From Chloroflexota bacterium (lineage in GTDB: Bacteria > Chloroflexota > Anaerolineae > Aggregatilineales > Phototrophicaceae), in the NCBI GenBank assembly GCA_011523545.1, contig WTGN01000028.1, forward strand, positions 46,201-110,200: 64,000 nucleotides of DNA, read 5' to 3'. The stretch's first letter is position 1, and every line of letters starts with the position of its first letter. The notes below the pieces were generated by a model. That model saw only the letters and a list, made by a program, of their open reading frames with translations, had not been told where the DNA came from and made no database searches. Shown one piece after another: positions 1 to 64,000 of this stretch. Made by a program: the position numbers and the translations under genes.

Positions 1-47
1 CCCAAGGTTCGGCGCCTCTGTGAGTCGCCCGCCAAAACGCGCCAAAC

Positions 48-75
48 GTAGGGGCGAGCTACCAGGTCGCCCGCC
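48..75 (+). repeat. Palindromic repeat family A (GTAGGGGCGA-N-TCGCCCGCC); partial unit also at 11-32
   Basis: gtaggggcgagctaccaggtcgcccgcc. Confidence 0.85.
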
Positions 76-157
76 CACGAAGACATGCATAGCGTGACGC
101 CAGGCCGGGCTTTTCGGCGTAAAACCCTGAAGCACCTGCCTTTGCATGAAGTTGATT

Positions 158-1627
158 TCAACCGCCGGCCTCGACTAAGCGGCGGAATTTGGGCGTTTCA
201 CCGGGCGCCGGCGAGTTGGTGAAGACGCCGCGCGCTATCACTGCCTCGCGACCGCCGAGGGTCTCGATGCGCGCCGCTTGATCGGCCTTGGCCCGCCTGT
301 CGACCGCTTCAGGATCCAGGATCCCGCGCAATTGCGATTCATATTCGATGAGCAGCTGGCTGGCCGCCGCGTCAGGCGCCAGCGCCAGATCATGCAACTC
401 GTTCGGGTCGGCGATCAAGTCGAAAAGCTGGGCGGGCGCGTCAACGTGATAGATGTACTTGTAGCGCCGGTCGCGCAGCATGTAATAGGCGTTGCGCGAA
501 CCGATCGCATGATATTCGGCGAAGACCGTTCTGTCCTGCTCTGGCGCGGCGGCGATGTCCCAGAGTGAGCTGCCCGGTCGGTCGATGCCATCATCCGGCG
601 CTTCGCAGCCGACGGCATCCAGGATAGTTGGATGGCAGTCGATCAGCGAGACAGGCGTATCTACGACTTTCCCCTGTGGCACATCGGGCCCGGCCAGGAT
701 GAAGGGGATGTTGGACGCTTCTTCATACATGGTGAATTTGCCGTAGATGCCGCGCGCGCCGATGTGCTCGCCGTGATCGGAGGTATAGATGACGCGCGTC
801 GAATCGCCTAGGTTCAAATCGTCCAGCGCCGCGAGCACGCGCCCGATTTGCTGATCGAGGAAGGTGCAGATGGCATAGTAGACCGCGTTCAGGCGGCGGA
901 TGGTCGCTTCGGGGAAAGGCCGCTCGCTGCTGAAAAAGCGCCGCATATACTCGTGAGCCGGGTGGCGCGGCCAGTCCTCCGCCTGCCACTGATGCGGCAT
1001 GCTGATCTGCTCATGGGGATAGAGCGCATAGCTTTCCGGCGGCGCGAACCAGGGCGGATGCGGCGTCACGAATGAAAGGAAGAGCGCCCAAGGCTGCTCA
1101 TCGTCTGCGTGAGCGCGCAGCCAACGGATGGCGTTGTCGCGGTTGCGGATGTCGTATTGCTGGTAGGTCGAATCGGCGGGTCCGGCTTCGTCAATGCCCG
1201 GCCGCCAATCGCGCCGAATCGAGCCGTCGCGGATGCCGCTCGCCGGGTCGCCGATGCCCTCAACGACATGCAAGGGCTCGATCTCCCGCCTGAAACCGTT
1301 GTCGTCATCGGCGCTGCGGAAATGCAGCTTACCGATGGAATCGACTTTGATGCCCTGCTCTGTAAGCTGATGCCCCCAGCTGGGCGCCGACCCGTCGTAA
1401 GGGAAGCCGTTATCCCAATTGCCGATTTGGTGCACATATTGACCGGTCGCCAGTGAGGCGCGCGCCGGCACGCAGATGGCGCAATTGGTGTAGGCCGTAC
1501 TGAAGCGCGTTCCCGCCGCCGCCAGCCGATCAAGGTTTGGCGTTTGCACAAGCGGGTGGCCGGCGCAGCCCATCGCCGCGCCTTGATGTTGATCGGAGAT
1601 GATGAAGAGCAGGTTGGCCGGTTTCAT
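158..1627 (-). CDS. Type I sulfatase (arylsulfatase/choline-sulfatase-like)
   Basis: N-terminal NLLFIISDQHQ, TPNLDRLA, formylglycine motif CVPARAS (C-x-P-x-R), TSDHGEHIG metal motif. Confidence 0.95.
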   Translation of the reverse strand: MKPANLLFIISDQHQGAAMGCAGHPLVQTPNLDRLAAAGTRFSTAYTNCAICVPARASLATGQYVHQIGNWDNGFPYDGSAPSWGHQLTEQGIKVDSIGKLHFRSADDDNGFRREIEPLHVVEGIGDPASGIRDGSIRRDWRPGIDEAGPADSTYQQYDIRNRDNAIRWLRAHADDEQPWALFLSFVTPHPPWFAPPESYALYPHEQISMPHQWQAEDWPRHPAHEYMRRFFSSERPFPEATIRRLNAVYYAICTFLDQQIGRVLAALDDLNLGDSTRVIYTSDHGEHIGARGIYGKFTMYEEASNIPFILAGPDVPQGKVVDTPVSLIDCHPTILDAVGCEAPDDGIDRPGSSLWDIAAAPEQDRTVFAEYHAIGSRNAYYMLRDRRYKYIYHVDAPAQLFDLIADPNELHDLALAPDAAASQLLIEYESQLRGILDPEAVDRRAKADQAARIETLGGREAVIARGVFTNSPAPGETPKFRRLVEAGG

Positions 1628-1748
1628 TTGGCGCCTTTCAAGCCAGAAGCGTCACGGTGGAAATGATAGCCTGTAACGCGCTGTCAGCGCAAACTCGCGA
1701 TCTGTAGGGAGAGTCGAATGCAGTGGATGCGCCAACATCGCATGGCAA

Positions 1749-1775
1749 TGTAGGGGCGACTTATTAAGTCGCCCG
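1749..1775 (+). repeat. Family A palindromic repeat
   Basis: tgtaggggcgacttattaagtcgcccg. Confidence 0.85.
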
Positions 1776-1793
1776 AAAACCTCTACATGGAAT

Positions 1794-1824
1794 GGCGGGC
1801 GACCTGGCCGAGACGCCCCTACAA
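1794..1824 (-). repeat. Family A palindromic repeat, inverted
   Basis: ggcgggcgacctggccgagacgcccctacaa. Confidence 0.85.
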
Positions 1825-1884
1825 CTTGGAGCAGGCTGCCGTTAAACTGCTACTGATTGTTCGCCGTCAAGCGAGGTAAGTTCT

Positions 1885-2946
1885 GTGACGATCATCATTC
1901 ACGCGGAACCGCTCCAAGGCCTGGCGCGCGACATCTTCCGGGCGGCCGGCACACCGGCGGATATCGCCGCCGTCGTCGCCGAATCGCTGGTGACGACAAA
2001 CCTGCTCGGCCACGACTCCCACGGCGTCCTGCGCGTGAAGCAATACATCGCGATGATCCGCAAGGGCATGATCCAGCCGGCCCAGCGCCCGCGCTTGCGC
2101 AAAAGTTTTGGCGCGGTGGCGATGGTGACGCTGTCTTACGGCTTCGGGCAGGTTGGGGCGCGCTTCGCCGCCGAGCAGGCGATTGAGATGGCCCGGGAGC
2201 AGGGCATCGCGGCGGTGTCGCTGGGGCAAAGCGCGCATGTCGGGCGCCTGGGCGAGTTCACGGCGATGATCGCGGAGCAGGGCTTGATCGGCATTGGCTT
2301 CGCCGGCGGCGGCTTCTCACATGGTTTTGTGGCGCCTTATGGCGGGCGCGAGCGCCTCTTCAGCACCAATCCGATGTCCTTCGCCGTGCCTTGCGGTGAC
2401 GATGGGACGCTGCTGCTGGATTTCGCGACTTCGGGCATTGCGCATGGCAAGGTCATGCTGGCGCAATCCAAAGGCGCGCCCCTGCCACGGGGAATGTTGT
2501 TGGACAAGGCGGGGCGTCCTACAACGGCGGCGAGCGAGCTGGATGCTGGCGGCGCGCTCTTGCCGATGGGCGCCCACAAAGGCTCGGGCTTGTCGATGAT
2601 GATGGAGATCATCCCCAATCTGCTGGCCGGCGACCGGCCGATGAGCTCGCCGGAGTTTCATTATGGCAATCCGGCCCTTTTCATGGCGCTGCTGCCGGAC
2701 GCATTCGATGAGGAAACTGATTTCTCCGCCCAGGTCGCCGCTTTGAAGGCGCGGGTCAAAGCGGTAAAGCCGGCGGCAGGCGTCGACGAGGTGCTGGCGC
2801 CGGGCGAGCCGGAAGCCCGCTCATACGCCGCACGCGTCAAATCGGGCATACCCTTGCCGAATTCAGTCTGGGCCGATCTCTGCGGGCTGGCGGATGAGCT
2901 GGGCGTAGTTTTGCCTACCCCTCCCCAAAACATTAGGGAGGGGTAA
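1885..2946 (+). CDS. Malate/L-lactate dehydrogenase (Ldh_2) family NAD(P)-dependent oxidoreductase
   Basis: GTG start; GHDSHGVLRVKQY, FSTNPMSFAVPC, HKGSGLSMMMEI are typical of the Ldh_2 family; last residues encoded by a palindromic repeat. Confidence 0.9.
   Translation: MTIIIHAEPLQGLARDIFRAAGTPADIAAVVAESLVTTNLLGHDSHGVLRVKQYIAMIRKGMIQPAQRPRLRKSFGAVAMVTLSYGFGQVGARFAAEQAIEMAREQGIAAVSLGQSAHVGRLGEFTAMIAEQGLIGIGFAGGGFSHGFVAPYGGRERLFSTNPMSFAVPCGDDGTLLLDFATSGIAHGKVMLAQSKGAPLPRGMLLDKAGRPTTAASELDAGGALLPMGAHKGSGLSMMMEIIPNLLAGDRPMSSPEFHYGNPALFMALLPDAFDEETDFSAQVAALKARVKAVKPAAGVDEVLAPGEPEARSYAARVKSGIPLPNSVWADLCGLADELGVVLPTPPQNIREG
2916..2946 (+). repeat. Family B C/G-rich palindrome encoding a C-terminus
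   Basis: taccccTCCCCaaaacattaGGGAGGGGTAa; overlaps stop of 1885..2946. Confidence 0.75.
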
Positions 2947-3087
2947 CTCAATTCTGGGCTACGAAGTTTGTGCGGCGTTAGCACGCCAAATGGAAGTGGG
3001 CAAACTAAAGAAGACAGGCAAAAAGTCTGTCAGTAAAATCTATGAGAACCAAATCCAACAGGTTTTCAATCAAAGGAGACTGAGCGA

Positions 3088-4329
3088 ATGTATCAACCCA
3101 AACCGACCAAAGGCAACACCGACTGGTTCACGCATGACCGTTTCGGCATGTTCATCCACTGGGGGCTTTATGCCTTGCCGGCCCGGCACGAGTGGGTGAA
3201 GAACCGCGAAGAACTGACCGACGAGCAGTACGCGCCCTACTTCAAATACTTCAATCCGAAGCGCTTCAATCCCGACCATTGGGCTGAATTGGCGCAGGCG
3301 GCCGGCATGAAGTATATGGTCATCACTTCCAAGCATCACGAGGGCTTCTGCCTCTGGGATTCGCAATATACCGATTACAAGGCGACCAACACGCCCTGGG
3401 GCAAAGACCTGCTTGGCGAAGTCGTTCGCGCTTTTCGCAGCCGCGGCTTGAAGGTCGGCTTCTATTATTCGCTGATCGACTGGCATCATCCCGATTTCAC
3501 CGTCGACATGCGGCATTCGCAGCGCAACCACCCTGACCGCGCCGCCCTGAACGAGGGGCGGGACATGGGCGTGTATCGGACTTATATGAAGAATCAGGTG
3601 CGCGAGCTGCTGAGCAATTTCGGGGTGATTGATGTCATCTGGTACGACTTTTCCTATCCCGGCCCGGATGGCAAGGGGCGCGATGACTGGGACAGCGAAG
3701 GCCTGGAAACGCTGAGCCGCAGCCTGCAGCCGGAGATCATCATCAACAATCGGCTTGATCTGCCGTCATCGGCCGACATCTACACGCCGGAGCAATTTCA
3801 GCCGCGCCAGTGGGTGCATGTCGATGGCGAGCCGGTCGTCTGGGAAACCTGCCAGACTTTCAGCGGCTCCTGGGGTTATCACCGCGATGAAGCCACCTGG
3901 AAGAGCCCGGGCCAGCTAATCCGCATGCTCGTCAACACGGTGTCGACCGGCGGCAACCTGCTGATGAACGTGGGGCCGACGGCCCTGGGCGAGCTGGACA
4001 GCCGGGCGGAGGACGCGCTGGGCGTTTATCGAGACTGGATGGCGCAGCACAGCGAGTCAATCTACGGCTGCACGGCCAGCGCCCTGACCGCGCCCCAGGA
4101 TTGCCGCCTGACGCAAAATGGCGACCTGCTCTACGCGCATGTCTTCGCGTACCCATTCCGCCATCTGCATATTGATGACATCGGCGAACGCATCGAATAC
4201 GCCGAGTTCCTGCATGACGGCAGCGAGATTCACTTCAGCGTCGATGAAGCGGGCACAGCCACGTTGCAACTGCCGGTGATTCAACCGCGGACGGAGGTGC
4301 CCGTGATCAAGCTGTATTTGAAGTCGTAA
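3088..4329 (+). CDS. GH29 alpha-L-fucosidase (copy 1)
   Basis: FGMFIHWGLYALPA, TSKHHEGFCLWDS, VIWYDFSYPG (nucleophile Asp), VWETCQTFSGSWGYH. Confidence 0.93.
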   Translation: MYQPKPTKGNTDWFTHDRFGMFIHWGLYALPARHEWVKNREELTDEQYAPYFKYFNPKRFNPDHWAELAQAAGMKYMVITSKHHEGFCLWDSQYTDYKATNTPWGKDLLGEVVRAFRSRGLKVGFYYSLIDWHHPDFTVDMRHSQRNHPDRAALNEGRDMGVYRTYMKNQVRELLSNFGVIDVIWYDFSYPGPDGKGRDDWDSEGLETLSRSLQPEIIINNRLDLPSSADIYTPEQFQPRQWVHVDGEPVVWETCQTFSGSWGYHRDEATWKSPGQLIRMLVNTVSTGGNLLMNVGPTALGELDSRAEDALGVYRDWMAQHSESIYGCTASALTAPQDCRLTQNGDLLYAHVFAYPFRHLHIDDIGERIEYAEFLHDGSEIHFSVDEAGTATLQLPVIQPRTEVPVIKLYLKS

Positions 4330-4350
4330 ATCAACATCATTTCAGAATTC

Positions 4351-4400
4351 GTAGGGGCGAGCGGCGGTCAGTGTCTACGCGACCCGGCGGCTCGCCCGTA
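4351..4400 (+). repeat. Family A palindrome with nested ~22-bp element
   Basis: gtaggggcgagc / ggcggtcagtgtctacgcgacc / cggcggctcgcccgtac. Confidence 0.8.
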
Positions 4401-4462
4401 CACACCCGCCACTGAACGACCCCGCAACCGGCCGCCTGATGGGTCGGCGCAACAATTTTGCA

Positions 4463-4490
4463 ACGGGCGACCTGGTAGGTCGCCCCTACA
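4463..4490 (-). repeat. Family A palindromic repeat
   Basis: acgggcgacctggtaggtcgcccctaca. Confidence 0.85.
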
Positions 4491-4498
4491 TTTGCAGT

Positions 4499-6100
4499 CT
4501 ATCTGGAATAGGAAACTTCCAGAAACTGATTGACGGCGACTTCTCGCAGCGTCTCTTCGTCGCCATTGGGCCAGCGGATTAGCAGCTCGCGAATGCCGGC
4601 CTCGCCCAGCCCGAAATGCAGGGCGGTGTCGTTGCCGGCGCCCAGGCTGGAGCCGCTTTTGACTTCTTGCAGCAGCGTCCTCCCGTCGTCCGTCTTGATA
4701 TAGACGCGCGCGCCGATGGCGTCGCGGTTGATATCGCCGCCGCCGATGAGACGTATGTTGATCCAATTGTTGGCGCCGCCATCCGCGCCGGAGTTGCGGT
4801 AGAGAACGTAACCCTCGTTCCAGTTGCCCAATACGAAATCGAGAAAGCCGTCGCGATCGTAATCGGCGTAGGCCAAGCCCATGCTCGGCTTCAGATCCAC
4901 CAGCCAGTCCGAGGGCGTGACATCGGCGAAGCTGCCATCGCCGCGATTCTTGAAGAGAAAATCGCGGTATTCAAACATCATGCCTTCGGGACCGGATTCG
5001 ATATCGAATTGAATGAACTCGGTGGCGGTTAGTATCAGGTCGAGCCAACTGTCGTTGTTGTAATCGAAGAATATCGTGCCCCAACCGACGGCGCTGCTGG
5101 GACCGACCATGACGCCGGCCTCCTCCGCCACATCGTCAAAGCTGCCGTCGCCCTGGTTCTGCAGCAGCACCATGCCATTGACCATATCCGAGAAGTAAAA
5201 GTCCAGATCGAGGTCATTGTCGTAATCGCCGACCGCCAGGCCCATGCCGTGAATGAAGGTGCGCGCGCCCGCTTCAATCGAGACCTCGCGCCAGCACCAG
5301 CCGCCGCAGCCGGGCCCGTCGTTGCGCCAGAGGATGTTGCCCAGCATATTTTTGAACTGATCGTTGACGACATAGATATCTGGGTCGCCATCGTTGTCAT
5401 AATCGGTGAAGCTGGCGCTGAAGCCGGCGCCCAGCAGCAGGTCGTAATCCAGCAAATGGGTGACGTCTTTGAAGCTGCCGTCGCCGCGATTGCGATAGAG
5501 CGTATCGCGGGCTTCGTCGTGCTCGCGCGTGATGTTGGGGTCGCCGCATTCAGGGAAGCATGACCAGTTGACGACATAGAGATCCAGGAAGCTGTCGCCA
5601 TCGTAATCGCCCCAGGTCGCGGTGCTGCCCTTGCCTCCATCGCCCACCCCGGCGCGTTCGGTGACATCGGTGAAGCCGCGCCCGCTTTTGTTATGGAAGA
5701 GCGCATTGGCGCCATGGTTGAGCACATAGAGATCGAGCCAGCCGTCGTTGTCGTAATCGGCCCAGACCGCGCCCCCGGTCTCGACATCAGCAAGCGCAAC
5801 CTGGGGCGTCAATTCCGACACTGAAAAGCTGCCATCGCCATTGTTGCGATAGAGCACGCTAGGGTCGCGATTGCCGGTGACATAGAGATCAAGCCAGCCG
5901 TCACGGTCATAATCGCCCCAAGCTTGGCCGATGCCGAGGTAGCCGGTGATGAAGTCTTTGTCAAAGAGCTGCCAGTCGCCGCTATGCGTGGCGCGGATGC
6001 CGGCCGATTCGCTGACATCGATAAAGGGTTCGAGCTTGCCGATGGCTGTCAAACATATCACGGCGACTATGAGTATGGCGGCGCGGGCAGCGGACATCAT
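4499..6100 (-). CDS. Secreted FG-GAP/VCBS repeat protein with C-terminal ASPIC/UnbV domain (CRTAC1-like)
   Basis: Signal-like N-terminus; many DYDxDGxLDLYV repeats; C-terminal NNWINIRLIGGGDINRDAIGARVYI..HFGLGEAGIRELLIRWPNGDEE. Confidence 0.92.
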   Translation of the reverse strand: MMSAARAAILIVAVICLTAIGKLEPFIDVSESAGIRATHSGDWQLFDKDFITGYLGIGQAWGDYDRDGWLDLYVTGNRDPSVLYRNNGDGSFSVSELTPQVALADVETGGAVWADYDNDGWLDLYVLNHGANALFHNKSGRGFTDVTERAGVGDGGKGSTATWGDYDGDSFLDLYVVNWSCFPECGDPNITREHDEARDTLYRNRGDGSFKDVTHLLDYDLLLGAGFSASFTDYDNDGDPDIYVVNDQFKNMLGNILWRNDGPGCGGWCWREVSIEAGARTFIHGMGLAVGDYDNDLDLDFYFSDMVNGMVLLQNQGDGSFDDVAEEAGVMVGPSSAVGWGTIFFDYNNDSWLDLILTATEFIQFDIESGPEGMMFEYRDFLFKNRGDGSFADVTPSDWLVDLKPSMGLAYADYDRDGFLDFVLGNWNEGYVLYRNSGADGGANNWINIRLIGGGDINRDAIGARVYIKTDDGRTLLQEVKSGSSLGAGNDTALHFGLGEAGIRELLIRWPNGDEETLREVAVNQFLEVSYSR

Positions 6101-6113
6101 CTGAGCAAAGTAA

Positions 6114-6140
6114 TCCTCTGCGTCCTCTGCGTCCTCTGTA
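6114..6140 (+). repeat. 9-bp tandem repeat x3
   Basis: tcctctgcg tcctctgcg tcctctgta. Confidence 0.85.
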
Positions 6141-6147
6141 GTTCAAA

Positions 6148-7035
6148 TTATCGCTTTACGCCAGAGGTGGCGATGCCTTCGACGAAATAGCGCTGGCCGA
6201 AGATGAAGATGATTAGCACGGGGATGACCGCGATCGTCGCCACCGCCATCATCAGATGCCATTCGGTGTTGCCATAGGCGCCTTGATATTGCACCAGGCA
6301 AACCGGCAGCGTCTGAATATCCGGTGTACGCAAGTACAGCAAGGGTCCGAAGAAATTATTCCAGTTGCCGATGAAGGCGAAGATTGCAAGCGTCGCCAGG
6401 GCCGGTTTGGAGAGCGGGATGAAGATTTGCAGCAGAATGCGCGCATGCCCGGCGCCATCGATCTTGGCGGCGTCCACCAGTTCTTCCGGGATCGTCAAGA
6501 AGAATTGCCGCAGCAGAAAGATGAAAAAAGGCCAGCCGAACCAGGGCGGCACCATCAACGGCAGATGGGTATCCAACCAACCAAACCGGTTGAACAGCAC
6601 ATACTGGGGCACGACCAGCGCTTCATTGGGCAGAAGCATGGTCGCCAGCACCAAGGCGAAGAAAAAATTCTTGCCGCGCGCTTTCAAGCGAGCAAAGGCA
6701 TAAGCGGCCAAGGTGCAAGAAACCATATTCCCGATGATGTTGTTGATCGTGATCTTCAGCGAATTCCAGGTGCAGGTAGTGAAATTGACATAACCGTGAC
6801 CGTACCAGCCGTCGGGGAAATTCTGCCATTGGACAGTCTCCGGGATTAGCGTCGGCGGAAAAGCGAAAACCTGCTTGAGCGGTTTGAGCGCGGTCGACAC
6901 CATGACGAAGAAGGGCAGCATAAAAGCGATGCCGAGCGGCACCAGCAAGGCGAAGGTAAGCAAAAAGCCGATGGTGCGGCGCCCCTGAGTCGATTTGTGC
7001 CAGGCGACGTCTTCTTTGCGTTTTCGCGTCGTCAT
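6148..7035 (-). CDS. Carbohydrate ABC transporter permease (MalG/UgpE-like)
   Basis: Six TM-like segments; EELVDAAKIDGAGHARILLQIFIPLSKPALAT EAA loop. Confidence 0.94.
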   Translation of the reverse strand: MTTRKRKEDVAWHKSTQGRRTIGFLLTFALLVPLGIAFMLPFFVMVSTALKPLKQVFAFPPTLIPETVQWQNFPDGWYGHGYVNFTTCTWNSLKITINNIIGNMVSCTLAAYAFARLKARGKNFFFALVLATMLLPNEALVVPQYVLFNRFGWLDTHLPLMVPPWFGWPFFIFLLRQFFLTIPEELVDAAKIDGAGHARILLQIFIPLSKPALATLAIFAFIGNWNNFFGPLLYLRTPDIQTLPVCLVQYQGAYGNTEWHLMMAVATIAVIPVLIIFIFGQRYFVEGIATSGVKR

Positions 7036-7946
7036 CCCGTTTCAGCCTCGTAGTAAACCCAGCGCCTGCCAACCCAGAACTGAGCGCCCGTCAGCAACAT
7101 GAGAACCACGAACATGATCCAGGCGACGGCGGCGGCGATGCCCAATTGCAGGAATATGAAGGCGTTCTCCCATAAGTACCAAATCAAAACATTGCTGGAT
7201 TCTCCCGGTCCGCCCTCGGTCATCACGCGTATCTCGGTGAAATTCTGGAATGAACTCACGACAGAAATAATGATCACGAAGAAAAGCACCGGCGACAGCA
7301 TAGGCAGCGTCACGTTTCGGAATTTCGCCCAATTGCCGGCGCCATCGATTTCCGCTGATTCGTATAATTCTTTTGGCACGCCCTGCAAGCCCGCCAGCAA
7401 AATAATCATGATAGGACCGACAGAGAACATGCTCATCAAGATGAGCGACGGCTTAACCCAGGTCTTGCTGAATATCCAAGGCGGACCTTGGATGCCGATC
7501 TGCTTCAAGGTGTGATTGAGGATGCCAAGGCGCGGGTTGAAAATCCAGATCCACACCAGCGCCACCGCCACGCCCGCGGTCACCGTCGGCAGATAATAGA
7601 CGGCGCGGAAGAAGGCGATGCCCGGCACTTTCTGATTGAGCAAGACCGCCAGCAGCAAGGCGAATGACACGCCAAATACGACTCTGCCGACGACAATGTA
7701 AAGGGTATTACCAACCGACGTCCAAAAGATCGGATCGTCAAAGAGCTTGACATAATTGTCCAGCCCGATGAATTGCAGATCATCAAGCGAGATGCGCCAA
7801 TCGGTGAAGCTTAATCCCAGCATGCCGAAGACCGGACCGGCGCTAAAGACGACCAAGCCAATCAGCCAAGGCAGAATGAACAAATAAAAGATGCGCTCTT
7901 CGCGCTTGGCGGCCGCTGAAATGGGACGCGATTTTCGTCGAATCAT
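7032..7946 (-). CDS. Carbohydrate ABC transporter permease (MalF/UgpA-like)
   Basis: KELYESAEIDGAGNWAKFRNVTLPMLSP EAA loop; 4-nt overlap with the downstream permease. Confidence 0.94.
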   Translation of the reverse strand: MIRRKSRPISAAAKREERIFYLFILPWLIGLVVFSAGPVFGMLGLSFTDWRISLDDLQFIGLDNYVKLFDDPIFWTSVGNTLYIVVGRVVFGVSFALLLAVLLNQKVPGIAFFRAVYYLPTVTAGVAVALVWIWIFNPRLGILNHTLKQIGIQGPPWIFSKTWVKPSLILMSMFSVGPIMIILLAGLQGVPKELYESAEIDGAGNWAKFRNVTLPMLSPVLFFVIIISVVSSFQNFTEIRVMTEGGPGESSNVLIWYLWENAFIFLQLGIAAAVAWIMFVVLMLLTGAQFWVGRRWVYYEAETG

Positions 7947-8031
7947 TACTAGTGCGCTCGTCTTTATGCCAACGGAGTTGAGGGAGACCGCCGGGCGATC
8001 TCCCTCAAGCAGTGCAATCTAGGATACCGAA

Positions 8032-9345
8032 CTACATACCGGCGACTTCGTCGAGCGCAGCCTGGCCTTCTTCCTGAATTGTGGCGATGGCTTCGTCGAC
8101 CGAAGTCTCGCCCAGGCGCAGCAGATCGGCCTCGCGGCTCAGTATCTGGCTGACCTGCGCGGCCGCCAGCGACTGGAAGGGCGGGCCCGTCACTGCGTAA
8201 TCGAACATCGCTTCCAGGAAGTAGTGACCGCTGGGCGGCGCCGGGTCGGATGTCAGCCAAGCTTCCAAGCCCTCCGGACGCGCCGGTGAACCGCGGCCCG
8301 ACAGGCTCCACATGAAGATCATTCCCTCGAGTGAGAGGTATTCACGCAGGTATGTCCAGGCGGTATCCGGCTTGTCGCTGGTCGGCGTGATGCCGTAGCC
8401 ACTGCCAAAGGCGCCCGTATAGCGCGAGCCGTCGGCGCCCATCGGCGTCGGCGCGACATCCCATTCGAAATTCGCCAGCGCGCGCATGCTCGGCGTGCTC
8501 CAGGTGGCGATATGACCCATGGCGGCGACGCCGGCGCGGAAGGGCTGCGAGTTGGGGAAGGCTTCCATCTCAGTGCCGCTGGCGCCGGCATTTTCGACGT
8601 GCTGCAGGTTGTACCAGTGGTTGAGCGCGGCGCGGACTTCGGGCGTGTCCATGGTCATCTCAGATTCGTCTTCGTTCATGTGGACGCCGCCCCAGGCGCC
8701 GGTGAAGAAGCCGCCACCGCCGTTGCCCAGATCCAGCCGGCCATCCCAGCCCCAGACGCCCATGTCGGCGTCGGTCAATTCAATAGCGGCGGCCGCCATG
8801 TCCTCCATCGTCCAGTCTTCGCTCGGATAGTCCATGCCAGCGGCGTCAAACATGTCTTTGTTGTATCCAAGGATGATCGGACCATGGTCATAGGGGAGCG
8901 CGTGGATGCGGCCATTGACGCGGTAGAGGCGCACCGATTCTTCCCACATGCCGTCAACATTAAATTCTTCATCAGCAGTGACGATGTCATGGATGTCGAT
9001 GATGATGCCTTCATGGGCCCAGGGCGTGGCGCGGCTGCCGTGTACGTAGATGATGTCGGGCAAGGTGCCGGCGGCGGCCCAGGCGGGCACGACGTTGTTG
9101 TGGTCGGCCCAGGTATTGTATGTGATGCTGACCTTGATATCCGGATGCCGCTCCATGAAGCCTTCATCGTATTCGGCCTGGCGCGGGCGGAATGCCGCTT
9201 CCCAGTGGCGGCCGAAGGTCAGCTCGACCTGGTCTTGGGCGGCGGCGATGCTGCTCAAGGGGCCCAGGCCCGCGAGCGCGGCGCCGGTGCTGGTGGCGGC
9301 GGTCAGCTTTAGGAAATCACGCCGTGAGAGTTTTTCATTCTTCAT
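8032..9345 (-). CDS. Extracellular sugar-binding protein of an ABC transporter (family 1, TAT-exported)
   Basis: N-terminal SRRDFLKLTAATSTGAALAGLG twin-arginine signal; family 1 SBP-like body; upstream of two permeases. Confidence 0.92.
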   Translation of the reverse strand: MKNEKLSRRDFLKLTAATSTGAALAGLGPLSSIAAAQDQVELTFGRHWEAAFRPRQAEYDEGFMERHPDIKVSITYNTWADHNNVVPAWAAAGTLPDIIYVHGSRATPWAHEGIIIDIHDIVTADEEFNVDGMWEESVRLYRVNGRIHALPYDHGPIILGYNKDMFDAAGMDYPSEDWTMEDMAAAAIELTDADMGVWGWDGRLDLGNGGGGFFTGAWGGVHMNEDESEMTMDTPEVRAALNHWYNLQHVENAGASGTEMEAFPNSQPFRAGVAAMGHIATWSTPSMRALANFEWDVAPTPMGADGSRYTGAFGSGYGITPTSDKPDTAWTYLREYLSLEGMIFMWSLSGRGSPARPEGLEAWLTSDPAPPSGHYFLEAMFDYAVTGPPFQSLAAAQVSQILSREADLLRLGETSVDEAIATIQEEGQAALDEVAGM

Positions 9346-9519
9346 GATCGTTCCTTTCTACAGCCAATTTTCGGACGAGAATACTGCTGCACACAGTTTC
9401 TTGCTGGGAGCACCTCCTTCAACATGCGCCTCGCGGAAACAAACAGGGACACAATAAAATCATAGGCGATTGCGAAGTCCGTTGCTATGGTAGACGAGGA
9501 TTGGCGATTTGTCAAAGAC

Positions 9520-9555
9520 TATGTCTAAATTGGCGCATATGTCTAAATTGGCGCA
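9520..9555 (+). repeat. Perfect 18-bp direct tandem repeat x2
   Basis: tatgtctaaattggcgca repeated exactly, in the intergenic region upstream of the chaperonin paralogue. Confidence 0.9.
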
Positions 9556-9734
9556 ATCGGTTGCGCGCGGCGCCTGGATTGTGGATAACCTGCCTTGCTC
9601 GCGCGAGCGGAGCCGTTTATTATCTTCGGAGCGCGTCAAGCAGCGTCGCCGTTACGCTTGGATACTGGCGAGCTTGGCGCTGTTTTACGCCAATGGATAT
9701 GTTTTCCGTTACGGTCTAGTTTTGTAGCGATTTC

Positions 9735-11342
9735 ATGCCACAACCCAAAGTCATTCATCAACCGCGGACTCAACGCGCGCTACAGCAGGGGATTGCCACG
9801 CTGGTCAGCGCCATCGCGCCAACGCTTGGACCCAGCGCCCGCCGTTCTGTCGCCCAGAATCAGGCCAAGTTGGAGCTTTTGGATGATGGCGGCTTGATCG
9901 CACGGCGCATCATCGCGCTGCCGGAGCCGGAAGCCGATGTGGGGGCGATGCTGCTGCGCCAGGTGCTATGGGATGTGTATCAGCATGTGGGTGATGGCGC
10001 CGCCACCACCGCCGTCCTTTATGAGCGCATTTATCGCGAGGGCCTTCGTTTCTTGGCGGCCGGCGCCGACCCGATGCGGCTGCGCGCCAGGCTGATGTCG
10101 CTTCTGCCCGCCATGACCGAGCGTCTGCTGGCAGACGCGCGCCCGCTGCGTGGCGAAGCGGAACTGAAGCGGCTGGCGCTCTCGGTCTGTTATGACGAGG
10201 AAATGGCGGATGTCATAGGCGAAGTCATCGACACGATCGGGCAATACGGGCAGGTCGATGTCCGCGCCGGGCATGGCCGCGGCCTGGAATACAACTTTGT
10301 GGACGGCAGCTATTGGAAAGGCGGCGCCCAATCCAAAGAGATGCTGCGCGGGTTCGCTCGTCAAGTGGTTGAGATGCAGGACGCTGCCATCCTCGTCACC
10401 GATATGGACATTGAGGAACCGCGCGATCTCGTGCCGGCGATGAGCCTGGCGCTGCGCTTGGGCATCACGCAATTGCTGTTGATCGTCGCTTCTATTTCTG
10501 AAACCGGCCTTTCGGTCGTACTTGATGATCGTCTGAAGAATAAGATCAGGACGGTTGTTGTCAAGATTGACGCCTACCATCCGGGCGACCTGAGCATCGC
10601 GCAGGAGGACATTGCGCTATTGACCGGCGCCCGACCGCTGCTGCAAAAGGCGGGCGAAACGCTGGAGCATGTGCGGCAGAGCGACTTCGGCGACGCGCGT
10701 TGGGTCTGGGCGGACGACAAGAATTTCGGCTTCGCCAGCGGCAAAGGCGATCCACAACAGCTGCGCGAGACGGTGCGCGGCCTGCGGGCGGCCTACGCTG
10801 CGAGCGAGGATGATGACGCGCGGAAGCGCCTGCTCGAACGGCTGGGCCGCCTCAATGGCGGGCTGGCGACGGTCTACGTGGGCGGCATCGCCGAAGATGT
10901 AATCAGAGGGCGCAAGGAAGTGGCCGAGCGAAGCATTCGCGCCTTGAGGAACGCGGCGGCTTATGGCGTGATTCCCGGTGGTGGCGCCGCGCTGCTGCGC
11001 TGCCGCGATTGGCTGCTGAATGAAGCCGATGCGCAGAACGAGCTTGAAAGCCGCGCCGCCCGTTTGATCATGGCCGAAGCGGCCGAAGCGCCGATGCGCC
11101 AGTTGCTTTCAAACGCCGGTTATGAGCCGAGCGAAGTTTTGGCGCGCTTGCAGCACTGCGGGGATGAAGCGGGCTTTGACGTGACACGAGGCGTCATCGT
11201 CGATCTGGCGGCGGCCGGCATTTTGGATGTGGCGCAGGTGCAGGTCGAGGCTTTGCAACGCGCCGTTTCCAGCGCCGCCCTCGCCTTGACGATTGACGTG
11301 CTGGTGCTGCATCGCGAGCCGGAGACGATGACGGATCCTTAA
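9735..11342 (+). CDS. Divergent GroEL/Cpn60-type chaperonin paralogue
   Basis: TLGPSARRSV, LDDGGLIARRI, GDGAATTAVL, YGVIPGGGAALLR, GILDVAQV align to GroEL; no GGM tail; changes at the ATPase and apical sites. Confidence 0.85.
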   Translation: MPQPKVIHQPRTQRALQQGIATLVSAIAPTLGPSARRSVAQNQAKLELLDDGGLIARRIIALPEPEADVGAMLLRQVLWDVYQHVGDGAATTAVLYERIYREGLRFLAAGADPMRLRARLMSLLPAMTERLLADARPLRGEAELKRLALSVCYDEEMADVIGEVIDTIGQYGQVDVRAGHGRGLEYNFVDGSYWKGGAQSKEMLRGFARQVVEMQDAAILVTDMDIEEPRDLVPAMSLALRLGITQLLLIVASISETGLSVVLDDRLKNKIRTVVVKIDAYHPGDLSIAQEDIALLTGARPLLQKAGETLEHVRQSDFGDARWVWADDKNFGFASGKGDPQQLRETVRGLRAAYAASEDDDARKRLLERLGRLNGGLATVYVGGIAEDVIRGRKEVAERSIRALRNAAAYGVIPGGGAALLRCRDWLLNEADAQNELESRAARLIMAEAAEAPMRQLLSNAGYEPSEVLARLQHCGDEAGFDVTRGVIVDLAAAGILDVAQVQVEALQRAVSSAALALTIDVLVLHREPETMTDP

Positions 11343-11343
11343 T

Positions 11344-12207
11344 ATGATGTCAATCGAAACGCTTGAGCGAACCAACGGCCTGCTGGCAACCGACGATTTA
11401 ATCTACGCAGCGCGTCAAAGCGGGCTGCATCGCTTGACCGCGGACGGGGACAATTCGCGCAGCCTCTTCGAAAGCTGGCTGCCTGGGCAGGATGTGCCGA
11501 CCCTGGCAATCGCCGCCTATGGCGAGCTGCTGCTGGCCGGCATCAAGGGCGGGGTCGCCCGCTCAGCAGACGGCGGCGCCAGCTGGGAGGCGCAGCAGTT
11601 TCGGGCGCCGGCCCCGCTTGTGACCTGCCTGGCGCTTTCGACCAATTTCGATGACGACGGCGTCGTGCTGGCTGGCACATTTGAAGACGGCGTGTTTCGT
11701 TCCACCGACGGCGGCATATCCTGGCGGGCGGTCAATCACGCCTTGTTCGATCACAGCATCTACGCGCTGGCGCTCTCGCCGGGGTTCGCCCATGACGGCA
11801 TTGTCTACGCCGGCACAGGCAGCGGCGTCTACCGCAGCGAAAATGGCGGCCGTCTGTGGTGGGATTTGACCATGCCGGCCGGCGATGAAACGGTGCTCAG
11901 CCTGGCGCTGTCCGGGAACGGGGCGATTTACGCCGGCTGTGAGGCGCACGGCCTGCTGCGCTCTAACGATGCTGGCCTAAGCTGGGCGACGCTGTTGGAA
12001 ACCGAGGGCGCGGTCAATGCGGTGGCGCTCATGCCAGACGGCGCGATCGTCGCTCAGGTGGACGACGGAGTTCTGCTGTCGCGAGATGACGGCGCGAATT
12101 GGAATCAATTAGCGGCGGAGAACGTGGACTGCATAACGCTGGACAAAAGCAGCGAGACGCTCATTCTTGCGATGGCCGATGGCAGCATTCGGCGAGTTGC
12201 GCTTTAA
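11344..12207 (+). CDS. BNR/Asp-box repeat beta-propeller protein (WD40/YVTN/BNR-like)
   Basis: Repeated Asp-boxes: SADGGASWE, STDGGISWR, SENGGRLWW, SNDAGLSWA, SRDDGANWN; starts 1 nt after the chaperonin stop. Confidence 0.85.
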   Translation: MMSIETLERTNGLLATDDLIYAARQSGLHRLTADGDNSRSLFESWLPGQDVPTLAIAAYGELLLAGIKGGVARSADGGASWEAQQFRAPAPLVTCLALSTNFDDDGVVLAGTFEDGVFRSTDGGISWRAVNHALFDHSIYALALSPGFAHDGIVYAGTGSGVYRSENGGRLWWDLTMPAGDETVLSLALSGNGAIYAGCEAHGLLRSNDAGLSWATLLETEGAVNAVALMPDGAIVAQVDDGVLLSRDDGANWNQLAAENVDCITLDKSSETLILAMADGSIRRVAL

Positions 12208-12270
12208 TCCGTAGACAGAAATCGACAATTTAACGGGCGGCCTGAAAGATCGTCCGCCGAAGCGCATAGT

Positions 12271-12298
12271 TGTAGGGGCGACTCGCTGAGTCGCCCGC
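12271..12298 (+). repeat. Family A palindromic repeat
   Basis: tgtaggggcgactcgctgagtcgcccgc. Confidence 0.85.
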
Positions 12299-12365
12299 GA
12301 ATTGCCCTAAAGATTCTGACAAAGAATGAGCAGCGTATCACAGGACGCGGGAAGGAAGCGTAGAT

Positions 12366-13757
12366 ATGACATTTGAACCAACACTCGAATCAGTAGGCAC
12401 ACACCAAGTCCCGGATTGGTATCACAACGCCAAGCTCGGCATCTTCATCCACTGGGGCTTGTATTCGGTGCCGGCTTGGGCGCCGGCGGGCGGAGACATC
12501 GGCGAAGTCTTCGAAAGCGGCGATATGAGCGACTGGTTTCGCGTTAATTCTTATGCCGAATGGTATCTGAATACGCTCAAGTTTGAAGATGGACCCACGC
12601 GCGCCTGGCACAACAAGCGTTACGGCGCTGACTTCCATTATGACGACTTCAAAGCCGGCTTCAACTCGGGGCTGAGACGATGGAACCCAGCCGACATGGC
12701 TTCCCTTTTCCGCGAGGTCAACGCGCGCTACGTCGTATTGACGAGCAAACACCATGACGGTTTCACCCTCTGGCCCAGCGATATCCCCTGCCCGCACAAG
12801 GAGAACTATCACACGATGCGCGATGTGGTCGGCGAGCTGACCGACGCCGTCCGCGCCGAGGGCTTGCGCATGGCGATCTATTATTCCGGCGGGCTGGACT
12901 GGGCGTTCAACGAGGCGCGCATCGAACAAGTCCAGGATGTCTGGGGCACAATCGTGCAGACGCCTGAATTCGTCGACTACTCGGTCGCGCACTGGAAAGA
13001 GCTGATCGACAAGTACAAGCCCTCGATCATGTGGAATGATATCGGCTACCCGGCGGCGGCCGACCTGGGCGAGCTATTCGCCTACTATTACAACAACGTG
13101 CCCGATGGCGTCATCAATGACCGCTTCACCCAAGCGCGCGATCAGCGGCCGACGCCGGGCGAAAAGCTGACGTCGCCGCGCGGACCCCATTACGACTACA
13201 TCACACCGGAATACGCCACCTTCGACGAGATTCAGGATGTTAAGTGGGAATGCTGCCGGGGCATCGGCCACAGCTTCGGTTACAACCGCGCCGAGGGCGA
13301 TGCCGAGTTGCTGGCGGAGGACGAGATGATCCACATGTTCGTCGACATCGTCAGCAAGAACGGCAATCTGCTGCTGAATGTCGGCCCGATGGCTGATGGC
13401 GCGATCCCCGACAATCAAGCCGACCGTCTGCGATCATTGGGCCGCTGGCTGGACCGCAACGGCGAGGCCATCTTCGATACCCGGCCCTGGCGGCGCGCCG
13501 AGGGAAAGACATCCCAGGGGCTTGGCCTACGCTTCACCGCGACCGAAGACGCCTTGTACGCCACCCTGTTCGGCTCGCCTGCCGAGAGCGAAATCCGCAT
13601 AGAGCAACTGGAAGCGCCAGCCGGAGCGAGCCTTCAGTTGCTGGGGCGCGACAGCGACCTGGCTTGGGAGCAGGACGGTGCCGACTTGAAGATTCAATTG
13701 CCGGAGCTGCCCGACGCGCCGGCGCATTCTATCGCGATTCGTGGCATAGGTGGCTGA
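12366..13757 (+). CDS. GH29 alpha-L-fucosidase (copy 2)
   Basis: LGIFIHWGLYSVPAW, LTSKHHDGFTLWPS, IMWNDIGYPA, VKWECCRGIGHSFGYN. Confidence 0.94.
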   Translation: MTFEPTLESVGTHQVPDWYHNAKLGIFIHWGLYSVPAWAPAGGDIGEVFESGDMSDWFRVNSYAEWYLNTLKFEDGPTRAWHNKRYGADFHYDDFKAGFNSGLRRWNPADMASLFREVNARYVVLTSKHHDGFTLWPSDIPCPHKENYHTMRDVVGELTDAVRAEGLRMAIYYSGGLDWAFNEARIEQVQDVWGTIVQTPEFVDYSVAHWKELIDKYKPSIMWNDIGYPAAADLGELFAYYYNNVPDGVINDRFTQARDQRPTPGEKLTSPRGPHYDYITPEYATFDEIQDVKWECCRGIGHSFGYNRAEGDAELLAEDEMIHMFVDIVSKNGNLLLNVGPMADGAIPDNQADRLRSLGRWLDRNGEAIFDTRPWRRAEGKTSQGLGLRFTATEDALYATLFGSPAESEIRIEQLEAPAGASLQLLGRDSDLAWEQDGADLKIQLPELPDAPAHSIAIRGIGG

Positions 13758-15042
13758 GTTGAGCGCGAAAGTCAACGCCTTCGTCGAGAAGAACCTGCGC
13801 TGGAACTTCTCGGTCAATCTGATCGACATCACCTTCATCACGCTCGCCTTCAGCTTGATCTCGCGCGAGACGATCACGCCGCTGCTCATCAGCAACCTGA
13901 CGGATTCGAAGATCGCCATCGGCCTGGTGCCGGCGATCTACAGCATCGCCTATTACCTGCCGCAGCTTTTCGCCGCCAACCATGCCGAGCGCTTAAAGCA
14001 CAAGCTGCCCTTTGTCATGGTTATCGGCGGCTTGCTGGAGCGCGTGCCCTATCTCTTCGCCGGGCTGGCGATTTTGCTGCTGGCGGAGGGCGCGCCGATC
14101 GCGGCTCTTCTCTGCCTCTACCTGGTGATCGGCCTGGGCGCGCTCGGCAATGGCGTGGCGACGCCGGCCTGGTTCAGCATGATTGGCAAGGTCCTGCCGG
14201 TCACGCGGCGCGGGATATTCTTCGGCCTCAGCGAAGGCCTGGGCACGCTGATGGGCATCATCGGCGCGTTTTTTGTCGGTCTCGTGCTTGATTCCGTCGG
14301 CTACCCGCTGAATTTCGCGACCTTGTTTCTCATCGCCGCCGTTTTCATGGGCATCTCCTGGGTCGGCCTGGCGCTGAACCGCGAGCCGGAAAGCCCTGTC
14401 GTCAAAGCCCATATTCCCTTCAGCCACTATTTCCGCCGCTTGCCGGCGATATTGCGCACGAATCAGAACTTCAGGCGATTTCTGCTGAGTTATTCCATCA
14501 GCCGCTTGAGCACGATGGGCGTCGGCTTTTTCATCGTCTTCGGCGATGAGCGCTTCCAATTGACCGGCGCCGAAGTCGGCCTGCTGACCGCTATATTGAT
14601 CGGAAGCCAGGCGGCCATGCAGCTGCTGCTTGGCTGGCTGGCCGATAAACGCGGGCACAAAGCCAACCTGACGATTTCCGGCCTCGCGCTGGCGTTGGCG
14701 GCGCTGCTGGCGCTGACGGCAAACGATATCGCCGGGCTGGCGCTGGCCTTCATTCTGTTGGGCGTCGGGCTGGGAAGCGACCATGTATCGCGCCTGAATA
14801 TCATCCTGGAATTCGCCGTGCCGGAAGATCAGCCGACCTTCATTGGGCTGACCAATACCTTGCTGGCGCCGGTGGTCTTTCTGGCGCCGATTTTTGGCGG
14901 CTGGCTGGCGGATTTCGGTTTCGACGCGCTCTTCGTCTTGATGACGATCTGCGGCGCGCTAGGTGGATTGCTGCTGCTGATCTGGGTGCAAGAGCCGCGC
15001 CATTTGCCGCCGGCGCCAATCGACAGCAAGCCCAAGCGCTAA
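13750..15042 (+). CDS. MFS transporter (tandem copy A)
   Basis: About 12 TM-like segments; GTG start overlaps the fucosidase stop by 8 nt; GWLADKRGHK loop. Confidence 0.88.
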   Translation: MAELSAKVNAFVEKNLRWNFSVNLIDITFITLAFSLISRETITPLLISNLTDSKIAIGLVPAIYSIAYYLPQLFAANHAERLKHKLPFVMVIGGLLERVPYLFAGLAILLLAEGAPIAALLCLYLVIGLGALGNGVATPAWFSMIGKVLPVTRRGIFFGLSEGLGTLMGIIGAFFVGLVLDSVGYPLNFATLFLIAAVFMGISWVGLALNREPESPVVKAHIPFSHYFRRLPAILRTNQNFRRFLLSYSISRLSTMGVGFFIVFGDERFQLTGAEVGLLTAILIGSQAAMQLLLGWLADKRGHKANLTISGLALALAALLALTANDIAGLALAFILLGVGLGSDHVSRLNIILEFAVPEDQPTFIGLTNTLLAPVVFLAPIFGGWLADFGFDALFVLMTICGALGGLLLLIWVQEPRHLPPAPIDSKPKR

Positions 15043-15069
15043 ACCAACGCGGCGCGAACGGATACCGCT

Positions 15070-16347
15070 GTGACAAAATCGACGGCAAGCCCGGTCGAAG
15101 AAAACGTCAATTGGAATTTCAGCGTCAATGTGCTGGACAATATGTTCTATGCCTTGGCGATCAGCCTGGTTTCACAAGAGACTATAATGCCGCTGCTGGT
15201 CAGCAAATTGACCGATTCAACGATCGCCGTCGGTCTGATCCCCGCTATCTTCAGCTTGTGCTTCCTGCTGCCGCAGCTCTTCGTCGCCAATCATGCCGAG
15301 CGCCTGCCGCGCAAGCTGCCTTTCGTCCTGCTTGGCAGCGGCCTGCTGCAGCGCCTGCCCTACCCATTGATCGGCCTGGCGCTTCTGCTCTTCGCCCTTG
15401 ATGCGCCTGGCCTGGCGCTGATGCTCTTCTTCGTCGGCATCGCCACGGCCGCATTCGGCGGCGGCATCGTGACGCCGGCCTGGTTCAGCATGATCGGCAA
15501 AGTGATACCGACGCGGCGGCGCGGCATCTTCTTCGGCCTGGCCGATGGCGGCGGCTTGCTTTTGGGCGTCGTCGGCGCCTACTTCGTCGGGCGCGTGCTG
15601 GATGCCGTCGACTATCCGGGCGGGTTCGCCCTGCTCTTTTTGGTCTGCGGCTTCATTCACGCCATGTCCTGGTTCTCTCTGTCCTTGACGCGCGAGCCAC
15701 CCAGCGGGGTCACCAAAGAGGCGGCGCCGCTGCGCCAATATTTCCGTCAGCTGCCAGCTATTCTGCGCGGCCACGCCAATTATCGGCGCTTCCTCGTCGG
15801 CTATGCCCTGCTGCGCTTGAGCATGATGGCGGTTAGCTTTTTCATCGTATTCGCCAATATCAGCTATGAATTAAGCGGGGCTGACATCGGCCTGCTCAAC
15901 GCGATCTTCATTGGCACGCAGGCGGTCATGCGGCTGCTCTTCGGCTGGCTGGGCGACCGCTGGGGGCACAAGCGCAACCTGGTCATCTCGGCCGGGGCGA
16001 TGGCATTGGCGGCTTTGTTCGCGCTGTCATCGGTCAGTCTCGCCGGGCTGATACCGGCCTTCATCTGCCTCGCCTGCGCCATTTCCGCCGATATGGTTTC
16101 ACACTTCAACATCGTGCTTGAATTCGCCGACCCCGCCGAGCAGCCGACCTATATCGGGCTGACAAACACCTTGATGGCGCCATTTACGTTCGCTGGTCCC
16201 ATTCTTGCCGGCTGGATCGCTTCCGCCTTCACGATGCATCTGCTCTTTGCGCTTGCCCTTGCGTTTGGCGTTGGCGGCGGCGCGCTGCTATGGCGTTGGG
16301 TGCAAGAGCCACGCCGCAAATTCGAATCTGCCGGGGCGTCTCGGTGA
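15070..16347 (+). CDS. MFS transporter (tandem copy B)
   Basis: Clear paralogue of the preceding MFS (NWNFSVNVLDNMFYALAISLVSQETIMPLL vs RWNFSVNLIDITFITLAFSLISRETITPLL); GTG start; C-terminus runs into a palindromic repeat. Confidence 0.88.
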   Translation: MTKSTASPVEENVNWNFSVNVLDNMFYALAISLVSQETIMPLLVSKLTDSTIAVGLIPAIFSLCFLLPQLFVANHAERLPRKLPFVLLGSGLLQRLPYPLIGLALLLFALDAPGLALMLFFVGIATAAFGGGIVTPAWFSMIGKVIPTRRRGIFFGLADGGGLLLGVVGAYFVGRVLDAVDYPGGFALLFLVCGFIHAMSWFSLSLTREPPSGVTKEAAPLRQYFRQLPAILRGHANYRRFLVGYALLRLSMMAVSFFIVFANISYELSGADIGLLNAIFIGTQAVMRLLFGWLGDRWGHKRNLVISAGAMALAALFALSSVSLAGLIPAFICLACAISADMVSHFNIVLEFADPAEQPTYIGLTNTLMAPFTFAGPILAGWIASAFTMHLLFALALAFGVGGGALLWRWVQEPRRKFESAGASR

Positions 16348-16356
16348 GTCGCCCGC
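16332..16356 (+). repeat. Family A palindromic repeat overlapping the MFS copy B stop codon
   Basis: cggggcgtctcggtgagtcgcccgc. Confidence 0.75.
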
Positions 16357-16419
16357 TTTTCCAGCCATGAAACTGTATTGCTTGTCCGGAACTAAATATT
16401 GGTCGCCTGCCTATGGTTC

Positions 16420-16483
16420 ACCCCCCTATAAATCTCCCCCGACGGGTCAGTGTCTACGCGACCCCAATGAATTGGGGGGAGAC
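16420..16483 (+). repeat. Family C C/G-rich palindrome (ACCCCC..AATC-CCCCC..ATTGGGGGGA) with nested ~22-bp element
   Basis: acccccctataaatctccccc / gacgggtcagtgtctacgcgac / cccaatgaattggggggaga; compare 54290-54321. Confidence 0.75.
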
Positions 16484-16520
16484 TTTTTTCGCCGTCGAGA
16501 CCGTTCAATTGGCGACTAAA

Positions 16521-16564
16521 CTCCCCTTCCCTAGCTTGCTGGGGAAGGGGCCGGGGGATGGGGT
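16521..16564 (-). repeat. Family B C/G-rich palindrome (CCCCATCCCCCGGCCCCTTCCC..GGGAAGGGGAG)
   Basis: ctccccttccctagcttgctggggaaggggccgggggatgggg. Confidence 0.8.
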
Positions 16565-16604
16565 GAAAGATTCGCGCTCGAATGACCCAGTACCGGACAA
16601 GCCT

Positions 16605-16633
16605 TGTAGGGGCGACATACCATGTCGCCCGCC
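16605..16633 (+). repeat. Family A palindromic repeat
   Basis: tgtaggggcgacataccatgtcgcccgcc. Confidence 0.85.
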
Positions 16634-16655
16634 GAAACACAAACAGGATGCAAAT

Positions 16656-18122
16656 ATGGGAGACAACATGTCCAAGACCTACCAAGCAACTTGGGAATCC
16701 CTCACGCGCCACGAGGCGCCGGCCTGGTTCATCGATGGGAAATTCGGCCTGTACGCCCACTGGGGCATTTACAGCGTGCCCGGCTTCGGCAATGAATGGT
16801 ACGGCAAATGGATGCACGACCCCGCGCATGAGATTCATCGGCAGCATGCTGAGCGCTTTGGCGCGCCCGCCGATTATGGCTACACCCGGTTCATCGACGG
16901 CTTCACGGCGGAACATTACGACCCCGATGAATGGGCCGCGCTATTCGCTGCCAGCGGCGCGCGCTACGCCGGTTTTTCGCTGGCGCACCATGATGGCTTC
17001 GGCTTGTGGGATAGCGATGTCTACCGCTGGAATGTCGGAAAGATGGGGCCGAAGCGCGATCTCTACGGCGAGCTGGCGGCGGCGCTGCGGGCGCGGGGCT
17101 TGCGGCTGGTCGCGCCATTTCACATCATCCGCGGCTTCAACTGGTTCCTGCCCGGCTGGAATCAGTGGGATCAAACCTTTGACGCGGCCGCCATTGAGCG
17201 CGGCCTGGCGGAAGGCTGGGAGCTCTTCGACCCCGATTACGCCGATTTCTATTGGGTGCAGCAGACGAGCCAGTTCGAAGATTTCTTCATACAGTGGCAG
17301 CTGAAAGTACGCGAGGTCATAGACAAGTATCAGCCCGATATGATGTGGTTCGACGGCGGCAAATTCCGCGATGATGGCTATGAAGAAACAGCGCTGGAGA
17401 TCCTGGCGCATTATTTGAATCAAGCGGGAGCCCGCGGCCAGGACGTGCTGGTGCTGAACAAATTGCCGGTCAGCATGAAATACAACTTCCATCCCGACTT
17501 CGGCGTGATCAACTTTGAAAAAGGTCGCGACCGTCCCTTGCGCTACGACCGGCCCTGGAACGATGACATGCGCATCGGCGATCAATCCTGGGGCTGGGTG
17601 GAGAATCAGCAATACGCCAGCGGGCATACCCTGCTCAGCAAGCTGATCGATTGCGCGGCTCGCGGCGGTACCATGATGCTCTCGCTCTCGCCCATGCCGG
17701 ATGGCCGGATCCCCGCCGGCCAGCGCGATTCGCTGCTGGAAATGGGCGCCTGGCTGCGTTGGAATGGCGAAGCGATCTACGAAACGCGGCCCTGGACGAC
17801 CCACTCCGAAGGCGATTTGGAGAAACTTTGGCATCATGAGCGCGGGCACAAATTCTGGATCTATGACAATTGCAATGCCGATGACAGGCGCTATACGCAG
17901 TCAAAAGACGGGCGAACGGTTTACGCGATGACACTCGGCATCCCGTCGGAGCCGGTGACATTCGAAGCGCTCAACGACACCGTTGGCATCGAGCGCGTGT
18001 CCCTCGTCGAGTCGGACCAGCCGGCGCGCTGGCGGCAATCGCCGGCCGGCCTGACCATCGACGTCAGCCAGCACAGGTTCAAGACCGAACTGGCCGCCGC
18101 CTGGAAGGTGTCGCTTAGATGA
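16656..18122 (+). CDS. GH29 alpha-L-fucosidase (copy 3)
   Basis: FGLYAHWGIYSVPGFGNEWY, LAHHDGFGLWDS, MMWFDGGKF; listed ORF begins at 16413 but residues before MGDNMSK are repeat translation. Confidence 0.92.
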   Translation: MGDNMSKTYQATWESLTRHEAPAWFIDGKFGLYAHWGIYSVPGFGNEWYGKWMHDPAHEIHRQHAERFGAPADYGYTRFIDGFTAEHYDPDEWAALFAASGARYAGFSLAHHDGFGLWDSDVYRWNVGKMGPKRDLYGELAAALRARGLRLVAPFHIIRGFNWFLPGWNQWDQTFDAAAIERGLAEGWELFDPDYADFYWVQQTSQFEDFFIQWQLKVREVIDKYQPDMMWFDGGKFRDDGYEETALEILAHYLNQAGARGQDVLVLNKLPVSMKYNFHPDFGVINFEKGRDRPLRYDRPWNDDMRIGDQSWGWVENQQYASGHTLLSKLIDCAARGGTMMLSLSPMPDGRIPAGQRDSLLEMGAWLRWNGEAIYETRPWTTHSEGDLEKLWHHERGHKFWIYDNCNADDRRYTQSKDGRTVYAMTLGIPSEPVTFEALNDTVGIERVSLVESDQPARWRQSPAGLTIDVSQHRFKTELAAAWKVSLR

Positions 18123-19084
18123 GCCCGTTCAAATCCAATCTGCCATCCGCCGCTGCCATATCGGCAGTGCTGGACGCGCTAGCTTACCAATACTGCGAAT
18201 TCAGCACGCATGCGCTGCCAGCGACATATTCAAATTTCACGCATCGAATCAATGCCGAGCTGAAAGACGGCTCATGCAAGCGCATCGTCCTGCGTCGCTA
18301 CAACCCGGCCAACTATGAAGACGGGCACGACAAAGCGCGCTGCGAATTCCACGCGCTCAAGCTATTAAAAAAGGCGGGCATACCGGCCCCGCCTCCCCTG
18401 CTGCTGGATGAAACGGGCGAATTGCTGGGCCTGCCCGGGATTGTGACCGGCTATGTCAAGGGCGCGCCGATCGAACCGCCGACCGAGGCCAAGCGCTGGG
18501 GCGAGCTGGCGGACGCAAACGCGCGGATGCTGGCGCGGATTCATCAGACGCCGTTCAGCGAAGCCGACAAGCGCTATCTAATGAATGACAATGTCGAAGT
18601 CGCCTGGTTCATCAAAGACGGCCGCATCCCCGATTACATGCGCGCCGACCCTGATGGCGAGATGGTCTGGCAATTGGTGAACGAGCGCTGGGGGCGCTGG
18701 ACGCCGGTCGAGCCGCGCTTCGCCCACACTGATTACTGGTCCGGCAATATCCTGTGGCATGGCGATCAAATAAGCGCGGTAGTCGACTGGGAGGAAGCCG
18801 GCTATGGCCATCCGGCGGCCGATGTCGCCTATGCCCGCATGGAGTATTTCCTGGAGGGCCTGCCGGAGGCCGCCGAAACATTTCTGCGCGCCTATGAGGC
18901 GGAAGCGGGATGGCGGCTGTCTGACCTTGCCCTGTTTGAGTTGGCGGCTTGCGCGCGCCCGATGACCGACCCGTCCGGCTGGTTCACGCGGCCGCACATG
19001 GAGGCGCGCTTCCGGCGGTTCATTGCCGGGGCGAATGAACGGTTATTTGCACCCCATCCCCCGGCCCCTTCCGCAGCGAGCTAG
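18119..19084 (+). CDS. Phosphotransferase, APH/choline-kinase-like
   Basis: FAHTDYWSGNILWHGDQISAVVDWEEAGYGHPAADVAY (Brenner motif and DxD-type site); 4-nt ATGA overlap with the fucosidase. Confidence 0.9.
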   Translation: MSPFKSNLPSAAAISAVLDALAYQYCEFSTHALPATYSNFTHRINAELKDGSCKRIVLRRYNPANYEDGHDKARCEFHALKLLKKAGIPAPPPLLLDETGELLGLPGIVTGYVKGAPIEPPTEAKRWGELADANARMLARIHQTPFSEADKRYLMNDNVEVAWFIKDGRIPDYMRADPDGEMVWQLVNERWGRWTPVEPRFAHTDYWSGNILWHGDQISAVVDWEEAGYGHPAADVAYARMEYFLEGLPEAAETFLRAYEAEAGWRLSDLALFELAACARPMTDPSGWFTRPHMEARFRRFIAGANERLFAPHPPAPSAAS

Positions 19085-19095
19085 AGAAGGGGAGC
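19051..19095 (+). repeat. Family B palindrome overlapping the phosphotransferase C-terminus
   Basis: accccatcccccggccccttccgcagcgagctagagaaggggagc. Confidence 0.8.
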
Positions 19096-19169
19096 ACCCA
19101 AAAAGAGCATCGAAATCGGTGTTGCTTTACATCCCAATTGCGGCATGAATCACAACTCCGTAGTAGAGT

Positions 19170-19232
19170 CACCCTTGCCTATTTTAATGGTTCGCGTAGA
19201 CACAGACCTTCGGGAAGGGCCCAGGACGGGGT
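19170..19232 (-). repeat. Degenerate family B palindrome with nested element (19191-19210, reverse orientation)
   Basis: Minus strand: gaccccgtcctgggcccttccc / gaaggtctgtgtctacgcgaa / ccattaaaataggcaaggg. Confidence 0.6.
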
Positions 19233-19256
19233 CAAATTCGGACAGCCAACCGCCGC

Positions 19257-20693
19257 CTAATCTACATCCAGGTGATAACGCTCATCGCCGACCTCGGCTT
19301 GCAGGCGGTGCAGTTCGTCTTTGAGTTCACGCGCTAAATCGGCATAGGCCGGCTCGTCGACCACGTTATTCAGTTCATAGGGATCGACTTCGAGATCAAA
19401 GAGCTCCCATTCCGGCGCGTAGCTCTCGTCGATGCTGCCTTCCGTGCCCATGGCGTCGGCGTAATAGTAGATGAGCTTGTAGCGCATTGTGCGGATGCCA
19501 TAATGGGCGTAGACATTGTGGTGCGTTTTGTGCATCCAATAGCGATAGTACATGCTCTCGCGCCAATCGGCCGGCCGCTCGCCAGCGAGCATCGGCGCGA
19601 AGCTGCGCCCTTGCATCGCCTCCTGGACTGGCAAGCCGGCCAACTCCAGGTAGGTCGGGCCGAAATCAACATTGAGGACCATATCTTCGTTGACGCCGCC
19701 CGCTGCAATGGCTTTGGGATACCGCATGATATAGGGCATGCGCAACGATTCCTCGTACATGAAACGCTTGTCATACCAGCCATGATCGCCCAGGAAAAAG
19801 CCCTGGTCTGATGTGTAAACGACGACCGTGTTCTCGGCCAGACCCTCGGCATCCAGGTGATCAAGCAAGCGGCCGACATTGTCATCAATGCTGGCGACCA
19901 CGCGCAGGTAATCCTTGATGTAGCGCTGGTAGGCCCATTTGCGCAGTTCCATCTCGGGCAGGTCGCGCGGGATCTCCGCCTTTAGATCGAGCGGCGTATG
20001 GTGCAGTCCCATGCGCATCTCGGCGGCTTCCGCGGCCGACGCGCGGTTGGCGTAATCGTCGTAGAGCGTCTCTGGCTCCGGGATATCTTCGTTGAGGAAC
20101 AGGTGGGCGTGTTTCTCGTCCGGCTCCCAATGGCGGTGCGGCGCCTTGTGGTGGCACATGACGAAGAAGGGGCGATCGTGGTCGCGCCCGCGCAAGAAAT
20201 CCAGCGTCATATCGGTTATCAAGTCCGTGACGTAACCCGCCACCGGCCGCCGTGCCGAGCCGTCGCCTTCTTTGAAGATGAAGGTTGGATTGTGGTAAAG
20301 CCCTTGCCCCGGCAGCACCGCCCAATCATCGAAGCCGGTCGGCTCATGCGCCGGGCCCTGGCCCAGATGCCACTTGCCAAACATGCCGGTCTGGTAGCCG
20401 CTCGCCTGAAGATCCTTGACGAAGGTGGGCAGCCGGTTGTCCATGTGCGTGCTGAGCGTGGTGACGCCGTTGATGTGATTGTAGGTTCCGGTGAGGATGG
20501 CGGCGCGGCTGGGCGTGCAGATGGAGTTGGTGCAGAAGACATTGTCGAAACGCATGCCTTCGTCCGCGATGCGGTCGAGGTTGGGCGTCTGGTTGATGCG
20601 GCTGCCATAACAACTCATCGCGTGCGAGGCATGATCGTCGGACATGATGAAGAGGATGTTCGGGCGTACGTCTGGCATTGGGATTCCCTTCAT
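19257..20693 (-). CDS. Type I sulfatase (iduronate/N-sulfoglucosamine sulfatase-like)
   Basis: RPNILFIMSDDHASHAMSCYGS, CTPSRAAILTG formylglycine motif, GKWHLG, YTSDQGFFLGDHGWYDKR. Confidence 0.95.
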   Translation of the reverse strand: MKGIPMPDVRPNILFIMSDDHASHAMSCYGSRINQTPNLDRIADEGMRFDNVFCTNSICTPSRAAILTGTYNHINGVTTLSTHMDNRLPTFVKDLQASGYQTGMFGKWHLGQGPAHEPTGFDDWAVLPGQGLYHNPTFIFKEGDGSARRPVAGYVTDLITDMTLDFLRGRDHDRPFFVMCHHKAPHRHWEPDEKHAHLFLNEDIPEPETLYDDYANRASAAEAAEMRMGLHHTPLDLKAEIPRDLPEMELRKWAYQRYIKDYLRVVASIDDNVGRLLDHLDAEGLAENTVVVYTSDQGFFLGDHGWYDKRFMYEESLRMPYIMRYPKAIAAGGVNEDMVLNVDFGPTYLELAGLPVQEAMQGRSFAPMLAGERPADWRESMYYRYWMHKTHHNVYAHYGIRTMRYKLIYYYADAMGTEGSIDESYAPEWELFDLEVDPYELNNVVDEPAYADLARELKDELHRLQAEVGDERYHLDVD

Positions 20694-20697
20694 TTAA

Positions 20698-20723
20698 CTA
20701 CAGAGGGCGCAGAGAGCACAGAG
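20698..20723 (-). repeat. 9-bp tandem repeat related to 6114-6140, opposite orientation
   Basis: Minus strand ctctgtgct ctctgcgcc ctctgtag. Confidence 0.7.
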
Positions 20724-20746
20724 ATTGGCCTATATATTCGAGCGCG

Positions 20747-20772
20747 TGTAGGGGCGAGACGGTGGCTCGCCC
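20747..20772 (+). repeat. Family A palindromic repeat
   Basis: tgtaggggcgagacggtggctcgccc. Confidence 0.85.
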
Positions 20773-20787
20773 ATAAGCTGCCAGATA

Positions 20788-21828
20788 TTAGATGTACGGA
20801 TGATCCGCGGCCAGCAAGCCCTCTTCCTTCAGCAGATCCCAAAACGATGCCGGCACTTCGACTGACATGGCATCGACATTCGTTTTCACGCGCCCGGGAC
20901 GGCTGGTGCTCAGAGCCAGCGCGACGATGCCCGGATGCGACTTGCCGAATTGAATGCAGACTTCGGACGGGAGTTGACCCTGCTGCTGGCAGAGCGCGAA
21001 GAATTTCTCGCGCCAGGCGAATTTCTCTTGATGTTCCCGATTCGCCGGATCAAGCTTGACGTAATTGAAGAACTCGCCGCCGGTGAGGAAGCCGGCGTTG
21101 AAAACGGCCGAGTTGATGATGGCGACGCCCTTGGCTTGCAGCGAATCCATGAAGTCCAGCAGCTCGGGCGGGTGCGAATAGAGGGTGTAGCTGTTGGCGA
21201 ACATCACCCAATCGAGCGCGACCTGGGCGTCAATCTCGGCGATTGATCGCCAGTTCTTGGCGCCGACGCCGATGCCCTTCGCCTGCCCGCCCGCCTTCAA
21301 CTCGCCGAGCGCGGTGTAGGCGCCGAGGATGTCGTCAAAACGCCGCTCGCGGTCCGCCGGCGATTCGGCCGCATCGAGATATTCATCCGGGTCGTGCACC
21401 GAGACCAGCTGCGTGCTGTAGTCGCCGCCGAGCAGCTCAAGCCCCTGCTGGAAGCACTTGAGGATGCCGCCATAGCTGATGTCCTGCACGGCGTCGTGCG
21501 CCAGGCCGAACCAGGCGCCCGGCTCAAATGTCGGCTCCGGCGTGGTCAGGGGCGCGCGCAGCCAGGCCAGCTTGTTGCTGATGATGACCTCGTCATCGCC
21601 CACGCCGAGCTCGCGCAGGCAATTGCCCATCACTTCCAGCGCCAGGCCGGCGCCATATTTGCCCGCCGAATCGATGACGACCGGCTTGGGCAAATGCGCG
21701 ATGATGGCGCGCATCGTCTCCAGCTTTGATTCGTAAGAAAACTCGCGGAAGAGGTTGCCCAACGCGGTCGAGCCGAAGATCAAGGGCGGGGTCATGAGTC
21801 CGGTGTTGCCGAAGGGGACGGGTTGCAT
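20788..21828 (-). CDS. Aldo/keto reductase, similar to D-threo-aldose 1-dehydrogenase (L-fucose dehydrogenase)
   Basis: N-terminal FGNTGLMTPPLIFGSTALGN, IDSAGKYGAGLALEVMGN; SVHDPDEY; typical of L-fucose/D-threo-aldose dehydrogenase-type AKRs. Confidence 0.82.
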   Translation of the reverse strand: MQPVPFGNTGLMTPPLIFGSTALGNLFREFSYESKLETMRAIIAHLPKPVVIDSAGKYGAGLALEVMGNCLRELGVGDDEVIISNKLAWLRAPLTTPEPTFEPGAWFGLAHDAVQDISYGGILKCFQQGLELLGGDYSTQLVSVHDPDEYLDAAESPADRERRFDDILGAYTALGELKAGGQAKGIGVGAKNWRSIAEIDAQVALDWVMFANSYTLYSHPPELLDFMDSLQAKGVAIINSAVFNAGFLTGGEFFNYVKLDPANREHQEKFAWREKFFALCQQQGQLPSEVCIQFGKSHPGIVALALSTSRPGRVKTNVDAMSVEVPASFWDLLKEEGLLAADHPYI

Positions 21829-21829
21829 G

Positions 21830-23881
21830 TCAACTCTCCTGGAATTGCAATTCGATCATCTGATGCCCGTTGACTTCCGGCACGGTAAATACGATCCTGC
21901 CGCCAATGCGCTCGAATTCGAGCGAATCACCCTCCGGCGCCAGCTTCACAGATGCTATAGCTGCATCTGCGCGGACGGAAACGGGCACATCGTAAATGGG
22001 TATGACGTCCTCGATGATGTCGATCTCCCGGCTGCGGCGGATGGGGATGTAATGCAGCAGGTGCAGCACTTGCCGCTTCTGCGCCGCCTGCTCGTTGATC
22101 ATCACTTCCAATGTGCTCGGTCCCCCGTGCTTGACGATGGGCTGAGGCAGCAGCATTTCCAGCGCGTTTAAGAATAGCCGGCGGCACCACTGCGGCGCAT
22201 TGCGGCTGTACTGGGTGAATAGCGGGCTGGAGAAGTATATCACTTGACCGCGCCTGACGATGGCTGCCCCGGCAGGCGCGCCCGAAGTTGGCGATTGACG
22301 ATGCGAGCAGAAATGCTCCCAGGTGCGATCGAAAACGGCCGGGGTGATCTCAGCCAGGATTTCAGCGTCATCCGCGGCGGCGACATCCATGCCGCGGATG
22401 TACATGGCGTGTTCCGTCGGCGGCAGCCCGGCGCCGATATCGCCGGTGGGGATAATGTACTCAGTATAGTCGCCCCGTTCAAAGGCGCGCCCGCGTACCA
22501 GCTCGCCGAAGCGGTCGCGCGGTCCCTCGTCACGCATCGTCACCGGCAGCGCATCGAGTGCGAATCCGCTTTTCTCGGCGTCCATGCCGGATTCGAAAGA
22601 CGCGATCAAGGCGCCGCCCTGCGCCAAGAACGCATTGATTTTTGCGTTCAGCGCGCTGTCAACCGGGATGTCGTCAGGCAGGATGAGGACTTTATAATCC
22701 TTGAAATTCGCCTGGGAATCGATAATGTCAAATTGATGCGCCGCTTCTTGCAACATGCTGTGCACGCCGCAGATTGAGGGCTGCATACCGCGATCATCGG
22801 CCGGCGTGAATTCCTCCGGCGTCATCACAGCGATATCGCCGATCGCCTCAGCGCCAAGGCACCAGGCTTCCTTTTCTTCAATCTGCCGATAGACGCTGCC
22901 GATCAACTTGTAGACATGCTCTTCAATCCGGCCATCGGGCGGCAGTTGATCGCCGACGAAGGGACCCGCGCCCATCGCCATCATACGGAAGCACTCGTAT
23001 TCCAGCGCTTCCTGATTCTTGAAGGAGTGAAAATCACCCCAGGCAGTGTGAAATTTGCCGGTGTGCCCGACCGACGGCAGCCCAAGGGTGCGAGCGTAAC
23101 GAATCGTCAGCGGGAAATGGATGTAGCCCCAATGACCGCTTGGCAGCGACTCGAGCTCCCAATGCGTGAAGGCGCCCATGTTACGGCGATTGTGCGGGCC
23201 CACATGGCCACGGTTGTAGAAGATCGTGCAGTCGTCGCTGAATTGCCGCACATAGGCGCTCATTTCGCTGCGAAAATTATCGAGCACGACGCCGCCATAA
23301 CGCAGGCGCTCGGCCGGGTCGCTCGGGTCCAGGCCCGCTTCCAGCATCGCCCGCGTCGTCCATACCGAGCTGTCATCGGCCGCATGCACGATGTCAAAGA
23401 ACAATCCATCCACCGCCGGCAGGCAGGCGAAAATATCGGCGACATGCGCCTTGAGAAAGTCCATATACGGTGAATTCAGAGCGATGCGCCGGTAAAAGCC
23501 GGCTTCGTACATGCCATTGCCCTGGTAAGTCCCATCCTCATTGATGCAGAGCCATTCGGGATGCTGCCGCGCCGTCAGATGATCCCATTGAACAGTGGTG
23601 TAAATTGGCGCCCGAATGCCGCGCGCATGGCAGGCTTCAATCTGCTCGGCCAGCAGGTTGCGCCGTTCGAGCTGCGGATGGATGCGCTCGGGATGCGCCT
23701 TGCTGTCGTAATAAATCCAGCCGTGATGACCACGGGCGAAACAAGTGATCGAATTGACGCGCGCTTCTTGCAAAGTATCGCCGAATTCATCGGGGTCGAA
23801 TTTAGAGCCGACGCCGGCGATCGCTTCCGATGTATGGAAGTCGAGATGAATCTGCCGCATACGCATGGGAAATTCCGTCAT
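21830..23881 (-). CDS. GHL6/GH151-like glycoside hydrolase with trimerisation-like domain (candidate alpha-L-fucosidase)
   Basis: MRQIHLDFHTSEAIAGVGSKFDPDEFGDTLQEARVNSITCFARGHHGWIYY is GHL6-like; FDIVHAADDS, C-terminal Rossmann-like/trimerisation region; starts 2 nt from AKR gene. Confidence 0.75.
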   Translation of the reverse strand: MTEFPMRMRQIHLDFHTSEAIAGVGSKFDPDEFGDTLQEARVNSITCFARGHHGWIYYDSKAHPERIHPQLERRNLLAEQIEACHARGIRAPIYTTVQWDHLTARQHPEWLCINEDGTYQGNGMYEAGFYRRIALNSPYMDFLKAHVADIFACLPAVDGLFFDIVHAADDSSVWTTRAMLEAGLDPSDPAERLRYGGVVLDNFRSEMSAYVRQFSDDCTIFYNRGHVGPHNRRNMGAFTHWELESLPSGHWGYIHFPLTIRYARTLGLPSVGHTGKFHTAWGDFHSFKNQEALEYECFRMMAMGAGPFVGDQLPPDGRIEEHVYKLIGSVYRQIEEKEAWCLGAEAIGDIAVMTPEEFTPADDRGMQPSICGVHSMLQEAAHQFDIIDSQANFKDYKVLILPDDIPVDSALNAKINAFLAQGGALIASFESGMDAEKSGFALDALPVTMRDEGPRDRFGELVRGRAFERGDYTEYIIPTGDIGAGLPPTEHAMYIRGMDVAAADDAEILAEITPAVFDRTWEHFCSHRQSPTSGAPAGAAIVRRGQVIYFSSPLFTQYSRNAPQWCRRLFLNALEMLLPQPIVKHGGPSTLEVMINEQAAQKRQVLHLLHYIPIRRSREIDIIEDVIPIYDVPVSVRADAAIASVKLAPEGDSLEFERIGGRIVFTVPEVNGHQMIELQFQES

Positions 23882-24023
23882 GAATTTGCCTCCCGCTAGA
23901 ATTGCTTGACAGCCGCCTGTCGCTAAACTAGACTTTCCGCAACCGGTTTACCGGCGCAAGTATATTACATGCGCCATTCTGTGGCAATGAATCAAATACC
24001 GAGCGCGTAACAGGAGCGAAAAT

Positions 24024-25469
24024 ATGACGATAGCGAGCGGAAAATACGAACCTACTTGGGAATCGCTGAGCCAGTACGAGATCCCTCAATGGTACATCGA
24101 CGCCAAATTCGGCATCTTCATCCACTGGGGGCCTTACTGCGTGCCCGCCTTCGGCAGCGAATGGTATCCGCGCAAAATGTACCTGCAAGGCGACCCCGCC
24201 TTCGAGCACCATCGCAAGACATGGGGCGAGCACAGCGAATTCGGTTACAAGGACTTCATCCCCATGCTGACGGCGGAGAAATTTGACGCGGCGGAATGGG
24301 CGCAGCTATTCAAGGACGCCGGCGCGCGCTTCGTCATGCCGGTGGCGGAGCATCATGACGGCTTCCCCATGTACGACAGCGACCTGACCGATTGCTGCGC
24401 CGCCAAAATGGGACCCAAGCGCGATATCTGCGGCGAGCTGGCGGAGGCCGTGCGTGAACTGGGCATGGTCTTCGCGGTCTCATCACACCGCGCCGAGCAT
24501 TGGTGGTATTTCGATGGCGGGCGCGCCTTCCCCTCCGATGTGCAAGACCCGGCCAACGATGCGCTCTATGGGCCCGCAGTGGCGGCTTCCAAGCTGCCCA
24601 ACTGGGCCGGGGAAGAGGACAGTCAAGAAGAGTGGAAGAAAAAAGATTGGACGCCGCGCCCGGACGCCAAGTTCCTCGAAGATTGGCTGGCCCGCTGCTG
24701 CGAGCTGGTGGACAAGTATCAGCCGCAGGTCGTCTGGTTCGATTGGTGGATTGAGCAGGTTGTCTTCGAGCCTTATTTGCAGCGTTTCGCCGCCTACTAT
24801 TACAACCGCGGCGAGGAATGGGGCAAAGGCGTCGCCATCAATCACAAGTACGATTCTTATCCCGAAGGCGTGGCTGTCTTCGATATCGAGCGCGGCCAGT
24901 TGAGCGATATCCGCAAATTCTTCTGGCAGAACGATACCTCGGTGTCGAAGAACAGCTGGGGTTATATCGCCGACCACGATTACAAAACCGCCGGCGATAT
25001 CATCGCCGATTTGGTCGATATCGTCAGCAAGAACGGGGCGCTGCTGCTGAACATCGGGCCGCGCGCCGATGGCACGATTCCCGAGATCGAAAAAGAGATG
25101 CTGCGCGAGATCGGCCGCTGGATCGCGGTCAACGGCGAAGGCATCTACGAGACGCGGCCCTGGTCCGTCTACGGCGAAGGACCGACCGAAGTGCCGGAAG
25201 GCGCCTTCACCGATACGCATCGCAATCCCTTCACGCCGGCTGATATCCGCTTCACAAAAAAGGGGAACACGCTTTACGCTTTCCTGCTGGCTTATCCGCA
25301 AGGCGAGGCGCTGATCGAGTCCCTGGCTTCGGCCGATATCGCCGGCGTGCGCATGATGGGCGCGGACGAGGCGATCACATGGCGCCAAGGGGACGATGGC
25401 TTGCGGCTCTCGGCGCCGGCGACGCCACCCTGTGATTTCGTTTGTTGCTATGCGATTGAGTTGGGCTAA
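24024..25469 (+). CDS. GH29 alpha-L-fucosidase (copy 4)
   Basis: FGIFIHWGPYCVPAFGSEWYPR, AEHHDGFPMYDS, VVWFDWWIE, DIERGQ..NSWGYI. Confidence 0.93.
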   Translation: MTIASGKYEPTWESLSQYEIPQWYIDAKFGIFIHWGPYCVPAFGSEWYPRKMYLQGDPAFEHHRKTWGEHSEFGYKDFIPMLTAEKFDAAEWAQLFKDAGARFVMPVAEHHDGFPMYDSDLTDCCAAKMGPKRDICGELAEAVRELGMVFAVSSHRAEHWWYFDGGRAFPSDVQDPANDALYGPAVAASKLPNWAGEEDSQEEWKKKDWTPRPDAKFLEDWLARCCELVDKYQPQVVWFDWWIEQVVFEPYLQRFAAYYYNRGEEWGKGVAINHKYDSYPEGVAVFDIERGQLSDIRKFFWQNDTSVSKNSWGYIADHDYKTAGDIIADLVDIVSKNGALLLNIGPRADGTIPEIEKEMLREIGRWIAVNGEGIYETRPWSVYGEGPTEVPEGAFTDTHRNPFTPADIRFTKKGNTLYAFLLAYPQGEALIESLASADIAGVRMMGADEAITWRQGDDGLRLSAPATPPCDFVCCYAIELG

Positions 25470-25532
25470 CCTTCCTTGACCATGAAGGGCGGAGGCGCAA
25501 ACATCTGCAAAAACACTGACCGCAAGCGCAGA

Positions 25533-25612
25533 GGGTCAGCCACCGGCTGACCCGTACAACCCGCGTTATTACATTCGCGCGTACGGGCGAGCCGGCGGCT
25601 CGCCCCCTACAA
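25533..25612. repeat. Two adjacent family A-like palindromes
   Basis: gggtcagccaccggctgacccgtacaa and gtacgggcgagccggcggctcgccccctacaa. Confidence 0.8.
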
Positions 25613-25640
25613 CTTTCGATTAGGAGAACGGCAGGAAATC

Positions 25641-26891
25641 ATGACAGAAATGGAATACTTCAAACCGGAACGGGGTCAGCGGCCGGGCGCCAACGAAGAT
25701 CCACGGCTGGATTGGTGGCGCGCCGCCAAGTTCGGCATGTTCATCCACTGGGGCGTTTACAGCATCCCGGCCGGCGTATGGAAGGGCGAGCATATCCCCG
25801 GCATCGGCGAGTGGATCATGCTGCGCGCCGAGATTCCCATCCCCGAATACGAAAAGCTGGCGCCGCAATTCAACCCGGTAAAATACGACGCCGAGCAAAT
25901 CGTCAAGCTGGCGAAGCAAGCCGGGCAAAAATATATCGTGCTGACATCGAAGCATCATGACGGCTTCTGCATGTTTGGCAGCGAAGAGACCGACTACAAC
26001 ATCGTCGACGCGACGCCGTATGGCCGCGACATCCTCAAGGACCTGGCCGACGCCTGCGCCCGCGAAGGGATCAAGCTCGGCCTCTATTACTCGCAGACGC
26101 AGGACTGGCATCATCCAGACGGCTTTGGCAACACCTGGGATTTCAATGAATCTGAGCAGGACTTTGGCGATTACATCGACAACTACGTCAAGCCGCAGGT
26201 GCGCGAGATTCTGACGAACTACGGGCCGATCTGCCTTATCTGGTTCGATACGCCGCGCATCATCGAGCGCCATCAAAGCCAGGAGCTGCTCAATCTCGTG
26301 CACTCGATTCAGCCGGATTGTCTCGTCTGTGGCCGCTTGGGAAACAAGCTGGGCGATTACGCCACTGCCCAGGACAATGCCATCCCGCCCGACCTGCAAG
26401 CCGAGATCGACTGGGAGACGCCCGCCACCATTAACGACACCTGGGGCTTCAAGACACACGATCACAACTGGAAATCGACGACGCAGCTGATTCAAAACCT
26501 GGTCGACATCGTTAGCAAGGGCGGCAATTATCTGCTGAATATCGGCCCGGATGCCCAAGGCGCGATTCCCGAGCCGAGCGTCGAGCGGCTGCAAGCGATG
26601 GGCGCCTGGCTGGATGTGCATGGCGAGTCAATCTATGGCACCGAGCCGGGACCGATTCAAGGTGAGGCGGACTATCGAACGACGCAAAAGGGCGACAGCG
26701 TGTACCTGCACGTTTTCGACTGGCCAGCGAGCGGGCGCCTGGTGCTGCCTGAACTGGATGTCAAATCGACCACCTGGCTGGATGCGCGCGTGGACGCGCC
26801 GCTATCGGTGAATTGCGCCGGCGACAGCACGACAATCCTTGGTCCGGCCGCGGCGCCCAACGAGCACGTGACGGTAATCAAGCTAACATAG
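25641..26891 (+). CDS. GH29 alpha-L-fucosidase (copy 5)
   Basis: FGMFIHWGVYSIPAG, TSKHHDGFCMFGS, LIWFDTPRI, DWETPATINDTWGF. Confidence 0.93.
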   Translation: MTEMEYFKPERGQRPGANEDPRLDWWRAAKFGMFIHWGVYSIPAGVWKGEHIPGIGEWIMLRAEIPIPEYEKLAPQFNPVKYDAEQIVKLAKQAGQKYIVLTSKHHDGFCMFGSEETDYNIVDATPYGRDILKDLADACAREGIKLGLYYSQTQDWHHPDGFGNTWDFNESEQDFGDYIDNYVKPQVREILTNYGPICLIWFDTPRIIERHQSQELLNLVHSIQPDCLVCGRLGNKLGDYATAQDNAIPPDLQAEIDWETPATINDTWGFKTHDHNWKSTTQLIQNLVDIVSKGGNYLLNIGPDAQGAIPEPSVERLQAMGAWLDVHGESIYGTEPGPIQGEADYRTTQKGDSVYLHVFDWPASGRLVLPELDVKSTTWLDARVDAPLSVNCAGDSTTILGPAAAPNEHVTVIKLT

Positions 26892-26895
26892 ACAA

Positions 26896-26989
26896 TGTAA
26901 GGGCGAGCCGGTGGGTCGCCCACCCGTCAGTTTCTACATGCCGTAGAGGCGTTTGGGATGGCGGGCGACCTGGTAGGTCGCCCCTACAG
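26896..26989. repeat. Two family A palindromes in opposite orientation
   Basis: tgtaagggcgagccggtgggtcgccc and gcgggcgacctggtaggtcgcccctacag. Confidence 0.85.
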
Positions 26990-26993
26990 GTCC

Positions 26994-29693
26994 TTAGGTA
27001 GCGGGATTGCGCAGACCCGCCCGCACCTTCTCCGGCCTGAAGGGGATATCCCGCAGGCGCAGGCCGACCGCGTCGTAAATCGCATTGGCGATGGCGGCCG
27101 GCGTCGGACCCTGCGCTGCTTCACCCGCGCCCAGCATCGGCAGCTCCGGCCGATTGAGGATGAGCGTTTCGATCTTGGGCGCGCCCCCGCTGGTCAGAAT
27201 CGGATAGCTCTCCCAATCGACGCTGGTGATGACGCGCGCGTCGAATTCGACTTGCTCGAATAGCGTCCAACTGGCCGCCTGTACGAAGCCGCCTTCGAGC
27301 TGGTTGCTCAGCCCGTCGGGGTTCACCACTTGCCCGGCGTCTGCAGCGATGACAACCCGCTTGAAATCGACGGCGCCGCTTTGACGATCTACGCCCAATT
27401 TGACGGCGATCGCGCAAAAACATTGCAGATTCTTGTAGCGCGCCAGCGCCATGCCCCAGCCTTCGTCAGCCGCCGTCGAGGCGCGACAGGCCGGCCAATC
27501 GACCATTGCCGCCAGCGCCTTCAAGAGCGCCCGCGCCCGTTCATCCGGCAGATGACGCAAGCGGAATGCGAGCGGGTCGACATCGGCCGCCAGCGCCAAT
27601 TCATCCATGAAAGACTCGATGGCGAAGACATTGGCGTAGGCGCCCAGGCTGCGCAGCGCCGAGACCCGCAGCGGGCTTTCGGCGGACGCGTGGCGCGCTA
27701 TGCGTTTGCGCGGAAAGGCGTAAATCGGCTCGGCATTGCGATGGGCGCCCGATTCATGGCCCCCCATCGGTCGCGGCTGCTGCGGCGCAAAGGGCCGCTG
27801 CAAATGCCAGGCCGCCAGCAAGCCGGAAGTCTGCAAGCCGAGCGCCGGACGGGTCGAATGGGCGTAGCTCCAGACATCGTGGTTCCAGTCGCTGATCGTG
27901 CCGGCTTCGGTCAGGCTCGCGCGCAGCCGCATCAGCATGGCGCTGCCGTAGGGTTCCCAGGCATGCTCATCCCGGCGCGTCCATTTCAGCAGAATCGGCC
28001 GATCAGGCAGGGCGCGCGCGGCCAGCGCCGCGTCCAAGGCGGCATCGTCAGCGCCGTTGTGGCCGTAACAGCCCGCCCCTTCCATATGAGTGACGCGGAT
28101 CCGGCCTTCGTCCAGCTCAAGAACCTGCGCCAGCGCGCCGCGCAGGGTGAAGACGGCTTGCGAATGCGACCAGACCGTCAACAGACCATCGCTCCAAAGC
28201 GCCAGGGCCGCCGATGGACCCAGCGAGGCATGCATCTGAAAGGGGCGGTGATAGGTCGCCTGCAGCGTCTTTTCGCCTTCCGCCGGCTTGGGGATGGGCG
28301 GGATTGCGCCATCGACGGCGGCGCCATCGACGACCAGATTCGACTGCGCCGGCTTTTCTTGCAAGTCGCGATAAGTGTCTTCCGCCGCCGGCAGGTCTTT
28401 GTCATAGGCCCACTCGGCCGCGTCACGCGCCGCCGTCAGCGCAGCTTCCGCTTGATCCTCGCGCTCAGCGACGATGGCGACGAATTGGCCGTCCTGTATC
28501 ACAGAGGCCACACCGGGGAGCGCTTGTATGGCAGCGCGATCAAAATTGACCAGGCTGGCGTGATACGCGGGCGGGCGCAACACGCGGGCATGCAGCATGG
28601 CCGGCAATTCCATATCCTGCACGTAGCTGCGGCCGCCGCTGACTTTGTTCAGTAGGTCAAGACGCCGCGCCGGGCTGCCGACGAGCCTGTACGCTGACGG
28701 ATTCTTGGACGGCGCAGCGCCGCTGATCCGACGATTGAAGCGCCCGCCGGCCAATAGGTCCCAATAATTTGTCCGCCGCCCGCTTCGCGGATCGCTGATG
28801 ACACCATCGGTTACCTGCAATTCATCCAGGTTTGAGAGCGAGTCCAATTGCTCGAAAGCCAGCGACAGCAGATGATGGCGCGCTTCGGCGCTTGCGATGC
28901 GAATGGCGGCCCCGCTCGTTTCCAATGAACGGCTGCCTGTGGTGCCGCCTTCGTCCGGGCTGCGCTCGGTGTCGGCGGTCACCAGGCGAATGCGCTCCAG
29001 GGCGACATCCAGCTCGTCAGCGGCGATTTGCGCCAGCGCGGTGCGGATGCCCTGCCCCAGTTCGACTTTGCCGCTGAATACCGTTACGCTGCGATCGGGG
29101 TTGAAGCGAATCCAGTCGTCCAGTTGGGGCTGAGCGTCCAGCGATGGCGAAGTCAGGGCAGTATGCTCTGGGCTGTCAAGGGGCGCGGGCTGAATGACTT
29201 GATAGATCGGCGCCGGCTCAGGCCGCCCGACGCGCAGCTTGATCGCCCGGCGCACGCGATCATAAACGCCGCAGCGGCAGAGGTTCATCGAGAGCGCGTC
29301 GCGGATTTCATCGTGGGTCGGATAACGGACACGATTGAGCAAGCCCTGCGCGGCGATGATCATGCCCGCCGTGCAGAAGCCGCATTGCCCGGCCTGCTCT
29401 TCCAGGAAAGCTTCTTGCAGTGGATGCAGCGCCTCGCCGTCCGCCAAGCCTTCAACTGTAGTTATCTCCAGGCCGGCCGCATGACCGACCGGCAGCTGAC
29501 AGGAGGGCACATCGACGCCGTCAATCAGCACTTTGCAGGCGCCGCAGAGTTCCGTGCCGCAGCCATATTTGGGGCTCTTCAAACCGATGTCATTGCGCAA
29601 GACGGTAAGCAGCGGAACGGTCGGATCAATGTCCAGTCGCCGCAGCTCGCCGTTGACGCGCAGGCTGATCGCTTCTGTTGCGGCCATCGTCAC
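26994..29693 (-). CDS. Fused [2Fe-2S] plus molybdopterin-binding oxidoreductase (IorA-IorB-like, xanthine dehydrogenase family)
   Basis: [15 protein letters not shown] and [20 protein letters not shown] iron-sulfur motifs; C-terminal half molybdopterin domain with [11 protein letters not shown] catalytic Glu motif; no FAD domain. Confidence 0.9.
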
Positions 29694-29725
29694 TTGCCTC
29701 TCTCCTAACCCGCTACAGCAGGCAA

Positions 29726-29751
29726 CTGTAGGGGCGAGACTCGTCTCGCCC
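29726..29751 (+). repeat. Family A palindromic repeat
   Basis: ctgtaggggcgagactcgtctcgccc. Confidence 0.85.
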
Positions 29752-29760
29752 TCCCGGCAA

Positions 29761-29785
29761 GAAAAAGAGCCCGGCGCGCGGGCTC
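29761..29785 (-). terminator. Rho-independent terminator after tRNA-Ser
   Basis: Minus strand reads GAGCCCGCGCGCCGGGCTCTTTTTC: GC-rich hairpin followed by T-run, just 3' of the tRNA. Confidence 0.75.
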
Positions 29786-29792
29786 CTCAAGG

Positions 29793-29876
29793 CGGAGAAG
29801 GTGGGATTCGAACCCACGTACGGTTTCCCGTATCCGCTTTCCAAGCGGACGCACTAGGCCTCTATGCGACTTCTCC
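29793..29876 (-). tRNA. tRNA-Ser(GGA)
   Basis: Minus strand GGAGAAGTCGC...TCCGCTTGGAAAGCGGA...variable arm ACGGGAAACCGT...GGGTTCGAATCCC...CTTCTCC; acceptor stem pairs, anticodon GGA, long class II variable arm, CC encoded. Confidence 0.95.
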
Positions 29877-29962
29877 TTGAATAAACGCTGCTGGCACTTC
29901 GCCCATAGTATAGCATATTTCCTCCGCCCGCCCAATCCCCGCTGTATTGGGGCGTGTACGGC

Positions 29963-31069
29963 TCAGCGGCCGAAGATCGGGGTCGGCGTCGCCAGAATCG
30001 GCACCAGGTAATCGGCTGAGCGCTCGCCCGTTGGCGGCAGCCCGAAGGACAGGCCGGCATTTTCAATGTAGCAGAGGATGCCCATCGTGATCGCATGCGC
30101 CAGCAAGTCCTGCTGCGTCGTCAGGATTTCCTGATCGGCCAGCATGAAGCCCATCTCCAGTATCACGCCAGGCGTCAAGGGATGGATTTTGCGCCAGGCA
30201 TGATTGTTGATCATGTCTTCCGTCTCGTTGAAGCTGCGCTCCAGGGGGATGTGCGCGCCATAATTGAGCGCGATGCATTCACGCAGCAAGACATCGGCGC
30301 CGACGTCCGGGCGCGCGTCCGACTTGGAGACGATATAACCGGAGACAATTTCGCCGAAGTCAATGCAAGAATTGGCGTGGATCGACAACAGCGCGTCGGC
30401 GCGATAATCATCCAAGCGCGGATCAAACTCGTCGAGCATATCGACGGTGAAATTCAAAGCCTCCAGGTTGGCGACCACCCGCCGCGAGACAGCGAAGTTG
30501 ATAGTCTCTTCTTCCAGGTATGGCTGCTTGTAGGCGTCGTAACAGACAGCGCCGGGGTCGCGATTCAAGTTCGTGCCCAGGCCGCGATGCCCGGAAATGA
30601 TGCCGATGCGGCGCAGCCATTGCGGTGTCTGCACCGGCGTCGGGCGTTGCGCTTCGATGCCGGCGATGATCTCGTCGCGGTCCAGCTGCAAGCCTTTGAC
30701 GACCGCCGGGTTGAGGAATTCTGGATTGACGAAGAACATCAGCAGGGTCGCCACCAGCGCCGTGCTGACGACAACGACAAAGATCGTGCCGAGGAAACCG
30801 CCCGCCATGCTGGACGGATGCGGACGGCGCAGCGCCAGCCGCCTGCGCACGCGCCGGATCTGATGCGGCGCCTCCACGGGCGCCAGGCTGGGCTCGGCTT
30901 CGGCCGCTGCGGGAAGAGACGGCGCCGTCGTGGACCCGTCAGGCTCTGCATCGCTTGATTTGGGCGTCGCTTTGGCCGCCGCCTGCCGCATCAATTCGAC
31001 GAAAATGGCCGAGGCCGACGGCTCGTCCTCATTATTATTCGGCTGTTGGGTGACCGGTTCATCGCTCAT
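29963..31069 (-). CDS. N-acetylmuramoyl-L-alanine amidase (Amidase_3), membrane-anchored
   Basis: ISGHRGLGTNLNRDPGAVC, ADALLSIHANSC, PGVILEMGFMLADQE; TM segment FLGTIFVVVVSTALVATLLMFFV. Confidence 0.88.
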   Translation of the reverse strand: MSDEPVTQQPNNNEDEPSASAIFVELMRQAAAKATPKSSDAEPDGSTTAPSLPAAAEAEPSLAPVEAPHQIRRVRRRLALRRPHPSSMAGGFLGTIFVVVVSTALVATLLMFFVNPEFLNPAVVKGLQLDRDEIIAGIEAQRPTPVQTPQWLRRIGIISGHRGLGTNLNRDPGAVCYDAYKQPYLEEETINFAVSRRVVANLEALNFTVDMLDEFDPRLDDYRADALLSIHANSCIDFGEIVSGYIVSKSDARPDVGADVLLRECIALNYGAHIPLERSFNETEDMINNHAWRKIHPLTPGVILEMGFMLADQEILTTQQDLLAHAITMGILCYIENAGLSFGLPPTGERSADYLVPILATPTPIFGR

Positions 31070-31132
31070 GGCAGCGGTCCCGCTCAGGTCAATTCACCAG
31101 CGAGCACACTGCCATTATAGGGGAATTCCGGA

Positions 31133-34100
31133 TCAAGGTTCGCATTCGAGCCGATAAGATTGACGCTCGGCGCAGGTCAGCTTTCGGATGTAGCGGTTAT
31201 TCTGCGCCCAGTCGACCAGTTCGTCCGCCGTCCGCATGACTTGCCGCCGCCGCAAGGCAAAGTCTTGGCCGGCCGAGACCGCGAAGGACTCGTCCGGGCT
31301 GAAGACCACTTCCTGAATCCAGTCCGTATGCTGGTCGAAGCGGATGAGCTCTTCGCCCGTCGCGGTATTCCACATCCGCACGGTGTAATCCGACGAGGTG
31401 GTGAGCACGATCTGGCTGTCCTGGCTGATGGCGATGCCGAAGGTGTAGCCGTTGTGCCCGATGAGTTGGCGTATCTCTTCGCCGCTTTCGACATCCCACA
31501 TGCGCACGGTGCCATCCCAACTCGTGCTGACGATGAACTCTTCATTCGGCGATATCTGCGCGTAATTGACGATGTGATCGTGCCCGGCAAAGGTCTGCAG
31601 CAGCTCGCCGCTTTCGACATCCCAGAGGCGTATCGTCTGGTCGTCAGAGAACCAGTTGCCGGCGGCGCTGACCAGCAGCCCGCCATCGCTGCTTAGATGG
31701 ACGCCGTTCACCGGATCACTGTGCCCGATGAATTCGCGCAGCACGGCGCCGCTCTCGATATCCCACAGGCGGATAATCCCGTCATGCGAGCCCGAAAAGA
31801 ACTGCTCGCCATTCGGCAGCAGCTCAATCATATAAACGCGCGGCGCGTCGTCGATCTCGTAGAGTTGGACCTGCTCGCCGCTCGTCCAATCCCAGCGCCG
31901 GATCGTGCCGTCCCAACTGGCGGAGAGGATGTGAACGCCGTCCGGTTCAAAGCGGACTGAGTCGACCGTGTTTTCATGACCTTCCAGCACAGCCACGGGC
32001 TCGCCCGTGTCCGCGTCCCATACGCGCACAGTGGCGTCCAGGTCTGCCGGATCAGGCGGCATGAAAAGGGGCCCGGCGCCGGAAGCGATCAGGCTGCCAT
32101 CGTCGCTGATATCAGCGGCCCAGGTCCAATTCGTATTGCCCTCGTACTGATGCGTCTGCATGCGGTTGCGCAGGTCCCATAGGAAAGCCGAGCTATCGGC
32201 CGGCGCATCTTCCGGATTGGGCCGGCCCGAGGTCTCGGACTCGCCCAAACCGATCAGCATAGTCTCGCCATCGGGCGAGAATTCGATGTCTTGCACGCGA
32301 TAAGGAAAGTCAACATAGCTGGTGACCAGGACGCCTTTGTCAAAATCCCAAAGTTTGACGGTCGCGTCATTCGAGGCCGTCGCCAGCAATTCGCCATCGG
32401 GCGAGAATTCGAGGTTGGAGAGCGTATCCCGGTGGGCATACAAGCGGTAAAGCTCTTCGCCGGTTTGGGCGTCATAAATCCGGGCTGTGCCGCCCAGCGC
32501 TGAACTCCAGGTGGTGGCGGCGAATAGGCTGTCATCGGGACTGAATTCGACATCGCGGTAATAGCCAGTGCCATCCGGCGGAATCGTGAGCAAGTTCTCG
32601 CCGCTGGCCACATCCCAGATTTGAACTGTGTTGTGCTCGGTAGTGCGGTCTGCATCGCGAACGCCAAACGAGGACGATGCGCTAGCCAGCCGCGCCCCAT
32701 CGGAGCTAAAGCTCAGCTTGATGACATAATCGATGTGTTTCCGCAATACGCGCGCTGTTTCTCCGCTTGCCACATCCCAAAGGCGTACCGTGCTATCGGC
32801 GCTTGACGATGCGAGCAGCGCGCCGTCCGGGCTGAATTCGACATCAGTGACAATGTCCTCGTGCCCGTGCAGGCGCTCTCGTTCTTCGCCACTGCTGACC
32901 TGCCACAAGCCAACCGTGTTGTCCGACAGCGCTGCCGCGATGGCGCCGCCATCCGGGCTGAAGGCGACCGCGCTAATCGGGCTGCCCGCCTCTATGCTTT
33001 GCAGCAGCTCGCCGGTGCTGGTGTCGAACAACCTGACGACGCCCTCGCTGCCGGCGAATGCGCCGATGGACCCGTCCGCATTGTAGGCGACGCCCAGGAT
33101 GGAACGCGGCGACTCAATGAAGCGGAAGCGCGGGCCGGGCGAAAATGTCGCCTGGCCGAGGATGCGCAGGACTTCGGCTTCCGGCGGATCAAATACCTGG
33201 CGCGCTTCGATGGCGACCGGCAAGGCCAGCGCCGGGTTGTTCTCGCTGAGCGCGGTGCGCGCGTTGGAAGCCAGGGCCAGGCTGAGATTCTTGCGCTCAT
33301 TCGTCTCGGCCTCGTGCATCGCTTCAACCGCGATCTCACGCTGCTCGTCGGCGATAGCGCGCTGATCTTCGGCGATCGTCCGCTGTTCGTCCGCCTTGTT
33401 CCGCTGGTCGAAGGCGAACAAGCTCAGTACAACGGCGACGACAGCCGCCACGCCAAATATCCCGGCGGCGATGCGCATGTTGCGCGCCTTCTGCCTTTCC
33501 AGCTCCCGTTCCCGTTCTTCGCGCGCCCGCTCCTCGGCTTCGCGTTTGTCCCGCGCCTTCAAGCTGGCGTCAAGGAAGTCGATTTCCAGTTCATTGAGGC
33601 GCAGGCTTGTGCTTTCGGACCATTCTTCAAATGTGAGCAGGCGATTGCCCTGCATCAAATAACTCTTGTCTTTGTCCGCCGCCTCCCAGTCATGAGCGGC
33701 ATTGAGCAATTCGCGCTCAAGCCGGACATCGTTTCGGCTCTCGGTCAGCCATTCGCGCAGGCGCTCCCATCGGCGGATGAGCGCTTCGTGCGCCACCTCG
33801 ACCGTCGGGCTGCGCGTGGTATCGTCGCGATCAAAGGTCAGCAGGCGATAGCGCCCAAAACGGTCAATGACTTCTTCGGCGACTTCGCGGGCGCCCAAGG
33901 TCAGCAATTCAGTGCGAAGAATGCGGCGGCGCGTATCTTCCTGGCCCTCGCCCAGCGTGACCAGGCGCAAGAAAATCTGCCGCGCCATATTCTGCCCCGC
34001 CTCAGAGAAGCGCAAGTACACTTCTTCGGCGCGCTTGGCCAAAGCGCCCAGCGTTCCGCCAATATCTTGATAGGCGGCGATAGTCAGCAGCGCGCCTTCG

Positions 34101-35761
34101 CGTTGTTCAAAGAGCTCGGTCAAGGCGTATTGCAGCAGCGGCAGGGCGCCGGGCTGTTCGCGCACGTCATCTATGATGATTTCAATCAGCCCGTCTTCAA
34201 TGATGGCGCCAACATTTTCCGCCGGCCCCACAATCGTCTCGGCCAGCTCTTCATCGTTCAGCGGCAGGACGAGCTCGGTGCGCGCTCTGATAAGCTCGCC
34301 AAAACCCTGATACATGAGCGGCCGATCGTAGAAGTCGGCGCGCAAGGTCGCGATGATGATGATGGGGCTGTCTTCCGCGTTGACCGCGTTCAGGATCAGA
34401 TCGAGGAATTGCTGACGATCGCTTTCCCGTTCGACCTGCGTGAACAGCTCTTCAAACTGGTCAATCATCAGCAGGAGTTTGCTGTCGCTGGAAGGCAGCG
34501 CTTCGTAGACACCCTGCGCCAGGCCATCCACATGATCGCGCAGCGTCTCGACCACGCCGGGCAGCTCCGAAGTCGACACGCTCAAGAGCGCCGCCGCCAG
34601 TTCATCCAGCGGCATCTCGCCCGGCACCATTTCGGCGTAAAACCAATCTTGCGAGCCCGGCACGCCGCCGTTGCGCAGCGCGGGCAGCACGCCGGCTTTC
34701 ACCAGGCTGGACTTGCCGCTGCCGCTCGGCCCGATGACGGCCAGAAAATTGTTCTCGACCACATTTTCCTGAAGCCGGCCCAGGACGCGTTCGATCATGG
34801 CGCTGCGGCCGAAGAAGTCGTTGGAGTCCGCTTGTTGAAAGGCGCGCAAGCCCTTGTAGGGATTTTTGGTCTCGATCAAATCAAATTCGGAGAGGTCAAG
34901 CTCTTCCAGCTCGAGCTCGGCAGTGGCGTCGCCTTGGCGCAGCGCCTGCTGAAACTCCATCATCAGCGACAGCGCGTCGGGGTAACGGTCGCCCGGGTCC
35001 TTGGCGGTGGCGCGCTGGATGATGGAATTGAAGGCCGGCGGCAGATTGAGCGCATTGTGATCAATCATGGGCAGCGGCTCATTGAGGTGCTTGTAGACCA
35101 GCGTCGCCAGCGTCTCTTCGGCGAAGGGGCGGCTCCCTGACAACATTTCATAGAGCATGATGCCAAAGGCATAAATGTCGCTGGGCGGGCCAGCGCCTTC
35201 ACCGCGGATTTGCTCCGGCGCCATATAGGCCGGCGTGCCGACAAGCGTGTCGGCGCCATCGCTGCCATCAGCGCCCACTTCCTTGGCGATGCCGAAATCG
35301 CTGAGATAAGCGTTGTTGCTTGCATCCAAAAAGATGTTGTCCGCCTTGATGTCTTGATGCACGACGCCGCTGTTATGGGCGAAGTTGAGCGCGCTGGCGA
35401 CCTGCTCCACAATCTTGGCGGTCAAGCCGATATCGAGCACACCTTCTTCTTCGATCAAGTCGCGCAGGCTGCCGGCGCTCAAATAGCGCATGACCAGGCA
35501 GGTGCTGTCCGGCGCGCGCCAGAAATCATAAAGGGGGACGATATGCGGATGCTCAAGCCGGGCGACCACCTGCGCTTCGCTTTCGAAACGCCGAATGAAT
35601 TCCGGCTGGTTGGCATATTTGGGCGAGACCACTTTGATGGCCACATCACGCGTGACCACGCTCTGATGCGCGCGATAAACAACGCCGAAGCCACCCTGCC
35701 CCAGCAACTCGCCAAATTCGTAACCTTTGATCGTTTGGCCCGTTAATTCCAGTATTTCCAT
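31133..35761 (-). CDS. Ser/Thr protein kinase - STAND NTPase (nSTAND1-like) - WD40 repeat protein
   Basis: LGQGGFGVVYRA, VAIKVV, HQDIKADNIFL, SDFG, GTPAYMAPEQ; Walker A GPSGSGKSSLV, Walker B LLLMIDQFEEL; TM helix; about 14 WD40 repeats by eye. Confidence 0.95.
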   Translation of the reverse strand: MEILELTGQTIKGYEFGELLGQGGFGVVYRAHQSVVTRDVAIKVVSPKYANQPEFIRRFESEAQVVARLEHPHIVPLYDFWRAPDSTCLVMRYLSAGSLRDLIEEEGVLDIGLTAKIVEQVASALNFAHNSGVVHQDIKADNIFLDASNNAYLSDFGIAKEVGADGSDGADTLVGTPAYMAPEQIRGEGAGPPSDIYAFGIMLYEMLSGSRPFAEETLATLVYKHLNEPLPMIDHNALNLPPAFNSIIQRATAKDPGDRYPDALSLMMEFQQALRQGDATAELELEELDLSEFDLIETKNPYKGLRAFQQADSNDFFGRSAMIERVLGRLQENVVENNFLAVIGPSGSGKSSLVKAGVLPALRNGGVPGSQDWFYAEMVPGEMPLDELAAALLSVSTSELPGVVETLRDHVDGLAQGVYEALPSSDSKLLLMIDQFEELFTQVERESDRQQFLDLILNAVNAEDSPIIIIATLRADFYDRPLMYQGFGELIRARTELVLPLNDEELAETIVGPAENVGAIIEDGLIEIIIDDVREQPGALPLLQYALTELFEQREGALLTIAAYQDIGGTLGALAKRAEEVYLRFSEAGQNMARQIFLRLVTLGEGQEDTRRRILRTELLTLGAREVAEEVIDRFGRYRLLTFDRDDTTRSPTVEVAHEALIRRWERLREWLTESRNDVRLERELLNAAHDWEAADKDKSYLMQGNRLLTFEEWSESTSLRLNELEIDFLDASLKARDKREAEERAREERERELERQKARNMRIAAGIFGVAAVVAVVLSLFAFDQRNKADEQRTIAEDQRAIADEQREIAVEAMHEAETNERKNLSLALASNARTALSENNPALALPVAIEARQVFDPPEAEVLRILGQATFSPGPRFRFIESPRSILGVAYNADGSIGAFAGSEGVVRLFDTSTGELLQSIEAGSPISAVAFSPDGGAIAAALSDNTVGLWQVSSGEERERLHGHEDIVTDVEFSPDGALLASSSADSTVRLWDVASGETARVLRKHIDYVIKLSFSSDGARLASASSSFGVRDADRTTEHNTVQIWDVASGENLLTIPPDGTGYYRDVEFSPDDSLFAATTWSSALGGTARIYDAQTGEELYRLYAHRDTLSNLEFSPDGELLATASNDATVKLWDFDKGVLVTSYVDFPYRVQDIEFSPDGETMLIGLGESETSGRPNPEDAPADSSAFLWDLRNRMQTHQYEGNTNWTWAADISDDGSLIASGAGPLFMPPDPADLDATVRVWDADTGEPVAVLEGHENTVDSVRFEPDGVHILSASWDGTIRRWDWTSGEQVQLYEIDDAPRVYMIELLPNGEQFFSGSHDGIIRLWDIESGAVLREFIGHSDPVNGVHLSSDGGLLVSAAGNWFSDDQTIRLWDVESGELLQTFAGHDHIVNYAQISPNEEFIVSTSWDGTVRMWDVESGEEIRQLIGHNGYTFGIAISQDSQIVLTTSSDYTVRMWNTATGEELIRFDQHTDWIQEVVFSPDESFAVSAGQDFALRRRQVMRTADELVDWAQNNRYIRKLTCAERQSYRLECEP

Positions 35762-35856
35762 AAATGCCCTCTAGCCGCGCAAGCGAACCATGTACAGTAA
35801 TATCGCATAAGTATAGCACATACATACCCGCATCGCAGCCCGCCCGATTCGCAGGC

Positions 35857-35937
35857 CGTAGGGGCATCTTGCCGAGACGCCCTCCTTGCCGGCATCCGCA
35901 TTAATCCTGTGGGCGTTTCAGCGAAACGCCCCTACAA
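35857..35937. repeat. Inverted pair of family A-like palindromes in a divergent intergenic region
   Basis: cgtaggggcatcttgccgagacgccc and gggcgtttcagcgaaacgcccctacaa. Confidence 0.8.
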
Positions 35938-35993
35938 CTTTCGTCGTAATATGGAGTGCGGATATGGGTGAATCTTTCTGAGCGGGCGGGGGC

Positions 35994-36956
35994 ATGTTTC
36001 ACGTCATTTTGCGCTTGAGCGCACTGTTATTGCCAGCCAGCCTGGGCTTTGTGCTGCTTGCAAACGCGCTTGCGCCGCAGCTTGACGCGGGCGAGCAAGT
36101 GGTCTTCGTCGCCAGGGCATCCGGCCAGCTTCAGCTGATGATCGCCGACTTGAGCCGGGGACTGCGCGCTGCCATGCCCCAAGCTGGCGGCGATGTCTTT
36201 CAGCCGAGCGTGTCTCCGCATTCAGGCGAAGTCGTATTCGCCTCCCGATCGGGCGGCGATGCCGAGCTCTATCTGCTGCGGCTCGGCGACAGCGCGCCCC
36301 GTCAGCTCACCGACAATTCATTTGACGATCTGTCTCCGCAATGGTCCCCGGTTGGCGACGCCATCGTCTACCAAGCCAATCCGCGCGGCGTCCATCAGTT
36401 CTTCCTGATAGACGCGGACAGCGGCGTCCCGCGCCAGCTCAGTTTCAACGTGACCGATTACAACCGCCCGTCCTGGTCGCCCGATGGCAGCGCGCTGGCT
36501 TTTGACGCTGGCGGTGATATCTTCATCTTTGACATAGCGAGCGGGACGAGCCAGGCATTAACCCATGACGAATACGGCGCATACGACGAATACTGGGACG
36601 CGCAAACGGTTTGGTCGCCGGACGGCGGCACAATCGTCTACGATTCCTTTCGCGAGGGCTCCTGGAATCTTACCAAGCTGGATCTGGCCAGCGGGCGAGT
36701 CAGCCCCCTGACCCCGGCCGGCCGCGACGAACAGGGCGCCACCTTCACCAACCAGCCCGGGCAGATTGCCTACCAGTCGGTGACGAAGTTTCCCGGTCTC
36801 CTGTTTTTGCTCGATCTCGACCGACCGTCAGCCATGCGCGCCCTGTCGATACCGCCCGCTTACGGCAGTCCCCTTCACCTGCTCTTCGGCAACACAAAGG
36901 CGTTGACGCTGGAAGGCATTGATATACTCGAGCCGGCCTGGCTGAAAAGTCGCTAA
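35994..36956 (+). CDS. TolB-like beta-propeller (PD40/WD40-like) protein, secreted or lipid-anchored
   Basis: Signal-like N-terminus; PHSGEVVFASRSGGDAELYLLRL, SPVGDAIVYQAN, SPDGSALAFDAGGDIFIFDI, SPDGGTIVYDSFREGSWNL. Confidence 0.85.
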   Translation: MFHVILRLSALLLPASLGFVLLANALAPQLDAGEQVVFVARASGQLQLMIADLSRGLRAAMPQAGGDVFQPSVSPHSGEVVFASRSGGDAELYLLRLGDSAPRQLTDNSFDDLSPQWSPVGDAIVYQANPRGVHQFFLIDADSGVPRQLSFNVTDYNRPSWSPDGSALAFDAGGDIFIFDIASGTSQALTHDEYGAYDEYWDAQTVWSPDGGTIVYDSFREGSWNLTKLDLASGRVSPLTPAGRDEQGATFTNQPGQIAYQSVTKFPGLLFLLDLDRPSAMRALSIPPAYGSPLHLLFGNTKALTLEGIDILEPAWLKSR

Positions 36957-36965
36957 GCGCCGGTA

Positions 36966-38603
36966 TCAGCCGGAGCCCAGCGGCACGCCATAAAGATGCA
37001 AGCTGTGCCGCGCAGTCGAGACGGCGATCAAGCTGCCGTCCGGGCTGAAGCTGATGTCATGGATCGCGCCATCGATTTCGCGCGTGGTCAGCAGCTGATG
37101 CGCTGTCGTATCCCAAACCGTGAAGACGCCGTCCGCCGCCCCAACCACCAGCATGGCGCCGTCCGGGCTGAATCCCAGCGTTGTCACATTGGCCGTCGGC
37201 ACGGGGTAATTGGCCAAGCTGGCGAATGAGACCGCATCAAGCATCTCCAGACTGGCGCCCGGCGCCGCTTGCGCCCAGGCAAATTGCTGACCGGCCGGGC
37301 TGTATTCAGCCGCTGTCAATACGGCGGATACGCCGAAGCTGCCGAAACGCTCGCCGCTGCTCACAGTCCAAACGCCCCGACTGCTGTCCCCCGCCGAGAA
37401 AATGCTGTCTCCATTTGGGTTGAAGGCAAGTTCGTGGATTAACTCGCCGTTTCCGGTGAGGATCGACTCCTGCGAAACTGACGGCAGGTCCCAGACGATG
37501 GCGGCGAATCTGCGATCCACTTCGGCTTGTGTATTGGCCTCCGGTCCGGCGCTGGCCAGCTTTTCGCCATCGGGGCTAAAGGCGATGGCCGAGACCGGGC
37601 CCACATGCGCGTTCAAGAAGAGCCGCTCGCTGAAGGTCAATGGCGAGCCGTCAACGATTTGCCAAAGATGCAAACTGCCAGCATCGCTGCCGAAAGCGAC
37701 CTGCGCTTGATCCGGCCGGAAAGCCAGCGTCGTTATGCCTTGATCGAAGTCCAGAAGGGCCGGCGTCAGATTCGGCTGGCGCAAGTCGTAGAGCCAGACG
37801 CTGTCGGATCCGATTGCCCCCGGCATCGCCAGGTAGCGATTGTCGGAAGACCAACCGTGAGCCGACTGGAAGTTGCCCTGAAGCCGGCCAAATTCTTGCA
37901 GATAGGCGACGAGGTTGATATTGAGCGCCTCGCGGCTGGGGATGGCGGGCGGCGCCAGGGGATGCACATAATAATCCCCGTCGCCGGCTTCCGCGATGTA
38001 ACCGGTCTGGTCATTGAATATTGCCAGCCACCAGACATAGCCGTCGACGCAATCGGGACCGGCGGTGATGCGCAATGGCAATCCTGCCGGGATCTGCAGC
38101 AAGACCGGCGCCTCGGGCGACGGGTGGCCGCGCAGATTCAAGCTGCCGGCCAGCGCTTCGACCTCCATGCCGGCGTTGACCCGCGAGCGCATGTAGGGCC
38201 CGCCGGTCGCCGCGTCACTGCAGAGCCGGTTGCTGTATGACGCTTCGGCTTCCGGGGCGGCTGCCGCGCCGGCCGCGTCAATGAGGCCGCAAAATACAAC
38301 TAGCGAACTGTCGTTGGAGACGCGATAGTCGTAAGTATTCGCGTTGTGAGACAATTGGAATTTGTAACCCAGGACGGCGCCGCCGCTGCCGTCAAGGCTC
38401 GGGCATCCCAGCGCGCTGTCCGGGAAGTTGATCTGTTCCCAGCGCCAATTCGACAAGTTGCCGATAACGACGGTATAGCCGAGCCGCCCGCTCAAGTCTT
38501 GCAGAGCGGCGTTGATTTGCGCCGGCGCGCCCTGCCCGCCCGTTCGCGCCGCCAAGGCAGCGAACATGAGGAGTATGAAGAATCTCGCGCGTGCAGACTT
38601 CAT
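36966..38603 (-). CDS. Secreted protein with SH3b-like domain and WD40 repeats
   Basis: MKSARARFFILLMFAALAARTGG signal; GSLNLRGHPSPEAPVLLQIPAGLPLRI SH3b-like; AFSPDGEKLASAG, GFSPDGAMLVVGAADGVFTVWD; ORF listed to 38627. Confidence 0.82.
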   Translation of the reverse strand: MKSARARFFILLMFAALAARTGGQGAPAQINAALQDLSGRLGYTVVIGNLSNWRWEQINFPDSALGCPSLDGSGGAVLGYKFQLSHNANTYDYRVSNDSSLVVFCGLIDAAGAAAAPEAEASYSNRLCSDAATGGPYMRSRVNAGMEVEALAGSLNLRGHPSPEAPVLLQIPAGLPLRITAGPDCVDGYVWWLAIFNDQTGYIAEAGDGDYYVHPLAPPAIPSREALNINLVAYLQEFGRLQGNFQSAHGWSSDNRYLAMPGAIGSDSVWLYDLRQPNLTPALLDFDQGITTLAFRPDQAQVAFGSDAGSLHLWQIVDGSPLTFSERLFLNAHVGPVSAIAFSPDGEKLASAGPEANTQAEVDRRFAAIVWDLPSVSQESILTGNGELIHELAFNPNGDSIFSAGDSSRGVWTVSSGERFGSFGVSAVLTAAEYSPAGQQFAWAQAAPGASLEMLDAVSFASLANYPVPTANVTTLGFSPDGAMLVVGAADGVFTVWDTTAHQLLTTREIDGAIHDISFSPDGSLIAVSTARHSLHLYGVPLGSG

Positions 38604-38765
38604 CGCAATCCTTCCCCGGCCATCCACTGCAGCAATTCCTTAATTATATCACGCCGAGCAGCGACCATCCGCGCGCGCGCCAAAGCTGTGTCCTTGAAAC
38701 TCCGGCCACTATTTGACACAATAATATGACATTGCAATGGTCGCGATAGATGGAAAGGCGCCCAT

Positions 38766-41480
38766 GTGGCATCGGCGCTGGACTACGTAGTACTCGGGCA
38801 TGATACTGGCGAGGGCGGTGACAGAAGCCGCAAGTTGCTGCTGTTCAATGGCGCGCTGCCGTCGATGGATCCCCGGTTTTATGCGGGCCTGGTAGACTTG
38901 CAGCCGATGCCGGACGCGGACGGCAACCTCGGCCCCGCCCTGGCCCTGCTTGACTTTGACCGGACGCGCAGGCTGCTGGCGGCAATCCAGCCGGCAGATG
39001 AACAGGCGGGCGCGTTCACCGATCACTATGTTTTTGTGCCCGCCATCGCCCTGGCGGAAGCGGCAAATCAGTGGCAGCGCTGGTTGGCTTTCCTGCCCGA
39101 AGCCTCGCAAGACGTCAACATGACATTGCCGCAATTGCAGCCGCCTGATTTCAAGCCGCTGGAGATTGAGACGCGGGCGGAAAATCTCGGGCGCATCCTG
39201 GACGAACTGCCCGCCGAGGGCTTCGAGCAGGCGCTGACCCTGCTGGGCGCGCTGATGAAGGACCGGCCGCTGGTCATCCTCAAGTTTCCGCCTGATCTCA
39301 AGCGGCGCTTGGGCCTGATTTCCGGCATTCAGGCGCTCATTCCCGGGCCGCTGGCAGGCAGCCTGACATTCGCTACGCTAGCGCCAGCGAGAATCCAGCA
39401 TCGCCCTCAACTTACCTTCGCTGATGATGACCCCGACGCCTCGGCTTGGGTCTATGATTGGGCGGCGCCAGCGGTCATGCCTGAAGCGCTGGACCATCCA
39501 TATATCGAGGTGCTGCGGACGCTGTGGGCCGGCGATGCATCGGCGCTGGCGGCTGAAATCCAGGGCTTGGCGGCGCTCGGCCAAATCCAGGCGGGAACGG
39601 GCGAACTTGGGGCGGCTCTCCAGCAGATTGCCGAAGGCTTCCGGGTCAATCGCCAGTTGCGGAAGCCGACGGACGATGTCTCCACCGCTGCCATTTTGCG
39701 CGTCCTGGATAGCGCGGCGCCGCCTTCTGACGAGCTGCGTTTTCAATACATCAGCAAGCTCTTGCGGAATGCGCTGCGCGAGCGAGACGCCGCCGCCGGC
39801 AGACGCGTGGCGGAAGAGCTCGACAAAGATGCCGCGCTCGACGCGGTCTTGGCCGGCGTGTTCGACGAGATGCTGGAGGATCAACCCGACGCGGTTTATG
39901 TCTTCATCCGCAATCGCCTGACCCATCTTGGCATCGACGAAAGCTGGATCCCGCGCCTGCAAACCGCCGCCCGGCTCTCGCTCGAAGTCGCCATTCAGGA
40001 GGGCGATGTCGGCACCCTGGCCGGCTGGCTGGAGTTGATCGCGCATGAGCCGCAGACCTATCAGCTGCGCGATGTCTTGCGCGAGGGCATCTTGCTGGCG
40101 ACGGAACGCGCCTATGCCGACGCGGACCTCGGCATCCACCTGATATTGATCGCCGCCCGCCGCGTGCCGGAAATTGTCGCTGCCTTGTATCAAGACGAAC
40201 GGCTCATCAACGCGCTGGAAAGCAATGTGCGGATCGCCCTGCAGGCCGCCTCAGCCGATTCGCTGGAGCGCTTGATCGACGACAAAGCAGAATACTTCCT
40301 GCTCGCCTTGTATCACGGCATACAGGTCTCCAATGAAATCCTCGTTACGCTGGCGTCGGCTCAGCGGCTCTGGTCCCTGTACGTATCGGATGAGCGGGTG
40401 AACCTGCCCGCTGTGTACCGGCCGCCGACGATAGCGCGCCTGCTGGCCACCGAGGCCAGCCATCAAATGACCGACGACGCTGTCGACTTCCTCTTCGATA
40501 ACATCATCCTCTGTGATGATCGCAAGCTGATCGCCGAGGCGGCGCAGTGCTTTGCCGATCGCGAATGGCTGTTCCCTCGTATTAGCGCAGCGCTGGAACG
40601 CGACGCGGTGCCATTCGACAAAGCCCTGTCCATCATGAATACGCTCAACGGCATCAAGAGCGCGACGCCTCACGATGTGATCGACACCTATTTCTCACTG
40701 CTGGATTATTATCAGTGGGAGCCGGCTGCCCAGCGCATGATGGAAGCGCTCGCGCGCCTGCTGGCGAAACACCCGGATGCCCAGCTGTCTTATCGGCATC
40801 TCTGGAAGCTGTTTGATTCCTGCCTGGCGCTGGAGATCGAAGGCGCGACGCGCGTCTCGATGACTCAGCTGCTGCTGCAATACGGGGCCGAGGAAGACCT
40901 GGCCGCTGTCGTCGATGGCCTGGCGCGCATCAGCCGGCAGATCCTCCTGAACAAGACCTTGCGGGCAAACCTGAATGCCTGGTGGCGCTCTTACACCCAT
41001 AGCCTGAGCCTGGCGCAGCTGCAGCGCCTCGAGCGCGAACTGGCGCCGCTGCGAGGCATGGAAGCGCAAAAGCACATCCTCTATTCAGTGCTGGCGATGC
41101 GGCGCTGGCTGCACAGCCAGAGCCCGCTTGAATTCGCCGATTCCATCAACACCACGAATTCCATCCTCGAGCATATCACTGACGCCTTTGACGCCGCCCA
41201 TATTCACGAGATTGACTCCTACACAATCAGGCGCGAAGTGGACGCGGTAAGCCAGGGGCTTTCGTCGGAACAGCGCCATATCCTGGCCAACAATCTGCGC
41301 AACCTGGCCCAGCGCATCACGCAGATGGCTGAGAAACGCAGCAAGCCCTCGCTCATCCGCGGCGAAGACAGCATCGAGCGGCAATTGCAGCATGGCGAGG
41401 CGAACCCGCATGGCTCGATTGATATGATGAAATGGATCGCCGGTTATCTCGACGGCGCCCATCCGCAAACTGACGACTGA
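38766..41480 (+). CDS. Large (904 aa) uncharacterised, predominantly helical protein
   Basis: Long uninterrupted ORF with GTG start; N-terminus LGHDTGEGGDRSRKLLLFNGALP...FTDHYVFVPAIAL; no confidently recognised domain. Confidence 0.8.
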   Translation: MASALDYVVLGHDTGEGGDRSRKLLLFNGALPSMDPRFYAGLVDLQPMPDADGNLGPALALLDFDRTRRLLAAIQPADEQAGAFTDHYVFVPAIALAEAANQWQRWLAFLPEASQDVNMTLPQLQPPDFKPLEIETRAENLGRILDELPAEGFEQALTLLGALMKDRPLVILKFPPDLKRRLGLISGIQALIPGPLAGSLTFATLAPARIQHRPQLTFADDDPDASAWVYDWAAPAVMPEALDHPYIEVLRTLWAGDASALAAEIQGLAALGQIQAGTGELGAALQQIAEGFRVNRQLRKPTDDVSTAAILRVLDSAAPPSDELRFQYISKLLRNALRERDAAAGRRVAEELDKDAALDAVLAGVFDEMLEDQPDAVYVFIRNRLTHLGIDESWIPRLQTAARLSLEVAIQEGDVGTLAGWLELIAHEPQTYQLRDVLREGILLATERAYADADLGIHLILIAARRVPEIVAALYQDERLINALESNVRIALQAASADSLERLIDDKAEYFLLALYHGIQVSNEILVTLASAQRLWSLYVSDERVNLPAVYRPPTIARLLATEASHQMTDDAVDFLFDNIILCDDRKLIAEAAQCFADREWLFPRISAALERDAVPFDKALSIMNTLNGIKSATPHDVIDTYFSLLDYYQWEPAAQRMMEALARLLAKHPDAQLSYRHLWKLFDSCLALEIEGATRVSMTQLLLQYGAEEDLAAVVDGLARISRQILLNKTLRANLNAWWRSYTHSLSLAQLQRLERELAPLRGMEAQKHILYSVLAMRRWLHSQSPLEFADSINTTNSILEHITDAFDAAHIHEIDSYTIRREVDAVSQGLSSEQRHILANNLRNLAQRITQMAEKRSKPSLIRGEDSIERQLQHGEANPHGSIDMMKWIAGYLDGAHPQTDD

Positions 41481-41567
41481 CGCCGCAAACCAGCATTCGC
41501 ATCTGCTCCCTTTTCAAAGTAGAATCGTAGCATTCCAGCCGCCAGCGCTAAGGAGAACGGCGAGCGC

Positions 41568-41915
41568 ATGGAAAAACTATTCACCTACGGCACGCTGCGC
41601 AGCCCGGCGACGCAGCAGAAGCTGTTGGGACGCACCCTCGGCGAGGGACGGCCGGACAGCCTGCGAGGTTACCGGCTGGCCAAGCTCACCGGCATTCACG
41701 AGGTCTATTCCATCCTGCAGCCCCACCCCGGCTCGGTCGTCGAGGGCATGCTCTTCGAAGTCAGCGCCGACGAGCTCGAACGCCTGGACGATTACGAAGG
41801 CGATGCCTATCAACGCGTGAGCGTCCGCCTGCTCAGCAAGACGCGCGCCTGGGCTTACATGGAAAACCCAAAATCCAGCTTCCGTATTCACATCGAACCG
41901 CCGGACAACCCATGA
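41568..41915 (+). CDS. Gamma-glutamylcyclotransferase-like (AIG2/GGCT) protein
   Basis: KLFTYGTLRSP, LRGYRLAKLTG, VVEGMLFEVSADELERLDDYEGDAYQRVSVRL. Confidence 0.9.
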   Translation: MEKLFTYGTLRSPATQQKLLGRTLGEGRPDSLRGYRLAKLTGIHEVYSILQPHPGSVVEGMLFEVSADELERLDDYEGDAYQRVSVRLLSKTRAWAYMENPKSSFRIHIEPPDNP

Positions 41916-43084
41916 CCGAGCTCGGCATCGGCGTCATCGGCATGGGTTGGATGGGCCAGGTCCACGCCCGCTCTTACAGCTTGGTGCGCCAGCGATTCCC
42001 CGATTGCGGCTTGTCGGCGCGGCTTGTCATCTGCTCCGACAACGTGGCGCAAAGAGCGGAGCGCGCGCGCGACCTGCTCGGCTTTGAAGCGGCCACAACG
42101 CGCTGGCGTGATGTCATTGAGCACCCGGCCGTGCAAGTTCTGAGCATCGCGGCGCCCAACAATCTGCACCTGGAGATCGTCGAGGCGGCGGCGGCGGCCG
42201 GGCTGCATATCTTCTGCGAAAAGCCGGTCGGCCGAACGCCGCAGGAGACAGCGCAGATCGAAGCGATCGCCCGAAACGCGGGCATCCTCAGCTTTGTCGG
42301 CTTCAATTATCGCTGGGCGCCGCTGGTTCTTCACGCCAAGAGACTAATCAGCGACGGCGCGCTGGGTGAAATCACGCAGTACCGCGGCCGCTTCTTCAGC
42401 ATGTATGGCAGCGACCCGCTGGGTTTGCTCTCCTGGCGCTTCGACCGCGAATTCGCCGGCTATGGCGCCTTGGGCGACATCATGGCCCACGCCACCGATA
42501 TGGCGCTTTACCTTTGCGGCCCGGTCAAGCGGCTGGTCAGCAACGCGCACACCTTCATCGCCGAGCGCCCGCTGCCGATACCGGGGGTGGGCACGCATTA
42601 CTCGCGCGGCGCGCCCGAAGACCCGAAAGCCGCGGTCAGCAACGAGGATTATGTCGGCGCGCTGTTGGAATTCGAGAATGGCGCGCGCGGCACGCTGGAG
42701 GCCTCGCGCTCAATCGTCGGGCCGAAGAATCAAATGGCTTTTGAGATCAACGGCGCCAAGGGCGCGATCAACTGGGATTTCGAAAGGATGAACGAGCTGC
42801 AGCTATATCTGGGCGAAGACGGCCGGGGCGATGGCTTCACGCGGCTCGTCGCTGGCGACCGCTATCCCTGGCATGGCAACTTCAATCCGGGCGAAGGCAG
42901 CGGCCTGGGCTATGAAGACATGAAAGTGATCGAAGCCTGGCAATTCCTGCGCGCGGTTGCCGACGGCCGGCAGCGCGCCCCCGGGCTGGCCGATGCCCTC
43001 GCTGTCGCGGAGGCGCATCAGGCGATGATACGCTCCTGGAACAGCGGCGCCTGGGAAGCCATCACCTCCATGCGCCTGGATTGA
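41912..43084 (+). CDS. Gfo/Idh/MocA family oxidoreductase
   Basis: IGVIGMGWMGQVHARSY Rossmann motif; FCEKPVGRTPQE (EKP motif); 4-nt overlap with preceding gene. Confidence 0.92.
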   Translation: MTELGIGVIGMGWMGQVHARSYSLVRQRFPDCGLSARLVICSDNVAQRAERARDLLGFEAATTRWRDVIEHPAVQVLSIAAPNNLHLEIVEAAAAAGLHIFCEKPVGRTPQETAQIEAIARNAGILSFVGFNYRWAPLVLHAKRLISDGALGEITQYRGRFFSMYGSDPLGLLSWRFDREFAGYGALGDIMAHATDMALYLCGPVKRLVSNAHTFIAERPLPIPGVGTHYSRGAPEDPKAAVSNEDYVGALLEFENGARGTLEASRSIVGPKNQMAFEINGAKGAINWDFERMNELQLYLGEDGRGDGFTRLVAGDRYPWHGNFNPGEGSGLGYEDMKVIEAWQFLRAVADGRQRAPGLADALAVAEAHQAMIRSWNSGAWEAITSMRLD

Positions 43085-43116
43085 AATGCCTTCGCCACCA
43101 GTGACCTCATAATCTG

Positions 43117-44433
43117 ATGACAGATCTCGCCCTGCGCGGCCCGGTTTACACCCTGACAAGCGACCCCTTCCTCAACCCGGAAGCCGATTGCGCCGTCTAT
43201 GAGCCTGACGGGCTGATCCTGTTGCGAGACGGCCTCATCAGCGCTGTCGGCGCCTACGCCAACCTGCGCGGCACGCTGACGGAGACAGTCGAGCTGCGGC
43301 ATTATCCCGACTCAATTTTGATGCCCGGCTTCATCGACGCCCATATCCACTACCCTCAGAGCGAGATCATCGGCTCCTTCGGGACGCAGTTGTTGGAGTG
43401 GCTGCAAAAGTACACCTTCCCGGCCGAAGCCCGCTTCGTTGACGCCGAGCACGCGCGGCGCATCGCCGACTTTTTCATCGCCGAGCTGCAGCGCAATGGC
43501 AGTACAGCGGCCTCGGTATTCTGCACCTCAGCGCCCGTCTCGGTGGACGCCATCTTCGAGGCGGCCGGGCCCAGCAACATGCTCCTGCTGGCCGGGCTGA
43601 TGATGATGGACAGCCATGCGCCCGCGAACCTGGTCAATGGCGCGCAAGCGAGTTATGACGTTTCAAAGATGCTCATTGAGCGCTGGCATAATCGCGGACG
43701 CCGCCTTTACACGGTGAGTCCCCGCTTCGCGCTGACCAGCAGCCCGCAGCAGTTGGAACTGGCCGGCGCCTTGCTGCGTGAACAGGGCGACGTCCGCCTG
43801 CAATCGCATATTTCCGAGAATCGCGCCGAGATCGCTCGCGCCGCCGAGCTCTACCCAACGGCGGCGCATTACACCGACATTTACGAGCGTTACGGCCTGT
43901 TGGATGAACGGGCGATTTATGGCCACGGCATCCACCTGTCGGAAGAGGAGCTGTGCCGCTTCCACGAGACGGGCGCCAATATCGCCCACTGCCCGACGTC
44001 AAACTTTTTCATCGGCAGCGGCCTCTTCGATATCGCGCGGACGAAAGATTCGGCGCGGCCGGTCACCGTTGGGCTCGGCACCGATGTCGGCGGCGGCACC
44101 AGTTTTTCCATGCTGCAGACGATGAGCGAATCCTACAAGATGGCGCAGCTTCGCGGCATCTCGCTGACGGCGACGCAAAGCTATTATCTGGCGACGCTGG
44201 GGAGCGCGGAAGCCCTCGGCCTGGCCGACCGCATCGGCAGCCTGCAGGCGGGTTATGCCGGCGATATCGTCGTGCTGGACCCGCGCGCCACGCCCTTGCT
44301 CAAGCTGCGCGCCGATAGCGCCGAGTCGCTGGATGAGCTGCTTTTCGCCTTGATGATCTGCGCCGATGATCGCGCCATTGAGGCGACATACGTGGCGGGC
44401 GAACTGGTCTACGCGCGCGACACCGCCAATTAA
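43117..44433 (+). CDS. guaD: Guanine deaminase
   Basis: MPGFIDAHIHYPQSEIIGSFGTQLLEWLQKYTFPAE, GHGIHLSEEE, HCPTSNFFIGSGLFD, GLGTDVGGGTSFSML. Confidence 0.93.
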   Translation: MTDLALRGPVYTLTSDPFLNPEADCAVYEPDGLILLRDGLISAVGAYANLRGTLTETVELRHYPDSILMPGFIDAHIHYPQSEIIGSFGTQLLEWLQKYTFPAEARFVDAEHARRIADFFIAELQRNGSTAASVFCTSAPVSVDAIFEAAGPSNMLLLAGLMMMDSHAPANLVNGAQASYDVSKMLIERWHNRGRRLYTVSPRFALTSSPQQLELAGALLREQGDVRLQSHISENRAEIARAAELYPTAAHYTDIYERYGLLDERAIYGHGIHLSEEELCRFHETGANIAHCPTSNFFIGSGLFDIARTKDSARPVTVGLGTDVGGGTSFSMLQTMSESYKMAQLRGISLTATQSYYLATLGSAEALGLADRIGSLQAGYAGDIVVLDPRATPLLKLRADSAESLDELLFALMICADDRAIEATYVAGELVYARDTAN

Positions 44434-46373
44434 CCGGCGCCGCCCACATCAATCCTGCCCAATTTAAGATGTGACTGGCCGCCAACCTCAAGCCGCGCCA
44501 TCGGATCGCTGATGTCATAGAGCCCGGCGATCAGTTGATAATCGCCCGGCGGGATATCCGGCGGGATGAAGAGACCGTGATTGTCGATGATTGTCGCGCC
44601 AGGCGTCCAAGTCGTCGTCCTTGATGAACCGCCGGCCGGCTCGCTGTCGCGCTGGGCGACCAAGACGCCGTCGCTGTTCAGCAGCTGCAGGAACACCTTG
44701 TAGCGGGCCCTGGGCGTCACAAGGACCCGCCAGACGAGTTGCACCGGCAAGACCGCGCCCGGCTCGAGACTGGCCGCGCCCAGAGATACCGAGCTGAGCG
44801 AAATCTCGCCGCCGAAATCATGCGCGAGCGTCTGCGGCTCGGCCAGATTCGGCTCGCCCAAGTAAAGCGCATAACGCAAATCGTCGACCCAGCGATCGTC
44901 AATTTCAAAGGCGTTAAGGTTGAGCGTCGTCTCCACTACGCGGTTGGGGTCCTGCTGTTCCGCTCCATAAAAGATGACGTGAAGGCGATCGTAGGCGGCG
45001 ATGAGTTCCAGCACTTGCGCCCGCGTCGCGGCATCATCAGCGCTCGTCGGCAAGCCGAAGACGGGCACTTCCCCCTGATAATAATAGCGCAGCAACTCCT
45101 GCAGGCCGGCGGCGCTGACGATGACGGCGTCGGCCGCTCGCAGGTCCCGCTGCAAGTCCTGCGCCAGGCCGCGCATATCATCGCGCTGAAAATCGGGATG
45201 CTGGTAGAGAGGCGCCAGCCCCCGGCCGAGCGTGATCAGGTTTGCGCCCAAAGCGACCGCGGCCGCAAGCCTCGGCAGCGCGCGCAGGCCGAGCCCCCAC
45301 TCGCGGCGCGGGAGTGTCCAAAGCCTCCAGACGCCCCGCCCCAGCCACAAAGCCAGCGCCATCTGCGCCGGCAGTAGCAGGCGGAGAAAGTCATCTCCGA
45401 AGCCCACAGCCAAGAAAACGACCGTCGAGATGACAGCCCAGGCGGCCGGCAGCAGCGCGTCCCAACCCGCCCGTTGGCCTGACCGAGGCGTCAAAAGCCC
45501 GAGCAGCAGGAAGAACAAGACGACGACGCTCAATGCGCCGGCGCTATATTCGAATGTGTTGCCAAAGGCGAGCGCGCCAAAAATCTCGCGCAGCATTTGC
45601 TCGACTGGGGCGTGCTGCAGGCGATGCGACCGGTTGCCCAATTGAGAAACCGCCACCGGCAGCCAGGGCAGAAACAAGACCAAGGTCAAGGCATTCGCGA
45701 GCTGCAGCTTCAACCAGTGGCGCGCGGACGACCGCCAATGCTCAAGGAGCGGCTCGCCAGCGAGAGCAAGGCAAAATCTCAACGTCGCCCAAGCGGCTTG
45801 CGTCAGAATCACCAGGGCGAAGGCGATATGGGTGTAGACGCCGAGCGCGTTGATGAAGCCCAACGCGGCAATACGGCCCCGGCCAACGCCGCGCCTGGCA
45901 GCGCCGGGTTGAGCGCTTAAGCAATCGACATACAGCCACATGCTCGCGCCGGCAATCGCCGACAACATAGCGTACATGCGCGCTTCCTGCGCGTAGTAGA
46001 CGCTGAAGCTGTTGAGCGCGGTGAGCGCCGCAGCCGCCAAACCGGCGATCGGGTGAACGAGACGCGCCCCAAGCGCATAGACCCAGGCGACGCTGATAAT
46101 GCTGAAGAGCGCGGACAGCGACCGCAAGGCGAACTCGGACGAGCCGGTCAAGCCCTGCCACCAGCCCAGCGCGGTGAAATAAGCCGGCACATGCACATTG
46201 GGCTGCAGCAGCGGGATCAATTCGGGAAGCGTGCGGGTGGCATGGGCGTAGGCGACGCCTTCGTCGTACCAGAGCGATTGCGCGCCCAGCCGGTGAAAGC
46301 GGACGGCCGCCCCCAGCAATAGCAGCAGGATGACCAGCGCCAACATCGGCGCCTTCCGCCGCCCGTCAGTCAT
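44430..46373 (-). CDS. GT39/ArnT-like integral membrane glycosyltransferase
   Basis: RLGAQSLWYDEGVAYAHA, NVHVPAYFTALGWW, YYAQEARMYAM; multiple TM segments. Confidence 0.86.
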   Translation of the reverse strand: MTDGRRKAPMLALVILLLLLGAAVRFHRLGAQSLWYDEGVAYAHATRTLPELIPLLQPNVHVPAYFTALGWWQGLTGSSEFALRSLSALFSIISVAWVYALGARLVHPIAGLAAAALTALNSFSVYYAQEARMYAMLSAIAGASMWLYVDCLSAQPGAARRGVGRGRIAALGFINALGVYTHIAFALVILTQAAWATLRFCLALAGEPLLEHWRSSARHWLKLQLANALTLVLFLPWLPVAVSQLGNRSHRLQHAPVEQMLREIFGALAFGNTFEYSAGALSVVVLFFLLLGLLTPRSGQRAGWDALLPAAWAVISTVVFLAVGFGDDFLRLLLPAQMALALWLGRGVWRLWTLPRREWGLGLRALPRLAAAVALGANLITLGRGLAPLYQHPDFQRDDMRGLAQDLQRDLRAADAVIVSAAGLQELLRYYYQGEVPVFGLPTSADDAATRAQVLELIAAYDRLHVIFYGAEQQDPNRVVETTLNLNAFEIDDRWVDDLRYALYLGEPNLAEPQTLAHDFGGEISLSSVSLGAASLEPGAVLPVQLVWRVLVTPRARYKVFLQLLNSDGVLVAQRDSEPAGGSSRTTTWTPGATIIDNHGLFIPPDIPPGDYQLIAGLYDISDPMARLEVGGQSHLKLGRIDVGGAG

Positions 46374-48106
46374 CGCCCGCGTTCATGCAGCGCCGCGCCC
46401 ACCGCCCCCAGGGCGACCAAGCCGAGCGCCCCGGCCAGAGCCAGCCAGGAGAGCATCCGGCCCAGGCTGCGGTCAAAGACAGCGATTTCATCAACGATGA
46501 TCGCTCCATCGCCGAAACTGACGCGCCGCGCCTGCGCCAGCCCGGGGGACAGCTCGATGCGCGTCGTCCGCCAAGCCACGTCCGCCCCCCGCGCCGGCCG
46601 CCAGCGGATTTCAAGCGCCGTGCCCCGCGCCCGGAAGTCCAGACCGCGCTCGAAGCGGACCGCCCGGCCGAAGCGCGCGCCGGCATCGACGACGGACGCG
46701 CCCACTGTCGCTATCTGCCAGGTCTCTGCCTGGTGCCGCCCGCGATACAAAACCGGTTTCTCATTGGCGATATGCGCCTTGACGCTGTGGTAGACCGGCA
46801 GCGGCGTGAAGCTCGGCTTATCGGGCTGGTAGTCCGGCTCGGCCATGCGGAAATAATAGAAGGCTTGATTCGCCTCGAAGGGATCTTTACGCGTGAAGAA
46901 CCAATACATGACCGTCCCGACCCAGGGCCATTCCCGTTGAATGCGATCGTAGAATACGGGCATGTAGCGGGCGGCCTGCGCCTGGGTGACATTGCCATAA
47001 GCGCCGTAGAGGCTGATCTGCTCCGGCGGCAAATCGGCATCCAGCGTCGCGTTCCAGGCCGCTTCGCTGAGCCAGATGGCTTTGTGCCCGTCGCCATTGC
47101 GCACCATGATGTCGCGATAATAGACATGACGGGTGACGTTGACCGATGTGGCCCGCAGCCGCCGATCAGTCGGTCCGCTGCGCAAGCCATAACCCTGCGC
47201 CGAAAGCACATCAAAGCAGTCGCCGCCGCCATGATCATACAGCGCCTGCAGGAAGACGACATCGTTCAAATCGCGCGACTCATTCAGCGAAATCGTCGGG
47301 GCGATCGCGCCACTGACCACCACAATCGCCGGGTCGACCGTTTTAAGCGCCCGATAAGCGCGGCAGAGCAACTCCACGTAAGCGCCAGGATCAATTGGCC
47401 GGTTCCCCCATTCGGGATAGATATTTGGCTCATTCCAGATCTGATAATAATGGATGCGGCCGCGATAACGCTCGGCCACCGCAATGGCGTAGTTGACAAA
47501 GTCAGCCAGATCGTCCGGCGGCGCATGGTCGCCTTTGTCGGGGTCGCCCCGCGTCCAGGCCGGCGGATTGCTCAAGCGCACCATCAGCCGCAAACCATAG
47601 GCTTCCGTAAGGTCGACGATCCGGTCGTATTTCGTCCAGGTGCTGATGGTGTCGGCGGCGCCGTCGCCATCGCGATCGTGCTTGGAATCGGTGAATTGCC
47701 CGCGGCCATCCACCTCGAGATCTTCCCACGGGAACTCCTGCCGCAGCCAGACGAAACCGGCCTCGCGGATCATGCGCAGCATGGCTTCAATTTTGGCGCC
47801 TTCGACCTCTTGCTCCAGGAAGGTGTTGATGCCGTAAGGGATATCTGACTTGTGATCGATGGGCGCCAGCGGGTCTGCCGCCAGGGGCTGGCGGATGAGG
47901 TTGCCCGCCACTTCGACCAGGCCGCGGAGTTGCCCGGCGATCGCTTCCTCGCCGGTCTGCGACCAGATAAAACGCCAGATCAAGCCGCGGTTGCCCAGGT
48001 CAAGGCCGAGCGCCGCCGCCAGGAAAACGATGATACCGATGACGAGCCCCGCCCGCACCCGCCAGGATCGCGACAAATTCGATGTCCGGTTCGACATGCG
48101 GCGCAT
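46370..48106 (-). CDS. Clan-A glycoside hydrolase-like protein (GH39/GH5-like), membrane-anchored
   Basis: YYQIWNEPNIYPEWGNRPIDPGAYVELL (NEP acid/base motif); N- and C-terminal TM segments; listed TTG start at 48130 lies at a repeat edge, MRRMSNR at 48106 more plausible. Confidence 0.8.
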   Translation of the reverse strand: MRRMSNRTSNLSRSWRVRAGLVIGIIVFLAAALGLDLGNRGLIWRFIWSQTGEEAIAGQLRGLVEVAGNLIRQPLAADPLAPIDHKSDIPYGINTFLEQEVEGAKIEAMLRMIREAGFVWLRQEFPWEDLEVDGRGQFTDSKHDRDGDGAADTISTWTKYDRIVDLTEAYGLRLMVRLSNPPAWTRGDPDKGDHAPPDDLADFVNYAIAVAERYRGRIHYYQIWNEPNIYPEWGNRPIDPGAYVELLCRAYRALKTVDPAIVVVSGAIAPTISLNESRDLNDVVFLQALYDHGGGDCFDVLSAQGYGLRSGPTDRRLRATSVNVTRHVYYRDIMVRNGDGHKAIWLSEAAWNATLDADLPPEQISLYGAYGNVTQAQAARYMPVFYDRIQREWPWVGTVMYWFFTRKDPFEANQAFYYFRMAEPDYQPDKPSFTPLPVYHSVKAHIANEKPVLYRGRHQAETWQIATVGASVVDAGARFGRAVRFERGLDFRARGTALEIRWRPARGADVAWRTTRIELSPGLAQARRVSFGDGAIIVDEIAVFDRSLGRMLSWLALAGALGLVALGAVGAALHERGR

Positions 48107-48130
48107 TATAGCCTCTTTACCGGCGGACAA

Positions 48131-48160
48131 TGTAGGGGCGAGCCGCTGGCTCAGCCGCCG
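48131..48160 (+). repeat. Family A repeat (degenerate 3' arm)
   Basis: tgtaggggcgagccgctggctcagccgccg. Confidence 0.7.
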
Positions 48161-48317
48161 GCCCCGCAGATCCCTCGCATAAGGGCGAGCCGATGGCAGG
48201 CCCCGCCAACATCAGACTCGATGAAAATGGCGGCCGAAAAACACGCGCCTTGCCCGCGCAAAATTGATTCGTCCGGCGATATATGGTTAACTTGATACAG
48301 CAATTACAGGTGAACAA

Positions 48318-49787
48318 ATGCCCATGCGATTCTGCCTGGCCACAATATGCCTCGCGCTGATTCCGCTCCTGACCAGCGGCCAGGACGCCGTCGAAAGCGC
48401 TGACTGCCAGGACAAGCCCCCTGGATATGAAGCCACTTGCGGCTATGTCTCGCTGCCGCTGGATTATGACGCGCCTTCGGCGGGCAGCGTCGCCGTCTAT
48501 TTTACGCGGATCCACAGCGCGGGGGAGCAGAAGCAAGCCGACCCGCTTGTCTATCTTGTTGGCGGCCCCGGCAGCAGCGGCTCCCATCTCTTGCAAACCT
48601 CTTTCCGAAAATATTTGAGCGCCTTCGCCGGCGAGCGTGATATCATCATCATCGACCAACGCGGCACCGGCTTGTCCATTCCCGCGCTTTATTGTGGCGA
48701 AGTGCTTTACCGGCTGGACGAGATCTTGCAGAGCCGTCATGCCGATCATGCCGACTTGCTGCTGTCGATCCTCAAAGACTGCCATCAGCGCTTGACCGGC
48801 AGCGGGCTGCGCTTGGAGGCATTTCACAGCGAGAACAACGCGCGCGATATCGTGAATGTGCTGCTCGCCCTGGGTTATGAACGCTGGAACCTGGTGGGCG
48901 TGTCTTACGGGTCGCGCCTGGCGCTGGCGATCATGCGCGATCATCCGCAGTACCTGCGCAGCGTCATCCTCGATTCAGTGTATCCGCCCCAAGCCGATAT
49001 CTATATCGACTCCTATTATCATGGGGAACGGGCGCTCCAGGTGCTGTTTGAGGCCTGCGCCGCTTCCGAATACTGCAATGCGCGCTATCCGGACCTGGCA
49101 GCGGTGTTCTACCGCCTGTATGAGCGCTTGAACCGGACGCCGCTCATCGCCCCCCACTGGTCGCAGCGTTTCAATACGCTGAACATCGAAATCAGCGGTT
49201 ACCGGCTCTATGACTGGGTCTTCAGTTGGCTCTACGAGGTCGATTCCATCCAGCGCATCCCGCAGTTGATTTTCGATCTCGATCGCGGCCATACCCAGGA
49301 GGCCGTGCGCATCGGCGCCGCCTATGAAGCGACCATGACCTCGCTCAGCCTCGGCATGCATTATACGGTGCAATGCCAGGAGGAATATGGCGCGTCGGTT
49401 TATCGCGATTATGCTAGCATGCTGGCGGCCCACCCGCATCTCAGCGGCTACTTGTATTATCCGGTTGAGGGGGCGGTGGCCTTGCCCCGCCTCTGCGCGA
49501 TATGGCAGGCCGAGGCGCGCCCGCCCAGCGCCAACCAAGCGGTGGAGAGTGACGTGCCCGCCCTGCTGCTCTCGGGCAACTTCGACCCGATCACGCCGCC
49601 AGTCTATGCCGACATGGCAGGCGAGACCTTGAAGACCGCCTACAATGTCGTCTTGCCCCATGTCGGGCATGGCGTCCTGCGCTCGGACCGCTGCGCCGTC
49701 GATATCGCTCTGGAATTCATCAATGCGCCGCTGGACGAACCGAACCGCGACTGCATCAGCGAGACCCGCCCCATCGCCTTCCACTGA
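48318..49787 (+). CDS. Secreted alpha/beta hydrolase (S33/tripeptidyl aminopeptidase-like)
   Basis: Signal peptide; LVGGPGSSG, IIDQRGTGLS, GVSYGSRLAL nucleophile elbow, LLLSGNFDPITPP, HVGHGVL. Confidence 0.9.
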   Translation: MPMRFCLATICLALIPLLTSGQDAVESADCQDKPPGYEATCGYVSLPLDYDAPSAGSVAVYFTRIHSAGEQKQADPLVYLVGGPGSSGSHLLQTSFRKYLSAFAGERDIIIIDQRGTGLSIPALYCGEVLYRLDEILQSRHADHADLLLSILKDCHQRLTGSGLRLEAFHSENNARDIVNVLLALGYERWNLVGVSYGSRLALAIMRDHPQYLRSVILDSVYPPQADIYIDSYYHGERALQVLFEACAASEYCNARYPDLAAVFYRLYERLNRTPLIAPHWSQRFNTLNIEISGYRLYDWVFSWLYEVDSIQRIPQLIFDLDRGHTQEAVRIGAAYEATMTSLSLGMHYTVQCQEEYGASVYRDYASMLAAHPHLSGYLYYPVEGAVALPRLCAIWQAEARPPSANQAVESDVPALLLSGNFDPITPPVYADMAGETLKTAYNVVLPHVGHGVLRSDRCAVDIALEFINAPLDEPNRDCISETRPIAFH

Positions 49788-49804
49788 GCCCGCCGCAGCG
49801 CTGC

Positions 49805-49832
49805 CTGTAGACGCGAGCCGCTGGGTCGCCCG
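49805..49832 (+). repeat. Family A repeat (degenerate)
   Basis: ctgtagacgcgagccgctgggtcgcccg. Confidence 0.65.
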
Positions 49833-49973
49833 ACCCAATATTTGACACAGGCATTGCGCTTCGCTATTGTTTAGCTTGCGGATTGACTTGAAAATCCTTA
49901 TTGGGAGGTGATATGAATCCATAACATTGAAAGTTGTTCACTCTCTAGAATTTACTCATGAGAAAAGACTTAT

Positions 49974-50816
49974 ATGAACAAGATCGAAAAGTACGAATTC
50001 GACCGGCTCGGCTACCTCGTTATCCCAAACTTTCTCAACCCGGCCGAGGTGACAAGCCTCGCTGCCGCGGTCGACGTCGCCGAAGAAGACGCGCTCGCGC
50101 AGGTGGAGCGTCCGCCGGACAAGATCAGCGCCTATGGGCTTGAATACCGTCACAACGCCGAAAAGGGCTATTTCGTCAGCGGCGCCGGTGGACAAGGCAA
50201 TACCCTGCTGATCGATGAGTTCTTCAACATAGATTCCGCTTTTGATGTCCTGGTCAATCACGCGCCAACCATGGCTTACATCCGGGCGATCATCCAGGAA
50301 CGACCGACAATCAACAATTCAGAAATACGCATACGTTACCCTGGCAACCAAACCGCTGCGCATTGTGGCGGACCGGTTGGCTTGAAGCTGCGCTACTACT
50401 ACAACGCGAGTGGAATCAACTGCATGATGGTGCGCATGGTCTACTTCCTGCACGATGTGGAACCGGGTCAGGGCGAGTTCTGCGTTGTGCCCGCCACCCA
50501 CAAGAGCAATATGGCGTCGCCCTACGAAGGAAGCGACCCGGACAAGGAACCGGGCATGATCGGGCTACCGGTCAAAGCCGGCGACGCTATCCTGTTCACC
50601 GAGAACCTGCGGCACGGCGGCTTGACCAACCACTCGCGGCAGACGCGCAAGACGGTGCACGTCGGCTACGGTCCCTTCTGGATGAAATCGCAGAATCACA
50701 GCACCATGGACGAAGAACCCTATATCCTGCCCAGCACCTTCGCGCGTTACAGCGACGAGCAGCGCTTGCTCTTCCGCGCGCACCACACTTTGTTGGACAG
50801 CAACGGAAATGATTGA
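49974..50816 (+). CDS. Phytanoyl-CoA dioxygenase (PhyH) family protein, HxG variant
   Basis: FDRLGYLVIPNFLNPAEV; AAHCGGP at proximal metal site; PGQGEFCVVPATHKSN; GDAILFTENLRHGGLTNHSRQTR. Confidence 0.88.
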   Translation: MNKIEKYEFDRLGYLVIPNFLNPAEVTSLAAAVDVAEEDALAQVERPPDKISAYGLEYRHNAEKGYFVSGAGGQGNTLLIDEFFNIDSAFDVLVNHAPTMAYIRAIIQERPTINNSEIRIRYPGNQTAAHCGGPVGLKLRYYYNASGINCMMVRMVYFLHDVEPGQGEFCVVPATHKSNMASPYEGSDPDKEPGMIGLPVKAGDAILFTENLRHGGLTNHSRQTRKTVHVGYGPFWMKSQNHSTMDEEPYILPSTFARYSDEQRLLFRAHHTLLDSNGND

Positions 50817-51573
50817 AATCGAACGACAGGAACTCGCGGGGATCCCCTGCGTCACCCTGCGCGACGCCGGCGTCGCCGAATCGCCGGTCATCATCCACTA
50901 TCATGGCTGGACCGGGAACAAAGGCGCAGTCGAAACGCCCGATCAAAGCCAGGCGCGCCTGGCCTCAGTCGGCTTCCTGGTGGTCGCGCCCGATTGTTAT
51001 GAGCACGGCGAGCGCGCCACCGACGCTTGGTTCAGCGCCCAGTTCAACGGCTGGGCTTTCATCTGTCAGGCGATGGATAAAACGCGCCAGGAGGCGGCCG
51101 ACCTGTTCGACGCGGTCATGGCACTGCCTTTCGCATCCGCACGGGACCCGCAAGTAACGGGCGGCTCCATGGGCGGCTTGATCGCGCAGATGGTTTTCGC
51201 CGAGAACAGCGAGTTCGTCTCGCTGGTATCCGTGGTCGGGCGCTCAAGCTTTTATCAAGCCGACGACTGGTGCCGGCGGGCACAAGCCGGCAGCTGGTGT
51301 GATGACTGGTGCGCCGAATATGCGACGCAGACGCATCCCGAGCGCTTCACCGACCGCCCCGTCTTATTTGTCGATGGCGCGCTGGATACCGATTGTCCCC
51401 CAGCCGTCAATGCGGAAACCGTTCGCTTAATCAATGCGCGCGGCGGGAACGCGGAACATTTTGTCGATCCCGACTTCGGCCACGGCTTTTCCCAACCCAT
51501 GCGCGATAAGGTCGTCGATTGGCTGGTCGCGCACGGGCGTCCGCCGCTTTGCAACACTGGACAAACCATGTAG
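50809..51573 (+). CDS. Alpha/beta hydrolase (dienelactone hydrolase/esterase-like)
   Basis: VIIHYHGWTGNKG, VTGGSMGGLIAQMV nucleophile elbow; 8-nt overlap with PhyH gene; stop codon inside a palindromic repeat. Confidence 0.86.
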   Translation: MIEIERQELAGIPCVTLRDAGVAESPVIIHYHGWTGNKGAVETPDQSQARLASVGFLVVAPDCYEHGERATDAWFSAQFNGWAFICQAMDKTRQEAADLFDAVMALPFASARDPQVTGGSMGGLIAQMVFAENSEFVSLVSVVGRSSFYQADDWCRRAQAGSWCDDWCAEYATQTHPERFTDRPVLFVDGALDTDCPPAVNAETVRLINARGGNAEHFVDPDFGHGFSQPMRDKVVDWLVAHGRPPLCNTGQTM

Positions 51574-51679
51574 GGGCGACCTAGTAGGTCGCCCGCCACA
51601 GCGCGAGTTTTTAGGGACGATTCTGTGAATATCCCGCCGGAGCGCGAGAATTGTAGGGGCGATTCTGTGAATTGCCCGC
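51569..51679 (+). repeat. Three family A units spaced about 41-42 nt
   Basis: tgtaggggcgacctagtaggtcgcccgcc; ttagggacgattctgtgaatatcccgccg; tgtaggggcgattctgtgaattgcccgc; spacers carry agcgcgag. Confidence 0.82.
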
Positions 51680-51703
51680 AAGCATCAGCAGGAGACCATC
51701 CGC

Positions 51704-52444
51704 ATGCAGCAAAACGTAGATAAAATCGTCGCCGAAATAGAGGCGCGCAGCTACTGCATCATCCCGTCGGTTATCGCGCCGGAGACGGCGGACGAAGCGC
51801 GTGCAGTCCTTGAAGGCCTGCTGGAGGCCGAAGCCAGCGACGCCTCGCGCGCCGCCAAGACACAGCGCGTCGGCGGCATCGCCGTCAAACATCCCATCTT
51901 CCTCGAATTGATGGCGCATCCCTTGATTGTGGCGATCTGGAAAAGGTACCTCGATGAAGATGTCATCTGCTCAACCTGGACCGCCAACACCAGCTACCCG
52001 GGCTTCGGAACCTACAAGTGGCATCCGGATTTTCCCTTTCAATGGCTCAATTATCCCTGGCCGGATACGCCGGTCAGTGGGCAGACGATCTGGCTGCTGG
52101 ACGACTTCTCGGAGGAGAATGGCGGCACCGGCATCATGCCCGGCAGCCACCTGAAGGGGCATCGTCCGCCGGCCGATATGATGGACAAGTGGCATCCCGA
52201 TGGCGAGATTCTGACCGGCGTCCGCGGCAGCGTCATGGTCTATCACGGCGCCACCTGGCACACCGCCCGGCCCAACAACAGCGACAAGCCGCGCAGCGCC
52301 CTGCTGGGCATGTATACGCGCCCCTGCTACATCACGCAGGAAGATATGCCGGCGCAGCTGAGATTCATCGCCAACCCGTCCGACATCGTGCGGCAGTTGA
52401 TGGGCGCCAAGCGCCGCCAGCCCGTCATCGTCGCCAATCGCTAG
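51704..52444 (+). CDS. Phytanoyl-CoA dioxygenase (PhyH) family protein with canonical HxD
   Basis: TYKWHPDFPFQW (HPD), GGTGIMPGSHLKGH, VYHGATWHTARPNNSDKPR. Confidence 0.9.
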   Translation: MQQNVDKIVAEIEARSYCIIPSVIAPETADEARAVLEGLLEAEASDASRAAKTQRVGGIAVKHPIFLELMAHPLIVAIWKRYLDEDVICSTWTANTSYPGFGTYKWHPDFPFQWLNYPWPDTPVSGQTIWLLDDFSEENGGTGIMPGSHLKGHRPPADMMDKWHPDGEILTGVRGSVMVYHGATWHTARPNNSDKPRSALLGMYTRPCYITQEDMPAQLRFIANPSDIVRQLMGAKRRQPVIVANR

Positions 52445-52466
52445 CGCGCATGATCATGTCGATTTC

Positions 52467-52495
52467 CGTAGGGGCGATTGTGTGAATCGCCCACC
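52467..52495 (+). repeat. Family A palindromic repeat
   Basis: ccgtaggggcgattgtgtgaatcgcccacc. Confidence 0.82.
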
Positions 52496-52575
52496 AAGCC
52501 GAAAGGAGGCATCAACTCGCCCGCAAAATAGACTAAGTTTCGAATGCTACAAAAGACTTGCAAAAGGAGACGCAA

Positions 52576-54264
52576 ATGTTTAATGCAAAGCGAGCACTCT
52601 CGATCTTTGTTCTGGCGCTGCTGCTGCTATCGGCATTCAGCCTCGCCGCCGCCCAAGATGAGGAACTCGTCTTCGGCGACCTGCCGCGCAGCGAGACCTT
52701 TATCGTCGCCTCGCAGGCGCCGCACAACGATGTTTGGGACAGCTTCAATTACTATCAAGCGCCGACCTACAACAACGCCACCGGTTTCGCCAACGTGATC
52801 CTCGAGCCGGCCTTCATCACCAGCCATGATTTCCATGCCTGGCTGGCGCAATCCTGGGAATATAACGAAGACGGCACGGAAATGACGCTGGTCATCACCG
52901 AGGGCGCCAACTGGAACGATGGCATGCCGCTGACGATGGACGATTGGCTCTTCACCCTCCAATATAATCAGGAAAACGCCGATAAGGGCATAAACTGGTC
53001 GTCTTTCCTGAGGGACGTCACCTGGAGCGCCGAGGGCAACGCGATCACGTTTACTCTGCCGGAGCCCAACTGGCGCTTCCATTACAACTTCACCGGCATC
53101 GGCACCTTCAGCCCGGTGCCCAAGCACATTTGGGAAGGTCAGGACCCGACCACCTTCAAGAACCCGGACGCGGTTCATTCCGGCCCCTACCGCCTGGTCA
53201 GCAGCAACGCCGATACCCGTACGACGATCTGGGAGCGGCGCGATGACTATTGGGATCCGGATCGCATGCCGGCGCCCAAGTACATGGTCTGGCTGAAGCG
53301 GCCGGAAGCAGATGTCGCCGTCTTCGAATGGGAAGAGGGCAATTACGATCTGGGGCGCATGCCAAACAGCGTCATGATTCGGATGATGAGCGCCAACCCG
53401 CATATCAGGCCGCTGGTGCATCAAGACCCTTGCCCGCGCGGCCTGATATTCAATACCACTGTTCCCCCGCTGGATGACAAGGCCTTCCGGCGCGCCCTCG
53501 GTCTGCTGCTGAATCGGCAGGCGGTCGCCAACCTGGCCAACGTGCCCGGTTACGTCACGCCGGTGCTATGGCCCAACCTGGGGAGCCCCGACGAGCGCTA
53601 TTACGATGCGGCGGCGGCTGAAGAATTCCAGGTGACCACATTCGATCCGGAAGCGGCGGCGGCCTTGCTGGACGAAGCCGGTTATCCGCTTGTTGACGGG
53701 AGACGCGTCGATCAGGACGGGGAGCCCATTTCCCTTGATGCCCTCTACATCGACATCGGCAACCCGGGCTGGACCGTTTGGGCTTGGCTGCTTTCCGAGC
53801 AAGCTCAGTTGGTCGGTATCGAGATCAACCCGCGTCTGCTCGACATTCCCACCTTCCTGACCCAGGGACCGAACGGCGAGTTCGACATCATCTTCCGCTG
53901 GTTCTGCGGCAACCTGCCCGGCGACCCCATCTCGCTGTTTGAGGGCTTGCATTCCGATTACGCCCTGCCAATAGGCGAGCGCTCGGGCGGCGTCCCGGGC
54001 CGTTACAGCAACCCGGACATGGACGCGCTAATTGAGCAGATCCGAACCGCCAACCCGGCGTCGGAGGAAGCGCAAGCGCTCTTCCGGCAGGCTTATCGTC
54101 TTTGGGCGGAAGAGGCGCCTTACGTGACCCTGTACGGCGAGAATGAAGGCGTGGTCTTCAACACCGAATACTGGACTGGCCTGGAAGTTGGCCAGGCCTG
54201 GGTGCACTGGACGCCGGCCGCGCGCCAAATCATCGACTTCCTTGAGCCCGCGGGCGACATGTAA
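52576..54264 (+). CDS. ABC transporter substrate-binding protein, family 5 (Dpp/Opp type)
   Basis: Signal peptide FNAKRALSIFVLALLLLSAFSLAAA; WNDGMPLTMDDWLFTLQYN, KAFRRALGLLLNRQAVANLA; AAAAGGAG RBS just upstream of ATG 52576 (ORF listed from 52558). Confidence 0.92.
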   Translation: MFNAKRALSIFVLALLLLSAFSLAAAQDEELVFGDLPRSETFIVASQAPHNDVWDSFNYYQAPTYNNATGFANVILEPAFITSHDFHAWLAQSWEYNEDGTEMTLVITEGANWNDGMPLTMDDWLFTLQYNQENADKGINWSSFLRDVTWSAEGNAITFTLPEPNWRFHYNFTGIGTFSPVPKHIWEGQDPTTFKNPDAVHSGPYRLVSSNADTRTTIWERRDDYWDPDRMPAPKYMVWLKRPEADVAVFEWEEGNYDLGRMPNSVMIRMMSANPHIRPLVHQDPCPRGLIFNTTVPPLDDKAFRRALGLLLNRQAVANLANVPGYVTPVLWPNLGSPDERYYDAAAAEEFQVTTFDPEAAAALLDEAGYPLVDGRRVDQDGEPISLDALYIDIGNPGWTVWAWLLSEQAQLVGIEINPRLLDIPTFLTQGPNGEFDIIFRWFCGNLPGDPISLFEGLHSDYALPIGERSGGVPGRYSNPDMDALIEQIRTANPASEEAQALFRQAYRLWAEEAPYVTLYGENEGVVFNTEYWTGLEVGQAWVHWTPAARQIIDFLEPAGDM

Positions 54265-54289
54265 GCCAAGGCATTTTCGCCGCCGGTCT

Positions 54290-54321
54290 ACCCCCTCAAT
54301 CCCCCCATATCAATGGGGGGA
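54290..54321 (+). repeat. Family C C/G-rich palindrome
   Basis: accccctcaatccccccatatcaatggggggaag. Confidence 0.75.
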
Positions 54322-54404
54322 AGCTGGCTCCCTTGGAGTGGAATCGTAATATCTGGCGACAAAATGCAAGACAAGGGCCAAGCACATTGGTAATGCGCAA
54401 TTCT

Positions 54405-54450
54405 AGCTCCCCCTCCCGGATGTCTCGGGGAGGGGGCCCGGGGGTGGGGT
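54405..54450 (-). repeat. Family B C/G-rich palindrome
   Basis: agctccccctcccggatgtctcggggagggggcccgggggtgggg. Confidence 0.78.
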
Positions 54451-54475
54451 TGGCGGCCCGCCCGCCAAAGCGAAA

Positions 54476-54558
54476 ATGTAGGGGCGACCTACCAGGTCGC
54501 CCGCCGCGCCGGCTACATGTGTTTGCGGGGACGGGCGAGCCAAGGCTCGCCCCTACAG
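54476..54558. repeat. Two family A palindromes in opposite orientation
   Basis: atgtaggggcgacctaccaggtcgcccgcc and acgggcgagccaaggctcgcccctacag. Confidence 0.85.
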
Positions 54559-54627
54559 TTTCCATTCTTGCGGGTTCAATGTTTAGTGTGAGCCAAGTGG
54601 TGACATGCGAACGACTGTGACACCAAC

Positions 54628-55698
54628 ATGACTGCCGCTTCATCCTCTCGCGAAGCAGAAACCAACACCGCGGCCGGGCGGCGCGATGTCTTCCATTATG
54701 CCTTGCGCCGCTTCGGCGTTTATTTGTTCACGCTCTGGGCGGCGATCACCGTCGCCTTCTTCGTCTTTCGTCTGGTGCCGGGCGACCCGATGAATATCCT
54801 GCTCGGCAACTTGACGCGCGCGGAGGGGCGCCAGCGGGATAAAGCAGCCGAAGAAGCGCTCATCGCCCACTATCGCCAGATCTTCGGCATGGACGAGCCG
54901 CTGCCGCTGCAATACGTCAACTACTTGCGCAAGGCGGTGCTTGGCGGCCTGGACCTTGGCCCCTCATTCGTCGAATACCCGGCCCAAACCAAGGACCTCG
55001 TCTTCCGGCGCATGCCCTGGACCATCGGCATCTTCACCACATCGGTGCTGCTGGCCTGGATCTTGGGCACCGGCTTGGGCGCGCTCATCGGCTGGCTGCA
55101 GCGCAGCCGCCTGTCGAAGCTGGCTGTCCTGCTTTCCACGCTGCTGCAGATCACGCCGGTTTATCTGGTCGCCCTCGGGTTGATCATTTATGTCGGCTAC
55201 AGCTGGCGCTTGCTGCCCGCCGGCGGTCCTTACGCCCGGCACCTGCAGCCGGCCTGGACCTGGGAATTCATCAGCAGCCTGCTCACCCACGCCATCCTGC
55301 CCATGCTCTCCAACATCATCGTCATCGGCGCCGGCTTCACGCTGGGTATGCGCGCCCTGATGATCAGCGTTTTGGGCGAGGATTACCTGACCTTCGCCCG
55401 CGCCAAGGGCCTTTCGCCTTACACCGTGTTGAAAGATTACGCCTTCCGCAATGCCCTCATACCCCAGGTGACCGCCCTGGCGATCATCGTCGGCGCGACG
55501 CTCAACGGCACCTTCATCATCGAAGTCCTGTTCCAGCTGCCCGGCCTGGGCACGCTCTTCGTCCAGGCGATGGGCCTGCGCGATTTCAATACGATGCAGG
55601 CGGTTGTTCTCTTCTCGATCTTCGCCGTCTTGACACTGACATTGATTGTCGATCTGGCGCTGCCATTGCTTGATCCGCGCGTGCGGAGGGCGGCATGA
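54628..55698 (+). CDS. ABC transporter permease (DppB-like)
   Basis: RRFGVYLFTLWAAITVAFFVFRLVPGDP; DYLTFARAKGLSPYTVLKDYAFRNALIPQVT. Confidence 0.94.
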   Translation: MTAASSSREAETNTAAGRRDVFHYALRRFGVYLFTLWAAITVAFFVFRLVPGDPMNILLGNLTRAEGRQRDKAAEEALIAHYRQIFGMDEPLPLQYVNYLRKAVLGGLDLGPSFVEYPAQTKDLVFRRMPWTIGIFTTSVLLAWILGTGLGALIGWLQRSRLSKLAVLLSTLLQITPVYLVALGLIIYVGYSWRLLPAGGPYARHLQPAWTWEFISSLLTHAILPMLSNIIVIGAGFTLGMRALMISVLGEDYLTFARAKGLSPYTVLKDYAFRNALIPQVTALAIIVGATLNGTFIIEVLFQLPGLGTLFVQAMGLRDFNTMQAVVLFSIFAVLTLTLIVDLALPLLDPRVRRAA

Positions 55699-56546
55699 GG
55701 AACCCCAGCATCATCATCGGGTCCGTCATGCTGGCGATCATCGTCCTGGTCGCGCTGGCTGGCCCGCCCCTGCTCGGTCAGCTGCACTTCCCGGGCGAAC
55801 GGCCAGGCATGCGCGGCAGCTACCGGCCCTATCAACTCGATTCCGCCCAGCACCCGATCGGCACCGACGGCGACGGACGCGACGGGCTGATGGTCTTCGT
55901 TTCCAGCATCTGGCCCTCGCTGCAAATCGGCCTCATCGCCGGCGCGACCTCCACCATCCTCGGCGTTGTTATCGGCTTCCTGGCCGGTTATGCCCGCGGC
56001 CGGCTGGATACCCTCTCGCGCATCCTGATTGATATGGTGCTGGTGATTCCCACCTTGCCCCTGCTATTGATGCTGGCGGCGTATATCGAACGTTGGGATC
56101 TCTACAAATTATCCCTGATACTGGGCTTGTTCGGCTGGTCATTTGTCGCCCGCGTCATTCGCCCGCAGGTGCAAAGCCTGCGCGAGCGCAGTTATGTCGA
56201 CCTGGCGGTGCTCTCGGGCGAAAACTCGCTGGAGATCATCTTCCTTGAATTGCTGCCGCCGCTGCTGCCTTATATCGGTTATGTCTTTTCCTTGAGCATC
56301 GTAGGCTCGATGCTGGCCGAAGCCGGCTTGCAGATCATCGGCTTGGGCGCGGGCGGCCTGCCCACGCTCGGTTTCATGATCGCCAAGGGCTTCCGCGAAA
56401 GCGTCATCGCCATCGGCCTGCTCGGGCAGATGCTGCTTCCGGCCGGCGCCTTGATCTATGTCTTCCTTGCGCTCAATCTGATCAATACCGGCCTGGACGA
56501 AGTCTTCAATCCGCGTTTGAAGACCACGATCGAAGGTGGCGACTGA
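55695..56546 (+). CDS. ABC transporter permease (DppC-like)
   Basis: [48 protein letters not shown]; 4-nt overlap. Confidence 0.93.
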
Positions 56547-57529
56547 TGCCGGCCCTGCTCGAGATCCGCGGGCTGTCAGCCGGTTTGCGCGGCCGCCGCG
56601 CGGTCACGGAAGTGGTCAGCCATGTCGATCTCGATGTGCAGGCGGGCGAAATCCTGGGCGTGGTGGGGGAATCGGGCTGCGGCAAGAGCACACTGGCGAC
56701 CGCCATCATGCGCCTGCTCGTGCCGCCCCAGGTGCTGCAATCCGGCGCTCTGACTTTGCGCTTGAACGACGGCAAAACCTTTGAACTCTTGAAGCTTTCC
56801 GAGAGCGAACTGCGCGAACTGCGCTGGCGCCATCTCTCTTACATCCCGCAGGGCTCCATGAATTCTCTGAATCCGGTCTTGCGCGTCGGCCGTCAAATGA
56901 TGGACACGCTTTTGCAGCACGGCCTCTCCAGCGACGAGGCATACAAGCGTTCGGTCGAAGCGCTGGAGCTGGTCAATCTCGAGCGCAAACTCCTGGACAG
57001 CTACCCGCATGAATTGAGCGGCGGGATGCGCCAGCGCGTCATCATTGCGGCGGCGGTGAGCATGCGGCCGGCGCTGATCGTCGCCGACGAATTGACCACC
57101 GCGCTTGATGTGGTCACGCAGCGGCAAATCCTGCAGGAGCTGGCGGCCATCCGCGATGAGCTGGGCGCGACCATTCTTCTCATCACGCACGACATGGGCG
57201 TGGTCGCTCAAGTGGCCGACCGCGTCGCCGTGATGTACGCCGGCAAAATCGCCGAGCTCGGGACGGTGAATGGCATCTTTGAAGCGCCCCTGCATCCCTA
57301 CTCGCAAGGCTTGATCGGCTCTATCCCTCGGGGAGGCGGCCAGCGCGTTGAGGGCTTGCCGGGCGAAGCGCCCAGCCCCTGGAATTATCCAAGCGGCTGT
57401 CGTTTCCATCCGCGCTGCCCGCAAGCATTCAGCCCCTGCCAAGAGCAGGCGCCGGCATTGCTGCCGCAAGCAGCGGAGCGCTGGACCGCCTGCCATCTCT
57501 ACGACGCCGAGGTCGCCGCCGATGCCTGA
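56546..57529 (+). CDS. Oligopeptide/oligosaccharide ABC transporter ATPase (DppD-like)
   Basis: [11 protein letters not shown] Walker [10 protein letters not shown] signature, [13 protein letters not shown] Walker B, ITHDMG. Confidence 0.95.
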
Positions 57530-58502
57530 CCTCTTGACCGTGGCAAACCTGCGCCAGGTATTTGGTGGGCGCAACCCAACCCACGCGGTGGACGATGTCT
57601 CCTTCCGCATGCCGGCCCAGCCGACCATCGTCAGCCTGGTGGGTGAAAGCGGCAGCGGCAAATCGACCATCGCCCGCATCATTCTGGGCTTGCTGCAGCC
57701 GACCGCCGGCCGCGTGCTCTACGACGGCGCCGATATATTCAAGGGCGACCGCAAGTGGAATCGCCAATTCCGCAGCGAAGTGCAAGCCGTCTTCCAGGAT
57801 CCCTACAGCGTCTACAACCCGGTCTACAAAGCCGAGCGCGTCCTGAAGCTGGTCATCCGCAAGTTCGGGCTTGCCAAAACCAAGGCGGAAGCGCAAGAGC
57901 GCATGGAGGAGGCGCTGCGCACGGTTGACCTGCGTCCGGAAGAGGTCCTCGACCGGCACCCCCACCAATTGAGCGGCGGTCAGCGGCAGCGCCTGATGCT
58001 GGCGCGCGTCTACCTGATGCGCCCGCGCCTGATCGTCGCCGATGAGCCCGTGTCCATGATTGACGCCGGCATGCGCGCCTCCTTCCTCAATATCCTGCAG
58101 GACTTCCGCGACAATCACGGGATTTCGACGCTATTCATCACCCATGATCTGTCGACGGCGATGTATCTGGGCGGCGAGATCATCGTGCTATACCAGGGTC
58201 GGATTATGGAGCAGGGCGATACCAAAATCGTGATGAAGGCGCCCCTGCACCCTTACGCCCAACTGCTCATCAGTTCAATCCCGACGCCGGACCCGCGCCA
58301 ACGCTGGCAGGAGGACTTGTCGGCAGCGCCGCTGGCCGAAATCGGAGCGAGCGGGGCGGCAAACCGTGAGCGCTGCCTCTTCGCCGAGCGCTGCCCGCAA
58401 GTGATGGCCCGCTGCTGGGGCGCGCGCCCCAAGCTGGAAGCGCCGAACCATGGCGATGAACTATCAGCGCGGCGCGCCGTCGCCTGCCATCTTTACGATT
58501 GA
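57522..58502 (+). CDS. Oligopeptide/oligosaccharide ABC transporter ATPase (DppF-like)
   Basis: GESGSGKSTIA, LSGGQRQRLMLARV, LIVADEPVSMID; ATG 57522 gives 8-nt overlap, ORF listed from 57348. Confidence 0.93.
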   Translation: MPDLLTVANLRQVFGGRNPTHAVDDVSFRMPAQPTIVSLVGESGSGKSTIARIILGLLQPTAGRVLYDGADIFKGDRKWNRQFRSEVQAVFQDPYSVYNPVYKAERVLKLVIRKFGLAKTKAEAQERMEEALRTVDLRPEEVLDRHPHQLSGGQRQRLMLARVYLMRPRLIVADEPVSMIDAGMRASFLNILQDFRDNHGISTLFITHDLSTAMYLGGEIIVLYQGRIMEQGDTKIVMKAPLHPYAQLLISSIPTPDPRQRWQEDLSAAPLAEIGASGAANRERCLFAERCPQVMARCWGARPKLEAPNHGDELSARRAVACHLYD

Positions 58503-58525
58503 TTGCCGCCCGCCAAAATAGAATT

Positions 58526-58558
58526 CGTAGGGGCGAGGCGGTGACTCGCCCGCCAAAA
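58526..58558 (+). repeat. Family A palindromic repeat
   Basis: cgtaggggcgaggcggtgactcgcccgccaaaa. Confidence 0.85.
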
Positions 58559-58571
58559 GAGGACCTCTCAA

Positions 58572-61500
58572 ATGGCCAACAATCACCTTCCCGCGACCCT
58601 TTCCCTTAGCGGCGCGAACTGGTTCATCCGCGCGGACACCGACGGCGAGGGCTTGCACTCAGCGGACATACCCGCGCCCGGCTGGATCCCCGCCAGCGTC
58701 CCCGGCAACATCCAGGCCGATCTGGAGGCGGCGCATCAGCTGAGGCCGATTTGGTACGGCGCTGGCGATCCGCGGCTGGCCGAGGTGGCGCAAAAGGACT
58801 GGTGGTATCGCCGCGACTTTGAGCTGCCGGCTCAGATAGCCGGACGCCGACTCAATCTGATATTCGACGGCGTCGATTACGCTTGTGATGTCTGGCTCAA
58901 CGGAAAGCGCCTGGGCGGCAATGCCGGCATGTTCCGCCGCTTCAGTTATGATGTCGCCAGCATCGTCAAACCTGGCGAGCGCAACCAGTTGGCGCTCAGA
59001 ATCGAAGGCATCCCGGCCGAGCTTGCGCACATCCTGACCGCTTCCGATGGCGCCATGAGCGGCGGCGGCGAGAATTACCCGCAAGAATGGGGTCCCGATT
59101 TTTTCGTCACCGGCATCAACCAGACGCGGCAGCTGCTGAAAGATCTCAAAAGCCCGACCAACTTCGGTTGGGATTGGGGCGTGAATGTCTACACCCTCGG
59201 CATCTGGCAGGATGTCCGCCTGGAAGCCAGCGGCGCCGCCCGCATCGACTGGCTCCAGATCCTGACGGCGCTGCAGGACGATTACAGCCGGGCCCGCGTC
59301 CGCGTCAAGCTCGAGATCGGCAGCCTGAACGCGCTATCGGCCAGAGCGAATCTGTGCATCACCGGCCATGGCATTGAAGCGAAAGCCAGCGTCGATGCCG
59401 CGCTCAGCCCGGGCGAGAACGTGATAGCGGCTGACCTCTGGCTGGACGATCCCCGACTCTGGTGGCCGAACGGGCAAGGCGATCAGCCGCTCTATGAGAT
59501 GGAGGCGCGCCTGCTGGATGCGGCGGACGGCGCTCTCCTGGCCGAAGGCGCAACCCGCTTCGCCATTCGCGAGATCCGCTGGGAACAGGTCGATGGCGCG
59601 CCGGCCGATTTCATCAATCCATACCAGCTCGTGGTCAACGGCCGCCCGCTGCGCATGTTGGGCTCGAATATCTTGCCGCCCGATCTGCTCTTCGGGCGTA
59701 TGAACGAGCGCGGCTGCCGCCTCATCCGTCAGGCTGCCGGCGCCGGCATGAACAGCCTGCGCGTCTGGGGCGGCGGCGTCTTCCCAACCGATGACATGTT
59801 CGACCTGGCCGACGAACTGGGCATCATGCTCTCGCAAGAGTTCCCCATGTCCAGCTGCCGGCCGGAGACCGACGCCGTATTCCTGGCCAATCTCGAAGCG
59901 ACGGTTCGCGGCCTCGTCAAGCGCTATCGCAACCACCCCTGCATCATCGAGTGGTCGGGCGGCAACGAAATGTGGTGGTATCAAGGCGACGATCACCCGG
60001 CCCTGCACCTGCTGGAGCGCATCGTCGCCGAAGAAGACAGTCGCCTCTTCCGCGCCACCTGCCCCATCCAGGGCGCCCGCCACAGCCCCTGGCATTATGA
60101 CCCGGAGACACATTACGCCCACTATGATGACGAAGAACTGCGCGATACCGGCTGGCGCCGCGGCGAAAACACGATGATGCGCTACGGCGAATTCGGCTGT
60201 CACTCGCCGGCCCACCTCGAAGTCTGGCAGCGCGAGATCCCGCCCGCGCTTCACTGGCCCGCCTATGACGAAAATAACGCGACGCTCATTCGCAAAAATG
60301 TGGTGCAAGCCGTCTTCACCAAAGAGCACTGGCTGCTGAAATCTATCTTCGCTTCCCTCTTCGGCCCGGTCAGTAGGCTCGAAGAAGTGGTGGAGGCCGG
60401 GCAATATCTGGGCGCGCATGGCCTGCGCTATGCGGTTGACGCCCTGCGCCGGCGCGGGCGACGCATCGGCGGCGTATTGACCTGGGTGCTCAACGAACCC
60501 TGGCCCAACGGCGGCGGCCCCTATCTGGTTGATTACGACGGCCGGCCGCTGATGATATTCGAGTTTCAGATGCAAGCGCTGGCGCCGATCAGCCTATCGC
60601 TGAAATATGAGTCCAGCCGCTATGATGCCGCTGCCGGCCTGATCGCCGAAGTTTGGCTGGTCAGCGACGCGCCCGAGCCGGCGACGAATCTGCGCTGGCG
60701 TTGGACTGTGCGCGACATTGAGGGGCGCGAATTGTCACAATTTGAGGATTGCGCTTCAATTGAACCGCTGCAAGCCTTCAAGCTGGGAGACATCATTACC
60801 GGCCCGCTGGATGGCGAAGCGGCGAAACCCGTGCTGGTCGAGCTGCAACTTGCCGACGCGCGCGGCAACCTGCTCAGCGAGCGGATAGAGTTGTTCGGCC
60901 CGGCCGCTGAGCCCGCCCCACTGGCTGCGTTCTTGCCCGGCGCCGGGAGGCTTAGACAGGCTGTGCTGGAAGCAGTCGCTGTCTCCGGTCATGCGGAAGG
61001 CGCCGCCGACGTGCTGCATATCGACCTGGAAAATCACGGACCTATGACCGCCCTCTTCTGCCAAGCGCAGCCCCGGCTCGCTTACCGCACCGACCTGGAC
61101 ATCGATAACAATTATGCCTTCATCCCGCCCGGCGAAAGGCGCAGGCTCTCCATCCGCACCGCCGCTGACCCGGGCGCAGGGTTGACGCTTGCACAGACCG
61201 GCTGGCGCATCAGCTGCTGGAACGCCGAGGATATCGTCATCCCCCCAAGCGAGGACGTCATCTTTTCAATTGGCCGGCGCGATGCCATGTGCCGCGAGTT
61301 CGCCGGTTATGACGATCCAGCGGCGATCGACGGCATGGGAGAGACGGTAATCGACGGCGCTCGACCAGAACCGGCCGCCCTCCCCTTCCTCATGGAAACC
61401 GATCAGCCGGCCCGCTTCGTCTTCCATGTCGCCCGTGCCTGGGAGCGGCCCGCCCGTCTGCGCTTGCACACTGCCGATCAGTCGGCGCTCAACGCGACTC

Positions 61501-61721
61501 AACTGGAAGTGACGATCAACGATCAGCGCCTCAGCGCGGTCCTGTCGCCCGGCTTAGGCATACAAAAGCAGGAGCCGGCGCATCTTGCTTTCCCGCAGTC
61601 AATAAAGCTGGACTTGCCGGCCGGGGCGCTCGTCCATGGCAGCAACACGCTCAGCGTCCGAGTCCGCAACGACGGTTGGTTCACCTGGGATTCGATTGAT
61701 CTAGTCGCGACCAGCGGATAA
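58572..61721 (+). CDS. GH2 beta-mannosidase-like enzyme
   Basis: IPASVPGNIQADLEAAHQ, DWWYRRDFELP, LIFDGVDYACDVWLNGKRLGGNAGMFRRFSYDV, RVWGGGVFPTDDMFDLADELGIMLSQEF, EWSGGNEMWW. Confidence 0.93.
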   Translation: MANNHLPATLSLSGANWFIRADTDGEGLHSADIPAPGWIPASVPGNIQADLEAAHQLRPIWYGAGDPRLAEVAQKDWWYRRDFELPAQIAGRRLNLIFDGVDYACDVWLNGKRLGGNAGMFRRFSYDVASIVKPGERNQLALRIEGIPAELAHILTASDGAMSGGGENYPQEWGPDFFVTGINQTRQLLKDLKSPTNFGWDWGVNVYTLGIWQDVRLEASGAARIDWLQILTALQDDYSRARVRVKLEIGSLNALSARANLCITGHGIEAKASVDAALSPGENVIAADLWLDDPRLWWPNGQGDQPLYEMEARLLDAADGALLAEGATRFAIREIRWEQVDGAPADFINPYQLVVNGRPLRMLGSNILPPDLLFGRMNERGCRLIRQAAGAGMNSLRVWGGGVFPTDDMFDLADELGIMLSQEFPMSSCRPETDAVFLANLEATVRGLVKRYRNHPCIIEWSGGNEMWWYQGDDHPALHLLERIVAEEDSRLFRATCPIQGARHSPWHYDPETHYAHYDDEELRDTGWRRGENTMMRYGEFGCHSPAHLEVWQREIPPALHWPAYDENNATLIRKNVVQAVFTKEHWLLKSIFASLFGPVSRLEEVVEAGQYLGAHGLRYAVDALRRRGRRIGGVLTWVLNEPWPNGGGPYLVDYDGRPLMIFEFQMQALAPISLSLKYESSRYDAAAGLIAEVWLVSDAPEPATNLRWRWTVRDIEGRELSQFEDCASIEPLQAFKLGDIITGPLDGEAAKPVLVELQLADARGNLLSERIELFGPAAEPAPLAAFLPGAGRLRQAVLEAVAVSGHAEGAADVLHIDLENHGPMTALFCQAQPRLAYRTDLDIDNNYAFIPPGERRRLSIRTAADPGAGLTLAQTGWRISCWNAEDIVIPPSEDVIFSIGRRDAMCREFAGYDDPAAIDGMGETVIDGARPEPAALPFLMETDQPARFVFHVARAWERPARLRLHTADQSALNATQLEVTINDQRLSAVLSPGLGIQKQEPAHLAFPQSIKLDLPAGALVHGSNTLSVRVRNDGWFTWDSIDLVATSG

Positions 61722-61750
61722 CACTTGCCGCGCCCGCCGCCATTAGCAAC

Positions 61751-61778
61751 CGTAGGGGCGAGACGGTGACTCGCCCTA
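61751..61778 (+). repeat. Family A palindromic repeat
   Basis: cgtaggggcgagacggtgactcgcccta. Confidence 0.85.
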
Positions 61779-61794
61779 ACGCTCGTACACAAAT

Positions 61795-62625
61795 TCAAGA
61801 CAGCCCGATCCCGCTCCCCCCATCGACCGAGAGCGACACGCCGGTCACGCTATCGGCCCGGGCCATATATAGCGCCGCCTCGGCGATCTCCGCCGGCGCC
61901 TGCTTGCGGCCCAGGGGAACGGTATCTTCGACAAAAGCGTCAAAGGCGGCTTCAAAGGACTGGCCGGGATACTGTTGCAAGCGATGTTTGACCAGGTAAT
62001 CAAATTGCATCGGCGTGAAAACGTTGCCGGGGCAAATGGCATTCACGCGAATGGCGCTCGCGGCTAGCTCGGCGGCCAAGGATTGCGTCAAGCCGACAAG
62101 CGCGAATTTGGAGGCGCAGTAGGCGCTGTTGAAGGCGGACCCGCGCTTGCCCGCGTTTGAAGCGATATTGATGATGAGCCCGCTGCGCCGCTCCAGGTAG
62201 GGAACCGCTGCCTGCGCCAACAAGAAAGCGCCCTTGACGTTGACAGCGAACATGCGTTCCCATTCCGCCTCGGCAAAGTCTGCCAGCCGGCCTAGCTTGA
62301 TGATGCCCGCATTGTTCACCAGGATATCCAGACCGCCGAAGGCCTCGACCGTCTCCGCCACCAGATTTTGACAAGACGCGCGCTCTGAGACATCAGCCTC
62401 GACCGCCATGCAAGCGCCGCCTCGCTCGCTGATTTCGCGCGCGGCCTGCGCCAACTCGCTCTCGGCGGCGAGCGCATAATGCCAATCCGCCCCCGATTTA
62501 TTCGCCAGCGAGCCAAGGTCAGCGGCGACTACTTTGGCGCCCTCGCGGGCAAAGGCTTCGGCAATCGCCCGCCCGATGCCACGAGCGGCGCCGGTGACGA
62601 TAACGGTCTTGCCTTCAATATCCAT
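61795..62625 (-). CDS. Short-chain dehydrogenase/reductase (SDR)
   Basis: VIVTGAARGIGRAIAEAFAREGAKVV, ILVNNAGI, YCASKFALVGLTQSLA; ORF listed from 62643. Confidence 0.94.
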   Translation of the reverse strand: MDIEGKTVIVTGAARGIGRAIAEAFAREGAKVVAADLGSLANKSGADWHYALAAESELAQAAREISERGGACMAVEADVSERASCQNLVAETVEAFGGLDILVNNAGIIKLGRLADFAEAEWERMFAVNVKGAFLLAQAAVPYLERRSGLIINIASNAGKRGSAFNSAYCASKFALVGLTQSLAAELAASAIRVNAICPGNVFTPMQFDYLVKHRLQQYPGQSFEAAFDAFVEDTVPLGRKQAPAEIAEAALYMARADSVTGVSLSVDGGSGIGLS

Positions 62626-62646
62626 AGCTGCGCGTCCTATCAAGAG

Positions 62647-62695
62647 GCGGGCGACCCGCGGTCAGTGTCTACGCGACCCAATTGTCGTCGCTACA
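62647..62695 (-). repeat. Degenerate family A palindrome with nested ~22-bp element
   Basis: gcgggcgaccc / gcggtcagtgtctacgcgaccc / aattgtcgtcgctacaa. Confidence 0.75.
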
Positions 62696-62783
62696 AATCC
62701 TTATTGTCGCACGTTCGCATTTAAATGTGGGCAGAACTGTGACTCGCCAGCGGCTGTGGTGAAGCCTCATAACAACGAACCGC

Positions 62784-63872
62784 TCAGGTCAAATCCAGCA
62801 CGCTGCGCGCCACCTCGCCCCGGCCCAAGGCGTCGAAGGCCTCGTTCACAGCTTCCAGCGGATAGACGCGCGTCACCAACTCATCCAGCTTGAGCTTGCC
62901 CGCTTTGTACAAGCTGAAGATACGCGGAAAATCCAGACGCGGGCGGCAACTGCCATACATTGAGCCGATGACCATCTTTTCGGGTCCCAGAATCTTGCAG
63001 TCCAGCTCGATCGCCATGTTGTCCGGGCCATGACCAACAAAGACGGTAAGGCCGCGCTTGCGGGTGCAGAGGATGGCTTGCTTGTATGGCGCCGGCACAA
63101 GTCCAATCGCCTCAAAGGCATAATGCGCGCCCTTGCCGCCGGTGAGCTCCCTAATCGCTTCGACCGGGTCAAGCTCGGCTGAATTGACGGTGTGCGTGGC
63201 GCCGAACTGCCTGCCCATTTCGAGTTTGTTGTCAAGAAGGTCGACGGCGATAATCGGCTCCGCGCCAGCGATCGCCGCGCCCTGGATCACATTCAGCCCG
63301 ACCCCGCCGCAACCGAAGACCGCGACCGACTTGCCGGCCTGGACCTGCGCTGTATTTAAGGCCGCGCCCACGCCGGTCATGACGCCGCAGCCGACCAGCG
63401 ACGCCTGTGGAAATGGAATCTCCCGGTCAATCGGAATGGCGATATCCTGGGGCACGATGGTCTCGGTGCTGAAAGTGCCGAGCGCGTTCATGCGCTTCAT
63501 CGGGCGCTCGCTGTTCTCAAAGTGGGGCTGCCCCCGCCGGTCCCAGGGCTCGTCGCACAGGTTGGAGTAGCCCACCTGGCACATCTCGCAAAGGCCACAA
63601 TTGCGCATCCAGGACAAGACCACATGATCGCCCTCCTTGACGCTGTGCACCGCCGGCCCGACTTCCTCCACCACGCCCGCCCCCTCATGGCCCAGTATCA
63701 CCGGCGGGCGGTTGATATCGACCCATTCGCCTTTGACGATGTGCCAGTCCGAGTGGCAGACGCCGCTGGCCATCAGCCGGACGCGCACCTGATCATCGGC
63801 GATGTCGGGCAGATCGAATCGCTCAATGACGAGCGGTGAATTCGCTTCGTACAACACTGCCGCTTTCATCAT
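62784..63872 (-). CDS. Zn-dependent alcohol dehydrogenase (MDR family)
   Basis: GVCHSDWHIVKG, GHEGAGVVEEVG, NCGLCEMCQVGYSNLC structural Zn, VFGCGGVGLNVIQGA. Confidence 0.94.
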   Translation of the reverse strand: MMKAAVLYEANSPLVIERFDLPDIADDQVRVRLMASGVCHSDWHIVKGEWVDINRPPVILGHEGAGVVEEVGPAVHSVKEGDHVVLSWMRNCGLCEMCQVGYSNLCDEPWDRRGQPHFENSERPMKRMNALGTFSTETIVPQDIAIPIDREIPFPQASLVGCGVMTGVGAALNTAQVQAGKSVAVFGCGGVGLNVIQGAAIAGAEPIIAVDLLDNKLEMGRQFGATHTVNSAELDPVEAIRELTGGKGAHYAFEAIGLVPAPYKQAILCTRKRGLTVFVGHGPDNMAIELDCKILGPEKMVIGSMYGSCRPRLDFPRIFSLYKAGKLKLDELVTRVYPLEAVNEAFDALGRGEVARSVLDLT

Positions 63873-63930
63873 AACCTCCCTGAACTACGAAGCTTCAAAC
63901 TAGTAATGTTAATGTGTAATGACCATCATT

Positions 63931-63976
63931 TACCCCATCCCCCGGCCCCTTCCCCAGCGAGCTAGGGAAGGGGAGC
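63931..63976 (+). repeat. Family B C/G-rich palindrome
   Basis: taccccatcccccggccccttccccagcgagctagggaaggggagc. Confidence 0.8.
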
Positions 63977-64000
63977 TTTCTTAACGAGGCGATTTTCTTG

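Follow-up and report, generated by a model that had tools for sequence, protein, structure and literature searches.

The window, a 64,000-nucleotide stretch of a Chloroflexota genome, carries a divergent group I chaperonin gene that belongs to a family of about 95 relatives, found almost exclusively in Chloroflexota. No member of this family retains the catalytic Asp398 of GroEL, and in most loci a gene for a cytosolic BNR/Asp-box beta-propeller protein lies immediately downstream. GroEL is usually regarded as a generalist folding machine driven by ATP. For the family described here, we give about an even chance to the reading that its members are partner-dedicated chaperonins, which would hold, enclose or assemble the beta-propeller (or another operon product in the subclades that lack the propeller) when sugar genes are switched on. 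The bolder version, in which the family gave up ATP hydrolysis and became a nucleotide-switched ring dedicated to one beta-propeller in sugar-utilisation loci, is tentative, and we would sooner doubt than assert it. If true, it would make the family a natural separation-of-function experiment, namely a chaperonin ring without turnover and with specificity for one partner. With only two genes, the pair is also a compact system open to testing, and it suggests a function for genes to which automatic annotation would give no more than the name chaperonin.

The chaperonin gene and its neighbours in the window are as follows:

6148 to 7035, minus strand: ABC permease, MalG-type (BPD_transp_1), labelled MalG by position and homology
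7032 to 7946, minus strand: ABC permease, MalF-type (BPD_transp_1), labelled MalF by position and homology
8032 to 9345, minus strand: sugar ABC solute-binding protein (SBP_bac_1) with a TAT-like signal, divergent from the chaperonin
9551 to 9566, no strand: LacI-type operator-like palindrome GCGCAATCGGTTGCGC, between the solute-binding protein and chaperonin genes
9735 to 11342, plus strand: divergent group I chaperonin, GroEL-like, 535 aa, with D398R, T89A/T90A and Y199A/Y203E/F204M and no GGM tail
11344 to 12207, plus strand: BNR/Asp-box beta-propeller protein, 287 aa, starting 1 nt past the chaperonin stop codon
12366 to 13757, plus strand: alpha-L-fucosidase (GH29; PF01120, 1.2e-86)
13750 to 16347, plus strand: two MFS transporters in tandem (13750-15042 and 15070-16347)
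16659 to 18122, plus strand: second alpha-L-fucosidase (GH29; PF01120, 5.2e-86)

The chaperonin reading frame is intact and complete. It matches the Pfam family Cpn60_TCP1 above the cut-off (1.9e-34, residues 25-524), while the NCBIfam GroEL models score it at 280-312 bits, each under its own cut-off; the GroEL equivalog TIGR02348 gives 279.9 against a cut-off of 582.1. The earlier note, which had described a strongly divergent GroEL/Cpn60 paralogue from the sequence alone, is confirmed. Group II models score it far below group I models, and a group II or III chaperonin was rejected. Its AlphaFold2 model (pLDDT 88.9, pTM 0.84) has the three-domain GroEL fold and resembles GroES-bound GroEL with a TM-score of up to 0.84-0.86. 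The protein shares 28% identity with the canonical, groES-linked GroEL of the same genome.

Residue numbers come from aligning the protein with E. coli GroEL, whose sequence was verified in the PDB, with the GroEL of the same genome and with numerous relatives. Arg stands at position 398, positions 89-91 are Ala-Ala-Thr (the change from GDGTTTATVL to GDGAATTAVL), position 265 is Asp, and the apical residues Tyr199, Tyr203 and Phe204, which form the GroES and client patch, are replaced by Ala, Glu and Met. Several apical hydrophobic residues remain. The C-terminal GGM tail is absent. The catalytic Asp52 and the Mg- and nucleotide-binding residues Asp87, Thr91, Gly414-416 and Asp495 are retained. 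Of the residues considered for assembly into a 7- or 14-mer ring, Arg452 and Glu461 are kept too, and Val464 is mostly changed across the family. The earlier hand alignment thus proved correct at each residue compared, from the missing Asp398, altered apical region and absent tail to the preserved Asp52, Asp87 and Asp495, but Asp52 is kept in only 39 of the 95 family members.

The genome (4.54 Mb, 105 contigs) encodes five Cpn60 proteins: one from a canonical groES-groEL pair (C97), which rules out that the window gene is the only groEL, and four divergent ones, the other three being 37-41% identical to the window copy. All four divergent genes adjoin sugar ABC transporter genes. Two (C86 and C32) lie directly downstream of a MalG-type permease, SBP-MalF-MalG together with a GH32-like gene precedes the third (C9), and the fourth, the one in the window, is divergently transcribed from SBP-MalF-MalG. 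The genome contains at least 150 ABC permeases, so that proximity alone is a weak sign; immediate, same-strand, overlapping adjacency is a stronger one. The four paralogues, their link to sugar ABC transporters and the beta-propeller partner, none of which the earlier note could have seen, are the more telling facts. A plasmid or phage origin was rejected, as neither collection gave a match of at least 60% identity (best about 32% and 29%).

A profile built from the four divergent copies scored full-length family members from the same genus, and from some genomes of the same order, at about 510-885 bits, compared with about 350 for canonical GroEL. A scan of the genomes of 85,488 species, using patterns derived from the same four copies and hence liable to miss distant members elsewhere, yielded 80 retained loci, nearly all labelled Chloroflexota, with one Thermomicrobiales and one unlabelled bacterium. 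In a careful tree, all of the family (30/30 rows) fell on one side of a single branch (support 100/98), separate from canonical GroEL, a Vibrio phage chaperonin and Rhodococcus monooxygenase-operon GroELs. A chaperonin with a very long branch, encoded in a different genome of the Chloroflexota (L161, 1374-2978, minus strand), which a first quick tree had put inside the family, was omitted from the careful one, and its placement is unsure.

Position 398 is Arg in 54 of the 95 members, Glu in 21, Ala in eight, Lys in four, His in three and Gln in two, with a few other residues and no Asp. The change noted in the window is therefore shared by homologues. T90A is found in 90/95 and F204M in 81/95, and none has a GGM tail. 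By contrast with the lost catalytic residues, the nucleotide site is strongly conserved (Asp87 in 95/95, Thr91 in 91/95, Asp495 in 94/95, Gly414-416 nearly invariant). Relative to canonical GroEL/Hsp60, the family shares the fold, the domain order, these nucleotide residues and Arg452/Glu461, and differs in having lost Asp398, Thr90, the GroES/client aromatics, the GGM tail and an accompanying groES, and in forming its own clade. The apical domain is its most variable and fastest-changing part (pairwise identity 0.39, against 0.68 in canonical GroEL; equatorial 0.50 against 0.63). dN/dS is about 0.1 with near relatives, indicating purifying selection.

Hydrolysis by GroEL requires both Asp398 and Asp52, and their loss suggests that members of the family would bind ATP but turn it over slowly or not at all. 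Position 51 is Asp in 93/95 members, within the motif LD[DKSN]GG, and this near-invariant residue could in principle act as a replacement catalytic Asp. Positions 52 and 398 tend to pair as Asp52 with Arg, Lys or His398 and as Lys52 with Glu398; a salt-bridge swap is suggestive, and is not claimed here as covariation, since the Lys-Glu combination comes essentially from one subclade. No dedicated GroES was found among 26 genomes of the genus, each of which has a single GroES gene, located beside the canonical groEL where positions could be compared, and so the family appears to have no lid of its own. The absence of Asp398 from all 95 members, the lost patch, the lack of a dedicated GroES and the purifying selection all fit, and give partial support to, the earlier suggestion of a specialised chaperonin with probably altered hydrolysis and altered client and GroES binding.

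A same-strand BNR gene lies downstream of the chaperonin in 53 of the 80 loci, at a median gap of 5 nt (38/49 after thinning), and a MalG-type permease lies directly upstream on the same strand in 36 of 76, often with a 4-nt overlap (17/47 after thinning). In about half of the thinned loci there is no ABC gene within three genes. Where the ABC permease is missing, sugar genes of other kinds are often present (LacZ, arabinofuranosidase, FGGY kinases, LacI), and some of these loci instead have MTTB, histidine kinases or response regulators. The window BNR protein has BNR repeats and a modelled propeller fold (pLDDT 94.6), with Foldseek matches that are propellers, including sensor propellers such as BT4673; in sequence it is related to GH74 propellers, and it has no apparent signal peptide by inspection. 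Its family relatives are mostly about 284-338 aa long and 33-64% identical to it, likewise with no obvious signal peptide on inspection.

Across 41 related genomes, each of the 49 strong BNR-family matches has a divergent chaperonin no more than 300 bp away, in 48 cases on the same strand. Both genes occur in 30 genomes, neither in 11, and one without the other in none (Fisher p 3e-10, uncorrected for the relatedness of the genomes). At the 22 loci where chaperonin, BNR and MalG genes are all present, chaperonin distances correlate with BNR distances at 0.96 and with MalG distances at 0.83; the partial correlation is 0.91. However, the propeller cannot be the sole partner, because it lies beside only 49 of the 89 divergent chaperonins in these genomes, and two subclades, including two of the four copies in the window's own genome, lack it. 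The C32-type copy is followed by a membrane protein, and the C86-type copy by a dioxygenase-like gene; partners have thus been exchanged in some lineages. A membrane protein is found downstream in 18 of the 80 loci (the C32 example has no Pfam match); at L011 (4217-5218, minus strand) and 17 similar loci, it replaces the BNR gene right after a C32-type chaperonin.

A BNR propeller gene also comes right after chaperonins of other Chloroflexota that are non-canonical but less divergent. These Cpn60 proteins (L174, L179, L180, L182, L183) likewise lack the GGM tail, but they sit on separate branches, most retain Asp398, Asp52 and the apical aromatics, and their BNR proteins are longer, at 637-721 aa (L174 5086-7104, L179 4524-6542, L180 9559-11667, L182 6233-8146, L183 9259-11424). 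Judging from a midpoint-rooted tree, the pairing is therefore probably older than the loss of the catalytic Asp. At another locus (L178, 9700-10554), an SMP-30/gluconolactonase beta-propeller gene lies right after a non-canonical chaperonin, a possible second propeller partner.

The partner-dedicated reading runs as follows. A Chloroflexota-centred group I family has split off from housekeeping GroEL and kept the fold and the nucleotide residues, with Asp398 gone from all members and Asp52 from the majority. Its members probably bind ATP and change conformation while hydrolysing little of it or doing so very slowly, presumably as rings. They have lost the aromatic apical patch for GroES and general clients, and have no GroES of their own. 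In most loci chaperonin and BNR protein are probably co-transcribed, and they are inherited together inside sugar-uptake and sugar-degradation gene sets. Release of a client from a chaperonin normally needs hydrolysis, which makes a dedicated client of a near-non-hydrolysing chaperonin mechanistically unusual.

A doubtful but serious alternative is that ring and propeller together make up a single stable assembly, which would bind nucleotide and act as a scaffold or sensor controlling the sugar transporter or the sugar genes, with no part in folding. It would account for a nucleotide site kept without its catalytic Asp, for the tight pairing and matched divergence, for the sugar loci and for the resemblance to sensor propellers such as BT4673; yet neither protein has a regulatory or membrane domain, chaperonin divergence tracks MalG less closely than BNR, and the pairing persists at loci without transporters.

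We consider it unlikely that the propeller serves as a co-chaperonin, closing the ring as its lid or cap in place of GroES. The idea draws on the lost GroES-binding patch, the missing dedicated GroES, the constant proximity of the BNR family to a divergent chaperonin and the disc-like shape of the modelled propeller. A 7-fold lid would require the propeller to oligomerise, of which there is no sign; moreover, the older relatives still have the Tyr199/Tyr203/Phe204 patch and already have a BNR gene, and two subclades do without one.

It is about equally unlikely that the gene encodes an ordinary extra GroEL that still cooperates with the housekeeping GroES in serving general or stress clients, its changes being tolerated drift. 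Additional groEL genes that lack a groES are indeed common in bacteria (PMC5406781), some of the apical hydrophobic residues are still there and the model resembles the GroES-bound state. Against this stand the absence of Asp398 from the whole family despite purifying selection, and the constant gene partner and sugar context. A decaying paralogue on its way to a pseudogene, suggested by the high divergence and the lost catalytic residue, was rejected as next to impossible given open frames in 95 members, the low dN/dS and a conserved family signature.

Vertebrate BBS6, BBS10 and BBS12 are eukaryotic chaperonin-like proteins derived from group II, with degenerate ATPase motifs, that help to assemble beta-propeller subunits of the BBSome. 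They share with the partner-dedicated reading the chaperonin-like character, the degenerate ATPase and the beta-propeller link, by analogy only. Chlamydial GroEL2 and GroEL3, which are also divergent extra GroELs without groES, have NCBIfam exception models that score the window protein at 90 and 137 bits, far below the cut-off of 600. Stand-alone groELs (PMC5406781) and GGM-less GroEL paralogues (PMC11978752, PMC5904260) are known. MmoG and MimG, GroEL paralogues in diiron monooxygenase operons that are reportedly needed for maturation of the partner enzyme, share the metabolic-operon setting and the missing GGM tail (PMC7994243, PMC7176365). The gene pairing suggests that the divergent chaperonin may similarly be dedicated to a product of its own operon. 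The MmoG/MimG-type proteins on Rhodococcus plasmids (L188, 5968-7554; L190, 4968-6554), in which all the catalytic residues checked are present, differ in retaining Asp52, Asp398, Tyr199, Tyr203 and Phe204 and group with canonical GroEL, which indicates a separate origin; membership of that line was rejected on tree and residues alike. A clade without Asp398 tied to a beta-propeller was not found in the literature searched, whose coverage left out most subscription papers, and the two-protein chaperonin/propeller system is apparently undescribed there.

In the interval between the solute-binding protein and chaperonin genes of the window (9521-9566), a direct repeat TATGTCTAAATTGGCGCA occurs twice, followed by the palindrome GCGCAATCGGTTGCGC; nowhere else does the 4.5-Mb genome match GCGCAANCGNTTGCGC. 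L044 and L046 have near-perfect copies in the corresponding interval, and the palindrome is absent from the other orthologues checked; as a putative LacI operator it is kept as a hint. Further along, two similar tandem MFS transporter genes lie between the two alpha-L-fucosidase genes (12366-18122), likely a fucoside-use cluster. Beyond the ABC genes, a gene for an FG-GAP/ASPIC-UnbV repeat protein (4499-6100, minus strand) is also found, by size and position, in several orthologous loci.

Follow-up and report, generated by a model that had tools for sequence, protein, structure and literature searches.

The gene pair and its surroundings

The window, a stretch of 64,000 nucleotides from a Chloroflexota bacterium with a draft genome of 4.54 Mb (G000:C48), contains two adjacent genes that encode a divergent group I chaperonin and an Asp-box propeller (Table 1). 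Both open reading frames are on the forward strand, and a single nucleotide separates the chaperonin stop codon (TAA, 11340-11342) from the propeller start codon (ATG, 11344), as an earlier sequence-only reading of this DNA had noticed. That reading had also called the chaperonin divergent and had credited the propeller with five Asp-box-like motifs and no obvious signal peptide. These descriptions hold: the chaperonin scores 279.9 bits against the GroEL housekeeping equivalog TIGR02348, for which the cut-off is 582.1, a regular expression returns five Asp-boxes in the propeller, and the propeller N-terminus is not signal-like (hydrophobicity 0.26).

Table 1. Features of the chaperonin-propeller locus in window coordinates
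Feature	Position	Strand	Remarks
MalG-like ABC permease	6148..7035	-	PF00528 70.1 bits
MalF-like ABC permease	7032..7946	-	PF00528 60 bits
CUT1 solute-binding protein, motif SRRDFL near start	8032..9345	-	PF01547 86.7 bits; divergent from chaperonin
Divergent intergenic region, binding protein/chaperonin	9346..9734		No CIRCE-like site
Divergent group I chaperonin (Cpn60)	9735..11342	+	535 aa, no GGM tail; PF00118 119.7 bits
Codon of D87, GDG nucleotide-binding motif	9993..9995	+	Invariant in family
Codon of R399, at E. coli GroEL catalytic Asp398 position	10929..10931	+	Alignments with the genome's canonical GroEL and PDB GroEL
Seven-bladed Asp-box (BNR) propeller	11344..12207	+	287 aa; PF02012 35.8 bits; predicted cytosolic

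The pair is flanked by genes for an FG-GAP/ASPIC-UnbV protein, an alpha-L-fucosidase (GH29) and MFS transporters (4499-6100 and 12366-16347), which recur in the genus and make up a saccharide-use locus. Between the chaperonin and the divergently transcribed gene of a solute-binding protein (SBP) is a perfect 18-nt direct tandem repeat (TATGTCTAAATTGGCGCA, two copies, 9520-9555), the core pattern of which was not found in ten relatives. A CIRCE-like site is likewise absent near those divergent chaperonin genes of the main clade (68 members, see below) that were inspected, while the canonical groES of the same genome has a palindromic one upstream. Heat-shock control of the divergent chaperonins was accordingly rejected, as they lack a CIRCE-like site, unlike the canonical groESL.

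The chaperonin: family, conserved residues and predicted fold

The window chaperonin belongs to the Cpn60_TCP1 superfamily (PF00118, cut-off 34.3 bits), its first PDB matches are GroEL/Hsp60, and divergent chaperonins share 27-30% identity with canonical GroEL. The genome encodes five chaperonins, one canonical and four divergent. Because a better-scoring chaperonin is also present in 14 of the 15 other genomes searched (the exception is the draft G244), the divergent proteins are paralogues and not the housekeeping GroEL. No groES was found in the window neighbourhood or at the divergent main-clade loci inspected. In genus g69, three divergent chaperonins (L189, L190 and L192) are encoded directly downstream of a groES-like gene; L189 keeps D398, Y203 and F204 and could be an intermediate form.

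Asp398, the catalytic residue of GroEL, is lost in all 68 main-clade members, where it is replaced by arginine (54), glutamate (10), histidine (2), alanine (1) or glutamine (1), and D52 is lost in 31 of them. The aromatic residues that contact GroES or substrate have also changed: Y199 is lost in all 68, Y203 is mostly glutamate or alanine, and F204 survives in a single member, with methionine in 56. In the window protein the changes at GroES contacts are Y199A, Y203E, F204M and V264D, and the C-terminus reads HREPETMTDP, without GGM repeats. The nucleotide pocket is preserved, with D87 kept in 68/68 main-clade and 17/17 distant members and D495 in 68/68 main-clade members; the hinge glycines are kept too. 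These alignments show a main clade in which the catalytic aspartate is gone, most aromatic GroES/substrate contacts are gone and nucleotide binding residues remain. GroEL with the D398A mutation binds ATP normally, has 3% of the ATPase activity, and retains encapsulation and folding (PMC3326522).

Three early-branching members (L182, L186 and L193) retain D398 and most of the aromatic contacts. As these branches are already paired with a propeller, the pairing seems to predate the loss of catalysis, on a tree with moderate deep support and a single canonical sequence as its root. Three other residues, R322, P340 and R344, are constant where the chaperonin is paired with a propeller and differ in each of the two clades that lack one; they may form a propeller contact site, a post hoc suggestion that draws on two clades only.

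The AF2 monomer of the window chaperonin (pLDDT 89) superposes on GroES-bound GroEL with a TM of 0.88, versus about 0.61 for the open form. This hints weakly at a closed state, the comparison having no canonical GroEL control. One clade (L061, L072, L077, L078 and relatives, among them the chaperonin on contig C32 of the window's own genome) stands out by its size (568-610 aa), by an extension at the N-terminus and by an insertion in the apical domain. Here the transporter is always adjacent, the propeller is absent, and the chaperonin is followed by a gene for a membrane-like protein (about 311 aa) that matches no Pfam family.

The propeller

The window propeller is assigned to the BNR family (PF02012, cut-off 27 bits). 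AF2, run on an alignment of 40 sequences, models it at pLDDT 94; its strands, by our count, form seven blades, and among solved structures the sensor, GH74 and Ycf48 propellers come closest in fold. A signal-peptide-like N-terminus was found in none of 54 paired propellers, by a 15-residue Kyte-Doolittle mean that reaches 1.40 at best. Four early-branching chaperonins (L182, L186, L193 and L195) are paired with Asp-box proteins of double length (637-672 aa; 661-672 aa in the first three), in which 10-11 Asp-boxes may make up two propellers.

Several more specific identities were rejected. The propeller is below the cut-offs for Ycf48/HCF136 (PSII_BNR, 24.9 bits against 27; PRK13684, 28.9 against 326), and a glycosidase role is disfavoured by both its score against the F510_1955 family glycosylhydrolase model (NF045728, 93.5 against 175) and its lack of an export signal. 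Spread on plasmids is not indicated, as all plasmid matches are below 60% identity; those listed are at about 30% and are annotated as sialidase-family or hypothetical proteins. An anti-phage defence system was also discounted, PADLOC-DB having no family that matches either the chaperonin or the propeller.

Recurrence of the pair

A second, paralogous pair is found on contig C9 of the same genome, so two of its four divergent chaperonins are directly followed by a propeller. Since the genome contains only a handful of related BNR genes, and since the arrangement recurs across the Chloroflexota, the pairing is far beyond chance. Of the 33 genomes of the same genus, 32 contain the orthologous pair (chaperonin identity 63-90%; the exception is G033), which also occurs in other families at about 44% chaperonin identity. 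A scan of 85,488 species genomes yielded 159 confirmed chaperonin relatives, and the best 80 of these are, all but two, Chloroflexota records (Anaerolineae, Ardenticatenia, Caldilineaceae, Herpetosiphonaceae and Leptolinea). One record labelled 'Bacteroidetes bacterium' (L143) has a chaperonin whose nearest neighbour in the tree is that of the Chloroflexota locus L140, and the label is probably wrong. In an even draw of 301 genomes from the phylum, 21 have a family member at E<=1e-75, other classes included.

We built a tree of 86 non-redundant chaperonins, with 81 rows scorable for the propeller and 75 for the transporter. A propeller is adjacent in 56 of the 81, with 12 changes of state on the tree, and paired chaperonins include members of just 32-36% identity. 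The genes of the pair are compact and mostly co-directional: the propeller is 3' of the chaperonin in all 54 measured pairs and on the same strand in 53, 11 pairs have a 4-nt gene overlap, and one pair (L067/L130) is convergent. About a third of the relatives have no adjacent propeller; some clades keep the transporter and lack the propeller, and at several paired loci no transporter gene is close by. A mirror-tree comparison that leaves out the window's own group gives r=0.86 between the distances of the two proteins. A claim that the chaperonin co-evolves more tightly with the propeller than with the permease (0.86 vs 0.51) compared different locus sets and was dropped, as identical sets of 14 loci gave r of 0.79 and 0.78.

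The chaperonin and the propeller thus recur side by side and are inherited together; their association is ancient, and we have little doubt that they make up a real functional unit. The sequence-only reading had named chaperonin homologues without a recurring propeller neighbour as the result that would tell against its proposal of an undescribed two-gene system; we looked for that outcome, and the 56 of 81 non-redundant relatives that adjoin a propeller speak for a conserved module instead, on which we found no paper. The roles it suggested for the propeller, as dedicated client, cap or co-factor of the chaperonin, are candidates that are weighed below. The two-gene frame was nevertheless too narrow, as the chaperonin is the common element, joined to a propeller, a CUT1 transporter or both.

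A few loci depart from the standard gene structure. At L066/L135 the chaperonin frame is 769 aa long and the propeller is split over two frames, and at L160 the chaperonin is split into two open reading frames; frameshift, decay or assembly error could account for either case. At L196 (9244-10416), a glycoside hydrolase family 10 protein takes the propeller's place after the SBP-MalF-MalG-chaperonin genes.

A CUT1 transporter and Tat-type binding proteins

The transporter genes in the window encode one SBP_bac_1 and two BPD_transp_1 proteins, the complement of a CUT1 system, and are transcribed away from the chaperonin (6148-9345). The binding protein carries a putative twin-arginine signal (TAT_signal PF10518, E=9.4e-5, 22.6 bits, just below the 22.7 cut-off), and we predict that it is exported by the Tat pathway.

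Across the tree, a transporter gene is found within 1.2 kb of the chaperonin in 44 of the 75 scorable rows. Outside the window's group a very common order is SBP-MalF-MalG-chaperonin-propeller, on one strand and with overlapping genes, and the gene most often immediately upstream of the chaperonin is that of MalG. The window's genome has at least 150 permease genes (about 4% of all genes if the total is about 4,000). Despite this general abundance, all four of its divergent chaperonins are beside a CUT1 operon, which is directly upstream (C86 and C32), one gene away (C9) or divergent (the window). In the main clade just two loci, L132 and L170, clearly have neither a propeller nor a transporter, which identifies the chaperonin as the hub and the other two as its associates. 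No ATPase gene was seen between transporter and chaperonin, so the chaperonin could be imagined as a stand-in transporter ATPase; CUT1 operons often lack their own ATPase, and the hydrolysis residue of the chaperonin is lost, for which reasons we rejected this idea.

A twin-arginine motif is present in 36 of 39 chaperonin-linked binding proteins. The three without it have, respectively, a mis-called start, the variant SRHEFL and a sequence that stops short of the N-terminus. Among unlinked binding proteins of the same genome, about 12 of 69 inspected were judged by reading to be Tat-type, as was one of the 18 top-scoring unlinked proteins in G039, G244 and G012. G343 and G301, two distant genomes, have Tat-type signals in at least half of the binding proteins inspected, so the signal is common there regardless of linkage. 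In a binding protein tree the linked proteins occupy about 11 separate places, several of them next to Sec-type relatives. The raw counts in this set (linked 31/32, unlinked 22/99) are not independent, and a phylogenetically controlled test, always in the expected direction, had 2-4 informative pairs and was not significant (p 0.125 at best). On counts the Tat link has good support; with phylogeny taken into account it is not yet proven.

A proposed dedicated folding module and its alternatives

We propose that these loci encode a dedicated chaperonin module, in which a hydrolysis-deficient chaperonin and its propeller partner serve Tat-exported sugar-binding proteins; the proposal is partly inferred, and we give it a probability of roughly 35%. 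The chaperonin, known to us as a monomer model, would form a GroEL-like ring that binds ATP, hydrolyzes it slowly or not at all, and acts without GroES. The cytosolic seven-bladed propeller would be its stable partner, as an adaptor or a substitute cap. In the cytoplasm such a module would fold, hold or proof-read certain clients, the likeliest being the sugar-binding proteins encoded next to it, which, if exported by Tat, would of necessity be folded before export. Tat substrates are described in one source (PMC3305326) as leaving the cell already folded; a folding factor of their own in the cytosol would then make sense. More specifically, the chaperonins may constitute a class that has abandoned ATP-driven cycling and GroES, uses the propeller as substitute cap or adaptor, and is encoded in the operon as a station where Tat-exported sugar-binding proteins are folded and proof-read; this fuller version we offer as speculation that is rather doubtful.

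According to the main rival, the propeller is the obligate client that the chaperonin evolved to fold, and once folded it does its work in another place, where it might scaffold or regulate sugar uptake. A 287-aa propeller of roughly 31 kDa would fit a GroEL-size cavity, and the one-to-one pairing is tight, with translational coupling. There is also a parallel in CCT, which, with PhLP1, has been proposed as a common folding route for seven-bladed WD40 propellers (PMC8544692). However, entire chaperonin clades are propeller-less yet transporter-linked, and the propellers of the earliest pairs, at 637-672 aa, are large for a GroEL cage; both observations argue against a client role as the whole story. 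The association with the transporter and with Tat signals would moreover be left unexplained, and, to our knowledge, Asp-box propellers in other systems need no chaperonin of their own to fold. We therefore consider this explanation unlikely.

Alternatively, the pair could act as Ycf48/HCF136 does in photosystem II assembly, and assemble or scaffold a membrane complex, be it the transporter permeases or a different one, the Tat signal being incidental. The propeller fold is similar to that of Ycf48 (TM about 0.7), there is a weak sequence similarity as well (28.9 bits), and the frequent position of the MalG gene directly upstream of the chaperonin suits such a role. Yet the propeller falls under every Ycf48 cut-off, Ycf48 acts on the opposite side of the membrane, and the strong Tat bias of the linked binding proteins would have to be a coincidence, which makes an assembly factor improbable. 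Least probable in our estimation is an operon merely conserved by descent in the Chloroflexota, its members having unrelated jobs in saccharide use and the propeller being, for example, carbohydrate-active or carbohydrate-binding: nearly all loci are in one phylum, glycoside hydrolase genes are often close by and the mirror-tree signal is partly shared descent (0.79 vs 0.78), but the pair survives very long branches, also without a transporter and once in convergent orientation, the linked transporters come from about 11 separate binding protein lineages, and the propeller, which has no export signal, falls well short of the glycosylhydrolase equivalog cut-off.

Relation to known systems and implications

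Duplicated or atypical group I paralogues of GroEL/Cpn60 have been reviewed (PMC5904260). The window chaperonin is like GroEL in its full-length Cpn60 fold, the D87 and D495 nucleotide pocket, the hinge glycines and its similarity to the GroES-bound form. It differs in the loss of D398, the altered GroES/substrate contacts, the missing GGM tail and the lack of a neighbouring groES, and the divergent chaperonins as a group differ in their linkage to a propeller and a Tat-type transporter. The propeller, in turn, shares the Asp-box fold with Ycf48/HCF136, GH74 and Vps10/sortilin; unlike them, it is predicted to be cytosolic, scores below family cut-offs and is paired with a chaperonin.

Two systems offer analogies of function. 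In CCT/TRiC (PMC8544692, PMC6599039) a chaperonin likewise has seven-bladed propeller partners, but that chaperonin is of group II and its clients are WD40 proteins, whereas here a group I chaperonin and an Asp-box protein are connected by genetic linkage only. REMPs (PMC3316669) are dedicated cytosolic chaperones of particular Tat substrates; they have an unrelated fold and serve cofactor enzymes, whereas the link described here is to sugar-binding proteins and is genomic only. In the openly licensed literature we found no account of chaperonins in connection with propellers, Asp-boxes, operons for transporters or Chloroflexi paralogues, and Chloroflexota, ABC transporters and propellers all go unmentioned in a review devoted to atypical type I chaperonins. 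The components are thus of known kinds; their combination, its breadth and the loss of catalysis appear to be new.

Bacterial chaperonin duplicates are usually regarded as general or stress-specific GroELs. The family described here, a chaperonin subfamily found across a phylum, is linked to a single partner gene and to one kind of exported protein, and its main clade has lost the catalytic residue behind the GroEL cycle. If the proposed role is correct, it would be a client-dedicated bacterial chaperonin, a bacterial counterpart of the relationship between CCT and propellers, and a means of coupling folding in the cytosol to export by Tat.
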